Below, piece by piece: positions 1 to 64,000 of a stretch of DNA of 64,000 bases (positions are counted from its first letter, which is position 1; every line of letters starts with the position of its first letter). A program made the position numbers and the translations under genes. The notes beneath the pieces were generated by a model. The model did not search any database, had not been told where the DNA came from, and saw nothing but the letters and a program-made list of their open reading frames with translations. The stretch lies in NCBI RefSeq assembly GCF_000316665.1, contig NC_019678.1, positions 1,736,001 to 1,800,000 of the forward strand. The letters are read 5' to 3'. This DNA is from Rivularia sp. PCC 7116 (GTDB lineage Bacteria; Cyanobacteriota; Cyanobacteriia; Cyanobacteriales; Nostocaceae).

Positions 1-838
1 AAGTGGATTTACCAGCGCCGCTTCCACCAACCAAAGCTACTAACTGTCCGGTTTCAATAGCTAAGGAAACATCGTCAAGGATTGCCTTTTGAGTTCCGCC
101 TTTGACTTTAACAATCCGTTGTAGCCGATCCACGTCGAGGCGAACTTGACTACCATTATTTAATAATTCTAGGTATTCTTTTGTATAAAGTAACGAAAAT
201 GGACCGATTTGTATTTTGCTGCCGTCGGTTAATTTAACCCGTTTAGAAATTCTTTCGCCATTGACAAAAGTACCGTTGCTACTGGAATCTTGGATAAAAT
301 AACCGCCTTGACCATCAGGTAAAAGCGTTGTGTGTATGCGAGATACGGTTGGTGCATCCAACTGCATCGAAGCATAATCATCTAGTTTCGTTGCACGTCC
401 TAGCTGTATGGGAGATTGCTTCAAACCTTTAAAAACCAAACGCCGATTGCTGGGAATAGCAACCGGAACATCTCTTGGATGATAGTAGGTTAACTGAATA
501 TGGTTGTGAACCGATTGTCCGATTTCAAACTGCAATCCATCTTTTAATAAGTAGCCTGAAGCATCAATGCGATTTCCATTGATAAAAATTCCGTTACGGC
601 TAGGTTTTGTACCTTCACCATCAAAAAGCCGATAAACATTACCTTCTTTTTTTAAAATAGCTTGTTTTCTAGAAAAAACTTCCCAACCAACAGGAACGTC
701 TAAATCAGCCCACTCAAGCCCCCGTCCCAAGCGATGTTCTTCTTCCCTTAGATACAGCCGTAAAATTTGCCCTTGATTGTTTAATTCTAAATAAGGTTGA
801 GGACTTGCAAGCGTTGGTTTGTCAAAGCTATGAGTCAT
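1..838 (-). CDS. FHA-FHA-ABC transporter ATP-binding protein (3' part beyond window)
   Basis: Reading leftward from ATG at 838 the frame stays open to the window edge, so only the first 279 codons are present. Two forkhead-associated (phosphothreonine-binding) domains lie in tandem: residues about 35-105, with the FHA signature around SRNGIFING, and about 140-215, with SSNGTFVNGERI. An ABC ATPase domain follows, and the last residues before the edge are the Walker A GGSGAGKST. Proteins of this type usually continue into an ABC-2 permease. Two Ser/Thr kinases lie within 5 kb, so phosphothreonine-dependent control of an exporter is a reasonable inference. It is divergent from the PhnD-like gene at 1176. 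The FHA and ABC calls are firm; the substrate is unknown. Confidence 0.85.
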   Translation of the reverse strand, partial: MTHSFDKPTLASPQPYLELNNQGQILRLYLREEEHRLGRGLEWADLDVPVGWEVFSRKQAILKKEGNVYRLFDGEGTKPSRNGIFINGNRIDASGYLLKDGLQFEIGQSVHNHIQLTYYHPRDVPVAIPSNRRLVFKGLKQSPIQLGRATKLDDYASMQLDAPTVSRIHTTLLPDGQGGYFIQDSSSNGTFVNGERISKRVKLTDGSKIQIGPFSLLYTKEYLELLNNGSQVRLDVDRLQRIVKVKGGTQKAILDDVSLAIETGQLVALVGGSGAGKST

Positions 839-1175
839 TATATATAGTTTTAGGTTGAATATAAATTATTTAATCGAACCGATATCAATAGATGCATTAG
901 ATGCATTCTTTTTGTTAGTCAAAAACAGCTACAACAAGATCTAAATAAGAAAGTTTTCCGTGCAACCTCGAAAACCTACTTGTTTGGTTTTGAACTAAAT
1001 TTGAAATTATTTGTACGTATTTACTTAAAAAAGCAGATATCGCCTATCTTAGTCAATAGGTATCTTACATTTGGCAATATAGATTTGAGCGAAAGTTAAG
1101 TTTGAAAAAGATTTGTAAATTTTGATAATTAAATTTAAATACGCAGCCATTTAAGTTCATTTATAAAAAAGTATT
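839..1175. other. Divergent AT-rich intergenic region
   Basis: This 337-bp spacer separates the leftward FHA-ABC gene from the rightward PhnD-like gene and must hold both promoters. It is AT-rich. I see no ORF, RNA gene or strong hairpin in it. Confidence 0.5.
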
Positions 1176-2090
1176 ATGTTTATACGTGGGTTTGTGCGAT
1201 TCGGGTTTTTGATATTAATCGCACTCTTAGGGATAGGATGTAATTCTTCAAAAAGAGTACCAAAAAAAGTGACTCTAGGCTTAGTTAGCTATGGGGAAGA
1301 AGATATTTCACTCTATAAATACGAGGGCTTTAAAAACTATATTCAGGCACAAACAAAGTCGATAGTAGAACTAGAACCTGCTTACAACGAATTACAAGCT
1401 ATCGACCAAATTCATCGCAAGCAATGGGATATCGTGTTTGCACCACCAGGTTTAGCGGCGATCGCCATCGATAAGCAACTTTACAAACCTCTATTTTCAA
1501 TGGGTGAAGTAAGCAGCAGACAGCGTTCGTTAATAGTAGTCAGAGATGATAGCCCTATTAAGAAAATACCGGATTTGGCAAATAAAACTATAGCTTTGGG
1601 TCAAATAGGTTCTGCTGCTGGCTACTATGTTCCTTTATACGATCTCTACGGTTTAACCCTTAGAAATATCCGTTTTGCTCCCACTCCTAAAACAGTACTT
1701 CAATGGCTGAATGAAGGTAGCATTGATGCTGGTGCTTTGTCTGAAAAAAACTTTGAAATTTATCGTCGGCAAATTACGGAAACAAAGTTTAGAATCATAC
1801 ATATCAGTCGGTGGATTCCCCCCGGAGTCGTATTGCTATCACCAAATATTGAACGAAATCGGGAACGAGAAGTCCGCGCAATTATGAGTAAAGCCCCAGC
1901 AAATATTACATCAGATGCTGGTTATATTCCTAGCGTCAAAATTCCTGAATACAAGCAGTTTATTCAGCTAATTAAAAAAGTTAAACCTTTAGAGGCGCGA
2001 ACTAAGGAAACACCAGCAGTTTTGTTACCTAAGGAAGATCCAAAAAATAAATTGTCCCACCGTTTTACAAAATTTCCGGAAAAAACCTAG
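1176..2090 (+). CDS. PhnD-like periplasmic substrate-binding lipoprotein
   Basis: The 304-residue product starts with a hydrophobic signal segment (residues 8-21) ending at Cys22, a probable lipoprotein cleavage site although the -3 residue is Gly rather than Leu. The body follows the phosphonate/phosphate ABC-type binding fold (PhnD family, PF12974): a first-strand LGLVSYGEE, then DIVFAPPGLAA and IPDLANKTIALGQIGSAAG. No cognate permease or ATPase of that family adjoins it, and in cyanobacteria such orphan binding proteins often accompany sensor kinases, so a ligand-sensing role is as likely as import. The last 15 codons (from 2046) are read from an inverted-repeat element, so the natural C-terminus may once have differed. 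No clear ribosome-binding site precedes the ATG. Confidence 0.75.
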   Translation: MFIRGFVRFGFLILIALLGIGCNSSKRVPKKVTLGLVSYGEEDISLYKYEGFKNYIQAQTKSIVELEPAYNELQAIDQIHRKQWDIVFAPPGLAAIAIDKQLYKPLFSMGEVSSRQRSLIVVRDDSPIKKIPDLANKTIALGQIGSAAGYYVPLYDLYGLTLRNIRFAPTPKTVLQWLNEGSIDAGALSEKNFEIYRRQITETKFRIIHISRWIPPGVVLLSPNIERNREREVRAIMSKAPANITSDAGYIPSVKIPEYKQFIQLIKKVKPLEARTKETPAVLLPKEDPKNKLSHRFTKFPEKT

Positions 2091-2142
2091 ACGTGTGGCG
2101 GTGTCGCTCTACCGAGCGACACCGACGGTGGGACAATTTATT
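2046..2142. repeat. Nested-hairpin element, copy 1 (97 bp)
   Basis: A perfect 17-bp inverted repeat, AATAAATTGTCCCACCG at 2046-2062 and its complement at 2126-2142, encloses a second perfect 10-bp hairpin (2099-2108 / 2115-2124, loop 2109-2114). The left arm lies inside the 3' end of the PhnD-like gene and supplies its stop codon. It resembles the element at 24042-24136, which carries the inner hairpin at the opposite end. It could be a MITE-like insertion or an unusual terminator; there is no long T-run after the right arm. Confidence 0.7.
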
Positions 2143-2335
2143 ACCTGCAAGTCCCTAAGTCTAATGATAAAAAACTTGTATTATCAGAAACATACCTGCA
2201 TAAAACCAGCTTTTAAACCTAAGAGTTTAATAGACATCTTTGTAAATTCAGTTTTATTCTAGACATCACAGGAGTTTCAAGCTGATTATCGGAGAGGTCT
2301 TATATATATATATAATTTTTAGGAGTGAAAAATAA

Positions 2336-3541
2336 ATGTCCGTGCCGCCCCTTAGCAAACCAGAAATAGCTTCTGGGACTCTAATCGATAGTCGATATAT
2401 CATTCAAGGGATGCTTGGACAAGGTGGGCTTGGGCGGACTTACTTAGCTTATGATACGCGCCGCTTCAACGAACCCTGCGTCGTCAAAGAATTTGCTCCC
2501 TTCGGTACTGGTAGCGATGGCATCGAAAAATGTCGCGATTTGTTCAAAAGAGAAGCAAAAATTCTTCATCAATTAGAACATCCCCAAATACCATGCTTTT
2601 TAGCTTGTTTTGAAGGAGAAGGTCGGCTGTTCTTAGTACAAGAATATGTTAACGGTAAAACTTATTCGATGCTATTACAAGAACGTCGAGAACAAGGACA
2701 AACTTTTTCAGAAAGCGAAGTAATATTTTGGCTAAAAAAGCTATTACCAGTTTTAGAATACGTCCATCAACATCAAGTCATTCACAGAGATATTTCTCCA
2801 GATAATATCATGTTACCTGAAGGCGGAAATTTACCCGTGCTGATTGATTTTGGTGTCGGAAAACAAATAGCTCAGTTAAACGAAGCTACTCAAATAAATC
2901 AAGCAGGATTTGCTGGTAATATGTCCCTTGTCGGAAAAGTGGGATATGCTCCTAGAGAACAAATTAGTTTGGGTTTGTGTTCTCCTTCGAGTGATATTTA
3001 TGCGTTAGGCGTAACGGCGGTAGTGTTGCTTACTGGCAGAAATCCGTCACACTTAATGGATAGATATTCATTAAATTGGAACTGGCATATACATACTAAT
3101 ATCAGCGATACTTTCGCCCAGATACTAGATAGAATGTTGGCAGATACGCCTAAAGGGCGATACCAAACAACTAAGGAAGTTCTCACACAACTCGAACAAC
3201 TTAGTCAATCGCCGGAACTTCCCACGTTAGTTGTACCTGACTCGATTTTAAACTCTACAATTGTGCCATCTCATAGCCAAACCCAAGAAACAGTAGTTAA
3301 CTCAATTGATAGTCGGGAAAATAGCCATAGTCCAAAACAATTAAATTTACTAAATCCTTCTTTTCTAGAAAACTGTCAGCAACATTTAGCCTATTACATC
3401 GGACCAATGGCTAATTTTATCTTAGAAGATGTATTAGCCAAAAATCCCCAAGCAACGCCGCATCAATTTGTAGAATTATTAGCAAGAGAAATTCCTGATT
3501 CCCAAACGGCAATGGAATTTACACGGCAGATTTTTACTTAA
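2336..3541 (+). CDS. Serine/threonine protein kinase
   Basis: A 401-residue cytoplasmic Hanks-type kinase. Visible motifs in order: glycine loop GQGGLG (28-33), ATP-binding Lys51 in VVKEF, HRDISPDN with catalytic Asp152, DFG at 171-173 and the APREQ variant of APE at 205-209; all catalytic residues are kept. A Ser/Thr-rich linker follows the kinase domain, and the last ~60 residues (from about 345) form a separate helical segment of a kind seen after the catalytic domain in other cyanobacterial kinases, of unknown role. There is no transmembrane segment. A good ribosome-binding site, AGGAG at 2321-2325, supports the ATG. A (TA)n tract lies at about 2301-2313. Neighbours suggest partners: the FHA-ABC protein and the heme sensor at 3594. 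Confidence 0.9.
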   Translation: MSVPPLSKPEIASGTLIDSRYIIQGMLGQGGLGRTYLAYDTRRFNEPCVVKEFAPFGTGSDGIEKCRDLFKREAKILHQLEHPQIPCFLACFEGEGRLFLVQEYVNGKTYSMLLQERREQGQTFSESEVIFWLKKLLPVLEYVHQHQVIHRDISPDNIMLPEGGNLPVLIDFGVGKQIAQLNEATQINQAGFAGNMSLVGKVGYAPREQISLGLCSPSSDIYALGVTAVVLLTGRNPSHLMDRYSLNWNWHIHTNISDTFAQILDRMLADTPKGRYQTTKEVLTQLEQLSQSPELPTLVVPDSILNSTIVPSHSQTQETVVNSIDSRENSHSPKQLNLLNPSFLENCQQHLAYYIGPMANFILEDVLAKNPQATPHQFVELLAREIPDSQTAMEFTRQIFT

Positions 3542-3593
3542 ATTTATTTTTATTAATCACTTTTATATTAAGTAGCAAATTTCATCAAAAAGA

Positions 3594-4505
3594 TTATTCC
3601 CTATTCTGATTAGGATTACTATAACTTTTAAGTCTATTCATTGCCATTTCTAAACTTAATTTCATCCTTTTGAATGCTCTGGCAAGATTACCAATTTCGT
3701 CATTAGATACTTGGTCAAAATCAACGTCTATATGTCCGGTGCTAACTTCTTCTGCCACGCGGGTAATACGTTTGAGCGGAAGTATAACTTGTCTATTCAA
3801 GAATATATTGACTAAGACAATAACTGCTACAAAAACAAGAGATACAATACCAATAATTACTACAAATGATTTATTCGCTTTTTGAATAACTCTATCAGCT
3901 GGTACTGAAATCACTTGAGCGCCGATTATTTCATTGAGTTTCCACCCAAATCCATGAGCAGTACCGTAACGCTCAATCATGCTTGGAGGCGCGACATCAA
4001 CTGTACTATGACACTGCAAACAACTCTTTTGCGTTACTTTTAAAGGACGAGCAATATAGAAAATATCTCCACTCAGAAGCGAACGAAAACCGCTCATTTC
4101 TGTTTTTTTCTGATTCTGGAAACGTTCTATAATCTTGGTTTCAAAATCATCAGCTTTATCTCGAAGATTAGTTGGATTAAGTGTTGCTTCTTTATAAAAA
4201 AAGTCTTTATAGTCTCCTTTTTGCCGAAGATTTTCAAATACCTCTCTAGCTGAATAAGCAGGTACGCTTTGAGGTAAAAAACTTATTGCTAATTTCTCTT
4301 GCAACTCTGGATTGATTTGAGTACTCGTGTAATTACGAACCGAATTCATCGTTTCCATCAAAATTAAAGCCGTATTCGTAACCTGCCGTTTAGCATTTTG
4401 TCTAAGCACAAAAGATAGAGCTAATCCGCTTACGCTAACACCAAGAATCAAGACTATCAGCAGTAAAACTGTAAATTTTTGTTTGAGTTGTAATTTTTTC
4501 AACAT
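3594..4505 (-). CDS. Tll0287-like c-type heme sensor with HAMP domain
   Basis: The 303-residue protein has two membrane segments (about 11-33 and 213-236) flanking an extracytoplasmic domain of the Tll0287-like type (PF11845, formerly DUF3365). Its heme motif CLQCH sits at 162-166 (Cys162, Cys165, His166). A HAMP linker occupies about 235-290, with the typical segment DEIGNLARAFKRM. No kinase, cyclase or methyl-accepting output domain follows, so the signal must pass to another protein; the two neighbouring Ser/Thr kinases are obvious candidates, but that is inference. A c-type heme outside the membrane suggests redox or gas sensing. It is convergent with the kinase ending at 3541. Confidence 0.85.
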   Translation of the reverse strand: MLKKLQLKQKFTVLLLIVLILGVSVSGLALSFVLRQNAKRQVTNTALILMETMNSVRNYTSTQINPELQEKLAISFLPQSVPAYSAREVFENLRQKGDYKDFFYKEATLNPTNLRDKADDFETKIIERFQNQKKTEMSGFRSLLSGDIFYIARPLKVTQKSCLQCHSTVDVAPPSMIERYGTAHGFGWKLNEIIGAQVISVPADRVIQKANKSFVVIIGIVSLVFVAVIVLVNIFLNRQVILPLKRITRVAEEVSTGHIDVDFDQVSNDEIGNLARAFKRMKLSLEMAMNRLKSYSNPNQNRE

Positions 4506-5146
4506 AATCTTAAGCTTTTTATACTTTTGTAAAAATATTTAATTCCGATACAAGTATGTAGACTGTAGATAATATGAATTGCTACAGAGCTACATTTAAA
4601 TATTCTTAATCGTGCTTGAATGTATTTTTAATTACCTTAGATTTTCTCCTAGCCAGCAACTATAAGCTTTATCAAAATAATTTTTTGATACTAAGAGTTA
4701 ATTATTTATCAAATTCTAATATGTCACTAAGTAGTAGGGTATTTTTTTATATTTAAGTAAGATTTATCGGATGTATCTAACTATATCGGGTTTATTAAGG
4801 ATAATAAATCAAGAAAGGTTAATTTTTTCTTGTTTCGTCTTTATATTTATACAAATCTAGAATTTACGCAAAGATAACTTCATTGTGTCATTATCAGCGA
4901 CAGCTTAGCGCAGTATCTCTTAAACGGAGATAGTAATCTTACAAAACGCTCTTTATTGCTTCCCTGCATTTTCTTGCTATCACTATTTTGCTTTGCATAA
5001 ATGCTGACATATTAGGATGACAAAGGTATAAAGTTTGATTGATATTTGATTGATGTTTGATTGATTTACCCGCTCTTGATTAAATATTCAGATCCAAATA
5101 TAAAAATTATGCAAAAATAAATACCAGTAACTACTAGTTTTTACTA
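4506..5146. other. AT-rich intergenic region between heme sensor and WD40 kinase
   Basis: This 641-bp spacer between divergent genes is strongly AT-rich. Apart from the 11-bp tandem repeat at 5034-5066 I find no ORF or strong hairpin. It must contain the promoters of both flanking genes. Confidence 0.5.
5034..5066. repeat. Triple 11-bp tandem repeat
   Basis: Three head-to-tail copies of TTTGATTGATN (5034-5044, 5045-5055, 5056-5066), differing only in the last base, lie 81 bp upstream of the WD40 kinase start. Three sites at one helical turn spacing could be a regulator-binding array or simple slippage. Confidence 0.75.
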
Positions 5147-6937
5147 ATGGTTTGGCAGCGGGGAAAAAAGTTATTTGGCGATCGCTACATAATTGAAAAT
5201 ATTCTCGGTGAAGGCGGAATGGGTATAACCTATCTTGCTAAAAAACAAAGTGGCGAATTGCGAGTTATCAAAACTCTTCGAGAAGATATTCTTGAACATC
5301 CTGCTTGGAAACCATATGAGAATAAAATATTACAAGACTTTCGCGATGAAGCCGTAAGATTAGCTGTATGTCGCCACCCTCATATAGTTGAAATCAAAAC
5401 AATTTTCGATCAAGAAAATTTGCCTTGTATGGCGATGGAATACATAGAAGGCACAGATTTAGGCAAATATTTACGGCGAATGGGGGTATTATCTGAAGCA
5501 GAAGCGCTACTATACATTCACCAAATTGGCGATGCTTTGGAAGTAATTCATCGTCGAGGTTTGCTGCATCGAGATATCAAGCCTGGTAACATTATTATTC
5601 GCCAAGGAAAATCGGAAGCGGTATTAATTGACTTTGGTATAGCTAGGGAATTTATTCCCAACGAAGTGCAAAAACATACAGTTTATCGCACTCCCGGTTT
5701 TGCACCACCAGAACAATACCAAATTTCAGCACTACGGGGAGAGTTTATTGATGTTTACGCTTTGGCAGCTACTTTGTATACCATTATTACGGGAATTATT
5801 CCTCCAGCTGCGGAAGATAGAGGTAAAAACACTTTACTAAAACCACCACAAGATTTAAATCCCCATATCAGCGATAGAACAAATCAAGCAATAATGCGCG
5901 GAATGGCGCTAAATTCTAAATATCGTCCGCAATCAGTACAGGAGTGGTTGCAGTTACTCGAAAAACCAACCCATGAAAATAAAATATTAGCAACAGTACC
6001 TCCAACGCAAATTGTTACCTCTCCCCGTCCATCCTTACTTCTCTACCGATGGAAATGCGTAAATACCCTTGAAGCAGATACCAGCATGGTTCATGCAGTT
6101 ACTATCAGTCCCGACGGTAAAATTTTTGCTAGTGGCAGCGATAAAACTATCAAATTATGGGATTTGGAAAGCGGAAAACAGTTGCGTCAGCTAGGAGGTT
6201 GGTTTTCTTCACATTCAGGCATAGTTGATAGCCTTGCATTTAGTGGCGATGGAGAAGTTATTGTTAGTGGTAGTTGGGATGAGACAATCAAATTATGGTC
6301 TGTAAGTACGGGTAGACAAATTCGGACTTTAAAAGGTCACAATAGCTCTGTAAATACCCTTGCTTTTAGCCCAGACAATCAACTTCTAGCAAGCGGTAGC
6401 CTTGATTGTACAATCAAACTCTGGCACATAATAACCGGGCGAGAAGTTGGCAATTTGACAGGACATTCCGCTTCAATTAACGCGGTTGCATGGAGTCCAG
6501 ACGGACAGTTTTTAGCTAGTGCTAGTGCTGATTGCACGATCAAAATATGGCAAGCTACGGGTAGAGAAATTCACACTTTGTATGGTCATTCTTTATTCGT
6601 TAACTCCATCGCCTACAGTCAAGATGGGACAATGTTAGTCAGTGGCAGTTCTGATAATACTATTAAGGTGTGGCAAGCGAGTACGGGTGAAGAAATTCGT
6701 ACTTTGAAAGGTCACTCTAATGCGGTTTGGACGGTGGCATTAAGTCCAGATAGACAATTTATTGTTAGCGGTAGTTGGGATAAAACAATCAAAATTTGGC
6801 TTCTGAGTACGGGTAAAGAAATTTGTACTTTAAAAGGTCACTCTAATTACGTTCGCTCAGTTGACATAAGTCACAACGGACAGACTTTAGTTAGCGGTAG
6901 TGATGACTATACTATTAAGATTTGGCAGCAGCATTAG
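5147..6937 (+). CDS. Serine/threonine kinase with C-terminal WD40 propeller
   Basis: The 596-residue protein joins an N-terminal Hanks kinase to a WD40 domain. Kinase motifs: GEGGMG loop (21-26), Lys42, HRD with Asp143, Asn148, DFG at 162-164; all catalytic residues are present. From about residue 300 seven WD-type repeats run to the C-terminus, each with a GH...LAFSPD...LASGS.D.TIKLW pattern, giving one seven-bladed propeller that ends only a few residues before the stop. There is no membrane segment. WD40-kinase fusions are common in filamentous cyanobacteria; the propeller is presumably a scaffold that picks the substrate. A HIP1 palindrome lies within the first codons (near 5180). The ATG lacks an obvious ribosome-binding site. 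Confidence 0.92.
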   Translation: MVWQRGKKLFGDRYIIENILGEGGMGITYLAKKQSGELRVIKTLREDILEHPAWKPYENKILQDFRDEAVRLAVCRHPHIVEIKTIFDQENLPCMAMEYIEGTDLGKYLRRMGVLSEAEALLYIHQIGDALEVIHRRGLLHRDIKPGNIIIRQGKSEAVLIDFGIAREFIPNEVQKHTVYRTPGFAPPEQYQISALRGEFIDVYALAATLYTIITGIIPPAAEDRGKNTLLKPPQDLNPHISDRTNQAIMRGMALNSKYRPQSVQEWLQLLEKPTHENKILATVPPTQIVTSPRPSLLLYRWKCVNTLEADTSMVHAVTISPDGKIFASGSDKTIKLWDLESGKQLRQLGGWFSSHSGIVDSLAFSGDGEVIVSGSWDETIKLWSVSTGRQIRTLKGHNSSVNTLAFSPDNQLLASGSLDCTIKLWHIITGREVGNLTGHSASINAVAWSPDGQFLASASADCTIKIWQATGREIHTLYGHSLFVNSIAYSQDGTMLVSGSSDNTIKVWQASTGEEIRTLKGHSNAVWTVALSPDRQFIVSGSWDKTIKIWLLSTGKEICTLKGHSNYVRSVDISHNGQTLVSGSDDYTIKIWQQH

Positions 6938-7126
6938 TTTGAGAATAACCAAAAAATTGGTAGTTATTAGTCAAAAATTAGGATTTCTAGACTGTTGGCT
7001 TGTTAATTGTAGCTGGTAGCCAATAACTGATAACTATCCGCCGATCACTGTCTCTAGATAGACATCCGATTTGGCAAAAATTGTGAGAATAAATCACGTA
7101 AACAGTTAAATCTCACACTTTGCTTT

Positions 7127-8014
7127 ATGAATTTTGGTATTTTCGATATATTTTGGATTTTTCTACTGCTTTCTTCCATACAACCGATTTGGCAAAAGCG
7201 TAAAATGGAGTATCGTCGCTTCAATAGTATCGATCAGTTTCAGCAAAAACGTAAAAGTCGGGTAATTCTACTCATTCATCGCCAAGAGTCTATCAGTTTC
7301 TTAGGAGTGCCAATTTCACGCTACATTACTATCGAAGATTCGGAAAAAATTCTTCGGGCAATTCGTTTGACTCCACCAGATGTTCCAATTGATTTAATTT
7401 TGCATACTCCTGGTGGTTTGGTTTTAGCAACCGAGCAAATAGCTAGAGCTTTAATTCGCCATCAAGCCAAGGTTACCGTTTTTGTACCCCATTATGCGAT
7501 GAGTGGAGGTACAATGCTGGCTCTTGCAGCCGATGAGATTGTTATGGACGAAAACGCGGTTCTAGGGCCAGTAGATCCCCAACTTGGTAATTATCCAGCT
7601 GCAAGTATCATTAAAGTTGTTGAAGATAAACCTATCGGTGAAGTTGACGACCAAACCTTGATTATGGCTGATTTATCGCGCAAAGCCATCAACCAAGTAC
7701 AGCGCTTCGTCAGGACTTTACTTCAAGATTGCATTCCCAAACAAAAAGTGAAACCGGAAAATATTGAAAACATTGTTAAGGCTTTGACAAGCGGACAAGT
7801 AACCCACGATTACCCAGTAACAGTAGAAGAAGCAACGGAAATGGGGCTGCCCATTACTGTTGGACTGCCCCGAACTGTCTACGACCTGATGGAGTTGTAC
7901 CCGCAACCACAAGGTGGAAGACCTTCGGTGCAGTACATCCCAATGCCTTATGATGACCGTCGTCCCCTGCTTCCGGTTCCCAAAGGTAGACCGATGGAAG
8001 AGCCAAACGGTTAA
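7127..8014 (+). CDS. SDH-type Clp-fold serine protease (membrane-anchored)
   Basis: A 295-residue member of the serine dehydrogenase proteinase family (PF01972), distantly related to ClpP and SppA. An N-terminal hydrophobic stretch (about 5-22) should anchor it. The Clp/crotonase core shows LILHTPGG at 90-97 (oxyanion region) and YAMSGGTMLALAADEI with likely nucleophile Ser126, followed by LGPVDPQ (146-152). The C-terminal ~30 residues are Pro-rich. A divergent member of the same family lies at 22859-23812. A role in degrading membrane or misfolded proteins fits the family; the substrate is unknown. It follows the WD40 kinase in the same direction with a 189-bp gap and ends at a hairpin. Confidence 0.85.
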   Translation: MNFGIFDIFWIFLLLSSIQPIWQKRKMEYRRFNSIDQFQQKRKSRVILLIHRQESISFLGVPISRYITIEDSEKILRAIRLTPPDVPIDLILHTPGGLVLATEQIARALIRHQAKVTVFVPHYAMSGGTMLALAADEIVMDENAVLGPVDPQLGNYPAASIIKVVEDKPIGEVDDQTLIMADLSRKAINQVQRFVRTLLQDCIPKQKVKPENIENIVKALTSGQVTHDYPVTVEEATEMGLPITVGLPRTVYDLMELYPQPQGGRPSVQYIPMPYDDRRPLLPVPKGRPMEEPNG

Positions 8015-8037
8015 GAAGATAGCTGCGTAGTAGGGAG

Positions 8038-8073
8038 AGTCGCGAGTCACGAGTTGGTAATTTACTTGCGACT
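8038..8073 (+). terminator. Hairpin after SDH-type protease gene
   Basis: AGTCGCGAGT at 8038-8047 pairs with ACTTGCGACT at 8064-8073 (nine Watson-Crick pairs and one G-T pair). It begins 24 bp after the stop codon. There is no U-tract, so termination may need Rho-independent help or this is a 3'-end stabilising hairpin. Confidence 0.45.
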
Positions 8074-8201
8074 TGCTACTCATTTGCAACTATTTACGAT
8101 GACCTATGTCCCATTGCCAATACTTCTATGGTGATTCGGTGGGTGTAGGTACTGTTGAGCCACTCCGCGCAATAAATTGACGCGGATTCAGGCATAGCCA
8201 T

Positions 8202-9777
8202 CTAACTTTTCACCGCTTTTGTGGTTATCTGGTTAGAGGTTAGCACTTGGGTGGACAACTGCTCAGAGGAACTATGGTAGTTCTTGCGTTCGGACGCGCC
8301 TACTTGCCTTGCAGTTTGTTGATATTGCCGAAGCTCGGTGGGGGAAACTTCCCCCACCAGACTTCGCTTCCATGCGTCCACTAAGAGCGGCTCCGCCCTT
8401 GGATACTCGCGTAGAGCATCTTGCAATGAAAGCTGATCGCCATACACGTATCTACTCAGAAATGCGGAGAACAAGTCACGATGCATTGTAACCCCGGTAA
8501 CATCTCGATGAACTCGCTCTGAGAGAGATTTTTTTTATGCGAGTGCCATCAAGGTGGGTTTGTGAGAGTGCTGTTGTCTGAGTAGAAAACTGGAGAAAAC
8601 AACCGCCAGCATTTTCGGCTTTGCGTTTGATTTCTGATTGAAAAAAGCCAGGAGACTTAGCAGCTATCGCTTTTCCATAACGCTTCTGCCATCCCTTGAT
8701 ACTAACTTTTTCAGTTTTGATTTCGTTGCCATGCCGTAAGATTTCATTTACAAGCCTACGGTTCTGGCACTTAGCATAACTTGCCTTGCGTCGTTCAAGC
8801 TCTGCTTTGTGGAGAGCAAGTGTGCGATAATTCTTTGTCCTTTTCCACGGTCTTCTACCTTTTAGAACCTTACCCTTCTTTGTGACGACTCGGTTTCCAA
8901 CTTTCTTATCAAAGTCAGGCTCAAAATTATCAGGATTGTTGCTCCTCATTGAGCGCTGCATTTTACGCTGTAAGACTTTAATCTCGCGCTCATAGGTAGG
9001 AACCTTATCAGCAAAAGGTAGGAGTCCTGCTTGTTCGTCAGCCACAAAGGCTACATTGGAAATGTTAACGTCAAGTCCTACTACGCCTTTAGTTACGTAG
9101 TTTTGTGGCTTTTGATATGGTAAACCTTCGTTTACAAGCTGTACAAACCAGCGCTTTTTACCGTTTAAGTTGCGCCAGAGAAGACGGCAGTATTTTATCT
9201 TGGAGCGGAGTCCATGAGTTACAACTCGATTGCTCCAATCAATGATTGGCTCTAAAGTAAGTCCACACCATTGTACTTGTTCTTCCTTCCAGCAAAGTCC
9301 TTGTTTGTTTGACTTTCCTTCAACTGAGCGAAAGCGAGAGGGGACTTTAAATCGCACCTTACTACTTAGACCCAAGAGTATCTTATGAGCAGCTTGAAAT
9401 GCTCTAGTAGCAAGTCTTTGTTGCGTGTTGGAATCAACGTTCTTGGCTATCCACTTACTTTGTTTGGCGGTAACAGTTGCAAAGCGATGGAGACTATACT
9501 CATTAAATTGAGCGCCATCTCTTGCCTGCTTAAATAGCTCCCGTCGCTCCTTTTTCTTAGTTTTACTGAGTTCTCTTGCTCTTAGGTATGGCGTAGACTT
9601 CCTTACTCGCTCAAGTCTTCTTAATGCTTCGTTAAGACAAGCATTGTAGAGTTGACGTGCTGCTTGAAAACGCGCTTCAAGCTTACGTTCTAAGAAGCTG
9701 TCAACTACCAAGGGAACTTCTGTGATGAACGAGGACGTTTTTGCTTTCGTCATACCTAGTAACGCTTTTTCTCTCAA
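8202..9777 (-). pseudogene. tnpB: TnpB (RNA-guided nuclease-type transposon protein), frameshifted
   Basis: The frame from 9777 runs 433 codons to a stop at 8476. It contains the OrfB N-terminal helical part, RuvC-I Asp236 in GVVGLDVNIS and RuvC-II Glu356 in NEIKTEKVSIKG. The third RuvC aspartate, in MHRDLFSAFLSRYV, lies in another frame that continues to 8202. The frames join at a run of eight T on the plus strand (8529-8536), an A8 run in the mRNA after codon 416: removing one A gives IKKSLSERVHRDVTG leading straight into MHRDLFSA, about 524 residues in total. So it is either a one-base frameshift or expressed through slippage at A8. The zinc-ribbon cysteines usual here are replaced (THLDG and HRDVTG). 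Without the second frame the nuclease lacks a catalytic residue. Confidence 0.85.
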
Positions 9778-9841
9778 CCTATAAAAATAGTATCTTGCTA
9801 TACTATTTTTGTCAACAGGTAGTGGCTATATACAATTCTTT

Positions 9842-10261
9842 ATGAAACCTGTAACTAAGCAATTAGCCAGTAGGGAGTACCGTCATAATAATCACTCAGT
9901 TGGGAGTGCAACGGTTCATTTGGTCTGGATACCGAAGCGGCGAAAGCCGGTATTAGTGGGAGAGGTTAAGCAGCGACTCTACCAGATTCTGACTGAAGTT
10001 ACTGCTGAGAAGGGGTGGTTCATTAAGGCGCTAGAGATTGCACCAGACCACGTACATATGTTGGTAGAACACGACCCAAGTACAGCAATTAACCAAATCG
10101 TAAAGGCATTAAAAGGCAGGTCGAGCAGAATTTTACGCAAGGAGTTTCCGCACTTGTTAAAAATCCCCGCTTTGTGGACTCATGCGTACTTTTATGACAC
10201 TACCGGCAAGGTAAGTAGTGCCGTCATTCAAGACTATATTAACGACCCACATCATTACTAA
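9842..10261 (+). CDS. tnpA: IS200/IS605 TnpA, HUH-Y1 transposase
   Basis: From ATG at 9842 (MKPVTKQLASREYRH) the product has 139 residues, the normal size for TnpA of this family; an in-frame upstream ATG at 9809 would add 11 residues of no family character. It shows the HUH metal-binding motif in APDHVHMLVE and the single catalytic tyrosine in VIQDYINDPHHY near the C-terminus, with a basic helix ALKGRSSRILRKEF between. It acts as a dimer on single-stranded DNA, cutting at sites set by end hairpins. It is intact, so the element may still move and could also mobilise related copies. Confidence 0.92.
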   Translation: MKPVTKQLASREYRHNNHSVGSATVHLVWIPKRRKPVLVGEVKQRLYQILTEVTAEKGWFIKALEIAPDHVHMLVEHDPSTAINQIVKALKGRSSRILRKEFPHLLKIPALWTHAYFYDTTGKVSSAVIQDYINDPHHY

Positions 10262-10333
10262 ACTAATGGCGAATAAATTCGCCCGTGTCGAATTTCCGCC
10301 CCGATTTAAAAATACGGGGCTACCATTCTCCCG

Positions 10334-11110
10334 CTACTTTTTCGGTGTCGCTTCCTCTTCGTCATCAGGCGATGGGGTAGGAGTTGGCGAGGGTATAACA
10401 GGAGTTGGAGTAACTTCCGGGGTTGCTGTTGGTGATGGTGTCGGGTTTGGTGTATCGGTTGGTGTTGGTATTGGCGTTACTTCTGGTGTCGGTTCTGGTG
10501 TCGGGGTTGGCGTTGGTGTTACTTCCGGTATCACAGGAGTTGGGGTAACTTCTGGAGTTGCTGTTGGTGATGGTGTCGGTTCTGGTGTCGGTTCCGATGT
10601 CGGGGTTGGCGTTGGTGTTGCTTCTGGTGCTGGTTGCCCTTGGTTATCTGTTGCTTGCTCATTTAGTCTTTGTCGTAAAGCTAAATCGGCGATTCCACTT
10701 TGTTCGAGTTCTAACTGCTCCTGATACTTCTTAACTACTTCTTGCGTTCTTGGCCCGTAAAATTGATTGAGAGTTAACTTAGGGTCAGGATTAGCGACCA
10801 AATTTAAGTTGTACTTGAGAATTTTAACAATTTCGGCTGCATGATTCTGAGTTTTTGGTCCTGCGATACCATCAACTCCTAATTTGTATCCTCGCTGAAA
10901 TTCGCTGATTGCTTTTTTTGTTTGAGCATCTGTCAAAGGCGCTTCCGAAACTCTCACGTTGTATCCCAATCCGTACAAAACGGAACGAAATTCTCGTGGA
11001 GTATAATTACGCTGACGAGCGGCAAAAACTGTATTTGAAACGGCTACACCACTGACAATTATGCAGGTAGCCACTACACTGATATTCTTATTGCTAAACT
11101 CACACCACAT
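10334..11110 (-). CDS. Secreted peptidoglycan-binding protein with Thr/Pro-rich tail
   Basis: The 258-residue product begins with a signal segment (about 8-30, cleavage after TVFAA). Two peptidoglycan-binding_1-like helical units follow, one containing [20 protein letters not shown] and one [20 protein letters not shown]. From about residue 155 the chain becomes a TP/EP repeat tail ending in [10 protein letters not shown]. The tail contains two near-identical blocks sharing [16 protein letters not shown], mirrored at DNA level around 10396-10445 and 10540-10590. Such tails span the peptidoglycan layer. The stop is only ~14 bp beyond the IS end hairpin, so the insertion landed just behind the gene and left it intact. 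Confidence 0.75.
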
Positions 11111-11468
11111 GATTAAAACTCCGAGTCATTAAAATCGGCAGTATCTTTAAGCCGTACAGCTGCATTTTAAATTTATTTAAGCTATTTTTATCAGTTTTTC
11201 CTTAATTATTAATCATTTTTTTCTTAATCAAATTTTTTTGTAATTATTTGAAATGCATAGCTATAAATAATTTTGTCATCTTCCTATAGATGTATCTTGA
11301 AATCTGGTATAAATAGTTTATTTTTTTTGCAATACGTATTATTTAAGTGATGCAAAATACACATAGTCAGATGCATTTTACCTTGTAATAAATATTCTAG
11401 AATCATCGATAAAGATTAAATATAATACTTTACGTCAAATACAAAATATGTGGAAGCACTGAATCAAA
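11111..11468. other. Divergent AT-rich intergenic region
   Basis: This 358-bp region between the divergent peptidoglycan-binding and membrane protein genes is very AT-rich with long T and A runs. I see no ORF or stable hairpin. Confidence 0.5.
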
Positions 11469-12929
11469 ATGATAAATAGAAAACCTATAAAAAAGAAAAA
11501 CCTTTGGTTTGAAAGATTAATAGCACTTACGGCCACGATCAATTTAGGATTGGTATTTTTTAACATAACTTACATTGGATGGCGTGATTTTTATTTACGT
11601 AGCTTGCCGTTTATTCAAGAAATATATGACCCGATTAAAGGAATTGAACCACATAGGGAAACTGAAAATTATTTGAGAACTATAGAAGAATTAGAATCTC
11701 TTGTTGGGGAAACAGAACAATTATCAGCAGAATCGGTAGAAAAGTTAGAAGAATTACGCAACTTGAGCGTAGAGATGATAGAGAATAATCCATTTGCAGC
11801 AGTTTCAAAAAGCGGTACTCTGGAGAAAATCAAAAATAGAATGCGCGAACATCTAGATAATGAATCTTCAAAACGTGCTTTTTCCACTTTTTGGACTCAA
11901 GAATATTTGTTGCGACAGGGTTTAGATAAAGAGTTAAAATTTTTTAATCAAAAAATTAAACCATTAATAGCCACTAATTATTATCGAAGCATTGGTGAAA
12001 ATGGGGAATTTATAGATCTATTTTGGATTATTGATTTACCATTCGTAATTTTATTTGTATTCATATTATTGGCACGTAGTTATTATGTAAAACGCCGCCA
12101 TCCTGGATTTAGCTGGTTAAATGCGATTTTATGGCACTGGTACGATTTATTTTTAGTCCTACCCTTTTGGCGTTGGTTGCGAACCATACCTGTATTATTT
12201 CGTTTAGAAAAAGCAGAGTTATTAAATTTACAAAGCCTGCGGCATCAAGCTCAACAAGGAATTGTAGCTAATTTTGCTGAAGAAATAACTCAAATAGTAG
12301 TAGTACGAGTCATAAATCAAACTCAAAGTTCAGTCAGAAGAGGAGACTTGACTCGCTGGCTGCAACAAAGTCAAACCTTGAGTCCTTATGTAGATATTAA
12401 CAATGTCAATGAAATAGAAGCCTTAGGGGGAATTTTTGTACAAACGATTATTCACCAAGTAATGCCAAAAATCCAACCGGAAATAATTGCACTTTTACAA
12501 CACAATATAGATAGCGCCTTTAACCAATCTCCTATTTATCGAAATTTCCGCAATCTGCCCGGATTTGAGCAAATGCAAACTCAGTTAAGCCAACAATTAG
12601 CAACGAGCATTGCGACAAATCTGTATCAAGCATTGGTTTCGGCAGCAGAAGATCCGGTTTCGGCGGAACTCTCAAGCCAATTAGTAAAACGCTTCAGTGA
12701 ATCTTTGACTACCGAAATTCAAAAAAAGCAAGTACTCTCAGAAATACAAAAGTTATTAATCGACTTCTTGGAAGAAATCAAAATTAATTACGTTCAAAGG
12801 CTATCAGAAGAAGATGTGGAGCAAATTCTCGAACAAACAAGAAATTTATATTCAGGAGTGCCTGTTCCCTTATTAGCAGACACGAGAATTAGCCAGAAAG
12901 CTTATCCTTATCAAACTAGAAACGAGTAA
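11469..12929 (+). CDS. Conserved-type membrane protein of unknown function
   Basis: I do not recognise a named family. The 486-residue protein has a first membrane segment at about 15-35, a long soluble, partly coiled-coil section (60-180), a second hydrophobic segment at about 186-203, and a third at about 220-240 with LFLVLPFWRWLRTIPVLFRL. The pattern 'D-L-hydrophobic-P-F-W-R-W-L-R...R' resembles the S4-like end of voltage-sensor and ion-channel proteins, but no pore motif is present. The C-terminal ~240 residues are predicted mostly helical, without Cys clusters or catalytic motifs. It stands alone upstream of the rimP operon; two hairpins at 12950-12966 and 12985-13005 follow its stop. 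Confidence 0.55.
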   Translation: MINRKPIKKKNLWFERLIALTATINLGLVFFNITYIGWRDFYLRSLPFIQEIYDPIKGIEPHRETENYLRTIEELESLVGETEQLSAESVEKLEELRNLSVEMIENNPFAAVSKSGTLEKIKNRMREHLDNESSKRAFSTFWTQEYLLRQGLDKELKFFNQKIKPLIATNYYRSIGENGEFIDLFWIIDLPFVILFVFILLARSYYVKRRHPGFSWLNAILWHWYDLFLVLPFWRWLRTIPVLFRLEKAELLNLQSLRHQAQQGIVANFAEEITQIVVVRVINQTQSSVRRGDLTRWLQQSQTLSPYVDINNVNEIEALGGIFVQTIIHQVMPKIQPEIIALLQHNIDSAFNQSPIYRNFRNLPGFEQMQTQLSQQLATSIATNLYQALVSAAEDPVSAELSSQLVKRFSESLTTEIQKKQVLSEIQKLLIDFLEEIKINYVQRLSEEDVEQILEQTRNLYSGVPVPLLADTRISQKAYPYQTRNE

Positions 12930-12984
12930 TTGTACATTTTTTGCTGCAAGCATTTTGAAAAAATGCGCTAAACTCAAATTAGGG

Positions 12985-13005
12985 ACGAGCTATTTTACAG
13001 CTCGT
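12985..13005 (+). terminator. Hairpin between membrane protein gene and rimP
   Basis: ACGAGCT (12985-12991) and AGCTCGT (12999-13005) form a perfect 7-bp stem with a 7-nt loop; a second small hairpin, GCATTTT/AAAATGC, lies at 12950-12966. No T-run follows, so this may belong to the rimP leader rather than ending the upstream transcript. Confidence 0.4.
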
Positions 13006-13040
13006 TGCAAGACTTCTTGGAAGATATTGTTATTGCAGGG

Positions 13041-13064
13041 AGTGGGTGATTGCCCACTTTTTTT
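13041..13064 (+). promoter_or_regulatory. Attenuator-like terminator hairpin in the rimP leader
   Basis: AGTGGG (13041-13046) pairs with CCCACT (13053-13058), and seven T follow directly (13058-13064). This is a canonical intrinsic terminator placed only 14 bp before the rimP start codon, so it cannot serve the distant upstream gene well. It overlaps any longer reading of rimP from 13046 and thereby supports the ATG at 13079. Because the operon encodes NusA, which acts on termination and pausing, autoregulated attenuation is a plausible inference. Confidence 0.6.
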
Positions 13065-13078
13065 GTTGGAATTGCCAC

Positions 13079-13543
13079 ATGACTCATCCTTTAGTTCCCC
13101 AAATCGTTGACTTAGCAACACCAGTAGCAGAAGACCTTGAACTAGAGGTCGTTAAAGTGGTTTTTCATACCAATCAAAGCCCGCCAGTATTGCGAGTAGA
13201 CATCCGCAATCCTCTAACGGATACTAGTTTGAATGATTGCGAGCGTATGAGCCGTAATTTAGAAGCAAGTTTGGATGCAGCTTCAATAATTCCGGATGCC
13301 TATGTATTGGAAGTGTCTAGCCCTGGTATTCCCCAGCAATTGCAAACTGACCGGGAATTCATTTCTTTTAAAGGATTCCCGGTTAAAATTTGCACTTCTT
13401 CACCCCATCAAGGACACTCCGAATTAAATGGTAAACTGGTTCGCCGAGATGAAAAAAGCGTTTACTTAAATAAAAAGGGTCGCGTAATCGAAATTCCCCG
13501 TTCAAAAATTACTTACGTGCAATTAGACGAAGAACGCGATTAA
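13079..13543 (+). CDS. rimP: Ribosome maturation factor RimP
   Basis: A 154-residue protein from ATG at 13079 (MTHPLVPQIVDLATP). RimP binds the 30S precursor and helps its late assembly. The N-terminal domain shows the family segment VLRVDIRNP...LNDCERMSRNLEASLD and VLEVSSPGI; the C-terminal SH3-like part has NGKLVRRDEKSVYL and IPRSKITYVQLD. An in-frame ATG at 13046 would add 11 Cys/Phe-rich residues, but it lies inside the terminator hairpin and is unlikely. It is the first gene of the classic rimP-nusA-ylxR-infB order. Confidence 0.93.
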   Translation: MTHPLVPQIVDLATPVAEDLELEVVKVVFHTNQSPPVLRVDIRNPLTDTSLNDCERMSRNLEASLDAASIIPDAYVLEVSSPGIPQQLQTDREFISFKGFPVKICTSSPHQGHSELNGKLVRRDEKSVYLNKKGRVIEIPRSKITYVQLDEERD

Positions 13544-13631
13544 ATAGGGAGACTAATTCAAACCAGGACTGCTTCTTACTTTTTGCGGACGTGAAGAAGA
13601 GCGGTTTTTTTGCTAAAAGAGCGAAGTAATT

Positions 13632-13676
13632 AATGGTTAAGACAGATTGTTCTATCAATAATTAACCATTCTTTTT
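13632..13676 (+). terminator. Hairpin between rimP and nusA
   Basis: AATGGTTAA (13632-13640) and TTAACCATT (13662-13670) form a perfect 9-bp stem followed by CTTTTT. A weaker imperfect hairpin with a T7 run lies just upstream (about 13569-13606). The pair suggests partial termination or processing between rimP and nusA in the 217-bp gap. Confidence 0.5.
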
Positions 13677-13760
13677 AGCAATCAGCCGTAAATTTTTTGC
13701 ACACCGCCTATTTATTATCTCTAAATAAGGTATTTTTGCGATTTTTAAGGAGAACGATGT

Positions 13761-15119
13761 ATGTCAATGCTTAAACTACTTGGATTAAAAGAATTGATTG
13801 AAAGTATAAGTCGAGAGCGGAATTTACCGCGTCTCGCCGTGCAATCGGCAATTCGAGAAGCACTGCTTAAAGGCTACGAGCGCTATCGTCGCGCTCAAAA
13901 TTTAGACCGCAAACAATTTGATGAAGATTACTTTGAAAATTTTGAAGTAGAACTTGATATTGATGACGAAGGATTTCGCGTTGTTTCTACTAAAACTATA
14001 GTTGAAGAAGTCATAAATTCCGACCATCAGATTGCCCTTGGGGACGTTCAAGAAATCGTAGACGAACTTGGTGATGATGCAGCGCAACTTGTAGGACAAG
14101 AAGTAGTTGTAGATGTAACCCCCGATAAAAAAGAATTTGGTCGCATGGCAGCGATGCAAACTAAACAAGTGCTATCGCAAAAACTGCGCGACCAGCAGCG
14201 ACAATTAATTCAGGAAGAGTTTCAAGATTTAGAAGCAACAGTACTGCAAGCAAGAGTATTGCGGTTTGAAAGACAATCGGTGATTATGGCTGTGACCAGT
14301 GGGTTTGGTCAGCCAGAAGTAGAAGCAGAATTACCCAAACGCGAGCAACTGCCCAATGATAATTACCGTATTGGCTCCACTTTTAGAGTGTATCTGAAAA
14401 AGGTTTCTCGGGGTCAACAGCGAGGACCGCAATTGCTTGTTTCTAGAGCCGATGCCGGTTTAGTTGTGTATCTGTTTGCCAACGAAGTGCCGGAAATTGA
14501 AGACGAAGTAGTACGAATTGTTGCCGTTGCCCGCGAAGCCAATCCTCCTTCTTCTTACGTCGGACCTAGAACAAAAATAGCTGTAGATACTTTAGACCGC
14601 GACGTTGACCCAGTTGGTGCTTGTATTGGAGCCAGAGGTTCAAGAATTCAAGTAGTAGTCAACGAATTACGCGGTGAAAAAATAGACGTGATTCGTTGGT
14701 CACCAGATCCGGCTACCTATATTGCTAACGCTTTAAGTCCAGCACGGGTAGATGATGTGCGATTAATGGACCCAGAAACGAGACAAACTCATGTACTCGT
14801 AGCTGAGGACCAACTCAGTTTAGCAATAGGTAAAGAAGGACAAAACGTTCGTTTAGCTGCTAGACTTACTGGTTGGAAAATAGACATTAAGGATAAAGCG
14901 AAGTACGATTTTGAAGCAGAAGATACAAAATTTGCAGCAGCAAGGGCACAACACGCAGCAGAACTTGAAGAACTCGAAGAACTTGAAGAACTCGAAGCCG
15001 AAAAATTAGCAGAAGACAAGTTAGATTTAGATAATCAGCCAATTAATTCAGAATTACCAAAAACTTCATTAGATGAAAACGAGGAGGAATTTGAGTCCGA
15101 GAATCCAATTATGTATTAG
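13761..15119 (+). CDS. nusA: Transcription termination/antitermination factor NusA
   Basis: 452 residues with the normal NusA order: N-terminal RNA polymerase-binding domain (1-~130), S1 domain (~135-205, beginning near [22 protein letters not shown]), KH1 (~230-310, with [30 protein letters not shown] spanning its GXXG region) and KH2 (~315-380, with [20 protein letters not shown]). The acidic repeats found at the end of proteobacterial NusA are absent; instead the tail is a low-complexity [10 protein letters not shown] stretch (about 395-410) ending near SENPIMY. A strong ribosome-binding site, AAGGAG at 13747-13752, fits the start. It modulates pausing, termination and rRNA antitermination. 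Confidence 0.95.
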
Positions 15120-15163
15120 TTGAAATTTTGATGGTGAGAATTGAAACCGAATAGTTAATTAAA

Positions 15164-15415
15164 ATGAAACCAAATTGGAGGCGTTGTATTAGTTGTCGAA
15201 AAGTCAGTTTAAAAAGTGAGTTTTGGCGGATTGTCCGCGTCTTTCCTTCAGGAAAGGTACAATTAGATCGGGGTATGGGGCGTTCTGCCTATATTTGTCC
15301 GAATTCAACTTGCCTTAGCCTTGCTCAAAAAAAAAATAAACTAGGACGGGCATTACGTGCACCAGTTCCAGAAATGCTGTATAAGACACTGTGGCAGCAA
15401 TTAACAATCAAGTAA
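15164..15415 (+). CDS. rnpM: YlxR/RnpM family protein
   Basis: An 83-residue basic protein of the YlxR family (DUF448). The signature RRCISCRKV near the N-terminus and the second segment DRGMGRSAYICPNSTC are both intact. Homologues in Firmicutes bind and modulate RNase P RNA (RnpM); cyanobacterial function is inferred from family. It sits 44 bp after nusA, as in most bacteria, and before the structured infB leader. Confidence 0.88.
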   Translation: MKPNWRRCISCRKVSLKSEFWRIVRVFPSGKVQLDRGMGRSAYICPNSTCLSLAQKKNKLGRALRAPVPEMLYKTLWQQLTIK

Positions 15416-15724
15416 CTTTTTACTTGTTCAAATTATATAGGGGGTAATTTTAACAAATATTAAAGCTGAGATTCGCCTATAAATGCGTTCTTCTATGTTG
15501 ATTAAATTATCTTTTAGTAAAGAAGGTTAGTGCCACGGAGAATTATAAATGAGTATTGACACATGGCTCTTTTGGGCAATAAGGGCACTTGCTTTTACTG
15601 AGTTATTGTAGGCAGATCGTGTGTTAAACCCGACAAAAACATCAACAAAACAAAAAACTAAATATCGGCATTTGGTAACGCCCATGCAGCCCATTCGAGC
15701 ATTAACCAATATGGCGACAGGCTT

Positions 15725-15862
15725 GGAGATGCCAGCTTTCCAATGGACACATCTCTCTTTCCTTTTTCAGGAGGAACCTTTTCAAATTGAAAATGGCAAC
15801 CGTTACACAGTTTTCAAAGGATGGAGATGTCGCAAAAGCTGGCAGCCATCCGTTAAAACTGT
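15725..15862 (+). promoter_or_regulatory. Structured infB leader with two mutually exclusive folds
   Basis: Fold A: hairpin 1 pairs GGAGATG (15725-15731) with CATCTCT (15750-15756); hairpin 2 pairs ACAGTTTT (15807-15814) with AAAACTGT (15855-15862) and, inside, GGATGG (15819-15824) with CCATCC (15846-15851). Fold B: TGCCAGCTTT (15730-15739) pairs perfectly with AAAGCTGGCA (15835-15844), and nested inside it CATCTC (15750-15755) pairs with a second GAGATG (15824-15829). Both folds are coherent and exclude one another. The infB ATG is 21 bp after the last stem. This suggests a conformational switch, but one frame (15621-15941) is open across the region, so coding cannot be ruled out. Confidence 0.55.
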
Positions 15863-15864
15863 AA
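15787..15864 (+). CDS. Possible leader peptide upstream of infB
   Basis: A 25-codon frame starts at TTG 15787 (or ATG 15793, 23 codons) and ends 18 bp before the infB ATG. AGGAGG at 15769-15774 lies 12 bp before the TTG. The frame reads through hairpin 2 of the leader, so its translation would disrupt that hairpin. No codon bias or family is recognisable; it may be chance. Confidence 0.25.
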   Translation: MKMATVTQFSKDGDVAKAGSHPLKL

Positions 15865-15882
15865 ATTATAGGGGAAGAGTGG

Positions 15883-18800
15883 ATGAACAACGGCAAAGTC
15901 AGAATTTACGAATTATCAAAGGAATTGAATTTGGAAAATAAAGAGCTATTAGCAATTTGCGACCAGCTCAACATCGCGGTCAAAAGTCATAGCAGCACTA
16001 TTACTGAATCGGATGCAGAACGTATTCGTTCGCAAGCAGAAAAACTGACAACAACTTTGGGGTTGTCGAAAGAGCATGGTACAAATAATAAGGGTTCTGC
16101 CAACGGTCATAATGCACCCAGCAAACCACAAATATTGGAAATTCGTAGCAAACCAAAGCCACCGAAGAACTCCAGTAGTACTGACTCTGCTTTGCTCTCA
16201 CCCAATTTAGAAAACCAACAGAGCGCATCTACCGATAGCGCGTCCGCAAAACCTTTTAATTCTTCAGTCTCGCCGAAAGAAACAGTGGCACCAACTGCAC
16301 CAGTCTCCCCGAATCAGCCCTTGCGCTCTCCAGATAACTCTGTATCCGTTACAAATACGGATAATTCAGCATCCACTCCCTCTTCAGAATCAAATAAAAC
16401 AGCTTTGAGCAAACAAGAAAAACTAGTTACACCCAAATCTAAACCGGAAAGACCAAATGCACCCGAACTAACTGCGCCGCCAACTAGACCTGCGGCAGCA
16501 AACCCAAATTCCGGTTCGGACGATCGCGTCGTTGAAAAACCAATTCTTAAGCGCGATCGCAGTCAATCAAAACCGCCGCAACGCAAGCGGGAACAGAATG
16601 CCGAGAAAGCTGAAATATCAGCAGCACCAGCTTCTAAAACCCCGCGTCCGACTTCTGCACCAGTATCAAAAGTAGAAAAGCCGCAGAAGGTCAAGAAAAT
16701 CTCCCAGGGAGGCGGTGGTTCTTCTGATGTTGCACGTCCGAAAAAGCAAGTACGTCAAGAATCGTCAGCGCCTCCGAGTGTATCGGCGCTTAAACCCCCA
16801 GTAAGACCTGCCAAACCGTCGGTTGGCGAATCAACTGATGTTGACGACAATGATGATGATGATGTAGTTGTCGAAGAAGTAGTAGAGCTAAAGCGTCCAA
16901 CACCACCTCGTTTACCCAGAGGTCAGAAAAAGCGCTCCAAACAAGAGGAGGCTATTGACGAAGCTAAAGAAGCAGCTAAAGCCGCAAAAGCTCCTAAGAA
17001 TAAACGTCTGAAGCCAATGGTTGAAGACGATTTTGAGGTAGACTTACTTGACGAAGATGAAGCAAATAATGCGATTCAAGCAGCAGTTAGCAATGCTATA
17101 GTTCGTCCTCCGAAACCAAAAAGTTCCACACCGAAAGCAGCACCAACACCTGCTGCACCAAGCAAAGTTAAAAAATCCGGTTCTCGCGACCAAAATCGTC
17201 GGCGCGGGGGCGGCGGTAATACAGAGGCAGAACCTAAACGTCAGCGTCCTGAAATAATCACGGTTAACGGTCCAATGACCGTACAAGAATTGGCAGATGC
17301 TTTGGCAATGCCAGATACAGAAATTGTCAAAATCTTGTTCATGAAGGGTATTGCAGTTAGTATTACCCAGAGTCTTGATACTTCAACAGTCATTATGGTG
17401 GCTGAAGAATTAGAAGTATTGGTAGATACTCCAGAACCGGAGGCAGAAGCCCGTAAGGTTACGGAGATGCTGGACTTAGCAGATATGGAAAATCTCCATC
17501 ATCGTCCACCCGTAGTCACAATTATGGGTCACGTAGACCACGGTAAAACAACTTTACTCGACTCGATTCGTAAAAGTAAGGTGGCTTCTGGAGAAGCTGG
17601 AGGTATTACCCAGCACATTGGGGCCTACCATGTAGATATCGAACATGAAGACAAAGAGCATCAAATTGTCTTTTTAGATACCCCCGGTCACGAAGCATTC
17701 ACGGCAATGCGAGCAAGAGGAGCAAGGGTTACAGATATTGCCATATTGGTAGTAGCTGCCGATGACGGCGTTCGTCCCCAGACAATTGAAGCCATTAAGC
17801 ACGCTCAAGCTGCGGAAGTGCCAATTATTGTTGCAATCAACAAAATTGATAAAGAAGCGGCACAGCCCGATCGAGTCAAACAAGAGTTGATGCAATATGG
17901 TTTGACCTCAGAAGAATGGGGTGGCGAAACAATCATGGTTCCCGTCAGCGCCATTAAAGGGGAAAACTTAAATACGCTCTTAGAAATGATCGTGCTGGTT
18001 TCCGAAGTTGAAGACCTGCAAGCGAATCCAGAGCGTTCGGCTAAAGGAACTGTCATTGAAGCTCATTTGGATAAAGCAAAAGGTGCAGTCGCAACCTTGT
18101 TAATTCAGAACGGTACCTTACACGTAGGAGATATCCTGGTAGCCGGTTCCGTGTTCGGAAAAGTCCGAGCAATGGTCGATGACAGAGGGGAACGAGTTGA
18201 AGAAGCAAGTCCTTCCTTTGCTGTAGAGGTATTGGGTTTAAACGACGTACCCGCAGCAGGTGATGATTTTGAAGTCTTCACCAATGAAAAAGAAGCACGG
18301 TTACTTGCCAACGAACGAGCCGAGGTAATACGTCAATCCCGCTTGATGCAGGGAGGGCGCGTCACCTTGACAAGTATTTCAGCACAAGCACAAGAAGGCG
18401 AGTTAAAAGAACTCAACTTAATCTTGAAAGCAGACGTGCAGGGTTCGGTCGAAGCTATTTTGGGTTCGCTCAAACAAATCCCGCAAAACGAAATACACAT
18501 TCGGATGTTGCTATCTGCTCCTGGAGAGGTTACTCAGACAGATATCGACCTAGCCGCAGCCAGTGGTGCAGTAATTATCGGCTTTAACACTACATTTGCT
18601 AGTGGTGCGAGACAAGCAGCAGACGAAGCTGGTGTAGATGTACGAGAATACAACATCATCTACAAACTCTTAGAAGACATTCAAGACGCATTAGAAGGTC
18701 TGCTAGAACCAGAATTAGTAGAAGAACATTTGGGTCAAGCAGAAGTACGTGCAGTCTTCAAAGTAGGAGGCGGTGCTGTTGCTGGTTGCTACATCCAATC

Positions 18801-19026
18801 TGGCAAACTGCTTCGTAACTGTAAAGTCAGAGTACGTCGCGGTAATAACTTCGTATTTGAAGGTGCCCTTGATTCCCTCAAGCGGATGAAAGAAGACGTG
18901 CGCGAAGTCAACTCCGGTTATGAATGTGGTATTGGCGTTGATAAGTTCAATAGTTGGGAAGAAGGCGACATAATTGAGGGTTATCAAATGGTGACTAAAC
19001 GTCGCACTCTTGCAATGGCAAGATAG
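15883..19026 (+). CDS. infB: Translation initiation factor IF-2
   Basis: 1047 residues, long even for IF-2 because of a Pro/Lys/Ser-rich disordered N-terminal region, typical of cyanobacteria. An IF2_N domain opens the protein ([15 protein letters not shown]) and a second one lies at about 465-515. The GTPase core has G1 GHVDHGKT (from ~548), G3 DTPGHE (~599) and G4 NKID (~653), all intact, followed by domains II, III and IV that bind fMet-tRNA (ending RTLAMAR). IF-2 places initiator tRNA on the 30S subunit and drives subunit joining. The purine-rich GGGGAAGAG just before the ATG is the likely ribosome-binding site. Its leader is highly structured. Confidence 0.97.
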
Positions 19027-19059
19027 TGAGCAGGCAAAGATATCGCAAAAATCTAATTG

Positions 19060-19091
19060 GGCAACATAGGTATTTATTACCCCTAGTTGCC
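19060..19091 (+). terminator. Terminator hairpin after infB
   Basis: GGCAACaTAGG (19060-19070) pairs with CCTAGTTGCC (19082-19091), ten pairs with one bulged A, beginning 34 bp after the infB stop. A short T-rich stretch follows. Confidence 0.55.
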
Positions 19092-19532
19092 TTATTAACA
19101 TCAAAACCCTTACGCTTGCAAAATATTATTCCAATTAAACTATGTAGAGATTCGGCGCTCAGCTTTTATCTCTACATATTTTTATATCCGTAAAATTCGG
19201 TAAAATTATGAATTAAAATTGAGTTTAGTAACAACTGCAACAGAAATATCCGTCAGTTAACCACTAACTTGAAAAAGTATTGCATAAAACTAGAATTTAA
19301 TTTTTAGGCAATTCTCAGATCGGTTTGGAAAAAAATCAAACGATAAAACAATAAAACAATTAAAAAAAAATAAATTAGATTTAGTTCGTAGTTTTGCTTG
19401 TAATAGAAAGCATAGCGAGTGTATTACAGTACGGATAGGACACTATAAGTAATCCCAAGTCAATAAATAAAAATATATTCTGCACAAATTATAAAAGTCA
19501 AATCAAAAAGTTAAGCAAAGGATTGATTAATC
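19092..19532. other. AT-rich intergenic region
   Basis: About 440 bp between the infB terminator and a small gene. It is very AT-rich with long A-tracts near 19330-19370. I see no further gene or hairpin; it should hold the promoter of the small gene at 19533. Confidence 0.45.
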
Positions 19533-19739
19533 ATGAGTAGTTTTACAGTCAAAAGCGATAGTGGCTTAAAAGGCGATGCCGATATTTGGAATAACTTGAA
19601 GCAAGCGATCGCCATTAGTTCAGGTTTTCAACGTTGGCAGATGGAGCGAGTCCATGCGGACAATGCTTTTGAGACATTAAGTTTAGACGAACAAGTACAG
19701 CGGTATCTAAGAGAAACTTTAGAAACTTTAGCTTATTAA
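19533..19739 (+). CDS. Small conserved-type hypothetical protein (68 aa)
   Basis: A short acidic-to-neutral soluble protein (MSSFTVKSDSGLKGDADIW...) without Cys, membrane segment or known motif. A purine-rich AAAGGA lies about 13 bp before the ATG, and a HIP1 palindrome lies inside the gene near 19605. Composition and the ribosome-binding site look like a real gene; similar small proteins occur in filamentous cyanobacteria, but I cannot assign a function. It is followed within 90 bp by the convergent helicase-like gene. Confidence 0.6.
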   Translation: MSSFTVKSDSGLKGDADIWNNLKQAIAISSGFQRWQMERVHADNAFETLSLDEQVQRYLRETLETLAY

Positions 19740-19803
19740 CTGATTGTTAGTTTTCAATTATCAACGAACAATTGCGAAACCAAACTATGAAAGAGCCTTC
19801 GCT

Positions 19804-19824
19804 GTTAATTGTTAATTGATAATT
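19804..19824. repeat. Short heptamer repeat
   Basis: Three 7-bp units of the GTTAATT type (19804-19810, 19811-19817, 19818-19824) lie between convergent genes. This is a short example of the STRR repeats seen elsewhere in the window. Confidence 0.55.
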
Positions 19825-19827
19825 GAA

Positions 19828-21387
19828 TCAAGATTCTTCTTCAGGATTAGAAAATAAACTCGGATCTAAATAATTGATCCGTGAAAGCGGGCTTAAGGCT
19901 GCAAGAACTTGAGCGCCGTAGCTACGGTAAATGGCTCGGCTATCTAGCAAAGCCACTATGCCGCTAGAATCTCTTGCAGGAGCTACGGCTCGCTGTAATT
20001 CGTTTAATGCTGTAGGTAACAAATACAAGCGGAACCAGTCTTGATGGGAATGCTTGTAGTAAGCAACTCTACCGGCAACCAATGGATCTTCTAAAGATGG
20101 TAGAGGTAAAGTGGAAATAATCAACATTTGTGGAGCAGGTAAAACTCTTTGATGTTGCCGCCAAAATTCCCAACCGCAAACTAAAATACCATTTTCATCC
20201 AAACAAGTTTTGTCTACCTGTACCCGCGAACCAAATTCAGCAGCCAAAATTGTTCCTAATTGAGATTTGAGCGGTACATCTCCAACTAAGATTACGGTTA
20301 AACCTGGTGAAGTTGCACTCAAGCATACTAAAGTGCGAACTTGGTGAATAAACACAGGTTTAAATTCCGGTGTGTTAGGTAAAGGTAATTTATTAGGTAT
20401 GTAAACTTGAATTGCTTGAGTTTGATTATCATTCGAGAACTTTAAGCAAGTCAGATCGCCTAATCCCAACCGCTGGCGAAATAATGTAGCTTCAGTTTCT
20501 GGTTCTAAAGCCGAACCGACTAGTACTACAGGTTGTCGCTGCCAAATTGGCGAGAGAATTTTTCCCAACTCAATTGGGGCACAATGTAGAGAAAATAGAC
20601 CTTGACGGCGGCTAATAGTAGCCCAGAGTAAAGGAGGAGAAGGTGAAGATTTAGTAGCAGAAAATGTTTCGTGTCTCGTTTTAAATAATTGCCAAAACCT
20701 TTTCCAAGTTTCCGGAAGGCTACTTAAATCTAAACTTGAATAAATACGGCATAAAATTTCTTCTTCTGGTTCCGATATCAAGTAACATTCGTAGGGATTT
20801 GCAGGATGCTGAAAAATTTCGTGGGTTAATTGCACTCGGAGGGTACGAATTTCCTCAGCCAAGGAAGGATAAGCGAGCATTAACTGCTCCCAATCTTGTG
20901 GTTCAATGCTCGCGGTAAGCTGTTCTCTTATCCAATCTTCCAAGTCATCTACACCATCAATAATTGTGGGAATATTTGGGGGAAATTTACTATTAGGACT
21001 CAATTGAGCATTTAACCAAGCTTGAGGAGATACTATGAGAATTCCCTGGAAATCTAAAGAGGGAAAAGTATCGCCTACTATAATTGGTTTATTAACTTTT
21101 AGCCACTTTTGTAGTCTAGGAATTTCCACTTGTAACAGACGTTGCTGTACTGGTTGAGTCGCGACGATAACCACAGCCCCCTGCCACATTAAAGCCGAAG
21201 CCACAAAACTAGTACGATACTGACCTTGATAACCACAAGCCGCTCCCACCTGAATTAAAGCGCTACGCCCTACCCTTAACGCGCGTGCTACCAACCGCGC
21301 CATCGTTAAATGGTGTGGCCAAGAAGGTAAACCTGCCTGCGATCGCAGGAAATTATGTAGTGATAAATGAACTTCTGCTTCAATCAC
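19828..21387 (-). CDS. Degenerate DinG/XPD-like helicase
   Basis: The 519-residue protein resembles the DinG/XPD superfamily 2 helicases in layout: an N-terminal RecA-like domain, then a C-terminal helicase_C_2-like domain ending with LPTALNELQRAVAPARDSSGIVALLDSR, the segment matching the DinG 'QxxGRxxRxxxDxGxxxxLD' region. However, the Walker A position reads QVGAACGYQGQYRTS (residues 46-60), without the GKT/S lysine, and the Walker B position reads IIDGVDDLED instead of a DEAH box. No iron-sulfur cysteine cluster is visible. Hence it probably cannot hydrolyse ATP and may serve as a structural or DNA-binding paralogue. The frame is long and intact, so it is maintained, not decaying. Confidence 0.6.
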   Translation of the reverse strand: MIEAEVHLSLHNFLRSQAGLPSWPHHLTMARLVARALRVGRSALIQVGAACGYQGQYRTSFVASALMWQGAVVIVATQPVQQRLLQVEIPRLQKWLKVNKPIIVGDTFPSLDFQGILIVSPQAWLNAQLSPNSKFPPNIPTIIDGVDDLEDWIREQLTASIEPQDWEQLMLAYPSLAEEIRTLRVQLTHEIFQHPANPYECYLISEPEEEILCRIYSSLDLSSLPETWKRFWQLFKTRHETFSATKSSPSPPLLWATISRRQGLFSLHCAPIELGKILSPIWQRQPVVLVGSALEPETEATLFRQRLGLGDLTCLKFSNDNQTQAIQVYIPNKLPLPNTPEFKPVFIHQVRTLVCLSATSPGLTVILVGDVPLKSQLGTILAAEFGSRVQVDKTCLDENGILVCGWEFWRQHQRVLPAPQMLIISTLPLPSLEDPLVAGRVAYYKHSHQDWFRLYLLPTALNELQRAVAPARDSSGIVALLDSRAIYRSYGAQVLAALSPLSRINYLDPSLFSNPEEES

Positions 21388-21695
21388 GCTCTAAATCCCA
21401 TACATAGTGATTTTTAGTTGATTCTTTAAACTAATTTTTTAACTTAATTTTTTTAGCCAATTCTTTAAACCCAGTTTTAAACAGTTCTTATCTTTATTTA
21501 TATTATGTTTTTATTTTGAGAGCGGCAGTCTAAGGTGCCAAATTGCTAAACTACAAACGATTAAACACTTTTTAAATATAGTTCAGACGATTACAAATTA
21601 TGTAACGTAGCCTTCTTCAAAGAAGTACCTTTGAACCAGATTGTGCCGTTTCTACATTTGTTGTCGCCGAACCTACAACTAATTACCCTGCAATT
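21388..21695. other. Divergent intergenic region
   Basis: This 308-bp spacer between the helicase-like gene and the M48 protease gene contains AT-rich sequence with a short direct repeat ATTCTTTAAAC near 21420 and 21460. No gene or terminator is visible. Confidence 0.45.
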
Positions 21696-22661
21696 ATGCC
21701 AACTTATAAAGGAATTTCCAGCGAAGCTTTCAGACATCCCTTAGATCGTCAAGCCGAAGAAAGCTTAAGAGGTTTACCGGGGTTTGACTTTGTTGCCCGT
21801 AAATTCGTGGAATTTGTCTACGAACGTCCGCAATTAATTTATTTAATGGGTAATACCATTGAAGTAGGACCGCGACAATATTCAACTATCTATCAGATAT
21901 TTCGAGAATGCGTGCGAGATTTGGATATTCACCCAGAACCCAAATTGTTTGTTGAGCAAAATCCCGTTGCCAATAGTTACGCTTTAGGACAGGAGCATCC
22001 TTACATCGTTATCAATACGGGAATTTTAGATTTGCTTAACGAAGCCGAAATCAGATCTGTGTTAGCCCACGAGTTGGGACACATTAAGTCTGGTCATACT
22101 ATTTTAATTCAAATGGCGATGTGGGCGATGAATGCAGCCTCTATTGTCGGAGAACTGACTTTTGGTATTGGTAACATAGTTAGCAGCGGTTTGATTTATG
22201 CCTTTTTTGAATGGCGACGCAAAGCCGAGTTAACAGCCGATAGGGCTGCACTATTGGTTACGGATGACTTGAATACGGTTATGTCTTCAATGATGAAAAT
22301 TTCTGGCGGTAGCAATAAATATGCTAACGAATGCAGTTTGCAAGAATTTATTCGTCAATCGGAAAATTATCAAGCACTTGACGAAGATGGGCTTAATCAA
22401 GTGTATAAATTTTTAATGTACAACGGCGCTCAAGGGGTAATGCTCAGTCATCCTTTTCCTGTAGAAAGGCTACATCATCTCAGGAAATGGGCTGTATCTC
22501 AAGAATATATGGAAATAAAACAAGGAAATTATGCTAAAGAATCTGACAAGAGTACAGTTGATGTGAAACCGAAAGAAAACCAAAATGACGAAATTGATAA
22601 ATTGCAGCGAGAAATAGAAAAATTACAAACAGAAATAAATCAAATTAAACGCGAACACTGA
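21696..22661 (+). CDS. M48-family zinc metalloprotease
   Basis: A 321-residue peptidase with the zinc site HELGH at 125-129 (His125, Glu126, His129) and the third ligand Glu178 in AELTADRAA, the M48 arrangement. The stretch between them (about 135-172) is hydrophobic and could be membrane-embedded, as in HtpX. The C-terminal ~40 residues are a charged coiled coil (IDKLQREIEKLQTEINQIK), which suggests oligomerisation or a partner. The family works in membrane or envelope protein quality control. The gene is followed by a clear terminator-type hairpin and converges on a Clp-fold protease gene. Confidence 0.88.
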   Translation: MPTYKGISSEAFRHPLDRQAEESLRGLPGFDFVARKFVEFVYERPQLIYLMGNTIEVGPRQYSTIYQIFRECVRDLDIHPEPKLFVEQNPVANSYALGQEHPYIVINTGILDLLNEAEIRSVLAHELGHIKSGHTILIQMAMWAMNAASIVGELTFGIGNIVSSGLIYAFFEWRRKAELTADRAALLVTDDLNTVMSSMMKISGGSNKYANECSLQEFIRQSENYQALDEDGLNQVYKFLMYNGAQGVMLSHPFPVERLHHLRKWAVSQEYMEIKQGNYAKESDKSTVDVKPKENQNDEIDKLQREIEKLQTEINQIKREH

Positions 22662-22726
22662 CTTGTAAACAGAAATAAATTATAAGAATAATTAGAGCAA
22701 TTAATTAGCAGCATGTGAATCAGAAA

Positions 22727-22755
22727 AAACCCGGTTTATTAGAAAATCCGGGTTT
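22727..22755. terminator. Terminator between convergent protease genes
   Basis: AAACCCGG (22727-22734) and CCGGGTTT (22748-22755) form a perfect 8-bp stem with a 13-nt loop, preceded by an A-run and ending in TTTG. It can act in the forward direction after the M48 gene. Confidence 0.6.
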
Positions 22756-22858
22756 GTAGACGTGCTAATTGCTTAAGATTTGCTTACTTAATAGACAAAA
22801 TTAATTATCTAAAATTTTAAATATTGTTTTAGGAGAAGCAATATAATTATTTTTAGTT

Positions 22859-23812
22859 TCACTGCCTTTTATCGAAGGGCAAGATATTACCTTCAATCGC
22901 TTCATTCTCTCCATCGTCTGTAGAAACTGATTCTTCCGCAATTCTTTCCCTATCTGAGTGATTTCTGTCTGAGTTTTCTTCATTTTCTTCGCTCAAATTT
23001 TCCAAATTTAAGATAATTTCATTAGAAGGAGGTTTACGTACCAAAGGTAATATCATCTCTTCTAGTTCAAGTTCTAAATCGTCAGGCTCTCTAACACAAT
23101 CAAATAACTTTTTCGCTTCTTCATAGTCAATAACAAAACTATGAGAAGGATAGTTATAAATTAGATTTTTAATGACTTCAATGCCTTCCGGCTTTAATCT
23201 TTGACCATAAGCTAAAGCAATATTCATTAATCTATTCATTTCACCCAATCTTAAGGGGTCAATTTGACTGGGGATTGGAGACAATAAATTTACAGCCATA
23301 GAACTTGCAATATCTGCTGCTGTTTTGGTAGTTATCAGCGCTTGAGTTCCAGAAATTAAATTTAACAAATAGCTCTCAAACATTTCAAAAGCTTGCGAGC
23401 CAATTACAGACATGGCTTGTTGAATATCTAATACAGACTCGCTTCTAAAGTCATCATCTTTAGTCACTTGGACATCGAGAGGACCTAATTCACCGAAATC
23501 AGATATGACAATTTCGTCGGCACCTAATGCCAATAAAGTTCCGGCACTTTTACAGTAGCCAAATACAAATAAACTAAACTTTTTATATTTTCTTTTGATA
23601 TAGCGGGCAATTCTAAAAGCCGCATCTGGGTCGCCACCATAAGTAGTCATAATTAAGACTACGTTATCTCTTTTAGGTGAGGTTGCTTTAATTTCATTAA
23701 TTAATTTATCAGCATTAAAATCTGTGATTTCAGCACTATACAGAAAAATATCAGCATCAAGTTCCTCTGCAACAAACTCAATACATCTGATTAACTGCTT
23801 TTTGTTTTCCAT
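22859..23812 (-). CDS. Clp-fold serine protease, SDH-like
   Basis: A 317-residue cytoplasmic relative of the SDH/ClpP-like serine proteases. The core shows LIMTTYGGDPDAAFRIARY (oxyanion loop with GG at 59-60), YCKSAGTLLALGADEIVIS with likely nucleophile Ser89, and FGELGPLDVQ (106-115). Unlike the paralogue at 7127 it lacks an N-terminal anchor. The last ~70 residues are acidic and disordered (NLSEENEENSDRN..., ending LPFDKRQ). Its start codon has no obvious ribosome-binding site. Two SDH-like proteases 15 kb apart suggest different substrates. Function is inferred from fold only. Confidence 0.75.
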   Translation of the reverse strand: MENKKQLIRCIEFVAEELDADIFLYSAEITDFNADKLINEIKATSPKRDNVVLIMTTYGGDPDAAFRIARYIKRKYKKFSLFVFGYCKSAGTLLALGADEIVISDFGELGPLDVQVTKDDDFRSESVLDIQQAMSVIGSQAFEMFESYLLNLISGTQALITTKTAADIASSMAVNLLSPIPSQIDPLRLGEMNRLMNIALAYGQRLKPEGIEVIKNLIYNYPSHSFVIDYEEAKKLFDCVREPDDLELELEEMILPLVRKPPSNEIILNLENLSEENEENSDRNHSDRERIAEESVSTDDGENEAIEGNILPFDKRQ

Positions 23813-24370
23813 AGAAATAAATTTATATTTGTAACTTAGCTTTCATCGTTTTCAGACATAAGTTATAGAATTATTGCTGAAATATTTCGGAGTTTAAAGA
23901 TATAAAAAATACAATAGTGTTTTTGAAGGGAATTGAGAAACGAGAGTATCCGATGTTTTGTTCGCAAATCGAGATAGGAGTATGATTTTTGACATCAACT
24001 CCTATGAGCAAAGCGAAATCTTGTGTAAGGCACTTGCAAGTAATAAAATACCCAACCGTCGCGGTGGCGCGGAGCGCCACCGCCTACAAATCATCGGTTT
24101 TACTAATATATATATGAAACGGTTGGGTATTTTATTTTTTGGATCTCCCTAAATACTATTTATCCAGGTAAAAGCAAATACAACTCGCTATCCTTAGAAG
24201 CGTAATCGCCCAGAAGCCTAGATCGTAAATATGTAGATTTGATGTAGGTACATTACTCTTGCCAGTTCATTAATTTATGTTTTAAATAAAAAAACTTACC
24301 CAAATATTCTCAATGTACAATGCGAGCAGAGAACTATAATAAATCTTGCCCGTTCGTAAGTTCGTAAACC
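23813..24370. other. Intergenic region carrying a nested-hairpin element
   Basis: 558 bp between the divergent SDH-like protease and lysS. Its middle holds the 95-bp element at 24042-24136. The rest is AT-rich without a recognisable gene; the lysS promoter should lie in the last 200 bp. Confidence 0.5.
24042..24136. repeat. Nested-hairpin element, copy 2 (95 bp)
   Basis: A perfect 18-bp inverted repeat, AATAAAATACCCAACCGT at 24042-24059 and its complement at 24119-24136, encloses a perfect 10-bp GC hairpin (24061-24070 / 24074-24083, loop GGA). The termini match those of the copy at 2046-2142 in 13 of 17 positions, and the inner hairpin sits next to the opposite arm, so the two copies are inverted relative to each other. 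The right arm runs into a T-rich stretch. Confidence 0.75.
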
Positions 24371-25897
24371 ATGTCGGAAGAAGATATCCGTGCCACTAGG
24401 CTAGAAAAAGTAGAACAGCTACGACAGCAAGGGATGAATCCCTACGCTTATAGATGGGAAGTAACCCATCATGCTGGTGAATTACAAGAGAAATTTGCCG
24501 ATATCGCTAACGGTGAAGAAGTTGACTTTGAAGTAGCGATCGCCGGAAGAATAATGACACGTCGTGTCATGGGTAAGTTGGCGTTTTTCACTTTGCAGGA
24601 TGAAACTGGCACTATTCAGCTTTATTTAGAGAAGAAGCGTATTTCGGAAAGTATGGCGGATATCGATGCCGATGCTTTCAAAAATCTCAAACAGCTTACA
24701 GATATGGGCGATATTCTGGGAGCAAAGGGAACTATAAAACGGACTGAGAAGGGCGAATTATCGGTTTACGTTAAGCAATATAGTGTCCTAACTAAATCCC
24801 TGTTGCCTTTACCCGACAAATGGCATGGGTTAACTGATATTACTAAACGTTATCGTCAGCGTTATGTGGATTTGATTGTTAACCCTGATGTGCGACAAAC
24901 GTTTCGCCGTCGCGCCTTGATTACTGCCGGGATTCGCCGCTATTTAGACGAGCGGGGATTTATTGAAATTGAAACTCCGGTAATGCAAGGTGAAGCAGGA
25001 GGTGCAGATGCACGTCCGTTTATCACTTACCACAATACGCTGGAAATGCAGCTGTATTTACGCATTGCTACCGAACTTCATTTGAAGCGATTAATTGTCG
25101 GTGGGTTTGAAAAAGTTTTTGAATTAGGACGAATTTTCCGCAATGAGGGCATTTCCACCCGTCACAACCCGGAATTTACCACCATTGAACTTTACCAAGC
25201 TTACGCCGATTACAACGATATGATGGATTTGACCGAAGGTATAATTACTACCGTCAGTCAAGAAGTTATCGGCACGCTGAAAATTAATTACCAAGGAACT
25301 GAAGTCGATCTGACTCCTCCTTGGCGACGAGTCACAATGCATGAGTTAGTTAAAGAATATTCAGGTATTGATTTCGAGTCATTCCAAAGTTTTGAACAAG
25401 CCAAAGCAGCCTGTAAGAATGCCGGTATCGAAGGTATAGATGATTGCCCTTCATTGGGTAAACTTCTTAATGAAGCCTTTGAACAAAAAGTTGAAGAAAA
25501 TTTGGTTCAACCTACATTCGTCACTGATTTCCCCGTTGAAATTTCGCCTTTAGCAAAACCCCATCGTTCAAAACCCGGTTTGGTGGAACGATTTGAATTA
25601 TATATGGTAGGAAGAGAAACTGCTAATAGCTTTTCCGAACTTACCGATCCTATCGATCAACGCCAGCGTTTAGAAGAGCAAGCAGCTAGAAAAGCAGCTG
25701 GAGATTTAGAAGCCCAAGGTGTGGATGAAGATTTTCTTGCCGCCTTAGAATACGGTATGCCTCCTACGGGTGGATTGGGTATTGGTATAGATAGATTGGT
25801 GATGTTATTAACTGATTCGCCTAGTATTCGCGACGTTATAGCCTTTCCCCTACTCAAACCAGAAAATAGTACGGATAAATCCGAGGAGCAATCCTAG
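24371..25897 (+). CDS. lysS: Lysyl-tRNA synthetase, class II
   Basis: 508 residues, the normal bacterial class II LysRS length. The N-terminal OB-fold anticodon domain (about 50-150) includes [19 protein letters not shown]. Class II motif 2 is seen in [20 protein letters not shown] and motif 3 in [17 protein letters not shown], and the lysine-site segment [17 protein letters not shown] is intact. It charges tRNA-Lys with lysine. The start [18 protein letters not shown] is typical. It is followed by a large hairpin with T8 at 25926-26025. Confidence 0.97.
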
Positions 25898-25925
25898 CAA
25901 TCAAATTTTTACCGACGTACTCCTT

Positions 25926-26025
25926 AAAAAATGGGCAGGCTTTTTAAAAAGTTTTCGTTTTCAAAGTCCGGAACTTGTCCGTTGTGGATCTTCCACCCAC
26001 AACGGGAAACGTGCCCATTTTTTTT
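25926..26025 (+). terminator. Large nested terminator after lysS (copy 3-like element)
   Basis: AAAAAATGGGCA (25926-25937) pairs with TGCCCATTTTTT (26012-26023) and the T-run extends to 26025. Nested near the right arm is a perfect 9-bp hairpin (25979-25987 / 25997-26005). At 98 bp, with an outer inverted repeat and an inner hairpin close to one arm, it has the same design as the elements at 2046 and 24042, though with different stem sequences. Here it clearly can act as the lysS terminator. Confidence 0.65.
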
Positions 26026-26142
26026 ACAGAGAAATTTTTACCGTGCGTTATGCTGTTGCCTAGCGCACCCTTTTTAATTTATAAATAACTCAAGATAATC
26101 AAAAATCTAACTTCAGTTGTAGGATGCGAGGGATATCATTTT

Positions 26143-26838
26143 TTGCAAGCAAAAGATATTAAAAATAAGTTAAAATATCTTATAAGGGAAGCATCTATAG
26201 TAGACCCGAATTTAGCAAGAAGATTAGATGAAATAAACCGTTGGGTAAAAGACTTAAAGCCCGGTTCGTTAACTGCAAAAAAATTTGTAATCTTATTTTT
26301 AGAACAAGTAATTAGAGATGCTGAAGTTTGGCTTAGTGTTAAATCTTTACCGACATACGAAGAACAGCAAGCAGCTTTTGATGCTCTTAAACCGAGTTTG
26401 AAATTCTGGTACAGTTATTTATTTCCTAAATGGCTTAGCGAAAATGACTCTAAATTTTATATTTGGAGACAAAAATTAATGTCAGGTCAATTTTCTGGGG
26501 AAGATACTGATTTAATTGCATCTGTTGTAGATAATATTCAACGTCGTGGAGGTACTGTCGTCAAAAGATATATCGCAGATTTTTCAATGGCTACCGATAT
26601 AATTGTAAGTAGCGGCTACGATACATGTCTTTGCGTTCAACTTACTAGCTTAAGTGAAGAATTTTTTCAAGAAAAATTTAACAATTGGGAATCGACATTA
26701 CGTTTTTGGAAGATAGATAAAGGACTACTATTAAGCTACAATCCAGGTATCACCGATTTTGTAGACAGAATAGTGAATGTGACGCTGTATAACAGCAATC
26801 ATCTTGAAACAGGTATTTATTTAACATTTAGTTTTTAG
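26143..26838 (+). CDS. Protein of unknown function, possible nuclease-like C-terminal domain
   Basis: 231 residues from TTG at 26143, with GAGGG about 10 bp upstream; no in-frame ATG gives a full-length product. I do not recognise the family with certainty. The N-terminal ~130 residues are helical. The C-terminal ~90 residues alternate strands and helices (ATDIIVSSGYDTCLCVQLTS ... ESTLRFWKIDKGLLLSYNPG ... NSNHLETGIYLTF). The 'D...xQxT' spacing recalls restriction-endonuclease-like folds, in which Asp and Glu/Gln-x-Lys bind metal, but the lysine is not there, so activity is doubtful. The gene 57 bp downstream runs in the same direction and is also unknown; the two probably form a unit. Confidence 0.5.
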   Translation: MQAKDIKNKLKYLIREASIVDPNLARRLDEINRWVKDLKPGSLTAKKFVILFLEQVIRDAEVWLSVKSLPTYEEQQAAFDALKPSLKFWYSYLFPKWLSENDSKFYIWRQKLMSGQFSGEDTDLIASVVDNIQRRGGTVVKRYIADFSMATDIIVSSGYDTCLCVQLTSLSEEFFQEKFNNWESTLRFWKIDKGLLLSYNPGITDFVDRIVNVTLYNSNHLETGIYLTFSF

Positions 26839-26895
26839 TATTTAATTGTTAACCAATTAAACAGTCAGCAATATCTCTTAATAATTAGAGTCATA

Positions 26896-27372
26896 ATGGT
26901 AAAGGAAATGTCAATCGACTGTCAAAAGAGATTAGATAAATTTATAGAATCAGTAGAAGCGGCTCAAAAATTACAAAATGACATAGTAAGATACGGACTA
27001 GAAGCAGCTTATTTATATGCTGAAGATGTAGATGGAGATTGGTTAGAAAAGTGGGATGAAGATGAAACCACACAAATTAATTTTGTTGAATCTGTTACTA
27101 CCTTTTTAGAAAGTGATGATTGGGTAGCCGTAAGTGTAAGAAAACAGTTACAGGGCAAATCATTGTGTGAAATTGCAACTCAGTTAGAAGATTGTCTGAG
27201 ACTTTCTGAAGCAGAAAACCTAGTATTTGCCATCAAAACTGTTTTAGTAGAAAGCGCGAGTTTAGAAAAGATTAATTGTAGCTTCAGGGATGAAAAAGAA
27301 GCTGTTGATTTATTAGATTTAGCAGAACAATTGGTAAAGAGGTTAGAAAGAATTTTTGAAATGAGTAAATAG
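26896..27372 (+). CDS. Acidic alpha-helical protein of unknown function
   Basis: 158 residues, rich in Glu/Asp and Leu, predicted all-helical, without Cys motif, signal or membrane segment. It starts at ATG 26896 (an in-frame second Met, 26908, is equally possible). It follows the unknown gene at 26143 in the same direction and probably shares its transcript. No catalytic motif is visible; an adaptor or inhibitor role for its neighbour is conceivable but unsupported. Confidence 0.5.
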   Translation: MVKEMSIDCQKRLDKFIESVEAAQKLQNDIVRYGLEAAYLYAEDVDGDWLEKWDEDETTQINFVESVTTFLESDDWVAVSVRKQLQGKSLCEIATQLEDCLRLSEAENLVFAIKTVLVESASLEKINCSFRDEKEAVDLLDLAEQLVKRLERIFEMSK

Positions 27373-27555
27373 ATAGTAACTATAAATGTAGAGACATTTC
27401 TTTAAGAGCCAGATTACAGTTTGTAAGCTCTATATACAAATCTCTGCCTTCATTTTGTTATGGAGGCAGAGCTACCATGTATCTCGTTGATTCCGCTACT
27501 AGTTATAATTTTATAACGAGAATGTATGAAAAAGAATCGACTGCTAAATCCTAAT

Positions 27556-28146
27556 TTAATTTGCAACTTCAGCCATTTCAACAACTCGTCCGTCGTAATC
27601 TTTCACTAAAAAATTTAACGGCTTGCGATTGCGAATTTTAAACTTTAATCCTCGTGTTTCAACTCGCAATAAAATCATTTCCAGGCAATCACGATCGAAG
27701 CATACGTGACGCTGCTGACTTTTACTACCTAAACTAGCCCCAGTAATAACATGTAACTGAGTATTTTTCTTCAACTGATACCAAAGTCCTTCAGTTGCAT
27801 TCGACATTTTGCTTGGATAAGTGGGACTGCTACCCAAGTACAATGGATCGACTCCCGTAGCACCAATAGTTTGTTCGTAATTGTAATAGTAGTGCAAAGG
27901 TACTTCCGCAGCGGGTAAGTCTAACAACCCTTCGTATAAATCGCGGGCAATTTCTAAATCCGACACCATAATAGTATGTACCTTGGGAGCGCTAGTAAGA
28001 AACATCCACATAGCACCGGCATAAGCTGCAAGCAGCATCACCATTATGCCTTGAGTAGAGAACAAACTATCCAATGGTAAGAAAGAACCCAAAGTAGTCG
28101 GAGTAAACAAGTAAGCTATTGCGTCAAATGATATAACCATGAACAA
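27556..28146 (-). CDS. Glyoxalase-like (VOC fold) protein with N-terminal membrane segments
   Basis: 196 residues. The first ~55 hold one or two hydrophobic segments (about 5-25 and 30-52). The rest looks like a vicinal-oxygen-chelate/glyoxalase unit: KVHTIMVSDLEIARDLYEGLL with a metal-ligand-type His at its start, a second half RHVCFDRDCLEMILLRVE and a closing NFLVKDYDGRVVEMAEV. No substrate can be named. A membrane-tethered glyoxalase-like protein of this size is found in filamentous cyanobacteria. It is divergent from the sigma-like gene at 28348. Confidence 0.65.
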   Translation of the reverse strand: MFMVISFDAIAYLFTPTTLGSFLPLDSLFSTQGIMVMLLAAYAGAMWMFLTSAPKVHTIMVSDLEIARDLYEGLLDLPAAEVPLHYYYNYEQTIGATGVDPLYLGSSPTYPSKMSNATEGLWYQLKKNTQLHVITGASLGSKSQQRHVCFDRDCLEMILLRVETRGLKFKIRNRKPLNFLVKDYDGRVVEMAEVAN

Positions 28147-28347
28147 ATCAATAAGTATATAAGGTATATAAGAAAGCTGTTTTTGACAAAAGTCAATTAA
28201 GACCTAAATTGCATAGTAGTGCTTAAGAGCGTATGAAAACTTTTAATCAAAATATTCGTGCTAAATACATCAACACCAAGATATTATGCGATTAACGAAA
28301 AATATACATTTCTGAAATAATTCTAGCAATATAGATAAAAAAAGACT

Positions 28348-28986
28348 GTGCAAATTCCTAATTTTCCAGAATCCAACCACCCCTTAGTTAAGTCACTGTT
28401 CCATAAAAGTGACCAAGAACTCATAAATTTATTTGGACAGTATCCAGATGCTGGAAGGTACTTCACGGCAATTTTTTGCCGATACAGCCCCATCGTCTAT
28501 ACCTTAATTATGCATTCAGCCCGTTCTCCAGTACAGGCAGATTACTTGTTTGCTATGACTTGGAAACATATTTATTACCAAGTCGGTGGAGTCAACTTAG
28601 AAGCTACAGAACCAGATGCACCAGCAATGACTTTACAAAACTGGCTGATTAACATGACAGCTTACTGCATCAACGAAACCGAGCTACCACCTACCGAAAG
28701 TATTCATTATTCTCTTAAGACCACTTCACCGCCCCTTTGGTGCTATGTAGAACAGTCATTAGATCAATTACCACCGATGTTAAGGTTAATAGTGTTAATG
28801 GCTCAAACTTTCCACTGGAGTGAAACTAGAATTGCTGCTTACTTACAAGCTGAAGGAGAAGGTATTTCTCCTAATGAAGTAGCAAATTTTCTCCAAGAAG
28901 GTTATCGTATGCTAGAAGAAAAATTACCAGCAGACATCCGTGCTATATATTTGGGTGAAAATTTTCTTCAGCCAGTTTCTGCGTGA
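28348..28986 (+). CDS. Sigma-70/ECF-like regulatory protein
   Basis: 212 residues from GTG at 28348 (MQIPNFPESNHPLVKSLF). The first half resembles sigma region 2 (ELINLFGQYPDAGRYFTAIF ... QADYLFAMTWKHIYYQV) and the second half a region 4-like helix-turn-helix (SLDQLPPMLRLIVLMAQTFHWSETRIAAYL), the ECF layout. Key promoter-melting aromatic and basic residues are not obvious, so it may be a divergent sigma factor or a regulator derived from one. It has no adjacent anti-sigma gene. The TPR protein starts 87 bp downstream in the same direction. Confidence 0.6.
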   Translation: MQIPNFPESNHPLVKSLFHKSDQELINLFGQYPDAGRYFTAIFCRYSPIVYTLIMHSARSPVQADYLFAMTWKHIYYQVGGVNLEATEPDAPAMTLQNWLINMTAYCINETELPPTESIHYSLKTTSPPLWCYVEQSLDQLPPMLRLIVLMAQTFHWSETRIAAYLQAEGEGISPNEVANFLQEGYRMLEEKLPADIRAIYLGENFLQPVSA

Positions 28987-29073
28987 AAACGCTGATATTT
29001 GCAAATTATGCTGGTAGTTATTTCCTTGATTGTAAATTATTTTACTTAAAACTAATTTTTAGGGCAAATTTTT

Positions 29074-30177
29074 ATGAAACAGCGAAATTTACTAGCGAAA
29101 GACAAATTTCAACAGTCATTTTGTAAACCTCGCAAGCCATCGCCAAATAAATTGTCTTTGAAGTTGAACAATGCTTTTGGTTTCTTGTTATTTTCCTTGT
29201 TGTTGAGTCCCGTTGCTGCAAGTGCTGCTGATATTACCGAACAATTGCATTATCCCCAAATTGATAAGAAAGTTTTAATCCAGTCGAGAGACGAGGCTGA
29301 TACTTTGCTTCGTTTGGGTGAAAGACAAAATATTCAAGGGAATCCCCATAAAGCGGTTAAATCTTTATTGCAGGCATTAGAAATTTATCATTCGATTGGT
29401 GACTTGAATGCAATTGGTTTAACCTACGAGTTTTTGGGTAAAAGTTACGTCGAGTTGAAGCAGTATAAAAAAGCAAATGATGCAATTAGAAGACGTTTGG
29501 CGATCGCCCGCGATACCAAAGATTTTCAAAGTCAGATTTTTGCATTGAATAATATTGGTACTTTACTGCTACAAAAAGGAGAATTTCAAACAGCTTCCCA
29601 AACTTTCGAGCAAGCATTAATAATCGCTAAAAACATTAATAGTAATGAAGGATATGGAATATCTTTAAGCAATTTGGGACTAGCATCCGCAAGGTTAGGA
29701 GATTACAAAAAAGCAGTTAAACTGTACAAAAATGCTCTTAATTACCGGCGAAAAGTTGGTGATCCCATAGGTGAAGCAAATACTTTGAATAATCTAGGTA
29801 AAGCCTATGAGGTAGTTGGTAATTATCAAGACACGATTGGTAATTATGGATCGGCTTTGAGGCTTGCTAGAGCATCGAGAGATAATCTTAATCAACTACG
29901 GGCAATCGATGGATTAGTAGCCGCTCATAGTTCCGTAGGACGGTATAATCGTGCTTTTGACTTATTAGAAAAACGTTTAGAAATAGCCAGAAACTTACAA
30001 AACCCCCTTGAAGAACTAAAATCTTTTGAATCCTACGCTCTACTCTATGAAAAGCTTGGTAAATATCCCACCGCTCGCAACTTTTATCAAAGAGCAATTA
30101 CTTTAGCAAAAACTCTTGAAGATACTAGAAAAGAAGTGCTGTTGCGCGATCGCGTTACTCAAATGATGAAAAAATAA
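29074..30177 (+). CDS. Secreted tetratricopeptide repeat protein
   Basis: 367 residues. A long N-region with a basic stretch precedes a signal peptide core (about 32-50, cleavage near AASAAD). Then six or seven TPR units run from about residue 70 to 355, for example AIGLTYEFLGKSYVELKQYKKA and ANTLNNLGKAYEVVGNYQDT. Such proteins act as periplasmic scaffolds. The fold call is strong, the partner unknown. HIP1 palindromes are in the gene near 29506 and 30148. It ends before a repeat-rich spacer. Confidence 0.8.
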   Translation: MKQRNLLAKDKFQQSFCKPRKPSPNKLSLKLNNAFGFLLFSLLLSPVAASAADITEQLHYPQIDKKVLIQSRDEADTLLRLGERQNIQGNPHKAVKSLLQALEIYHSIGDLNAIGLTYEFLGKSYVELKQYKKANDAIRRRLAIARDTKDFQSQIFALNNIGTLLLQKGEFQTASQTFEQALIIAKNINSNEGYGISLSNLGLASARLGDYKKAVKLYKNALNYRRKVGDPIGEANTLNNLGKAYEVVGNYQDTIGNYGSALRLARASRDNLNQLRAIDGLVAAHSSVGRYNRAFDLLEKRLEIARNLQNPLEELKSFESYALLYEKLGKYPTARNFYQRAITLAKTLEDTRKEVLLRDRVTQMMKK

Positions 30178-30301
30178 ACTTTTAAGAATTGGGAATTGGA
30201 CGTGGGGATGAGAATATGGGGTGATAAATAGAGAATGTTCTAAGCCCAGTTAAGATATAGCAATCCTATTTGAATTTTGAAAAATACTCACTACATTTTC
30301 T

Positions 30302-30329
30302 GTTCCCTATTCCCTATTCCCTAGCCCCT
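30302..30329. repeat. Heptamer repeat ATTCCCT-type
   Basis: Four successive 7-bp units (GTTCCCT, ATTCCCT, ATTCCCT, AGCCCCT) form an STRR-type tract downstream of the TPR gene. Confidence 0.65.
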
Positions 30330-30418
30330 ACGAGTTATTCCCCAAATAAAAACGGATTCCTATAATTTTTAGGGAATAGGAGAAAAAAACTAAAAAAATA
30401 AGAGCTAGGAATTAATCT

Positions 30419-30488
30419 TAACTCCTAACTCCTAACTCCTAATTCCTAACTTCTAACTGCTAATTCCTAACTTCTAACTCTTAAATTC
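30419..30488. repeat. Ten-unit heptamer (STRR) tract TAACTCC-type
   Basis: Ten contiguous 7-bp units of TAACTCC, TAATTCC, TAACTTC and similar, all beginning with TAA. The tract fills the end of the 316-bp spacer between convergent genes and stops five bases before the stop codon of the DUF2267 gene. Short tandem heptamers of this kind are a hallmark of heterocystous cyanobacterial genomes. Confidence 0.85.
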
Positions 30489-30493
30489 TAATA

Positions 30494-31342
30494 TTAAGCC
30501 TCTTGCCACAACTTAAGAATTGTATCTGGTAAAAATCCTTCTACTTCTTTAATTCTTTCCTGTGATAATTCGTCTTTAGTAGCAGAAAAAACAGATTTAA
30601 CTACCATTCTTTCATCAACACCCTTTTGTAAACCACCTTCTTGACGAATGCGGAATAAAAAAGTGTCGGAGTCAATTTTTAGAGGCGGACGAACTTTACT
30701 CAAGAAAGCCACTATAGGATTAGTATCTTTCCATAAATCGGCAATTTCATTTTGCAAAGCTTTGTTATCAGTAGGTTCTGCTGGCTCGTGCAATTCTTTA
30801 GAAACTCTTTCGGATGCTTCAGTAGTCATCATATCCCGCATAGTACGGAATACCACCTCACTAATATCTCTAGCATCGAAAATATCATTTAAACTGCCCT
30901 TAAGCATTACCTTTTCTAAAAAGGGCATATTCTTGGTAGCTATTGGAGTTGCTGGACCTTTTTCTAAAGCTTTCGGAGGATTTGCCTCCATTTTCTCAAG
31001 TAACTTTTGCCCTTTATCAGTTAATTTAGCCTCTTCAAAGGTAATTAAATGGGGAAGAGGACCATCTTCAGCGCCAAAAGTATTTGCGACTCTAGCATCA
31101 ACCTCGCCTGGGTTTACCGCACTAGGAACATCTTCCTGATTCGCGTATGCATTACCAGAAAATTTAGCTTGGATATACTGTTTTTGATTTAAATAATCTA
31201 AATGTCCTAAAAAGTCACTTTTTGTTAATCCTCTACCTGTAAAATCAGTTTCAGAGAAGCCAATTTCATGCATTCCCTGACCGCCGTCTTTGATTTTTTT
31301 AAGGATAATAAAAGCAACGTCTTCTCTAAGATTAATTGGCAT
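30494..31342 (-). CDS. DUF2267 domain protein
   Basis: 282 residues, cytoplasmic. The N-terminal ~75 residues look like a winged-helix-type module (DVAFIILKKIKDGG ... KSDFLGHLDYLNQKQYIQAKF); residues ~100-130 include FEEAKLTDKGQKLLEKM, also typical of small DNA- or protein-binding winged helices. The C-terminal ~90 residues match the DUF2267 pattern (FLSKVRPPLKIDSDTFLFRI ... VEGFLPDTILKLWQEA). Function is not known. The heptamer repeat tract lies right behind it. Confidence 0.65.
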   Translation of the reverse strand: MPINLREDVAFIILKKIKDGGQGMHEIGFSETDFTGRGLTKSDFLGHLDYLNQKQYIQAKFSGNAYANQEDVPSAVNPGEVDARVANTFGAEDGPLPHLITFEEAKLTDKGQKLLEKMEANPPKALEKGPATPIATKNMPFLEKVMLKGSLNDIFDARDISEVVFRTMRDMMTTEASERVSKELHEPAEPTDNKALQNEIADLWKDTNPIVAFLSKVRPPLKIDSDTFLFRIRQEGGLQKGVDERMVVKSVFSATKDELSQERIKEVEGFLPDTILKLWQEA

Positions 31343-31642
31343 ATAACCCTCCTAAAAGCTTGATTTTAATCTATAGATTTTTGCTGAAGAAATAGTAATC
31401 AAAATTAGACTAGCAATTTGTAGAATCAATCCAACAAAAATAATTAAATAAGTACAGATTAACAATCAATAAAAAAAACAGTTACCTATCCTTTACTTCT
31501 TGTAGCAAACTGCTAGTGTGTCAATGATTAAATCATTCTTACAGCTTCATCAACCACATTAGTAGGTAGAGTTACTTATAGGCATCTGTCACTAGAAACA
31601 ATTTGTATCCGTCACCCGAAACATTTTTACTTCTGATAATTA
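31343..31642. other. AT-rich intergenic region
   Basis: 300 bp between two leftward genes. I see a short direct repeat-like AT-rich sequence but no gene, tRNA or strong hairpin. Confidence 0.4.
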
Positions 31643-33127
31643 TTACTCAGGAATAATTGGCAAAGTGACAGTAACTGTTGTACCTTTGCCGAGAATGCTG
31701 TCAATTTGTATTTGCCCTTGATGATTTTCAAGAATAGCTTTAGAGATAGGTAATCCCAACCCCGAACCAGTAGTATTTTGCATCAAAGTATTTCCCGAAC
31801 TATGACTGCGTGCTGGATCTACTCGGTAAAAACGGTCAAATAAGCGGGGTAAAGCTTCAGCTGGAATACCGATACCGTTATCTATCACTTTGACTTGCAG
31901 TACCGAACGATTAACAAGCTCTATCCGTGCTAATTCAACTTCTACTTTTCCGCTCTCTTGGGTGTAACGTAAAGCATTACTAATTAAATTCGTAAATAAA
32001 CGGACTAATTGTTCCCAATTACCCATGAAAGTAAACCAATCATCAACTAATTCCGGATTGGTTTGAGTTTCTACAGAATCAATAAAATGTAACTGTAAGA
32101 TTACATTTTTTGCAGCAGCAAGCAATTGTTGTTCTTCAACTACTTCCATAAGCAAAGCATCAATAGGGCATGAAGAAAAATCGTAGGCACTGATTCCACT
32201 ATCCTGACGTGCCAAAAACAGTAAATCGTTGACTAACTTACTAAGCCGCTGCGTTAATCTTTCTACTACCTTTAACTGTTGTTGATAATGTTCTACATTA
32301 GCCCCTCGTGCTTGGGTTACTTCCAACTCATTCAAAGCAACCTGCACGTTAGTTTGAATTAAAGCAATAGGACTTCTAAGTTCGTGAGAAGCGTCTGCGG
32401 TAAATTGCTTAAGATGTTGATAAGACTCTCTTACCGGTTGCATTGCTTTTCCAGAAAGAAACCACCCGCTTGCTGCCACAGAAAATAACATCAAACCAAT
32501 ACCCAAACCCAAATCCACAATCAATTGACGGCTGGGTTTTGTCACTTCAAACCAAGGATGACTTACCCGGAGATATCCCAACACTTGCCGTCCAATTTCT
32601 ACTCTTTCAGTAACTTGTCGTAAGAGTATCGGCTCAGAAAGCCCATTTACATTTTCCCTTTGTCTACGGACACTTTCCTTAACGGGGGGAACCCCCGCAC
32701 GGAAGAGTCCTCCCCTTGCTTCCTCGTCTCCCCATCTCCCCCTCTCCCCACTTGCTCTCAACACCCGCACGGTTTCACCCATACGATTCGGATGAATAGG
32801 AATATTTAACGGTTCCGATAAAGTTGACCAAAGCAATTTACCCGTAGGGCTAAACCATTCCCAATCAATACGGTCATCGTCACGAGTATCCGCATTATCA
32901 CGGAAGCTTGCTTCTAGATTAACCCTAAATAGACTGTTATTTGAATTTACAGCTTCGATAACCAGCGAACGTTGCACAACTTCCACCACATGGTTCAAGG
33001 TGTCGTCGATTCGTTCGATCAAAGTATTGCGTACATACAAATACACTCCACTCGCAAACAGCAGCAATAGCACCGCAGTTACTGCTGTATACCAAATCGC
33101 AAGACGACGACGAGTAGTTTGAAACAT
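31643..33127 (-). CDS. Membrane sensor histidine kinase
   Basis: 494 residues: TM1 at about 11-32, a periplasmic sensor domain to ~200, TM2 at ~205-224, then HisKA with the phospho-acceptor His248 in ADASHELRSP and HATPase_c with N-, G1- and G2-boxes (LISNALRYT, VIDNGIGIP, TGSGLGLPISKAI). It is probably paired with a response regulator elsewhere; none adjoins it. The sensor domain contains an odd stretch at 124-165 (RASGERGRWGDEEARGGLF...), encoded by C-rich DNA at 32690-32760 that looks like the CCCATCTCCCC intergenic repeats of these genomes and is flanked by two CCCGCACGG copies. The kinase core is intact. Confidence 0.92.
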   Translation of the reverse strand: MFQTTRRRLAIWYTAVTAVLLLLFASGVYLYVRNTLIERIDDTLNHVVEVVQRSLVIEAVNSNNSLFRVNLEASFRDNADTRDDDRIDWEWFSPTGKLLWSTLSEPLNIPIHPNRMGETVRVLRASGERGRWGDEEARGGLFRAGVPPVKESVRRQRENVNGLSEPILLRQVTERVEIGRQVLGYLRVSHPWFEVTKPSRQLIVDLGLGIGLMLFSVAASGWFLSGKAMQPVRESYQHLKQFTADASHELRSPIALIQTNVQVALNELEVTQARGANVEHYQQQLKVVERLTQRLSKLVNDLLFLARQDSGISAYDFSSCPIDALLMEVVEEQQLLAAAKNVILQLHFIDSVETQTNPELVDDWFTFMGNWEQLVRLFTNLISNALRYTQESGKVEVELARIELVNRSVLQVKVIDNGIGIPAEALPRLFDRFYRVDPARSHSSGNTLMQNTTGSGLGLPISKAILENHQGQIQIDSILGKGTTVTVTLPIIPE

Positions 33128-34166
33128 TACAGTTGCTACCGGCGAACAGTTATTGGTAATCAGTTAAGAATTCTACTCCCTTTCTTCCTGTTCTCCTCTT
33201 GTTATTATCCCGTCTCATCTCTTGCTATTTCTTTGTGTTTACTAAGTATTATCTCTGATAATATTTTTACATTGATTTTGCTTAATTCAATATTATCACT
33301 GAAGTTGTCTTTTAGGAGTAGAGGTTACATTCTTGATGTAAACCTGCTACGAAGCAATGAACAAAAATCGATAAAGGTTCTGACCGCAACTGTTGGTTAT
33401 TTGATGTTAAATTTCAATGACCTAGTTAGGTAAGAACGAAGTAAGAATGTATGGGAGTTTAGGAAGTGTGTTTGTAAAAGAGGAACTATAAGGTTATAAA
33501 TGGCAATATTTTCGTTATCTTCGTAATTCAGGAAAAGTATATTCCATATATTACGAAATATTTCAAAATATACTTTGTTTGATTGCTATTAAATATAGCA
33601 CTCTTTTGCAGACTAGGTTCGCAAAATTAAGGCTATAAAATCCTATCAGTTCTCTATTCACCACATATTTTGCGGTGATTAAGCCACATCATACAATTTC
33701 TATACAGTTTTTTCAACAAACTAGTTGTAAAAGTAATTTCTTACACCTCGTTGATTAATTGTCGCTTCAACAGATAATCCATGACATTAACGAGAGTGGA
33801 TGAAGGCAGATTTTTCTTGGATTATTAGCGGAGGTGATGCATCGCAAAAATAAAATATTGAAATTAATTTGATTGTTTTCATAACCAAATTTCGTTTTTC
33901 ATTACTCTCGGGCTTACCAGGGAATATCTATCAAACCGCTTAATTAAAGCATGAAGTTAAAGTTATGGTTAAACGAACCTTGTATAAAATGTACTGTACC
34001 GGAATATTGGCTCCATAAATCCAGGTGTACGTATTTTTATCTTTTAAATAACTTCATTCTCCAGGTTTATCTTAAATCCCTTTAGCAAACCAATTTGGAT
34101 AAGTCAGAAACAGAGAGTTTATCAAACATACAACATTTACCTTACCGATACCACGGAGATTTTTAG
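33128..34166. other. Long divergent intergenic region upstream of the pilus cluster
   Basis: About 1.04 kb without a credible long gene. It separates the sensor kinase from the first pilin candidate. Features seen: an ATAATCCA/TGGATTAT inverted repeat (33774-33781 and 33818-33825) with a long loop, and shortly after it a strong GGAGG in front of an 11-codon frame (ATG 33837, stop ending 33872) that could be a leader peptide. The region is large enough for elaborate control of the pilus genes. Confidence 0.4.
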
Positions 34167-34745
34167 ATGAAGAAAATTCTAGGCATTTTTGCAGCTAGTG
34201 CAGCAGCTTTAGGTAGCGCTATGATTTCTGCAACACCCGTTCGCGCCCAATCTGCAATTTTACCAGTAGAAATTGAAGTAACTCCATCAGTTTTTCTACG
34301 TACTTATTCTCAGCTGAACTTTGTAGTCAGTCAACAAGACTTACAAGGAGGAAGATCTATAGATCAAGACGCAGGAATTTATGATGAGAACTTAGGTAGT
34401 AGTGCTTTGTCAACAGATGCCCCTAATGAGACAGGTACTGGTACGGTTACTAAAACTATTCCTCGTTTGTATCAAATTTGGGGTAACTCAGCGGCGGATG
34501 TTGAGATTACAGCAACCCAAGAAACTTTAACAGATACAAATGGTGTATCTGGAGGTGGTTTGACTGGGGGAGGAACTGGAGATACAGTCACAATGATTGT
34601 ATCAAATATAACTGAACAGCAGGTTGAGGGAAAAGCTTATAGAGATGGAGAAGGAACCTTTGATTTTACTTTCTCTAACCTTAATGCTACTCAAGATACA
34701 AGATACACAGGTGGTGAAATTACCATCCGAGTTGTAAATCCCTAA
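34167..34745 (+). CDS. Secreted beta-rich protein, candidate chaperone-usher pilin 1
   Basis: 192 residues with a clear signal peptide (about 1-27, cleavage after VRAQS). The mature part is beta-rich and Gly/Thr-rich, has no cysteine, and ends in GGEITIRVVNP, an alternating strand as expected for a pilin that is completed by donor-strand exchange. It begins the gene order secreted protein, secreted protein, chaperone, usher. I assign it as a likely pilus subunit by context and composition; it lacks the disulfide of classical pilins, which is also true of several archaic-type (sigma) subunits. A hairpin follows the gene. Confidence 0.6.
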   Translation: MKKILGIFAASAAALGSAMISATPVRAQSAILPVEIEVTPSVFLRTYSQLNFVVSQQDLQGGRSIDQDAGIYDENLGSSALSTDAPNETGTGTVTKTIPRLYQIWGNSAADVEITATQETLTDTNGVSGGGLTGGGTGDTVTMIVSNITEQQVEGKAYRDGEGTFDFTFSNLNATQDTRYTGGEITIRVVNP

Positions 34746-34766
34746 TCAGATTTATTGTTAAGATTT

Positions 34767-34793
34767 CTGGTGCAGGCAAATGCCTGCTTCCAG
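34767..34793 (+). terminator. Hairpin after pilin candidate 1
   Basis: CTGG-GCAGGC (34767-34777, one unpaired T) pairs with GCCTGC-CCAG (34782-34793), loop AAAT. It starts 22 bp after the stop codon. A T/C-rich but not pure U tract follows, so it may be partial, giving more subunit than downstream mRNA. Confidence 0.5.
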
Positions 34794-35017
34794 TCTCTTC
34801 TTTCTAAGCGCTAACTGTATATCTGCAAAAAATAAGTTGATTTATGTCATTAGTTATGAACTATATCTAACTAATTATTCTTTTCACAACTAACAGTATA
34901 TTTGTTTTGAATTAATCATAATTTATGACATAAAACTATAGCTTTATAGATTGAAACAAGGCTAAAAGTTCATATTCATTTGTTTATTATCGTAGTAAAA
35001 ATATATTTTTTTGAAAA

Positions 35018-35569
35018 ATGAACTGCCGAAAGATTATTAAATGCTACTTTACTATATTCGTAGCGTTCTTGTTATCACCACAGCCGAAAGTTTTTGCACA
35101 AACAAATTCAAATAGCTGTGAAGCTGGTATATATGAGTTAATTAATGTTGCAGATACTCAAACAATAAGACCAACAGATATTCTTAGTACAGAGGTAGAA
35201 CAAATTGGAATTGGTAATGAAAGTACCAGTTTAGAAACTGATGGAGCGCCCTATAGAGATAGTAGTAATCCTATCAGTGAGCCAAGATATTGGGAGATGA
35301 GGGTTAGCAATTCCGATCTGCCTATCAATACCAGTGACGTAAAATATACATTGCAATCTAATAGCCAGCAAAATAATCCTTTCCAAGAAAATCGAGTTGA
35401 ATTACAAGTTTTAGATATTGAAGAAATAGAAAGATGCCCTGACAACAATACTACTGTAATTTCAGGTGGAATTAGCTTGATATTCCGTGAATTAGAACAA
35501 TTAGTACCCGGTAATTTTCGAGGGGATATCAATGTCTGTGTATCGGTAAATGGTAATCAGTGTCAGTGA
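35018..35569 (+). CDS. Secreted cysteine-containing protein, candidate pilus subunit 2
   Basis: 183 residues with a signal peptide (about 10-28, cleavage after KVFAQ). The mature protein carries four cysteines (near 33, 139, 176 and 182), enough for two disulfides, and a beta-rich pattern ending VCVSVNGNQCQ. It sits between pilin candidate 1 and the chaperone gene, only 59 bp before the latter. A tip adhesin or minor subunit is a sensible guess, not proven. There is no recognisable named domain. Confidence 0.55.
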   Translation: MNCRKIIKCYFTIFVAFLLSPQPKVFAQTNSNSCEAGIYELINVADTQTIRPTDILSTEVEQIGIGNESTSLETDGAPYRDSSNPISEPRYWEMRVSNSDLPINTSDVKYTLQSNSQQNNPFQENRVELQVLDIEEIERCPDNNTTVISGGISLIFRELEQLVPGNFRGDINVCVSVNGNQCQ

Positions 35570-35628
35570 AACTTTTGTTTTTGATTTTCAAGGTTTTTTA
35601 TTCGTTGTGTGAGTAAATAAAATTCATT

Positions 35629-36528
35629 ATGTTACAAAAAACTGCAAAAGCCATAGCGTTAAGTTTAATAGGATTATTAGCTTGGGAAATACCAACTGTA
35701 AAAGCAATAGAAATGAGTATTACCCCGCCTCGGATGGAGGTAGATATTAGTTCTAGAAAAGGACGCTCTAATACAATTAAGCTAACTAATTTTGCTAACA
35801 AACCAGTACAAATTAGGGCTTTTGTTAAAAATTGGACGATGGATGAAAAAAATAAACTTAAAGATATACCATCCACCGAAGAATCTTTAGATAGATGGAT
35901 TCTGTTTACTCCCTCTAAATTTACAATTCCAGCCAAGGGTACTCAAACTGTACGTTTTGCAATTCGCCCTAAGACTAAACCTGCTCCTGGCGAGCATCGT
36001 GCTGTTATTTATTTTGAAGAAATTGCCTCTGATAGCGATTCAGATACAGTTAATACCAAAGCACGTATGGGTGTTGTTGTCTATGCCTATGCAGGAGAAA
36101 TCAAGCGCATCGGCAATGTTAATTCAGTAAATGTTGACACAAAGCCCAACGCCATTAATGCAGTATTCGACGTTTCCAATAAAGGTAACGCTCATATACG
36201 GATGAAAGGGCAATACGCTATTTGGAAGGCTGCAAAATATCCGGGAGCAAAAGCCACTAGATATATCAAAAGTTCTGGCAATTCCGAGAAAAAACTACCT
36301 GCCAATGTGATTGAAGTTGGAAGGATTAAGGTTCCTCCAGTTTTACCAAATACCAATCGGCAATTATTGCAGAAAATAACTAGAAAATTACCTCCAGGTA
36401 ACTACGTTTTAGATATTAACGCCGAGTTAAGTGGTGTTGCTGTTGATAAAGGTATTCCTTTCACTGTAAAAGCTACTGCTAATACTCCTAAACCTACAAC
36501 ATCGCCCGTAAGTTCTTCGGATAAATAG
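35629..36528 (+). CDS. PapD-like fimbrial chaperone
   Basis: 299 residues; signal peptide to about residue 26. The N-terminal immunoglobulin-like domain shows the PapD features SITPPRMEVDISSRKGRSNTIK and the F/V-alternating strand FTIPAKGTQTVRFAIRP with a GEHRAVIYFEE segment next to it. A second domain follows (about 160-275). The last ~20 residues are a Thr/Pro/Ser tail. Such chaperones cap pilins in the periplasm and deliver them to the usher. The usher gene lies 170 bp downstream, past a strong hairpin. The call is firm as a chaperone-usher chaperone. Confidence 0.85.
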   Translation: MLQKTAKAIALSLIGLLAWEIPTVKAIEMSITPPRMEVDISSRKGRSNTIKLTNFANKPVQIRAFVKNWTMDEKNKLKDIPSTEESLDRWILFTPSKFTIPAKGTQTVRFAIRPKTKPAPGEHRAVIYFEEIASDSDSDTVNTKARMGVVVYAYAGEIKRIGNVNSVNVDTKPNAINAVFDVSNKGNAHIRMKGQYAIWKAAKYPGAKATRYIKSSGNSEKKLPANVIEVGRIKVPPVLPNTNRQLLQKITRKLPPGNYVLDINAELSGVAVDKGIPFTVKATANTPKPTTSPVSSSDK

Positions 36529-36550
36529 CTTTTTTCAGATAAACTTTTAC

Positions 36551-36591
36551 TTTATTCAGGGTAGTTTGATATTTTAATATCCCTGAATAAA
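36551..36591 (+). terminator. Strong hairpin between chaperone and usher genes
   Basis: TTTATTCAGGG (36551-36561) and CCCTGAATAAA (36581-36591) form a perfect 11-bp stem, with a further small palindrome in the loop. It begins 23 bp after the chaperone stop. Because the usher follows in the same direction, it is a candidate for partial termination that keeps usher levels below chaperone levels. Confidence 0.65.
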
Positions 36592-36698
36592 ATTGCTAAT
36601 TTAAAAATATTTATTCATTGCATCTATCTGCTTTTTCATATAAGTAATACTACAATTCATAGCTCACAGCCTGTATCAGGCTAAATATTGATAAATTT

Positions 36699-39600
36699 GT
36701 GCCAAGTATGCTCTACCTAGCTTTACCACCTACACCTCCATTAATTGTCAGTACGTTGACTCCACAGGCTTCAACCCTAAATAGTGGTTGTGAATCGCTA
36801 AAAGTTAAGTCGCAAAAATCTGACCTTGTAAATAATTTACTAGGTAAAATACTGGCTGATTCGGTTTCAACAAAGCCTTGCGGAGGAGAAAAAAATAAAC
36901 CTGAAAATATTCAAACTAATACTCTCTTAGAGAAGCAGAAGCAGACAAAGAAATTCGTCACAATACCGCCGCCAGAAGAAACTAATTTACCTGTTGCCGA
37001 AAGCTCTCTTGTAAACAAGCAAAAACCAGTTGACAATCAAATATTACCAGCCCCTCTCAAACAAGCCTCTACAGACAAGCAATCTCAGAGTCAAGATAAG
37101 TCTGTTGAAAAAAATCCCATAGGAAGAATTCTGGCGACGGTACAGCAATTAATCAACGTCTCTCTGTATGCTTCAATTAACAGCACTATCAGCGATAGCG
37201 TTGAAGCACCAACACAAAATTCTTCTCAAACTTCAAACACTTCTATTGCTTCTAATCCCACAGGAGCTAAAAAAAATCAAAACCTAGAAGAAAACTCTAG
37301 TAATAACAGCAATCAGAAAGTTGCAAGCAATACAAATGTTAATACAGCAAAAATTCTGGCAGTTGTTCAGCAACTAATTACTACCTCTGTCTCCGCTTCT
37401 TTAAATCAAACTATTAACGATACTGTCAAAAATAGTATTCAAACTCCTGGAGAAATAGCTCTTTCTAATCCTGAAAAAGACGAAAATTCAAATCAAACTC
37501 TAAACAATAATCAAAAACCGAATAATAACCAAAAATTAGCAACTGCACTCAACAATTCTAAGAAAAATTCTCTACGAGATTCTTTGATAAATAAGCTTCG
37601 CGATAAAAAGTCCATTAGATTAGCACAAGTTCCAGGTGAACCTTTCCTTGTTGGGGTTGTAATAAATGGAAGGGAAGTTGGGACTTTAGACATTATTGAA
37701 GAAAATAATACTCTTTTAATCCCTTTAGAAACTTTTGGAGAAATTAGCGGATTTTCTGTTAAAAAAACTAATGCTGGTATTGAAACACAAACACCTTTAG
37801 GAAAAATAAACTTTTCGCCCAATATATTAAAGCAAATTAACGGTCTAACTTACGTTAGTCAAGAAATACTAGAAAAAAAGCTGGAAATTAATCTAGAGTT
37901 AAATACAGCCGATTTAACCTTACTTGCTGATTTACCCTGGCGTGCGGGAAGCAGACAGGCTCGAAGCAATGCCGAACTACAACCCGAACTTTTTGCCCCC
38001 AGCAGCGGAATTTCTAGATTGCGACAAGAGTTAAATATTATTAGTACTCCTAGAAATACAAACTTTCAAAGTAACTCACTTTTAGGTGGAAGACTCGCTG
38101 GTGGAACTTGGCGTTTGCGAATGAATAATAACTTTCGCAACCAGCCAAATTTAACAGAATACTTTTTCTATCAACGTAGCGGTCAATTTCGCTACCAATT
38201 AGGTAGACAAAGAGTTGGCTTGCATCCAATTTTGAACGGGCTTGACCTTACAGGCTTACAATTTGGTTACAGTAATTTACCTTCAGACTATTTTCGTTCA
38301 ACTTACAGCGCTAACGAAATTTTACCCAGACGTTCTCGTTCATTACAAACATTTACCGGTAGAGTTCCACCTACAAGCGTCGTCCAATTGAGAGTTTCTG
38401 GAATTACAGTTGCAGAGCAGCAGGTAGGATTTAATGGCATATATGAATTTATTGATGTCAGATTACCTGTTAACCAGAGCAGTGAAGTTGAAGTTTTAGT
38501 TTTTGAGCGCAACAATCTGCGAACTCCCATTGATATTCGTACCGTCAACATCAACGCTTCGGATTTGCTCTTACCATCAGGAGGTAACGTACAGCTTGGT
38601 GGGTTAGGTTTTAGCGGTAACCTAGTTCAAGATAGTTTATTCAGCGATTTTAATTCTACTGACGGAGGTGAGCTAGTTGGTTTTTATCAACTACGTCAAG
38701 GACTTTCAGATAATTTCACTGTGGAAGGTTCTCTACAAGCTGTTCCCAATTCTTTCCAAGCACAGGCTGGTTTAGTTTGGCGTTTGGCGAATCCCGTTAT
38801 TTTCTCTGCAAGTGTAGGCAATTCTTTTGATAAAGTTGGATACTCAGCTAATTTAGACGTTGACTTCGATAAATTAGAAATCAATGCTAATTCTCAGTTA
38901 GTTCCTCAAGGCTTTAGAACAGGCGATGAAAGCAATGGAGAACGATATAATCACAGTTTAGAATTTAGGTATCGTTTGGACAATAAATTGAATTTAGGAT
39001 TTATTGCTCGCAGTCGTAAAGATAATAGCGATTCTAACGATTATATTTTACCTACTTTCTATGCTCGTCCTTTCTCTAAATTATCTTTAAGCGGGAGACC
39101 AGATATTTTTGGAGATTATTTATTCAACGCTTTCTTTACACCAAATCGTTCTACGAAATTATCTTTTAACAGTTATGGGGATGCCTATATATCCGATTTA
39201 ACATACGACTTAAACCGTAATTATGAATTATCTTTCGGTACTGAATTTGGCAGAAGTGCCCCGGCTCGTTATTCAGTCGGTTTGGGTCGCAATTCTAATA
39301 GCTTTAAAGACTTAAGTTGGAATGTGGGCTTAGCATTAAGCGATGGAGAAATCGGACCTACTGCTGGTGCAAGTATGCAAGTACTACCCGGTTTATTTGC
39401 CAGACTTAATTATGATGCTATACCCTCCAGAGGAATTAGTTCGGGTGGTTTGAACGATAGTCGTCTGAGTTTATCCTTAACATCTAATATGTCTGTGGCT
39501 GGTAGCAGATTAACTCCAGCTAGATACAGCGGTATTGGTAAAGAACGCGGAGCAATTTCCGGTCAACTAGCTTTAAAAGAGGAAAGTAAAGGCTTCGATC

Positions 39601-40121
39601 TAAGTGGTTCTATTGTTCGCGTTTTCGATACTCGCAATAAACCAGTAGGTTCGGCTAGAACTGACTCTAAAGGTAGCTTTTTTGTTGGTAACTTACCAGA
39701 AGGCGTTTATGTTGTGGAACTCGAACCCGAAGAATTACCCATCGAACTCGCATTATCTAAAACTAGTTTTGTTGCCGAAGTTGCTTCTTCTGGAGTCACT
39801 CGCGTAGACTTTCCCGTCAGAACTGAATACGGATTAGCAGGGAAAGTTACGGATGTATCGGGACAACCTTTAACTCAAGTACGAGTAGAGCTATTAAATA
39901 GTAAAGGCGCACGAGTATTATCTGGAACAACAGACCAATTCGGATTATATCGTCTTGATGGAGTTCCCGTCGGTAAATATACTTTACGTGTTTCTCCTCA
40001 AGATACGCTTAATTCTAACAATACTCTTCCCAAGCGACAGGTCGTAATTGACAATAAGTTCGTTTATAACCAAAATTTACAGCTACCAGTCTCCGCAGCA
40101 GCTAAGAACAAGAAACAGTGA
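36699..40121 (+). CDS. Fimbrial usher (outer-membrane) with long N-terminal extension
   Basis: 1140 residues from GTG 36699, or 1137 from ATG 36708; in-frame upstream sequence has a stop at 36660. Residues ~1-310 are a Gln/Asn/Ser-rich extension with two related helical units (GRILATVQQLINVSLYASIN and AKILAVVQQLITTSVSASLN) absent from ordinary ushers. The usher proper begins near residue 312 (LVGVVINGREVGTLDIIEEN), continues through a beta-barrel region with many FRYQLGRQRV/LSLTSNM-type strands, and ends with Ig/carboxypeptidase-regulatory-like domains (KVTDVSGQPLTQVRVELL; GVPVGKYTLRVSPQ). It exports and assembles the pilus through the outer membrane. The signal peptide is weak, and its true start is uncertain. 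Confidence 0.8.
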   Translation: MPSMLYLALPPTPPLIVSTLTPQASTLNSGCESLKVKSQKSDLVNNLLGKILADSVSTKPCGGEKNKPENIQTNTLLEKQKQTKKFVTIPPPEETNLPVAESSLVNKQKPVDNQILPAPLKQASTDKQSQSQDKSVEKNPIGRILATVQQLINVSLYASINSTISDSVEAPTQNSSQTSNTSIASNPTGAKKNQNLEENSSNNSNQKVASNTNVNTAKILAVVQQLITTSVSASLNQTINDTVKNSIQTPGEIALSNPEKDENSNQTLNNNQKPNNNQKLATALNNSKKNSLRDSLINKLRDKKSIRLAQVPGEPFLVGVVINGREVGTLDIIEENNTLLIPLETFGEISGFSVKKTNAGIETQTPLGKINFSPNILKQINGLTYVSQEILEKKLEINLELNTADLTLLADLPWRAGSRQARSNAELQPELFAPSSGISRLRQELNIISTPRNTNFQSNSLLGGRLAGGTWRLRMNNNFRNQPNLTEYFFYQRSGQFRYQLGRQRVGLHPILNGLDLTGLQFGYSNLPSDYFRSTYSANEILPRRSRSLQTFTGRVPPTSVVQLRVSGITVAEQQVGFNGIYEFIDVRLPVNQSSEVEVLVFERNNLRTPIDIRTVNINASDLLLPSGGNVQLGGLGFSGNLVQDSLFSDFNSTDGGELVGFYQLRQGLSDNFTVEGSLQAVPNSFQAQAGLVWRLANPVIFSASVGNSFDKVGYSANLDVDFDKLEINANSQLVPQGFRTGDESNGERYNHSLEFRYRLDNKLNLGFIARSRKDNSDSNDYILPTFYARPFSKLSLSGRPDIFGDYLFNAFFTPNRSTKLSFNSYGDAYISDLTYDLNRNYELSFGTEFGRSAPARYSVGLGRNSNSFKDLSWNVGLALSDGEIGPTAGASMQVLPGLFARLNYDAIPSRGISSGGLNDSRLSLSLTSNMSVAGSRLTPARYSGIGKERGAISGQLALKEESKGFDLSGSIVRVFDTRNKPVGSARTDSKGSFFVGNLPEGVYVVELEPEELPIELALSKTSFVAEVASSGVTRVDFPVRTEYGLAGKVTDVSGQPLTQVRVELLNSKGARVLSGTTDQFGLYRLDGVPVGKYTLRVSPQDTLNSNNTLPKRQVVIDNKFVYNQNLQLPVSAAAKNKKQ

Positions 40122-40441
40122 GCAGTTAACAGTTACTTTTTAGTTTTATTTATTAAGTAATATAAGTATTCAATAGAACATTTTGATTAAGCTTCTAAGA
40201 CAGTTTTAGTCAAATCAAAATTATATATTTATACCTTCACTGAGTACAAATTGTTCTAAGTAAAAAGATTTAATTAAAAAAGATTTGAACAAATTCAACG
40301 CGGTTAAAAATAACTGGTCACTGTTAACTGATAATTATTTTTCAGATGGAAGCGAAGGCTACATTTACCTTAATATAGTTATAGATAGTTATAAGCAAAA
40401 TATTATTGCATTAGTTGCACCTGCCCATCACAAAGGTCATC
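40122..40441. other. Intergenic region upstream of ppk1
   Basis: 320 bp, AT-rich, between the usher gene and ppk1. I see no convincing gene or terminator hairpin in it; the ppk1 promoter should be here. Confidence 0.4.
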
Positions 40442-42658
40442 ATGGCGAAATCGAAAAAAACTGCCAATCCAAACAAGTTATCAGACCCGAAATACTATCT
40501 TAACCGAGAGTTAAGTTGGCTAGAATTTAATAATCGGGTGTTGCATGAAGCAATGGATACCCGAACGCCATTGTTAGAACGTCTGAAATTTTTGGCAATT
40601 TTCTGTACTAACCTTGATGAATTCTTCATGGTGCGAGTTGCTGGATTAAGGCAACAGGTAGAAGCAAAAGTTAGCGGCAAAAGTTTTGATGGTCGCACTC
40701 CGCAACAACAATTAGAAGAAATTAGTTTTATACTGCGTCCGGTAGTAGTCCAACAGCACCAACATTTTGAAAAGCAACTACGTCCAGAATTAGCATCTGT
40801 CGGTATTCATATTCTTGACTATATTGATTTAACTGATAAACAGCGCAAATATTTAGATAATTACTTTGAAGAACAGGTTTTTCCAGTTATTACTCCACTT
40901 GCTGTAGATCCGAGTCATCCTTTTCCTTATATCTCTAATCTCAGCTTGAATTTGGCAGTTGTAGTCAAAAACCCCGAAACAGAAGAAGAACTTTTTGCCA
41001 GAATCAAAGTTCCTAAAGTACTACCGCGATTTTTACCTTTACCTCCAGAGTTGGGTATTGAGCGAAATGGCAAATCATGCATCTGGAGCGGTGTACCTAT
41101 CGAACAGGCGATCGCCCATAATTTGGAGTGTTTATTCCCAGGAATGAATATTCAAGAATATTACACTTTCCGGATTACTCGCGATGCTGACTTGGCTTTA
41201 GAAGAAGATGAAGCTGACGATTTGCTCTTAGCAATCGAACAAGAACTGCGGAAACGACGCGCAGGGGGCAATCCTGTGAGAATCGAATTGCAATCTCAAA
41301 CACCAAGTTCCGTCCGCAGTAAGCTTTTAGAAGTCTTGGATTTATCGGAAAATGATGTCTATGAAATAAATGGTCTTCTAGGATTGCGAGATTTAATGTA
41401 CTTTATGTCGCTACCAGTGTCGGAATTTAAAGATCCACCCTGGAAGCCAGTAGTTCCTTCTAATTTACAAAGGATAAAAGAGCCTGCTTTCAATCCCAAT
41501 ATGCAGCTGATTGAAGAAGGAAAAGATTTTTTCACAGCAATTCGAGAAGGGGATTTATTTGTACACCACCCTTATGAATCATTTTCAGCATCGGTAGTAC
41601 GCTTTATTACAAATGCTGCCCGAGATCCCGATGTGCTGGCAATCAAGATGACGCTTTATCGTACTTCTGGGGATTCGCCAATTGTAAATGCTTTAATAAA
41701 TGCTGCTGAAAACGGTAAGCAGGTGTCCGTGCTTGTAGAACTGAAAGCACGCTTTGATGAAGAAAATAATATTTACTGGGCTAGACGTTTAGAAAGCACG
41801 GGCGTTCATGTAGTTTACGGGCTTGTAGGTCTAAAAACTCATAGCAAAATCGTGATGGTAGTACGTCAAGAACAAGACCAAATTCGTCGTTACGTACATA
41901 TTGGTACTGGGAACTATAACCCGAAAACAGCGAGAATTTATACAGATGTCGGATTATTCAGTTGCCGAGAAGAATTAGGAGCAGATGTAACAGATGTATT
42001 TAATTTCTTGACTGGTTATTCTCGACAAAAAGCTTATCGGGAATTATTAGTTGCACCAGTAAATATGCGAGAACGTTTTCTAATGCTGATTAATCGAGAA
42101 ATAGAAAACGTACAGAATGGCTCTTCCGGGCGTATTGTAGCTAAAATGAACTCTTTAGTAGATTCTCGGCTGATTGCTGCCTTATACGAAGCTTCTCGCG
42201 CGGGAGTGCAAATAGACCTAATTGTCAGGGGAATCTGCTGCTTGCGTCCGGGACTAAAAGATGTTAGCGAAAATATTCGCGTTATTAGTATTGTGGGTCG
42301 CTTTTTAGAACATTCCCGCATTTTTTACTTTTACAATAATGGTGAAGAGCAGATTTTTATTGGCAGCGCTGACTGGATGCCGCGAAATTTAGACCGAAGG
42401 GTAGAGGTTATTGCTCCCATAAAAGATCCAGATATTGCTAAAGACATACAAGAAATTTTAGGAATTATGCTTGCCGATAATCGTCAAGCTTGGGAACTGC
42501 ATTCAGATGGTAGTTATATCCAGAGAAAACCCCGACAAGATTCTCCTGAAGCTGGTTCGCAAAAGACGTTAATGCAAATTGCCGAATATAAAAGCAAAAA
42601 TGCCTCTAATTTAATTAATTCTAAGAAAAATTCTTTGCATCTTGTAGACTTGTCTTAG
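40442..42658 (+). CDS. ppk1: Polyphosphate kinase 1
   Basis: 738 residues from ATG 40442 (MAKSKKTANPNKLSDPKYYL), preceded by AAAGG; a TTG 27 bp upstream is in frame but less likely. PPK1 makes polyphosphate from ATP. The N-terminal domain opens with NRELSWLEFNNRVLHEA. The two phospholipase-D-like catalytic parts are complete: LKTHSKIVMV with the autophosphorylated histidine, HIGTGNYNPKTARIYTD, and the second histidine in FLEHSRIFYF. The C-terminal ~40 residues are a polar tail. Cyanobacteria store polyphosphate granules as phosphate reserve. The gene stands alone. Confidence 0.95.
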   Translation: MAKSKKTANPNKLSDPKYYLNRELSWLEFNNRVLHEAMDTRTPLLERLKFLAIFCTNLDEFFMVRVAGLRQQVEAKVSGKSFDGRTPQQQLEEISFILRPVVVQQHQHFEKQLRPELASVGIHILDYIDLTDKQRKYLDNYFEEQVFPVITPLAVDPSHPFPYISNLSLNLAVVVKNPETEEELFARIKVPKVLPRFLPLPPELGIERNGKSCIWSGVPIEQAIAHNLECLFPGMNIQEYYTFRITRDADLALEEDEADDLLLAIEQELRKRRAGGNPVRIELQSQTPSSVRSKLLEVLDLSENDVYEINGLLGLRDLMYFMSLPVSEFKDPPWKPVVPSNLQRIKEPAFNPNMQLIEEGKDFFTAIREGDLFVHHPYESFSASVVRFITNAARDPDVLAIKMTLYRTSGDSPIVNALINAAENGKQVSVLVELKARFDEENNIYWARRLESTGVHVVYGLVGLKTHSKIVMVVRQEQDQIRRYVHIGTGNYNPKTARIYTDVGLFSCREELGADVTDVFNFLTGYSRQKAYRELLVAPVNMRERFLMLINREIENVQNGSSGRIVAKMNSLVDSRLIAALYEASRAGVQIDLIVRGICCLRPGLKDVSENIRVISIVGRFLEHSRIFYFYNNGEEQIFIGSADWMPRNLDRRVEVIAPIKDPDIAKDIQEILGIMLADNRQAWELHSDGSYIQRKPRQDSPEAGSQKTLMQIAEYKSKNASNLINSKKNSLHLVDLS

Positions 42659-42801
42659 AGGCAGTTTAAATCATTGTTGATATCATTGTGACATATTTGT
42701 CATTAATGCATAGAAGTTATTCAACCATAGGATAGAGTTAGTTGCCCTACTTTATCCCATAAACTATAAAGGTTAGTGTAAATAATAATTGTATTCATTA
42801 G

Positions 42802-43206
42802 ATGTTAATGTTGTCCTGTGAGCCTTCGACCTTAAGGGTTCTAGTAGTTGACGACCACGAGCTTACTCGTTTAACTCTCCAACTAGCTTTCTCGTCTCAG
42901 AAAAATATTCAAGTTGTAGGTTTGGCTAGTAACGGTAAAGAAGCTGTAGAGATGGTTCAAAACTGTTACCCGGACGTAATTGTCCTAGATTTGCAAATGC
43001 CGGTTATGGATGGCTGGAGCGCTTCGCGTAAAATTAAAGACATATCTCCCAATACTCAAATTATTGCTTATTCTTCTGTAGAAGAAAAATATTTTCAGGA
43101 AACAAAAGCAATGGGTAGAGTAGATGCTTTTTGTAAGAAAGACGTGCCGACTAACGAACTCGTTGGCTTAATTAAGCAGCTTGGAGAAATGGGGACAAAT
43201 TCTTAA
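42802..43206 (+). CDS. Single-domain response regulator
   Basis: 134 residues, a receiver (REC) domain only. Acidic pair Asp17-Asp18, phospho-acceptor Asp63 in VIVLDLQMPVMDG and the conserved lysine in FCKKD are all present. The N-terminal part follows NarL-type receivers (STLRVLVVDDHELTR) but there is no DNA-binding domain. Either ATG 42802 or 42808 could start it. It could relay phosphate or control a partner such as a pilus or motility protein. No kinase is next to it. Confidence 0.88.
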   Translation: MLMLSCEPSTLRVLVVDDHELTRLTLQLAFSSQKNIQVVGLASNGKEAVEMVQNCYPDVIVLDLQMPVMDGWSASRKIKDISPNTQIIAYSSVEEKYFQETKAMGRVDAFCKKDVPTNELVGLIKQLGEMGTNS

Positions 43207-43373
43207 TTTAAGCAATATACTTTTTCCAAGTAATTCTAAATAAAAATATATCGTAGAGCGACAGTAGAGCTAGAAGTTGAGCCATTATACTGACGCACAG
43301 TATTTTTATACTTATTTGTTAGATTCCAGAGTTTTTGATTTTAGTTTTTAATTTTAAGCAAAATAATATTTTT

Positions 43374-43402
43374 AGCAAGACGATTTTGATAAACGTCTTG
43401 CT
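43374..43402. terminator. Bidirectional terminator
   Basis: AGCAAGACG (43374-43382) and CGTCTTGCT (43394-43402) make a perfect 9-bp stem with an 11-nt loop. T-rich sequence lies on both sides, so it can serve the rightward receiver gene and the leftward small gene at 43479-43646. Confidence 0.7.
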
Positions 43403-43478
43403 ATCTCTTAATGATTGATTCAAATATACTCAACCCCTCAGGCAAGGCTGCAAGGGCAACTATTCTAACATCTTGTAG

Positions 43479-43646
43479 TTAGGGAAAAGTGCGTTTGTAC
43501 TCATCAAGCAATTCGTCCATTTCTTCTAAAGCCTGATTGACATCAATTCTTAAGGTTCCCAAATTTGGCTGCTCTAGTAGGCTAAGTAGTTGTTCCCGTT
43601 TGCTTTCAACTGCGGCAATTCTTTCTTTTATAGTCTGTATATCCAT
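43479..43646 (-). CDS. Small coiled-coil protein (55 aa)
   Basis: A 55-codon frame from ATG at 43646, beginning MDIQTIKERIAAVESKREQL and ending ELLDEYKRTFP. The composition is strongly helical and charged with heptad-like Leu/Ile spacing, so it should form a coiled coil. It has no membrane segment. It is flanked by its own spacer and a bidirectional terminator, which favours a real gene. I know of no function. It is divergent from the DUF2854 gene at 43792. Confidence 0.6.
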   Translation of the reverse strand: MDIQTIKERIAAVESKREQLLSLLEQPNLGTLRIDVNQALEEMDELLDEYKRTFP

Positions 43647-43791
43647 TGTTTGTAACAATATTTAATTACGTAATACTTTTAAGTTAACTCAAAAGAAAAG
43701 GTTTTGAGCATTTAAGTTTATCAAACTAATGCCTATTGTCGGCGATAATAAAACAATCCTTACAGTAAAATTTTTAATTCAACAATAGAGT

Positions 43792-44358
43792 ATGCTGCGT
43801 AAAATTTCTTTGGGAACTGTGGGTTTAATTATCGGCGGAATTTTAACTATAATTGGTTTCGTATCTTATGGAGTCCATAATGCTACGCTTAATCTGATCG
43901 GCTTTTTTTACGGGATTCCCATACTATTAGGAGGGCTTGCACTTAAAGCCAACGAGTTAAAACCCGTACCGTTTGTGCCCCCGACACCAGAATCTGTTTT
44001 GTCTCTCAGAGAGCAGAAAGCAACAGAAACTCAAAATCAAGTTCGTAAAGATATCACTCGGTATCGTTATGGAATTGATGTTCATTTAGATAAAGCTTTA
44101 AGTCATCTAGGATTAGGACAATTAGACGAAGAGTTGCCCGAAGTTTTAGCATTACGGGAAATGGAAATTGACGGAAATTATGCTTTAATCATAGATTTTG
44201 ATTCACCCCAAGTACCGTTAGACACTTGGGAACAGAAGCAGAGCAAAATGACTAGCTTTTTTGGTCCTGGGGTGGACGTGAAAATAGCACAGCCAGAAGA
44301 GGAAAAAATCGAGTTAACATTAGTCACGACTTCAGAAGCTGAAGAAGCGAAATCCTAG
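43792..44358 (+). CDS. DUF2854 membrane protein
   Basis: 188 residues. Two membrane segments at about 9-28 and 32-51 are followed by a soluble domain that matches DUF2854 (PF11016), a family found in cyanobacteria and plastids: LKANELKPVPFVPPTPESVL ... DITRYRYGIDVHLDKALSHLGL. The function is unknown; plant members are plastid-targeted. It converges on the CRR7 gene, whose stop is only 7 bp away. Confidence 0.8.
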   Translation: MLRKISLGTVGLIIGGILTIIGFVSYGVHNATLNLIGFFYGIPILLGGLALKANELKPVPFVPPTPESVLSLREQKATETQNQVRKDITRYRYGIDVHLDKALSHLGLGQLDEELPEVLALREMEIDGNYALIIDFDSPQVPLDTWEQKQSKMTSFFGPGVDVKIAQPEEEKIELTLVTTSEAEEAKS

Positions 44359-44365
44359 ATTACCG

Positions 44366-44629
44366 TTACTTTTCCAAACGTACCGCATACCACTGTAAAT
44401 ATTGTCCCGGCGAACCAACATCCAATTCGCAGCTAGTGTCAAGTAAGTATTGTGCTTGGGCTTCGAGGGAATCAATTTTTTTTAAATCATGCGGTAATTC
44501 TTCTTCCCCGAGTTGTTGCAAAGTTTGTTTCAGTTTTTCCAGCAACTCGGTGGAAGTGAGAAACTTTTCTGGCTGATTAGTTTCCAAGACTACATAATCA
44601 TCTTGCTGGTACATTAAGGGATCTGGCAT
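44366..44629 (-). CDS. CRR7-like protein (NDH-1 assembly/stability)
   Basis: 87 residues matching the chlororespiratory reduction 7 family (PF12095, DUF3571): MPDPLMYQQDDYVVLETNQP, then ELLEKLKQTL and QYLQWYAVRLEK at the end. In plants CRR7 is needed for assembly of the chloroplast NADH dehydrogenase-like complex; in cyanobacteria a similar role for NDH-1 is inferred. It has no membrane segment. It converges with the DUF2854 gene with 7 bp between the stops. Confidence 0.75.
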   Translation of the reverse strand: MPDPLMYQQDDYVVLETNQPEKFLTSTELLEKLKQTLQQLGEEELPHDLKKIDSLEAQAQYLLDTSCELDVGSPGQYLQWYAVRLEK

Positions 44630-45339
44630 TAGACTGTAATTCCGATCGGAACTAAATAAAATAAGGACTCTTCATGCAAAATACCCTCATAATGCTAGTG
44701 AAGCTAGGTATGACGGGTAATTTTTCTCGAAAATGCTAATTGCAAGCTAGTATCTGGGAACTATAGATAATAAGACTTTTTCCACTTTATCGCGATCGAG
44801 TACTTATTACATCCTCAACGGGACTCTAACCAGATTAATTAGATATGCAAGTGATTCATCTACCAAAAGCTTTATTCGTAACACCGAAAGTAGCTGCCAA
44901 AGTTAAGCAGATGCTTGTAGAACGGAATACAGATTTTTTGACAAAATTTTGTGTGTATACTCGCTTCTCCGAAATTTATTTTCCGCCTTAAAAGTTTTTG
45001 AAAATTGCCATACTGCCAATGAAAACGGCACTAACAAGTAATTGTGCATGATTTAAAAGTATTAAATATTACTCGTTATCGCTTTCGTTTTTAAATAAAT
45101 TCCTACGCGGAAAATTTAACTTTTGTTCAACCTATAGCCATTTAGTCGCAATTAAGAATGATATTGGGATGAAAGTAATTTCAAAGATGGCATTGAACTA
45201 ATTTCGCTCGCACAAAAAATAATTTAAAAAACGCTGTGGAAAGTCTGGAAGTATTCCGAGCAAAGTTGTCCGGGTTCCTAATACCCTGTATCGATTTACT
45301 TTTAGCTTTACTACTTTAGTATTCTGTAGAACGCAACTC
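44630..45339. other. Long intergenic region between CRR7-like and PleD-like genes
   Basis: 710 bp between divergent genes. Apart from a doubtful 48-codon frame at 44845-44991 I see no gene, repeat or strong hairpin. It must hold two promoters. Confidence 0.4.
44845..44991 (+). CDS. Doubtful small ORF (48 aa)
   Basis: A 48-codon frame, MQVIHLPKALFVTPKVAAKV..., in the long spacer between the CRR7-like and PleD-like genes. There is no clear ribosome-binding site or family. The first ~30 residues look protein-like (amphipathic, Lys-spaced) and the end less so, so it may be a relic. Confidence 0.22.
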   Translation: MQVIHLPKALFVTPKVAAKVKQMLVERNTDFLTKFCVYTRFSEIYFPP

Positions 45340-46374
45340 ATGTCAGGCATAAGCCCAACTTCTTTTTCTACCAAACCTCCGTTGATTTTGGTGGCTGATG
45401 ACGATAAAGCCATACGAACACTACTATGTGAATATATGGACAATGAAGGATATCGTGTAGCTGATGTCACCAATGGACGAGAATGTTTAGATGCATACAT
45501 TAGTTTAAAACCGGACTTGGTTTTATTAGATGCATTAATGCCAGTGATGGATGGCTTTACCTGTTGTCACGAACTGATGCAGATTGCTAGAAATAATTTA
45601 GCTTTAGCTTTGGCAAACTTTGATAGTGAGTCTTATGCAAGCACCAGTGTAATTTCCAAACTGTGGGAACGTACTCCAATACTAATGATTACTGGTTTAG
45701 ACGATCCAGTATCAGTAGATCGTGCATTTGGCTCGGGAGCTAGCGATTACGTTACCAAGCCTATTCATTGGGCAGTTTTACGCCAAAGGGTACGACGATT
45801 ATTGCAACAAGCTCAACTATATAAACAGTTAGAAGCTGCGAATCAGGCTTTGCAGGAACTGGCTAACATGGATGGCTTAACTGGGTTGGCTAATCGTCGC
45901 AGGTTCGATCAGTATTTAAATAATCAGTGGATGAATTTAGCAGGTTCTGACAAACCACTGTCGCTAATTTTATGTGACATCGATTTTTTTAAACGTTTCA
46001 ATGATAAATACGGACACCCAGCAGGAGATTTATGTTTACAAAAGGTGGGTGCTGTTTTAAATGGTGCTGCACAAAAAAATCAAGATTTAGTTGCGCGTTA
46101 TGGAGGAGAAGAATTTGCCGTAATTATGCCAAATACTCATGCACCTGGTGCAGTCCATGTTGCAGCTTTGATGCAGTCGGGAGTTCGAGAGCTACAAGTA
46201 GAACATTTGGAATCTGGGATTAGCAATTATGTAACTCTGAGTTTGGGTGTCACCACCACCATACCCAATTTTGAGTCTTCGCCAAGCGATTTAATTTTGG
46301 CAGCAGATAAAGCACTTTACCAAGCAAAACAAGAAGGTCGCAATCGTATAGTCCTCAGACAGGTAAACTATTAG
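45340..46374 (+). CDS. PleD-like diguanylate cyclase response regulator
   Basis: 344 residues: an N-terminal REC domain with phospho-acceptor Asp64 in LVLLDALMPVMDG and a GGDEF domain with the active GGEEF at 255-259 and upstream LILCDIDFFKRFNDKYGH. It should make cyclic di-GMP when phosphorylated. The REC domain carries an insertion of about 30 residues (ARNNLALALANFDSESYAST), lengthening the alpha3/alpha4 region. The product-inhibition I-site RxxD reads KNQD here, so feedback inhibition may be weak. Cyclic di-GMP often governs pili and biofilm, and a pilus cluster lies 5 kb upstream, but no direct link is visible. Confidence 0.9.
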   Translation: MSGISPTSFSTKPPLILVADDDKAIRTLLCEYMDNEGYRVADVTNGRECLDAYISLKPDLVLLDALMPVMDGFTCCHELMQIARNNLALALANFDSESYASTSVISKLWERTPILMITGLDDPVSVDRAFGSGASDYVTKPIHWAVLRQRVRRLLQQAQLYKQLEAANQALQELANMDGLTGLANRRRFDQYLNNQWMNLAGSDKPLSLILCDIDFFKRFNDKYGHPAGDLCLQKVGAVLNGAAQKNQDLVARYGGEEFAVIMPNTHAPGAVHVAALMQSGVRELQVEHLESGISNYVTLSLGVTTTIPNFESSPSDLILAADKALYQAKQEGRNRIVLRQVNY

Positions 46375-46416
46375 ATGAAAGTGAAAAAGTTAATCCACTA
46401 AAAACTTATTCTCTAA

Positions 46417-46488
46417 AGCCGACGGCGGGATTTGAACCCGCGACCTATTGATTACGAATCAATTGCTCTACCACTGAGCCACGTCGGC
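46417..46488 (-). tRNA. tRNA-Thr (anticodon CGT)
   Basis: Read leftward from 46488 the sequence folds as a full cloverleaf: acceptor GCCGACG/CGTCGGC, D-arm with GCTC..GAGC, anticodon stem ATTGA/TCAAT with loop TTCGTAA (anticodon CGT, decoding ACG), short variable loop and T-arm GCGGG-TTCAAAT-CCCGC. The CCA end is not encoded. It lies between the PleD-like and DUF3493 genes. Confidence 0.97.
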
Positions 46489-46513
46489 ATAAACAGTCTC
46501 TGATTATATCATC

Positions 46514-46807
46514 ATGAACTTCATGGTACAACCAAATCCCAAAAATAGCACCTCTAAACACAAGTTCACTAAGCAGCAATATGCTCGGCTCAAAGCAGAA
46601 GCTGCATCTCCTTATAGGGGATTACGAAAGTTTGTTTATCTGAGCTTTGGTGCCTCTGGTTTAATTGGAGCATTCATTTTTGTTTTACAGCTGCTAGCTC
46701 ATAAAACTTCTCTTGAAGTCGGTTTGCCATCTTTGGCACTTCAAGTCGGGGTAGTAACTTTAATGATTTTTCTTTGGCGTTGGGATAAGGATCGTTCAAA
46801 AGAGTGA
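46514..46807 (+). CDS. DUF3493 membrane protein (LPA1/REP27-like domain)
   Basis: 97 residues, or 94 from the in-frame Met codon at 46523. The start region SKHKFTKQQYARLKAEAASP and the following YRGLRKFVYLSFGASGLIGAF match DUF3493 (PF11998), a domain also found at the end of plant LPA1/REP27, proteins for photosystem II assembly and D1 synthesis. Two membrane helices (about 40-62 and 74-90) are present. A role in thylakoid protein assembly is inferred from the family. Its terminator is probably the hairpin at 47030. Confidence 0.75.
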   Translation: MNFMVQPNPKNSTSKHKFTKQQYARLKAEAASPYRGLRKFVYLSFGASGLIGAFIFVLQLLAHKTSLEVGLPSLALQVGVVTLMIFLWRWDKDRSKE

Positions 46808-47168
46808 AAAATGTTACCAAAGTTAGCATGATTTAATAAAAATAAACTTTATGAGATGAAAAATAAAGAAAATATTAGGGAATTAAAATTACGCTGGCAT
46901 TTCTGACATACTTAATAATGTTGAAACGAGGTCAGCGAATATAAAGACCTTGAAAATATATACCTTGTCTTTTAAAGGGGTTACTTGATTTTAAAAAACC
47001 CCAACTTTTATTAAATTGATAAAAAGCAAAGCGCCACGCTAAGTAATTTAGTGTGGCGCTTTTAATTTGATTTTTGCAATAAACCCGCAGAATCAACTAG
47101 AGACGTTACATCTACGAGTATTTACAATAAATTATTCAAATTTTCTACTTCCTTATTGTTAATAAAGC
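46808..47168. other. Intergenic region with terminator hairpins
   Basis: 361 bp between the DUF3493 gene and ftsX. It holds the terminator at 47030-47060 and a smaller GGGGTT/AACCCC hairpin (46977-46982 / 46997-47002). Nothing else is recognisable. Confidence 0.45.
47030..47060. terminator. Strong bidirectional-type terminator
   Basis: AGCGCCACGCTAA (47030-47042) pairs with TTAGTGTGGCGCT (47048-47060), 13 pairs including one G-T, loop GTAAT, followed by TTTTAATTT; A-rich sequence precedes it. It is a textbook intrinsic terminator ending the DUF3493 transcript. Confidence 0.8.
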
Positions 47169-48062
47169 GTGTTGAAATTCCTAACTAAGTTAGATTACCT
47201 ACTCAAAGAAACTTTTTTGGGTTTGCATCGGGGTGGATGGATGAATTGGGCTGCTGTTAGTACTGTTGCAGTGCTGTTGTTTTTATTCGGTATTAGTTTG
47301 CAAACTTCTTGGCAAGTTGAAAAACTACTCCATCAATTTGGTTCTCAGTTGGAGGTGTCGGTATATCTCGAACCCTCAGCACGTGGGGAAAGTATCGAAA
47401 CCATTATCGCAAAAATGCCAGAAGTCGCCACAATCAAAACTATTACTAAAGAACAAGCCTGGACGAAATTAGTTAAAGAAATGGGAATATCTGATATTGA
47501 AGGGGCTACTCAACAATTAGATGGGAATCCCTTGGTAGATGAAATTAAAGTAAAAGCAATAAATTCTCAAGTAGTTCCAGATTTAGCTACTCAGTTAGCA
47601 AAAATACCGGTAGTCGATACAGTACAGTACGTCGATGAAGCAGTTAGGCGTATTGCTCAATTGCACCGGGGTTTAAATTGGGTGACGCTGACAATAACCC
47701 TGATTTTGACCTTAACATCAATTGCAGTCACCAGCATCACTATTCGTCTAGTGTTAGTAGCGCGAAAACGAGAAATCGAAATTATGCAGCTTGTTGGAGC
47801 AACTTCGACTTGGATTTATTTACCCTTTATTCTCCAAGGAATAACTTTCGGAATATTAGGTGGTGCAGTAGCTTGGAGTTTTATAAGTCTTGTTCAACAG
47901 CTTTTAAACAAACTACTAACGAATCAACCCGAATTTATTCAATTTCTCACCAACGGTTTGCAACTAACTTCTTTACAAATATTATTACTACCAGTAATTC
48001 TTTTAAGCTTCGGTGCAACGGTAGGGTTGATAGGAAGTTTGTTTGCACTGCGACGAGCTTAG
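47169..48062 (+). CDS. ftsX: FtsX-like cell division ABC permease
   Basis: 297 residues starting at GTG 47169 or at the adjoining TTG. Four membrane segments: about 28-48, then after a ~120-residue periplasmic loop 172-197, 218-240 and 270-293, the FtsX layout. Typical segments: RGGWMNWAAVSTVAVLLFLF near the first helix and REIEIMQLVGATSTWIYLPF before the third. FtsX works with the ATPase FtsE to control septal peptidoglycan hydrolases; ftsE is not next to it. No ribosome-binding site is obvious. Confidence 0.9.
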   Translation: MLKFLTKLDYLLKETFLGLHRGGWMNWAAVSTVAVLLFLFGISLQTSWQVEKLLHQFGSQLEVSVYLEPSARGESIETIIAKMPEVATIKTITKEQAWTKLVKEMGISDIEGATQQLDGNPLVDEIKVKAINSQVVPDLATQLAKIPVVDTVQYVDEAVRRIAQLHRGLNWVTLTITLILTLTSIAVTSITIRLVLVARKREIEIMQLVGATSTWIYLPFILQGITFGILGGAVAWSFISLVQQLLNKLLTNQPEFIQFLTNGLQLTSLQILLLPVILLSFGATVGLIGSLFALRRA

Positions 48063-48068
48063 AAAAGT

Positions 48069-48096
48069 GGTAATTGCTAATTGCTAATTGGTAATA
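48069..48096. repeat. Four-unit heptamer repeat
   Basis: GGTAATT, GCTAATT, GCTAATT, GGTAATA: an STRR tract directly after the ftsX stop codon. Confidence 0.7.
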
Positions 48097-48146
48097 GATT
48101 AAAAAAAGTTTATGTTTACTAATAGCTGTTTGCCGTTGACTGATTC

Positions 48147-48941
48147 ATGACTTCACAATGGAATGCCTTATTAAAAAACCTTGGTGACTGGGAAGGCTCT
48201 TTTACTCGCCTATCTTCCCAGGGTGAATTACTCAAAGATACAAAAAGCTTGGTTTCTTTGCAAGGTTTAAATAATAACCAAACTATTCGTCAAACAATCC
48301 GCTTGGGAGACAATGAAAAAGTTCTAGAATATAGTTCTTTAGGAAAAGGAATCATGTTTTTTGAAAATGGTGCCTTTTCCCAAGGTTCTATCCAATTAGC
48401 GCCATTTTCTGAGTTTGGGGCTGAATTTGGCTTAATTTATGGCGATCGCCGTTTACGTTTGGTGCAGCTTTTTGATAAAAATCTCAAGTTAGATACTTTC
48501 ACTTTAATTCGAGAATGTCTTGCTCAAACTCAACTGGTACAACGCCCTGTTTTAACTGTTGATGCTCTTTTAGGTGAGTGGATTGGTGAAGCTACAACTA
48601 TCTATCCCGATTTTCAACAGCCAGATATTTATTCCACTCACATGCATTTACGTCTTGATAATGAAAAATTAGTTCAAAGTCTTAGTTTTGCTAATCGTAC
48701 TATCACTTCTACCGCTACGATTAAAAATTCTCTTCTATTTTTTGAACAAAGTCAGGTACGGGTTTTACTGCTTCCCGATGGTGCTTCGGTTACTTCTCCC
48801 TCACAAGCTCAGTTACGCAAACCTTTATTTTTAGAAGTTGGTTGGTTAATCAACCCTAATTTACGTCAGCGAATGATTCGCAGTTATAACGATAAGGGAG
48901 AATGGATTAGTTTAACTTTAGTTACCGAAAGAAAAAGTTAA
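48147..48941 (+). CDS. DUF3598 lipocalin-like protein
   Basis: 264 residues built of two similar beta-barrel halves: WNALLKNLGDWEGSFTRLS opens the first and LTVDALLGEWIGEATTIYP the second, the repeated 'LxGxWxGxxT' pattern of the DUF3598 family in cyanobacteria and algae. No signal peptide or membrane segment. Some members bind tetrapyrroles or lipids, but I cannot name a ligand here. It lies 84 bp after ftsX, past the heptamer tract. Confidence 0.72.
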   Translation: MTSQWNALLKNLGDWEGSFTRLSSQGELLKDTKSLVSLQGLNNNQTIRQTIRLGDNEKVLEYSSLGKGIMFFENGAFSQGSIQLAPFSEFGAEFGLIYGDRRLRLVQLFDKNLKLDTFTLIRECLAQTQLVQRPVLTVDALLGEWIGEATTIYPDFQQPDIYSTHMHLRLDNEKLVQSLSFANRTITSTATIKNSLLFFEQSQVRVLLLPDGASVTSPSQAQLRKPLFLEVGWLINPNLRQRMIRSYNDKGEWISLTLVTERKS

Positions 48942-49505
48942 ATAATGATTTTAGTTTATTGTCAATTAATTTAATTTTTGATTTTATGTTTTCGGTTTAA
49001 AAAGGATAAATTAGTCTAATTTTTCAAGAAAGGTGTTTTTTATGGTATTTTTATATAATGGGAATCTAAACAAAATTTTTAAACCGACTTATATTTATAT
49101 TATATAAAATCTATATTACTAGATTGTCATCTTATTGTATAGCTATAGCTAAAAGAATTTTTTGTTTTAATTAATGTTCTTAATTTGTAATACCAATTCT
49201 GTATGAGGCTGCGCTCAATCACGGACGCGCTCCGCTAACACTCTAGCTATGGTGGGGCTATCTAAACAAAGCCCCTCCGGGTATCTCCCTCCGGGAGACG
49301 CTCCGCGTTCACGAAGTGACCCGTTAGGGTAACGCGCTTTTTGGGGGACCCAAAACGACACCCCCAACTAGATTCACCGTCTACACGGGCTAAATTCGGC
49401 GCATCTTTATGAAGAAATGGTATAACTAATACTTTAAACAAAAAGCAGCAGATAATTAAAATTAATTATTATTAAGTACTAATATTTTAGATTTAGATAA
49501 GTTGT
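48942..49505. other. Intergenic region carrying a MITE-like element
   Basis: 564 bp between convergent genes. It is AT-rich except for the GC-rich element at 49191-49422. No ORF of note outside. Confidence 0.5.
49191..49422. repeat. MITE-like hairpin-rich element (232 bp)
   Basis: The ends TACCAATTCT (49191-49200) and AGAAATGGTA (49413-49422) are inverted repeats with 9 of 10 matches, extending to 12 of 14. Between them the composition turns from very AT-rich to GC-rich, with several hairpins, such as CTCCC..GGGAG and the GGGGGACC/CCCCC area. It codes for nothing. Such 'GGTATAAC' bordered elements are scattered in filamentous cyanobacterial genomes as non-autonomous repeats. Confidence 0.65.
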
Positions 49506-50081
49506 TTAAATAAAAGAACAATTAGATTTTAAAGCTTTATCTAATAAAACTTGATACTCTTCATCCTCAATACGATAAGCACCAAAGCGTTCTAAATGAG
49601 GATTCATCATTTGAGCATCAAAGAAAACGAATTTTTTAGTACGCAATCTTTCAACTAACTTTACCATAGCGACTTTAGAGCCTTCAGTGATGCGAAAAAA
49701 CATAGACTCGCCGATGAAAGCACCACCAATAACAATTCCTAAAATTCCTCCAGCAAGTTGATCGCCTTGCCAAGTTTCAAAACTGTAAGCCCAACCATTT
49801 TGGTTGAGAGCATAATAAATATCTTTTAAGTCCTCAGATATCCAGGTGGAGTCTCGGTTTGCACATCCATTAACAACACCTTCAAAATCTCGGTTGATAG
49901 CGGTAGAAAATCGATTTTGATTGAGAACTCTCCTCAAAGACTTAGGGTAACGGAATCTTTCATCTAAAGGAATTAAAGTGCGATCGCAACTGCCATACCA
50001 TCCCAAGTGATTATTTTCATCAGCCATGAGAAAATAGCCATTGGAGTACCCTTGGATGATAGCAGCGACATCATATTGCAT
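49506..50081 (-). CDS. aat: Leucyl/phenylalanyl-tRNA-protein transferase
   Basis: 191 residues of the Aat family: IIQGYSNGYFLMADENNHLGWYGS (N-terminal PxxGLLA-like part), AYSFETWQGDQLAGGILGIV and IGGAFIGESMFFRITEGSK, then FFDAQMMNPHLERFGAYRI. It attaches Leu or Phe to proteins with N-terminal Lys or Arg, marking them for ClpS/ClpAP degradation. The substrate-binding pocket residues in SMF are kept. It is on its own, with the start 106 bp from the divergent gene at 50188. It is slightly shorter than the E. coli enzyme. Confidence 0.92.
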   Translation of the reverse strand: MQYDVAAIIQGYSNGYFLMADENNHLGWYGSCDRTLIPLDERFRYPKSLRRVLNQNRFSTAINRDFEGVVNGCANRDSTWISEDLKDIYYALNQNGWAYSFETWQGDQLAGGILGIVIGGAFIGESMFFRITEGSKVAMVKLVERLRTKKFVFFDAQMMNPHLERFGAYRIEDEEYQVLLDKALKSNCSFI

Positions 50082-50187
50082 AAAATTTACTTTTGGGTTA
50101 GCAGTATTCGTATGTAATTATCAAATTTTCCGTTTGATGTTGCCCGCGTGCTTTACTAATACGATTTAAATAAATTAAATAGAAAAC

Positions 50188-50517
50188 ATGACTAAACCAA
50201 TTCCACCTATAACTTTACCAGCAGCAGAAAATCCTCAACAGGAAGGAGAATGGTTGCAGCAGCGCTTACATTCCTTCTTAGACGAAGAATTTATCCCGGA
50301 AAATATTAATCAAAATATAGCCGAACGTGCAGCACAAATTTTTGTCAGACAGCGCATGGAGGGGGAAAACGATCTAGGAGAATTGGTGCTTGCTATCGTT
50401 ACGGAAATGCAGGCTTTTGATTTTTCCAAAAGTTTTTATGGAGAGTTTGCAATTGCTAACGCTGTCAGCGACATACTTTTGGAAAGTTTGGGAATTGATA
50501 AATGTTGCGGACAATAA
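50188..50517 (+). CDS. Conserved-type cyanobacterial protein (109 aa)
   Basis: An acidic, mostly helical 109-residue protein (MTKPIPPITLPAAENPQQEG...). It has a Pro-rich start and two Cys near the C-terminus (KCCGQ). No signal or membrane segment is visible and no family can be named. The codon use is like its neighbours. It starts divergently from aat. Confidence 0.55.
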   Translation: MTKPIPPITLPAAENPQQEGEWLQQRLHSFLDEEFIPENINQNIAERAAQIFVRQRMEGENDLGELVLAIVTEMQAFDFSKSFYGEFAIANAVSDILLESLGIDKCCGQ

Positions 50518-50826
50518 ATATAAGTAAAGTTTTAAAAGTAAGGAATTAGGAATTATGATAGCTGGAGTTAGAACTGTAATTAAAAAGTTAAGAGATTTAG
50601 CTCATCTGAGTTTAATTCAAGGTTAATTACAACCTTTTAACTTATTTGTAAAAATTCCTCGGATATTACTTTCGACAGTGATGACAAAAATAATGCTTGA
50701 TATATCCTTGGTTTCATAATTCACATCGCCAGATGAGCGATAAATCAACTATCAACTCTTAACTTAATTACATCACGAATAAATTAACTATTGACTCCTA
50801 TAACTCCTAATTCCTGACTTAATTAT
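50518..50826. other. Repeat-like intergenic region
   Basis: 309 bp between convergent genes. Degenerate heptamer-like sequence (AACTCCTAATTCCTGA) lies near the right end, plus a 23-codon frame at about 50555 that is probably chance. No terminator stands out. Confidence 0.4.
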
Positions 50827-51129
50827 CTACCAACTAGACTTAACAACCCCAGGTAATAAGCCTTTATGTGCCCAATCACGTAAAACATTGCGGCATAATC
50901 CAAAATCGCGGTAGACAGCGCGGGGACGACCTGTAGCCCAGCAGCGGTTCATACGGCGGCTTGGAGCGCTGTTACGAGGTAAACGTTGAATTTTTCGATG
51001 GATTTCTAGCTTTTCTAAAGGGTCTTCTGTTCGTCTAAACTCATCCAACAAATCTTGACGCTTATCCCAATACTTGTCTACCATCTTTGCGCGTTTTTTC
51101 TCGCGCTCTACCATTGCTTTTTTAGCCAT
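50827..51129 (-). CDS. rpsN: 30S ribosomal protein S14
   Basis: 100 residues from ATG 51129 ([20 protein letters not shown]). This is the long, zinc-free S14 type: [27 protein letters not shown] near the C-terminus lacks the CxxC zinc motif, and the end is [12 protein letters not shown] longer in-frame reading from 51165 would add 12 residues and is unlikely. It assembles into the 30S head. It lies 44 bp after nth in the same direction. Confidence 0.96.
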
Positions 51130-51173
51130 AAAATTCCTAACTAAATAAATAATTTTGCACAGCATTCCCCATT

Positions 51174-51896
51174 CTACCGAACTGCACTACTTATGACATC
51201 AATATTTGCATTTTGAGGAGAAATTTTTGGGGCAGTTGGACATAAATCAGCTAATTCACATTGCTCGCAAGCAGGATTACGGGCTTTACATACGGCTCTG
51301 CCATGATAAATCAACCGAATAGACCAATTTTCCCAATCAGCCTGCGGTAATAATTTCATCAAATCTCTTTCAATGCGAACTGCATCTTCATGCTTTGTCA
51401 AACCTAGTCTTTGACTAAGACGATTAACGTGAGTATCAACCGTGACTCCAGCATTAATACCAAAAGCATGAGCCATAACTACATTTGCTGTTTTCCGTGC
51501 TACTCCAGGAAGCAGCAATAATTGTTCCATCGTTCGAGGAACTTTACTGTCAAAATCTCTAACTATCATCTGACAGGCGGCTTTTATATTCTTGGCTTTA
51601 TTACGATAAAATCCTGTAGAACGCACTAAAGTTTCAAGTTCTTCAATTGGTGCATTCCCCAAACTTTCGGCATCAGGGAATTGACGAAACAATTCTGGCG
51701 TTACTTTATTTACTCTTTCATCAGTACATTGAGCGGAAAGAATAGTTGCCACCAGTAGCTGTACCGGCGTGGAATAAGTCAAAGAACAAGTTGCATCCGG
51801 ATACAAACGCTTGAGGCGCACCAAAATACAGTGCGCCCGCTGCTTTTTACTTTTACTTTTGCGATTAGTACTCACCCGAACAACTTCTGCACCCAT
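51174..51896 (-). CDS. nth: Endonuclease III (DNA glycosylase/AP lyase)
   Basis: 240 residues with the helix-hairpin-helix [13 protein letters not shown] containing the catalytic Lys135, and Asp154 in TVDTHVNRL. The iron-sulfur cluster cysteines Cys203, Cys210, Cys213 and Cys219 (C-x6-C-x2-C-x5-C) are complete. It removes oxidised pyrimidines from DNA. The start [11 protein letters not shown] overlaps the end of rseP by 25 bp, indicating translational coupling; a later start is possible but would lose only the basic N-terminus. Confidence 0.95.
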
Positions 51897-52957
51897 TCCA
51901 ACTGACTGGTTTCCTTAACTAATATCAAAATTCCTAATCCTAAAAGTAGCACTAAACCAGTTTGCATTACACCTTCTTGGATACGATTTGGTAAGGGCTT
52001 ACCGCGTACTCCTTCAATTAACAGAAAAGCTAGTTGTCCCCCATCTAAAGCAGGTAAAGGCAAAATATTGATGAAAGCCAAGTTGATGCTAATTAATGCT
52101 GCGAAGAAGAATAAACTACCCGTATCATTTTGAGCGATATTGGCACCAATTTTAACGATTTTAACTGGTCCTGCGACTTGAGAGGCTGTTTCACCAAAAT
52201 TTGTGACTAATTTACCAAAACCTTGAACTGTTTGGGAAATAATATTTTGAAACTCGGTTGCGCCAACGCTAAACGCTTCTACAATACCTTTAGCCGCACG
52301 ACGTTCTACCTTACCGTTGGGAGACAAACCAACGCCGATACTTCCACCAGCAGATTTAGCTTCGGGAACTACCGATAAATTGAGATTTTGGTCTTTTCTA
52401 TTAATAAGCAGTTCAATTGCTTCCCCTGGATGACTTTTGATAATATCCCTTAACTGTTCTATCCCTTGGAGCGATTTACCGAACTCCGTACCTTCTGCGG
52501 CAAGAATTACGTCTCCGGGTTTAATTCCAGCAGATTCAGCAGCTTTACTAACCTGTGGAGCAAGCTCTTTAATTAAAACTCCCGGTTGAGTAGCTTGCGG
52601 TATTCCCACAAAACCAACCTGAGAAACCAGCAGAAAATAAGCAAAAATTAAGTTTGCGATTACCCCAGCGCTAATGACAATCGCTCTATCTAAGATAGGA
52701 CGGTTACGCAGCAAATTCGGGTCATCTGGTTCAATCTTACTGTCAGGATCGTCATCCGGAAACCCAACAAAACCACCCAAAGGAAAAGCACGCACCGCAT
52801 ACTCTGTTTCGGAACCTTGATACTTTAAAAGTACTGGACCAAAACCCAGAGAAAAGCGATTAACATGGATACCTTGAGTTCTTGCTGCAAGAAAATGTCC
52901 TAGCTCATGAACAAAGATTAGTACAGCCAACACTGCGATCGCCGCTAAAACTGACAT
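51872..52957 (-). CDS. rseP: Site-2 intramembrane metalloprotease RseP
   Basis: 361 residues. The zinc site HELGH (17-21) lies in the first membrane segment; the second metal-binding motif LPALDGGQ lies in the third, near 296-303. One PDZ domain is seen at about 115-195 (GIKPGDVILAAEGTEFGKSL). Three to four membrane segments are predicted. RseP-type proteases release membrane-bound regulators by intramembrane cutting. Its 3' end overlaps nth by 25 bp. A HIP1 palindrome lies at its 5' end (near 52935). Confidence 0.94.
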   Translation of the reverse strand: MSVLAAIAVLAVLIFVHELGHFLAARTQGIHVNRFSLGFGPVLLKYQGSETEYAVRAFPLGGFVGFPDDDPDSKIEPDDPNLLRNRPILDRAIVISAGVIANLIFAYFLLVSQVGFVGIPQATQPGVLIKELAPQVSKAAESAGIKPGDVILAAEGTEFGKSLQGIEQLRDIIKSHPGEAIELLINRKDQNLNLSVVPEAKSAGGSIGVGLSPNGKVERRAAKGIVEAFSVGATEFQNIISQTVQGFGKLVTNFGETASQVAGPVKIVKIGANIAQNDTGSLFFFAALISINLAFINILPLPALDGGQLAFLLIEGVRGKPLPNRIQEGVMQTGLVLLLGLGILILVKETSQLEWVQKLFG

Positions 52958-53005
52958 AGAAAATTTGTGAATTTATTTAAACTATACATTTCTTTATTTT
53001 AAAGT

Positions 53006-53089
53006 GGGGATTGGTAATTGGTAATCGGTAATTGCGAATTGGGAATTGTGGATTAGTAATCGGGAATCGGTAATTGGTAATTCATAATT
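53006..53089. repeat. Twelve-unit heptamer (STRR) tract
   Basis: Twelve contiguous 7-bp units of GGTAATT, GGTAATC, GGGAATT, GCGAATT, GTGGATT and related, filling most of the spacer between rseP and serS. It is the longest repeat tract of the window. Confidence 0.85.
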
Positions 53090-53148
53090 AGGTCGCAATT
53101 AATCAGGAACACAGTCAAATGTTCAACTAATGCCCTATTACCCATTAC

Positions 53149-54438
53149 CTAAACTTCTAAAATTTCCTTACCACCTAAGTAGGGCTGCAAAACTTGTGGA
53201 ACGTGCAGGGTACCGTCGGGTTGTTGGTAGTTTTCCAAAATAGCTGCCATAGTTCGCCCTACTGCTAATCCGGAACCATTAAGTGTATGAACAAATTGGG
53301 TTCCTTTTTTACCGGCTGACTTGAAACGAATATTACCTCTTCTCGCTTGAAAGTCCCCACAATTAGAACAACTGGAAATTTCACGATACTTACCACTTGA
53401 AGGCAGCCAAACTTCTATATCGTAAGTTTTTGTGGCGGAAAATCCTAAATCTCCAGTACAAAGTTCGATGACTCGATAAGGTAATTGCAAAGCTTGTAAA
53501 ATAGCTTCGGCATTATTAAGTAATTTTTCTAGTTCGTCAAAAGAGGTTTCTGGACTAACTAATTTTACTAACTCAACTTTATTAAATTGATGCAAGCGAA
53601 TTAATCCCCGCATATCGCGCCCGTAACTTCCCGCTTCGCGACGAAAACAAGGAGTATAAGCGCAGTGATATATCGGTAAATCTTCCGTACTAAGAATTTC
53701 ATTACGGTAAAGATTTGTTAAAGGAACTTCTGCTGTAGGGGTAAGCCATAAATCATCCTCAGCACATTTAAAGCTGTCTTCGGCGAATTTGGGCAGTTGT
53801 CCCGTAGCTGTTAAAGATTCACTATTAATCAAAAAGGGAGGCACTACTTCAACATACCCAGCTTCCACTTGACGATTGAGCATAAATTGAATTAATGCCC
53901 TTTCCAAAGCTGCACCAGCACCAATCAAAGCAACAAAACGACTTTGTGCGATTTTGACGGCTCGTTCAAAGTTAAGAATTCCTAACTTTTCACCGATTTC
54001 CCAATGAGGAATAATACCTGAGTTTTGAGGTAAATATTCATCACCCCAACGTCGCACTTCTACATTCTCTTCTTCGCTCTTGCCAATAGGTGTAGACTCG
54101 CTAGGCAAATTAGGAAGTGCAAGCACTCTTTGGTCAATTTCAGCTTTAATCTCTTTCTCTTGCGGTTCAAATTCGCTTAGTTTTGCTTTAAGAGAATTTC
54201 CTTCGTCTCGTAATTCTTTAATTTCTGCATCTTGAGGGTTAGTACCTGACTTAATTTTTTGTCCTACTAACTTACCAATTTCGTTACTACGAGCTTGAAT
54301 TTGACTTCTGGTTGTCTCTAAATCGCGCTGTCGTTGATTTAAATCAACAATTGGCTGAATATCGTAATTCTCGCCTCGATTCTTCAACCTTTCTAGAATT
54401 AATTGGGGATTTTCCCGTATTTGCTTGATATCTAGCAC
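53149..54438 (-). CDS. serS: Seryl-tRNA synthetase
   Basis: 429 residues. The long N-terminal coiled coil (about 28-100) that holds the tRNA-Ser extra arm is present. Class II motif 2 is seen in [20 protein letters not shown] and motif 3 in [33 protein letters not shown] is the serine-binding region. It ends [13 protein letters not shown]. It charges tRNA-Ser and tRNA-Sec. It sits by itself with a 459-bp spacer upstream. Confidence 0.97.
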
Positions 54439-54897
54439 AGATGTTTCTCAGTTTAATATCTAATATATTTGAGCCAATACACCAAAACATATTGTAGTGT
54501 TCGCGTTGACTTCATAGCAAAAAATTTTTTCCATGCTACAAAAAAACACAACCAGGAAGTCAAGACACAGAAGAAATAGAAGTTCTCCTGCATGTAATCT
54601 CTAAAAGTTAACTTCAGTGAAAAAAATTGTACGAATCGGCTACAGCACTATGCTGTCTCATTCGACCTTTTATGCTTGATTTCACCCAAGCGCCCAAATA
54701 AAACAATAAGACCTGACTAAACAGGTAAACCCAGTCTTGTAATAGGTTCTGATTTTTATTTTACGAAGATTTATAAAAAAAACACACCAGAAATTTCCGG
54801 ATAAAGATGGGGAACAAAAGAAACAGTGAGCAAGAAGTTTCCTTCCTCCAATCTTCTTGCTTCCTTTGTTAGCCTGCAAATCGTATCGCCTTCACAC
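54439..54897. other. Intergenic region between two leftward genes
   Basis: 459 bp upstream of serS. A short ACAGC/GCTGT hairpin (about 54637) and an AAGAAG/CTTCTT pair are seen. A frame of 65 codons on the minus strand looks spurious. Nothing else can be called. Confidence 0.4.
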
Positions 54898-55464
54898 TCA
54901 CTTGGTGATACGATTTAACAACCATATCGACGCTGCTAGCCCTACAAAATGGGCCGTAATTGTATTCGCATTTGCCTGGACTACAAACATATCTTGAGCT
55001 GTAATAAATGTATTAGCGCTCGAAAAAGAGACGACACCAACTTGACGCGCAGCTTTGAATACCAAAGAACCCACAATGGCTTGCGCTCCTAGTAACGTCA
55101 ACAGCATTCCGACTAAATTTACCGTTAAAGCTAACTGTAAAGTCTTTACCGTCTCTACTTTGCGAGGACGGTTACTCGGGTTGGTAGATTGCAGTTGTCT
55201 ACCAATATTTTTACAGCGAAATGCTAAATAAATACTTATTCCTAAAGCTACTATCCCGCAGACGGCTAAAAATACCCCAAAGCCAGTTTCAGCACTGCTT
55301 GAGGGACTGCCTGGTGGGCGAATTGAAAAAACTAATAACAGTAAACTAGAGACAACACCCAGCACCAGTTGCAATACAAAACTAATCCAACCTGTAATAC
55401 GAAAAATCTGTCCGATAGAACGGATTTTGGATGATGTTGACGGATTGTCGAACTGTTCTGACAT
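54898..55464 (-). CDS. DUF3611 membrane protein (TIC21/PIC1-like)
   Basis: 188 residues from ATG 55464 (MSEQFDNPSTSSKIRSIGQI); an upstream in-frame ATG at 55545 adds a Cys-rich non-family extension. Four membrane segments: about 27-50, 60-80, 111-133 and 162-182, the last part ending HFVGLAASIWLLNRITK. The family (PF12263, DUF3611) includes plant TIC21/PIC1, an inner-envelope protein linked to iron or protein import; the cyanobacterial role is not settled. Signature residues (FRITGWISFVLQLVLG) agree. Confidence 0.78.
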   Translation of the reverse strand: MSEQFDNPSTSSKIRSIGQIFRITGWISFVLQLVLGVVSSLLLLVFSIRPPGSPSSSAETGFGVFLAVCGIVALGISIYLAFRCKNIGRQLQSTNPSNRPRKVETVKTLQLALTVNLVGMLLTLLGAQAIVGSLVFKAARQVGVVSFSSANTFITAQDMFVVQANANTITAHFVGLAASIWLLNRITK

Positions 55465-56037
55465 ATGTATAAATATTTGTGCTTGCGCTACGCTTACAAA
55501 ATTATTGCACCAACTACATTTACCAGTGACAAGCATTAATTTCACTGTAAGTATATAAATTCTTTACGTTACTTTTACAATCTGCGTGCGATTCTGTAAA
55601 CTGTTACCCGGAAACAACTGATTTCACGGATTGAGTATAAGTTAAATTACTTACGGGATAATCTTCGTAAAAAAAGTATTTGTTAAGTTTTACAAAAAAT
55701 TCGCAATTTGCCTTTAAAATTGCTTAAGTGCCATTTTATGCTTAAGCAGTTCTTAGCTGTTCGGCATCACTTGACACATTGATAGCGATTCTTATCGCTG
55801 TTAAGCAACTCCTCACAACACTACTTTTCGAGTTTGAGTAGGGGTGCGGCAAATCTGCACCTCATTTTAGTGTGCCAGTACCGCGAGTAACAATCGTGTG
55901 CTTTAATGTAGTGTTTATAATGCAGGCAAATCAGCCTAAGTAGCGTTATATACTTACAATATCTGGAGTAGCACTATATACTCTCTATAGAAATTACAGA
56001 CTCAACATTAAGGCATTTTTTTAGCCATTCACTAACC
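55465..56037. other. Divergent intergenic region with a small RNA candidate
   Basis: 573 bp between the leftward DUF3611 gene and the PadR gene. It holds a TGCTTAAG/CTTAAGCA hairpin (55721-55728 / 55741-55748) and the Yfr1-like small RNA candidate (55784-55868). The remainder shows nothing else. Confidence 0.5.
55784..55868 (+). ncRNA. Candidate Yfr1-like small RNA
   Basis: ACTCCTCACAACAC at 55808-55821 matches the ultraconserved single-stranded core of cyanobacterial Yfr1, ACTCCTCACACCAC, at 13 of 14 positions. It is flanked on the left by a hairpin, AGCGAT/ATCGCT (55784-55789 / 55794-55799), and on the right by a terminator-like hairpin, GGGGTGC/GCACCTC (55841-55847 / 55857-55863), followed by ATTTTAG. 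TTGACA at 55771-55776 could be its -35 element. The order hairpin, free core, terminator is that of Yfr1, which pairs with outer-membrane protein mRNAs. The single core mismatch keeps this a candidate. Confidence 0.5.
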
Positions 56038-56385
56038 ATGAAACTTGAGGATATATATCAATTCTTTGAAAATCCTCCGCCAACCTACCTCTGTCAGGAA
56101 CTAGCTGTTTGTTATATCTTGTCTGTTTTGCAACAAGGGGAATCTTACGGCACCGAGTTAATCCAAAAGCTGGAGACTGAATATCCAACTTATCGACTTT
56201 CGGATACCGTGCTATACAGTGCGATAAAGTTTCTTGAAGACCAGAAAGCAATTACTGGTTATTGGAAGAAGCTTGAAGGACGCGGTCGTCCCCGACGGAT
56301 GTACCAAGTTTCCCCTGAATGGCAAACTCAAGCCCAAGATCTAGCTCGTCTTTGGCATGAATACATTAAGCGGAGAACAATTTAG
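56038..56385 (+). CDS. PadR-family transcriptional regulator
   Basis: 115 residues, a winged helix-turn-helix of the PadR type: ELAVCYILSVLQQGESYGTELIQKL (helices 1-3), DTVLYSAIKFLEDQKAITGY (recognition helix region), then GRGRPRRMYQVSPEWQT (wing). Its small size and lack of the second coiled-coil helix resemble the circadian regulator Pex and its relatives in cyanobacteria, but identity cannot be fixed. It is probably co-transcribed with the CCB-like gene 69 bp downstream. Confidence 0.78.
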   Translation: MKLEDIYQFFENPPPTYLCQELAVCYILSVLQQGESYGTELIQKLETEYPTYRLSDTVLYSAIKFLEDQKAITGYWKKLEGRGRPRRMYQVSPEWQTQAQDLARLWHEYIKRRTI

Positions 56386-56454
56386 TGTGAAGAGGACAAT
56401 TTAGCCAATAATAATGGTAATTGTTTCCTCTAATTACCGAAGTACAAAATCGTT

Positions 56455-56976
56455 ATGGATACTGCTATTCTGCCATCCACGTTGTTGCTAACTTTATTAA
56501 TGTCGGTCGGATTAATTTTCTTTATTAGGGCTTCTACTAAAGACCGAATAGAAACAGCACGACTGGTATCCCAACTCCCGGAAGCCTCTTTAATGCCTCA
56601 ATTAAAGGAGTATTTTCGAGCGCGATCTTATCGAGTGGCAGCGATAGATCCGCAACAAAATAAAGTAACTATGACTGGCTTTGTAAAACCCAGTTGGTTT
56701 TTAGCCATATTTTTGACTATTCTTGCCGCTGTTGGTTTTATGAGCCTATCTTTAGTTTTATCTTTGCTTTTTTCCAGCCAAAGCCTTCTGCTTTACGGGA
56801 TAGTCTTACTATCCCCTGTAGGCGGCATTTTTTATTGGAATAAGGCTGGAAGGATAGAAAATGTATCGCTGACGGTTGAAGGTAACGACAGCGAAGAAAA
56901 TGCCAAAATTACTGTAACTGCTCACAGAGATGAAATTATCTCCTTAGAAGAGGCACTACAGCTAAAAAGAGCATAG
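56455..56976 (+). CDS. CCB2/CCB4-like cofactor-assembly membrane protein
   Basis: 173 residues with membrane segments at about 6-25, 78-108 and 110-128. The overall layout and the segment SQLPEASLMPQLKEYFRARSY match the CCB2/CCB4 family (PF11152, formerly DUF2930), whose plant members attach heme c(i) covalently to cytochrome b6. Cyanobacteria are thought to use the same pathway for the cytochrome b6f complex. The C-terminal soluble part carries LTVEGNDSEENAKITVTAHR. The identification is by family pattern only. Confidence 0.65.
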   Translation: MDTAILPSTLLLTLLMSVGLIFFIRASTKDRIETARLVSQLPEASLMPQLKEYFRARSYRVAAIDPQQNKVTMTGFVKPSWFLAIFLTILAAVGFMSLSLVLSLLFSSQSLLLYGIVLLSPVGGIFYWNKAGRIENVSLTVEGNDSEENAKITVTAHRDEIISLEEALQLKRA

Positions 56977-57007
56977 ATTATTGCTTTTAAACATACGAAC
57001 ATTTCTT

Positions 57008-57033
57008 TCAAGGCATAATTTTTATTGCCTTGA
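57008..57033 (+). terminator. Terminator hairpin after the CCB-like gene
   Basis: TCAAGGCA (57008-57015) and TGCCTTGA (57026-57033) form a perfect 8-bp stem with a 10-nt loop; it begins 32 bp after the stop. No strong T-run follows. Confidence 0.55.
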
Positions 57034-57873
57034 CTGAAATGGGCGCTAATAAAAAGCTCTGAACATGCTATTTTTTGATTTTTCTATAATCTTGAGATGC
57101 AGTTCTTAGAAATCAAGATTATTTAAGCAAAGAGGTTTAAATCATTTGCCTCATAAGCTACCTTCTTTCTTGAATAAAGTAAAGTAAGAATTGCAATCAG
57201 TCCTTAAGAAAACAGCTTGAAATCACCTAACTACCTGTTTCGGGCTAAGCTTTGCTATTTCCAATCGGAAATAAATCTAGCTTTCCGAAAAAAGATTAGC
57301 ATCGAGCGAAAAAAATTTTGTCAGAAGACTATGCACAGTCTTGAATCATATGTAAAAATTGGGTCAAGAAAATTATGCAAAGGATTAATATAGCTAGTTT
57401 TTAAACACCTTTGCATGTGGCTTATTACCCCATCAAGGAACTAACCAAAAAGCCTTTACTCTGAGACGAAATATTCTAGGGTAAAGGTCAAGACGAGGTG
57501 AATTATGTTGGCAACTAGCCTCGTACAGAACGGCTTAACTAATAGTCTTTTAACCGCCTCTACAACAACTGGCGCGGTCATAGAGACGGAAATCCTGATT
57601 ATTTGTATAGCCTTACTGAATCTTTAAACCCTAAATTGCTTGTCTCTAAAAATAATTTATCCTCACACTCACTGCTTAACCATACAAAATTCCAAAAAAG
57701 TAATATGGAAATAACCACGACCTGCAGTTTTTTTGAACTAAATTGTACTGGCAAATAATTTCAAAACTTAAAAAAACATAAACATTTAAAAAAAATGCAT
57801 CATTTTGCCAGTTAATAGATGATTGTCACAAGCCACACTCAAAGCTTAAGACAATTAATCTGCTCTTGCTCGT
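57034..57873. other. Long intergenic region with several hairpins
   Basis: About 840 bp between convergent genes with no credible long gene. Hairpins: TATTTCC/GGAAATA (57256-57262 / 57267-57273); AAGACT/AGTCTT near 57320; and ATGCAAAGG/CCTTTGCAT (57375-57383 / 57408-57416, perfect 9 bp). A possible noncoding RNA gene could be here, but no known family is recognisable. A small ORF lies at 57505. Confidence 0.4.
57505..57627 (+). CDS. Small ORF (40 aa), possible gene remnant
   Basis: A 40-codon frame with GAGGTGA just upstream, reading MLATSLVQNGLTNSLLTAST... and ending TEILIICIALLNL. The C-terminal half is hydrophobic, and 'ETEILIICIALL' resembles the first membrane segment of cation:proton antiporters, so it may be a truncated gene start. 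It could equally be a real small membrane protein. Confidence 0.3.
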   Translation: MLATSLVQNGLTNSLLTASTTTGAVIETEILIICIALLNL

Positions 57874-58194
57874 TTATCGAGCAGCTGCAACGGCTAATAC
57901 TTCAGGAATAGAAGATGGTTCCATTGTTCTTAAACTAGGAAACAGAAAGTGATTTTCCTCAACGTACTGAGCGCCAAACAGACCTTTTTCAGCCCAAAAA
58001 TAACGGTCTGTTGTATGTTCGTTACGCTTTACTAGCAATAAAGCAGGTGGAAGAATACCTTCAGCTTGAATAAACTTTCTTGCTGCCGTCACAGGTTTAT
58101 CCTCACCACTTTCGATGCTATATTGAGGCACGTGTTCTAAAATACGTCGTCCTTCCTGACGACGACGGCTTTTGCGCTTCCTTCTCCTTGCCAA
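57874..58194 (-). CDS. DUF3155 protein
   Basis: 106 residues, starting with a very basic stretch (MARRRKRKSRRRQEGRRILE) that suggests RNA or DNA binding, followed by the DUF3155 core: YSIESGEDKPVTAARKFIQAEG, then LPPALLLVKRNEHTTDRYFW, then EKGLFGAQYVEENHFLFPSL. The family is confined to cyanobacteria and its function is unknown. No membrane segment or Cys is present. It converges with the CCB-like gene region. Confidence 0.8.
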   Translation of the reverse strand: MARRRKRKSRRRQEGRRILEHVPQYSIESGEDKPVTAARKFIQAEGILPPALLLVKRNEHTTDRYFWAEKGLFGAQYVEENHFLFPSLRTMEPSSIPEVLAVAAAR

Positions 58195-58474
58195 ACTTTT
58201 TCCCTCCTGTTGTTAGCTCCGGATTGTAGTTATAGCTACAAAATCCGAGCTAATTATAAAAGTTTTACTAAAAAAAATCAATGGGTTTCAACTAACCCGA
58301 ATCAAAAAGTAATTATTCGTATGTAAAAAAAATGAAAATATTGAGTAAGATAATGCTTGTCGATGCATTTATTACGAGTCAGAATTAGTTAAGCTTTATT
58401 AAAAGGGTAATATTAATCTTCGATTGGTTTTCAATCGCAGTTTTTGTAAAGTAACGAGCCTGAAGAATCTGCTT

Positions 58475-59788
58475 ATGATCGTTTCTGCTAGTTCAGAGTT
58501 TGTTGCTCTGTGCCGAGAACAATTGACGTTGCTAGCGACAGGGTTAGGAGCATCTTTAAGCGTCGTATATTTGACGCAAGAATTGGCAGAGGTTTCACCA
58601 CATGAAGGGGAAGCCGAGTTAATCCCCGTTGCGGTTTATCCAGAAACTGGGGTGGTAGGACTCGAACATCAAATAGCTTTACCATCTGTAAATCGTTATT
58701 TGTTGAATCCGTCCTCCGAATTAAGTGGTTCGCAATCTAATCAAACGCGGGCAAATCAAGAGCAGGAAAACCATCAAGAATATTTGATGGGCAGCGACCA
58801 AATTGTTTTACCTTTGGTTCACGAAGATGTAATGATGGGTTTATTGGTAACGGGTAGAGAAGACCGTGCCTGGAAGGAAAGCGAACGGACTCAAATTGAA
58901 AATGTAGCTCAAAGTTTAGCAATTGCTTGCATTATGGATCGCAGGCGTGCTTGGCTGGCTTCTCAGCTACATCAACATCAAATCATGCAAGAAAAACAGT
59001 TAGATTTGATGGATAATTTGTTGCATCAATTTCGCAACCCTTTAACGGCTTTGCGAACTTTTGGAAAGCTGTTGACGAAGCGATTGCTGCCGAAAGATGC
59101 CAATAGTGAAGTGGCTTTGTCTATAGTGAGAGAAAGCGATAGGCTCAAAGAATTGCTACAAAAATTTGATGAAGCAATCGACTTGACTCCGGAGGATTTA
59201 CTTCCAGCTAAATTACTGCCAAAAAATCAGGTTGAAGTAGAAGCAACTGTAGAAGAAAATAAGCCTCTACTGTTATTAAATGGGGCGGAACAAGAAATTT
59301 TTGAATTTGATTTGAATGAGGTTTTGCAGCCGCTATTAATATCTGCTAAGGCGATAGCTCAAGAGCGTTCTTTAAAACTAATCACTGAAATTGATAATAC
59401 TGTATTTTTGGTGCGAGGTAATTCTCAAGCATTACGAGAGGTGTTAAGTAATATCGTAGATAATGCTTTGAAATACACTCCCGCAGGTGGTAAAATTTTA
59501 ATTGAATCGATAAAAGATAAAGCTAATTTTTCAGGAATTGCTATTAGCGATAACGGTCCGGGAATTCCAAAAAAAGATTTAGACCATCTTGGAGAAAGGG
59601 GCTATCGGGGAGTACAGGCTGAAACTGAAATTCCCGGCTCCGGATTGGGATTAGCTATAGCTAAACAGTTGATAGAACAAATGCAGGGTGAAATGGAAGT
59701 TTTCAGCCCTGCGACTCGTTTTGCTATTAATAAATCATCGGATGCTTCTGGAACTACTTTTATCGTTCGTTTACCAGAAGCGAAATAA
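58475..59788 (+). CDS. Soluble sensor histidine kinase, Hik2/CSK-like
   Basis: 437 residues from ATG 58475 (MIVSASSEFVALCREQLTLL); an upstream ATG at 58424 adds 17 residues outside the conserved part. Layout: GAF-like sensor (about 5-160), a helical linker, HisKA with the phospho-histidine in LLHQFRNPLTALRTFGKLL, and HATPase_c (NIVDNALKYTP, ISDNGPGIP, GSGLGLAIAKQL). The motif HQFRNPLTA and the soluble GAF sensor match Hik2, the cyanobacterial relative of the chloroplast sensor kinase CSK that responds to the redox state of photosynthetic electron carriers. No membrane segment. The response regulator is not adjacent. Confidence 0.7.
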   Translation: MIVSASSEFVALCREQLTLLATGLGASLSVVYLTQELAEVSPHEGEAELIPVAVYPETGVVGLEHQIALPSVNRYLLNPSSELSGSQSNQTRANQEQENHQEYLMGSDQIVLPLVHEDVMMGLLVTGREDRAWKESERTQIENVAQSLAIACIMDRRRAWLASQLHQHQIMQEKQLDLMDNLLHQFRNPLTALRTFGKLLTKRLLPKDANSEVALSIVRESDRLKELLQKFDEAIDLTPEDLLPAKLLPKNQVEVEATVEENKPLLLLNGAEQEIFEFDLNEVLQPLLISAKAIAQERSLKLITEIDNTVFLVRGNSQALREVLSNIVDNALKYTPAGGKILIESIKDKANFSGIAISDNGPGIPKKDLDHLGERGYRGVQAETEIPGSGLGLAIAKQLIEQMQGEMEVFSPATRFAINKSSDASGTTFIVRLPEAK

Positions 59789-59789
59789 G

Positions 59790-59838
59790 GGTCAAAGGTT
59801 AGAGGTTAAATGTCAAAGGTTAATAAGTTAGGAGTTAA
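59790..59838. repeat. Seven-unit heptamer repeat
   Basis: Seven 7-bp units of the GGTCAAA, GGTTAGA, GGTTAAA, TGTCAAA, GGTTAAT type directly after the histidine kinase stop codon. Same STRR class as the other tracts. Confidence 0.65.
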
Positions 59839-59875
59839 GAATTCTTCCTCTGTTGCCAATCTCCCCATCTCTCTT

Positions 59876-61123
59876 TTAACGGCGATATGAAACCTCGAAA
59901 CTTCTACCGATGGTCATTTCTAAATCGGTATCGGGGTCGATAACAATCAAGTCTACACTCTTCTTATTGAAGAATATACCAGTTATTGCACCGATGGCTG
60001 CACCACCTAGAACCTCTTCAGTTGCGACAGCACGATCGCCAGTTACAGCAGCGACAGCAGCAGCAGCACCAGCACCTAAAGCGGTATTTTTGATAATACC
60101 TTTAGTGCTAGTACCTTTTTTAACGGTTTCAGTCTTAGTAATTATTCCAGAACTAGCGTTAATGTTATATTCCTGTCCGGTTGTGGTAATTAGTTTTTGA
60201 GCTACGAACTGGGAACCACCGTTTGCCGGTTGAATTTTACCTACAACACGAGAGCCTGCCGGAATAACTAAACTTCCGGTGTCGGTAATTACGTTTTGCG
60301 AGATGGTTAAAGTCAAAGGCGCTGTTTCGTCCTTTGTAACCATAATTTTTTCTGCTTTATCGTATTTAACTGGAAGAACGGTTCCTTCGGGAATAGTCAC
60401 GATTGAACCACCACCAGGATTAGTATTACCGATAGCTACGATGTAAGGAGAGCTAATAGCGTTAGCTTGATTGGTGCTAACTAAAGCTTGGTAAATATAA
60501 GCTGCCACATCTGCGCGGGTTGCAGTTCCTTTAGGGCTGAGGAATTTTGTATTGGGATAGTTAACAACTAATCGCTTCTCTGTAGCTGCGGCGATAGGGC
60601 TACGAGCATAATTAGAGATGTTATAGCTATCGTTGTAATATCCCAAAGTGCTTTGAACGTTACCGCTGGCAACATAATCTAAACCGTTGGAAAGAGACAC
60701 CAAAACCTGCTCGCGAGGAATATTTTGAGTAGGGCGGAAAACTCTTCCAGGATATCCAGACAAGAAACCAGTGCTGTAAGCTTCTTGAATTGCACTGTAA
60801 GCCCAATAGTTAGATGAAACGTCAACAAAGTTAATTGGCTGTCTCTCTTGGCTCTTGTTGAAAGCTTTGCGAATCATAGCCGCAAATTGAGAGCGCGTTA
60901 CCGGTGCATCTGGACGGAAGCTACCATCAGGGAATCCAGCAATAACTCCTCTTTGGGCTAATTCCTGAATGAAAGGTGCTGCCCAATAGTTAGATGAAAC
61001 ATCATAGAAAGTAGTTTGAGCAAATGAAGGTGCGGGTGCAACTAAAGGTGCAACAGCAGCTGTTGTAACACCTAAAGCCATAAATGCAGCACATTTTGAT
61101 TTCCAACGATTTAGATTAGACAT
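59876..61123 (-). CDS. SLH-domain secreted protein with glycine-zipper C-terminal domain
   Basis: 415 residues from ATG 61123 (MSNLNRWKSKCAAFMALGV); an ATG at 61165 would add 14 residues. A signal peptide ends about residue 35 (APSFAQT). Three S-layer homology (SLH) repeats follow, marked by YDVSSNYWAAPFIQELAQRG, VDVSSNYWAYSAIQEAYSTG and a third at ~165-220. The rest (about 240-415) has GTVLPVKYDKAEKIMVTKDE, VIPAGSRVVGKIQP and a Gly/Ala-rich stretch GAGAAAAVAAVTGD with AIGAITGIFF, then a strand-rich end. SLH domains bind the peptidoglycan-linked wall. The C-terminal half is duplicated alone in the gene at 61825. No outer-membrane barrel is obvious, so it is not a typical cyanobacterial SLH porin. 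Confidence 0.8.
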   Translation of the reverse strand: MSNLNRWKSKCAAFMALGVTTAAVAPLVAPAPSFAQTTFYDVSSNYWAAPFIQELAQRGVIAGFPDGSFRPDAPVTRSQFAAMIRKAFNKSQERQPINFVDVSSNYWAYSAIQEAYSTGFLSGYPGRVFRPTQNIPREQVLVSLSNGLDYVASGNVQSTLGYYNDSYNISNYARSPIAAATEKRLVVNYPNTKFLSPKGTATRADVAAYIYQALVSTNQANAISSPYIVAIGNTNPGGGSIVTIPEGTVLPVKYDKAEKIMVTKDETAPLTLTISQNVITDTGSLVIPAGSRVVGKIQPANGGSQFVAQKLITTTGQEYNINASSGIITKTETVKKGTSTKGIIKNTALGAGAAAAVAAVTGDRAVATEEVLGGAAIGAITGIFFNKKSVDLIVIDPDTDLEMTIGRSFEVSYRR

Positions 61124-61824
61124 TGATTTTTCTCCCCAACAATTTCGTTTATTTCTGTTAAACAATTTGACAATATCTCAGAATAAATGTTCCGAGTAAT
61201 ATGATTTTTTAACGTCTGTTGTAGACATATTCATGAGAATTAATCTAAGCAATAAAACTTCCTATATATAGACTATTCATATTCGATTAATTTAGACGCT
61301 CGGTTAATATAATAGTTGCTCCGTTGCGAAAAAAGGTTCCGTATATTTTCACATATTAGTTTTAAAATAATTAATATAGCTTCAGTATCGGTATAGCGCC
61401 AATATCCTGTCAGATATAGCTAAAGATTTTATAAAGATGTTAAGCAATGTGTTATTTTTACGGAACGTACTAAGGTCGTACTGAAAATGATTTGAGCAAC
61501 TAATTTACAGTTTTATTGCTTGTGACTAATAGTATATAAACCAGAATAAACTTAGTTAATTGCTCAATAAAGTTCATTTTTAGCCCCTCTACATGTTTTT
61601 ATACAGTCAATCAATTTGAATATCAGGAATACTTAAATTTTATATTTTGAGGACAATCTAGTCTTGGGAAGCTAGAGCAGTCTTGGGAGTTTATGCAATG
61701 CCTAATGCTTAATTATCAATCACCACAACCTGATGCCAAAAAACAAGCCACCGTACACTTAAGCCTTTGAAGTGACGATGGCGTTTAATAAAGATGAAAT
61801 TATAAATGTGCTGCTAAATTATTC
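61124..61824. other. Intergenic region between paralogous genes
   Basis: About 700 bp between two leftward paralogues. It has a repeated decamer AGTCTTGGGA (61660-61669 and 61679-61688, 19 bp apart) and AT-rich sequence. No gene or terminator stands out; the promoter of the SLH gene should be here. Confidence 0.4.
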
Positions 61825-62487
61825 CTAAAAGCGAGATAGTAATAAATTAGAACGCAAGGTGACATCTAAGTCGTTTTGAGGGTTGATAACTACAACCTCT
61901 ACTTGTTTGCGATTTAGTAGAATACTTGCTATAGCACCCGCAGCAGCACCAGCTAGAGGCTCTAGGGTTTCGATTTTGTTATTTCCGGTTATCAATGAAA
62001 TTACAGTTGCAGCAGCAGTACCATAAGCAGCATCTGTTAAAACTCTACCCGTACTAGCACCTCTTTTGATTGTTTCTTTATTAGTAACTACCGCAGAAGT
62101 TGCATCGATATTCTGCTTGTTACCGTCGGGGAAAACTAACTCTCTAGCAACAAATTGAGAACCTTTTTCACCGTTGAAAGTTGCTGGTTCTAATCTGCCT
62201 ACAAGTTCGCTACCACGAGGGATTAATATGTTACGCTCGCTATCAATAATATTTCTGGCAACTGTTAAAGTTAAATCAGAAGTTTCATCAGGTGTAACAA
62301 CAACTTTTTCTTTGTCAAAAGTAACAGGAAGTGTCACACCTTCAGGAATAGAAACCCTTCTTGATTGTCCAAAAATAGCTTGTGCGGTAGCAGGGGTTGA
62401 TATCAAGATAGGTGCAGCCGCAGCAGTTGTAATGCTTAATGCCAAAAATGCAGCGGTTCCAGATTTCCAACGATGAAAGCCAGTCAT
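61825..62487 (-). CDS. Secreted protein with the glycine-zipper domain, SLH-less paralogue
   Basis: 220 residues with a signal peptide (cleavage near ATAQAI, about residue 36). The rest aligns with the C-terminal half of the SLH protein at 59876: VSIPEGVTLPVTFDKEKVVV, LIPRGSELVGRLEPA, GSQFVARELVFPDGNKQNID, KETIKRGASTGRVL, AAAGAIASILLNRK and VVINPQNDLDVTLRS. Shared pattern 'IP.G..L.V....E...V..DE.....LT..' plus the Gly/Ala-rich stretch suggests a beta-sandwich with a membrane-interacting helix. It lacks the SLH repeats. The two genes are a tandem pair derived by duplication. Confidence 0.78.
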   Translation of the reverse strand: MTGFHRWKSGTAAFLALSITTAAAAPILISTPATAQAIFGQSRRVSIPEGVTLPVTFDKEKVVVTPDETSDLTLTVARNIIDSERNILIPRGSELVGRLEPATFNGEKGSQFVARELVFPDGNKQNIDATSAVVTNKETIKRGASTGRVLTDAAYGTAAATVISLITGNNKIETLEPLAGAAAGAIASILLNRKQVEVVVINPQNDLDVTLRSNLLLSRF

Positions 62488-63125
62488 AAGAGAATTCCTT
62501 TAGTCTTGAGACTTTATGTTATGACGCGAAGATAATAATTTTGTTTCTAAATTGTTTCTAAAAAATATTAAGTTGGGGCTAGGGCATTACGGATTGGGCA
62601 TGGGGTATTGAGAATTTTGCAAAATCATTGTTGAGATTCCACAAGAATATTTCAACAGGTAGAATTTATAATATTAAGTCTTTTGCTGACGCTATATTTT
62701 TGACATTGTTCCTATATTTTTATGTAGTCTTTTTTATTTTTTTGCTATTAAAAAACCTAGTGTTTTGAAAAATAGATTCCAGCCGAATGAAAGGCGATCG
62801 CCTTTTATGACAAGCTTCACCAAAAAAAGGGTTCAATATCTAGGGTTTGCTGAAAAAGTTTTTTTTGACAAGGGCAGGGGGAAACAAGATTGTATTTCCT
62901 CACAAGTTGACTAAAAGTGCAAAGACGTTAAGCCAGCAGGTATCATAAGGGCAGCACTTGAAACAGAGAAAAAGCCTTAAAACCCTTACGTGGTAAAGCT
63001 AATAATTTTATTCAGCAAGCCCTATCTAAATAACCAGCATGTCAACCCACAGCAGTTTCTATTGCACCACCGAAATAATTGAAAAAACTATTTTTTTAGA
63101 TTTATAGTTACGATAAGAATATTTT
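62488..63125. other. Intergenic region carrying an inverted-repeat element
   Basis: 638 bp between two leftward genes. It contains a HIP1 palindrome inside AAAGGCGATCGCCTTT near 62794-62809 and the 184-bp element at 62841-63024. No other gene is seen. Confidence 0.45.
62841..63024. repeat. Small IS-derived element with inverted-repeat ends (184 bp)
   Basis: TAGGGTTTGCTGAAAA at 62841-62856 and the complement of TAGGGCTTGCTGAATA at 63009-63024 match in 14 of 16 positions. The interior has no open frame of useful length. This is the pattern of a non-autonomous transposon remnant (MITE) driven by an IS with 'AGGG(C/T)TTGCTGAA' ends. I see no clear target duplication. Confidence 0.65.
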
Positions 63126-64000
63126 TCAGCTGCTGATTACAGCATCCAATAGCTTATCCCCACCAAATCTGATTGCATCAGTACAGGGTAATCCGGTTTC
63201 TGATTCTATGAGTGAAATTGCTTTTTTTGCCCGATCATCATCAAAGTTACGGGTATTTAAAGCAATTCCAACTACAGGTACCGGCGCGAAAGCACCAGCA
63301 GCACTAGCAACCATTTCATATAGTTTAATCACTTCTGCTAAAGGCGGAATTGGCACTCCTTCAACGACTTGATTTTGTCCTAAACGATGTGCCAAAATCA
63401 TTTGAGTCGGTTGAGAGCCGCGTATCAAGGGTAATGTTGCTGTAGAGCTTGGATGTAGTAAAGAACCTTGCCCTTCAATGTGTAAGATATCGTAATTTTT
63501 ACCGTAGCGCATGACAACTTGTTCTACTGCACCCGCGGCAAAATCGACTCGCACTGAATCTAAAGCCACGCCATCACCTTCTAACATCAAACCTGTTTGC
63601 CCTGTTGCGATGAACTTGGTACGCAAACCACGCAATCGAGACGAACGATTTAACTCTAAACTGGCGGACATTTTACCAACTGCCATATCGGTTCCTACAG
63701 TTAGAACCCGCTTGCAGGATAGGTTTCTGGCTGCCAGTCTACATACACCTATATTAGATGGCTCTTTGCGAACATCCCAAATTAACTGCCCCGGTTTCAG
63801 CAGCGTCTTCAATTCAGGACTTTTACCCAAAGGAGTATGCAAACCATTCATGATTGACATTCCCCCCACCAAGGCATCTTTAATTTCGTGCCAGTAATCA
63901 TCCGGTAAACTGCCACCTTTGGGAGCAATGCCAATTACTAAAACCTGGGGTTTAAATTGCAGCGCATCTTTTACAGAGGCAGCAATTGGCACATCACGTT
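63126..64000 (-). CDS. DUF1611-family protein (5' part beyond window)
   Basis: The frame is open to the right edge, so the start is outside; 291 codons are seen, beginning RDVPIAASVKDALQFKP. The P-loop-like segment VLTVGTDMAVGKMSASLEL and the segments VIGIAPKGGSLPDDYW and NIGVCRLAARNLSC match the DUF1611 family (DgcN-like), often encoded beside L-Ala-D/L-Glu or other dipeptide epimerases and thought to act as an NAD-dependent racemase or amidase-type enzyme. The epimerase may lie beyond the edge. It ends GGDKLLDAVISS. Because the family's function is not settled, no reaction is assigned. Confidence 0.8.
   Translation of the reverse strand, partial: RDVPIAASVKDALQFKPQVLVIGIAPKGGSLPDDYWHEIKDALVGGMSIMNGLHTPLGKSPELKTLLKPGQLIWDVRKEPSNIGVCRLAARNLSCKRVLTVGTDMAVGKMSASLELNRSSRLRGLRTKFIATGQTGLMLEGDGVALDSVRVDFAAGAVEQVVMRYGKNYDILHIEGQGSLLHPSSTATLPLIRGSQPTQMILAHRLGQNQVVEGVPIPPLAEVIKLYEMVASAAGAFAPVPVVGIALNTRNFDDDRAKKAISLIESETGLPCTDAIRFGGDKLLDAVISS

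Follow-up and report, generated by a model that had tools for sequence, protein, structure and literature searches.

A conserved leader of infB with a predicted movable anti-Shine-Dalgarno strand in Nostocaceae-like cyanobacteria

The infB locus and the ylxR-infB gap

The stretch of DNA analysed in this work (64,000 nucleotides, referred to below as the window) is part of a genome of 8.73 Mb in 3 contigs, and it contains, in this order, rimP, nusA, ylxR, a leader region and infB. The gene for translation initiation factor IF2 (infB; 15883-19026, + strand, 1047 aa) was identified by its matches to the Pfam families IF2_N, GTP_EFTU, IF-2 and EF-G_D2, and the gene 5' of the leader (15164-15415, + strand) by its match to YlxR; the two preceding genes are presumed to be rimP and nusA from the usual make-up of this operon. 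The distance between the end of the ylxR match and infB ranged from 443 to 864 nt, with a median of 503 nt, in 88 loci from the window's family, among which 8 genomes appear to be counted twice. No match to an L7Ae-type ylxQ gene was found in this gap, and no terminator-like site was detected on the + strand between 15380 and 15900. In other families, the longest open segments of the ylxR-infB gap are of 24-96 codons. The sole Rfam match above the gathering score in the 64-kb window is a tRNA gene (46417-46488, - strand).

Within the gap, a block on the + strand at 15529-15555 resembles a promoter and is, by eye, similar in most of the 36 same-family genomes, reading mostly GGTTAGTGCCAAAATAGTAAATGGGTG in the relatives. 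Over the segment 15529-15589, the promoter-like sequence is AATAGTAAATGGGTG in relatives and ATTATAAATGAG in the window, and an inverted repeat formed by AGTGCC (15529-15534) and GGCACT (15584-15589) overlaps the block. This block is a possible separate promoter of infB, which would give a leader of ~325 nt; a scan with the sigma-70 consensus found no promoter at 15529-15555.

A second infB-like gene start was also noted in five same-family genomes (L045:860-1501, L046:873-1499, L047:843-1499, L048:846-1499, and also L049). The first ~50 codons of these genes and their start context resemble infB, with 63-80% identity, and in all four that were scanned an IF2_N domain is linked to a stretch that has no confident match in Pfam. 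No ylxR match is present in the surrounding stretch examined. From their sequences, these genes look like an infB start that has been fused to another protein.

Distribution of the leader and constraint on its sequence

The DNA of the leader (15621-15960) gave a match in all 60 relatives searched. In 34 of the 36 genomes from the window's family (window included) the match begins at 15746 or earlier, and in the other two (G012 and G027) only at 15791 and 15818, respectively; the identity of the same-family matches, the window itself aside, is 77-98%. For nearly all families other than the one designated here as f18, the match is limited to the last ~70-105 nt, comprising the Shine-Dalgarno (SD) region and the first codons. 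Every genome sampled from the window's family has the leader (36/36). A model of it (R1), built from 36 sequences, matched once per genome in 89 of 388 genomes of the order. These include 71 same-family genomes, only part of which entered the later comparisons, 17 from f18, and one with a weak match from a further family, f33 (L121), which was excluded from the alignments. The f18 matches represent 17 of 19 genomes of that family and all 14 with good assemblies. In a sample of 292 genomes from the phylum, R1 matched 33 (32 same-family and one f18), and no match was seen in that sample in families beyond these two; the order and phylum searches both employed stricter filters, by which weak matches are lost. 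In addition, at least 115 pattern matches were obtained in genome contigs, and 113 of them, among the matches listed, lie within 90 nt of an infB-type start. Of the two remaining matches, L168 also has an infB-type start by inspection and L252 is unrelated. The distinct sequences from 105 loci make up an alignment of 89 sequences, 75 of them same-family and 14 from f18.

The strand at 15749-15763 (ACAUCUCUCUUUCCU), which we will refer to as the switching strand, is exactly conserved in 83 of the 88 same-family loci. Its core ATCTCTCTTT is present in 11 of 17 f18 loci, and the core CTCTCTTT was found in none of 23 loci from other families. Many same-family genomes (L011, L012, L019, L022, L023, L026, L027, L039, L044 and others) carry an insert of ~50 nt, shorter in L044, between 15700 and 15701; by appearance it is an A/T-rich hairpin.

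A coding reading of the 106-aa frame at 15621-15941 was rejected, as just two genomes, that of the window (G000) and one relative (G005), match this frame from end to end with no stop. Other relatives show stops, frameshifts or a partial match, and in Pfam the frame obtained only a sub-cut-off match (E 0.08). Coding constraint on this frame, which an earlier note on this DNA had raised as the alternative to a conserved RNA, was not found, and the leader itself is conserved among the relatives. The earlier note had also described a 25-codon frame as a possible leader peptide. This TTG frame (15787-15864) is present in the window, where it follows AGGAGG (15769-15774) and ends 18 nt before infB; as a peptide it did not survive comparison, for in L003 and L004 it is interrupted by a stop, and other genomes show indels of 1-2 nt. 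A leader-peptide attenuator was likewise rejected, since the 25-codon and 106-aa frames are broken in relatives and a longer upstream frame of 33-52 codons has no clear coding constraint. The longer frame is convincing by eye: in 47 distinct same-family sequences it is intact (GTG GAA GAC ... TAA/TGA) and ends 7-10 nt before CATCTC, and the common insert adds 17 codons to it. However, it shows no clear codon signature. Relative to expectation, its nonsynonymous/synonymous ratio comes to 0.82, compared with 0.88 and 1.28 in the two other frames, despite the fact that only intact frames, stop-free by selection, were included; codon positions 1, 2 and 3 have changed 170, 119 and 164 times, and several lineages are frameshifted. 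We consider it highly improbable that a short regulatory peptide is specified by the leader, either by the 25 codons or by the 33-52 codons that end near CATCTC, and that ribosomes on such a frame set the fold.

Searches against Rfam 15 identified no family above its gathering score at the leader of the window. At a relaxed threshold, the window's leader gave only matches of E 1.4-8.7, and 11 related loci gave two of E 0.096 and 0.48, all of them below the gathering score. The GGAG...GGCAACC sequence of the leader has what we take to be a resemblance to the K-turn of SAM-I. A K-turn/L7Ae leader was rejected, as PF01248 was found in 0/60 genomes (controls were detected in 8/14) and there was no SAM-I match. 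Judged by sequence comparison, the leader is a non-coding RNA that has been conserved in the Nostocaceae-like family of the window and in f18.

The infB gene itself is also subject to unusual constraint in its first codons. Synonymous change is strongly suppressed in codons 2-30 (15886-15972, + strand), as measured by the major-codon fraction at conserved residues in 21 genomes, which is 0.93 for codons 2-30 (27 codons), 0.71 for codons 31-60 and 0.64 from codon 61 to the end. In the same 21 genomes, codons 2-30 of the operon neighbours gave 0.73 (rimP), 0.72 (nusA) and 0.76 (ylxR). Among non-operon controls, g11469 gave 0.63 (6 codons, 19 orthologs) and m10334 gave 0.83, based on 2 codons only (19 orthologs); three control genes with 4 orthologs each gave 0.85-0.89, but the rest of these genes is at 0.80-0.87 and they are hence not comparable. 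The suppression extends over approximately codons 2-20 in f18 (0.80-0.86), and in the infB of other families (22 loci) it is found mainly in codons 2-10 (0.83) and then fades. The near-frozen synonymous sites of codons 2-30 indicate that, in the window's family, constraint at the RNA level runs ~90 nt into the gene; the 5' sequence of infB in these organisms evolves under RNA constraint and not under protein constraint alone. Consensus folding revealed no helix between the leader and the coding region beyond the start codon.

Helices of the leader and predicted alternative folds

Two mutually exclusive folds had been proposed in the earlier note, and all of the helices listed for them are present in the window. 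Fold A contains a first hairpin, 15725-15731/15750-15756 (7 bp, one G-U), and a second hairpin made up of 15807-15814/15855-15862 (8 bp) and 15819-15824/15846-15851 (6 bp), and fold B consists of a perfect 10-bp helix, 15730-15739/15835-15844, and an inner 6-bp helix, 15750-15755/15824-15829. The inner helix of B and the second hairpin of A stand as alternative predicted states; however, the proposal missed the SD/AUG partner of the same strand. A helix at 15750-15762/15872-15885 was absent from it, as was the constraint that continues into the coding region.

The 5' part of the leader is an upstream domain (15671-15748, + strand) for which the RNAalifold consensus of 72 distinct same-family sequences suggests a possible three-way junction. 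Its helices are P1 (15672-15675/15740-15743), P3 (15699-15703/15728-15732 and 15706-15709/15723-15726) and, in relatives, a small GCGC hairpin, P2. In 79 sequences, 88.6-91.6% of the cells are paired per helix, the window coordinates of these pairs having been mapped by eye, and P1 and P3 are only partly present in the window's own single-sequence folds. The insert described above lies in this domain. It is followed by the switching, or anti-SD, strand (15749-15763, + strand; ACATCTCTCTTTCCT), which can pair with the SD/AUG region, with AGAUGU or with an upstream GAGAUG. The next segment (15764-15806, + strand), with GGAGG at 15770-15774 and GGCAACC at 15795-15801, was delimited from the alignments as a central hairpin region, a hairpin being predicted in L104 and L107; the GGAGG is missing or changed in part of the window's own genus. 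By eye, in all 14 f18 leaders L104-L117, GGAGG is followed by a five-codon frame, TTG/ATG AAC NNN AAC CAA TAA, in which TTG and ATG interchange. This frame is not kept in L118-L120 or in the same-family leaders viewed.

A two-step hairpin on the + strand (15807-15862) is next, with the helices H1 (15807-15811/15858-15862), H2 (15819-15824/15846-15851) and H3 (15828-15831/15841-15844). In the 89 sequences, 93.3, 99.8 and 96.6% of the cells are paired in H1, H2 and H3, respectively, and at 15820/15850 in H2, 84 sequences have G-C and 5 have A-U. Of the 8 bp at 15807-15814/15855-15862, the 5 pairs of H1 are conserved and the other 3 are, by eye, not general. This hairpin contains AGATGT (15825-15830, + strand), the alternative partner of the switching strand in the inner helix of fold B. 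Their helix comprises 8 bp in fold B of the window, and counted one step shifted (15749-15754/15825-15830) it has 94.4% of its cells paired in the 89 sequences; for the helix between the switching strand and its upstream partner this value is 89.5%. In the window, the 10-bp helix does occur, as one element of the fold predicted for a transcript that ends at 15872, but it is not generally conserved: 65.6% of its cells are paired, only the first 4 bp (UGCC/GGCA) are general, and four of its pairs are unpaired in 62, 30, 72 and 55 of the 89 sequences.

The infB SD region and start codon (15871-15885, + strand; GGGGAAGAGTGGATG) provide the 3' strand (15872-15885) of the SD-hiding helix. This helix, 15750-15762/15872-15885, is of 13 bp, slightly longer in the window, and it has 98.6% of its cells paired with the switching strand in the 89 sequences. 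At the pair 15762/15872, C-G is found in 73, U-G in 9 and U-A in 6 of them. The SD/AUG helix and H1-H3 together have 97.6% of cells paired, compared with 42-56% when the helices are slid, although a lower value for slid controls is expected for any structure read off the same sequences. From the 89-sequence alignment, RNAalifold recovered H2 and the greater part of the SD helix; the covariation term was very small. In comparison with dinucleotide shuffles, complementarity to the SD was significant at p<=0.05 in 56 of 77 same-family, 7 of 16 f18 and 2 of 21 other-family leaders; these derive from 88, 17 and 23 loci, respectively, after duplicates and cut contigs were dropped. By these sequence measures, a strand able to hide the SD is conserved among the same-family leaders and more weakly so in f18.

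In a phylogeny-aware, custom-written covariation test, no pair was significant against the tree-based null, the best E being 0.18 with 89 sequences and 0.28 with 79, and the best-scoring pair in both tests (15790/15794) belongs to no proposed helix. The power of this test is low because the mean number of substitutions per column is only 4.5 (89 sequences). For the SD helix, 7 of 18 substitution events keep pairing, compared with 8.3 expected; slid helices score as high as the real ones, and this test is therefore not discriminating and was given no weight. The upstream helix of fold A lies outside its alignment (0 events) and the 10-bp helix only partly inside. The suggestion of riboswitch-like or translation-coupled control is thus borne out in so far as a conserved system of exclusive pairings lies directly before infB, but not by covariation of the stems, and a switch is inferred here from the maintenance of pairs, near-invariance and folding.

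These observations also bear on a rival explanation, namely that a protein or a small RNA binds the conserved blocks near the infB start as single strands. The pyrimidine strand, itself nearly invariant, and the first 30 codons with their frozen sites would then be the recognition sequence, and the SD pairing would be incidental. Near-invariance with almost no compensatory change would be expected of such sites, as would the synonymous freeze within infB, and part of f18 lacks SD complementarity though GGAGG and H2 stay. However, nearly all of the 89 sequences keep 13 bp of complementarity between the strand and SD plus AUG, three pair types occur at 15762/15872, and the other families, which lack the core, also lack excess complementarity to the SD. 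We regard this explanation as somewhat unlikely.

Minimum-energy folding of the window's leader at three transcript lengths predicted both of the earlier folds for the shorter transcripts. For 15668-15823, hairpin 1 of fold A is formed (7/7 pairs); for 15668-15872, fold B (10/10 and 6/6 pairs) but neither H1 nor H2; and for 15668-15885, which includes the start site, the SD/AUG helix with H1 (5/5) and H2 (6/6). Hairpin 1 of fold A and fold B are hence successive predictions for a growing transcript, of which the SD-hiding fold is the end point. In L015 the first of these stages is skipped. When 74 of the 75 same-family leaders were cut 10 nt before the AUG, the strand was predicted on AGAUGU in 37, on the upstream strand in 14 and mostly free in 27; with the AUG included, it was on SD/AUG in 68, and H2 was formed in 68. 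In 10 of the 14 f18 leaders, SD/AUG pairing was predicted in 6, H2 in 3 and the AGAUGU partner in 0. A mutually exclusive alternative partner for the anti-SD strand is thus predicted by these folds, AGAUGU being used in none of the 10 from f18. The predicted cost of opening SD/AUG is on average 11.5 kcal/mol (range 4.5-14.7; n=75) in same-family leaders and 5.8 kcal/mol in f18 (n=14), and the mean unpaired fraction of SD/AUG is 0.27, 0.39 and 0.47 in the same-family, f18 and other-family leaders (21 of the latter). The folding energy of 15700-15960 is ordinary (-60.6 kcal/mol, z = -1.26; 19 of 200 shuffles as good).

The same predictions are relevant to the possibility that the leader is an RNA thermometer, in which warming would open the SD helix, or cold would cause it to refold, in keeping with the need for IF2. 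The cspA thermosensor has a long leader with constraint that continues into the coding region, and the infB leader is similar in this regard. In Escherichia coli, infB is reported to be cold-induced, partly via preferential translation (PMC6511841). However, the predicted exposure of SD/AUG in 25 leaders rises only from 0.11 to 0.15 between 10 and 50 C, as an equilibrium prediction only, and a thermometer appears very unlikely to us.

Proposed control of infB translation and related systems

Based upon these results, the leader is probably, by a small margin of confidence, a cis-acting translational control element of infB with a movable anti-SD strand and a start site that is closed by default. 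We infer that the predicted folds exist in cells and that they control translation. During synthesis of the leader, the strand 15749-15763 would pair with GAGAUG (15726-15731 in the window), with AGAUGU (15825-15830) or with GGAG near 15772, and as long as it is held by these internal partners the infB start site would be open. After transcription has passed the start site, the strand is predicted to move, at equilibrium, onto the SD and AUG, enclosing H1-H2-H3, and translation would be off. The amount of IF2 made would then be decided by something that holds the leader in its earlier arrangement. As the trigger, feedback from the translation apparatus (IF2, the ribosome or an RNA-binding factor) is favoured over a small metabolite, because there is a single gene target, the leader is present in a single copy per searched genome and the constraint runs through codon 30. 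A more specific version, in which the infB mRNA of the Nostocales, and of one further family, would use the leader and the first 30 codons to sense IF2 or the activity of initiation, the anti-SD strand closing the start when IF2 is sufficient, is speculative and in our estimate unlikely. If true, such an IF2-sensing leader would be an initiation-factor feedback switch that spans both untranslated and coding message.

The supply of IF2 bears directly on translation initiation, and the element, if real, shows how a large bacterial group sets its IF2 levels. Among the matches listed from the open-licence literature, no infB leader switch was seen, nor anything on an infB leader from cyanobacteria; this is not proof of novelty, but the leader is apparently an undescribed control element. 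The cyanobacterial cis RNAs glnA, Downstream-peptide, psaA, PhotoRC and psbNH have been reported as candidate structured RNAs (PMC2864571), and several of them, like the infB leader, are in potential 5' leaders. The main texts of PMC2864571, PMC11109978 and PMC3610870 do not contain the word 'infB', and hence none of these RNAs is described in the main text of the first as an infB leader. In E. coli, the control of infB involves promoters, mRNA stability and a translational bias in the cold (PMC6511841). The nusA-infB system under cold stress is thus similar in that infB has its own promoter and is subject to post-transcriptional control; it is from a different phylum, no leader switch is described in the passages of that paper considered here, and the terms 'secondary structure' and 'untranslated' occur 0 times in its main text. 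The rimP-leader, an attenuator of rimP-nusA-infB operons, is a short conserved terminator motif before the first gene, rimP (PMC2965389). It resembles the infB leader in being a cis element on the same operon. Identity of the two was rejected, as the infB leader follows ylxR, lies directly before infB, whose start it overlaps, and has no terminator-like site on the + strand in the interval given above. Sequestration of the SD is also known from translational riboswitches and from the leaders of ribosomal-protein genes; the infB leader differs from these in that it matches no Rfam family, shows no significant covariation and carries constraint ~90 nt into the gene; with these systems it shares an anti-SD strand that has an alternative partner, a position before the start codon and a single gene target.
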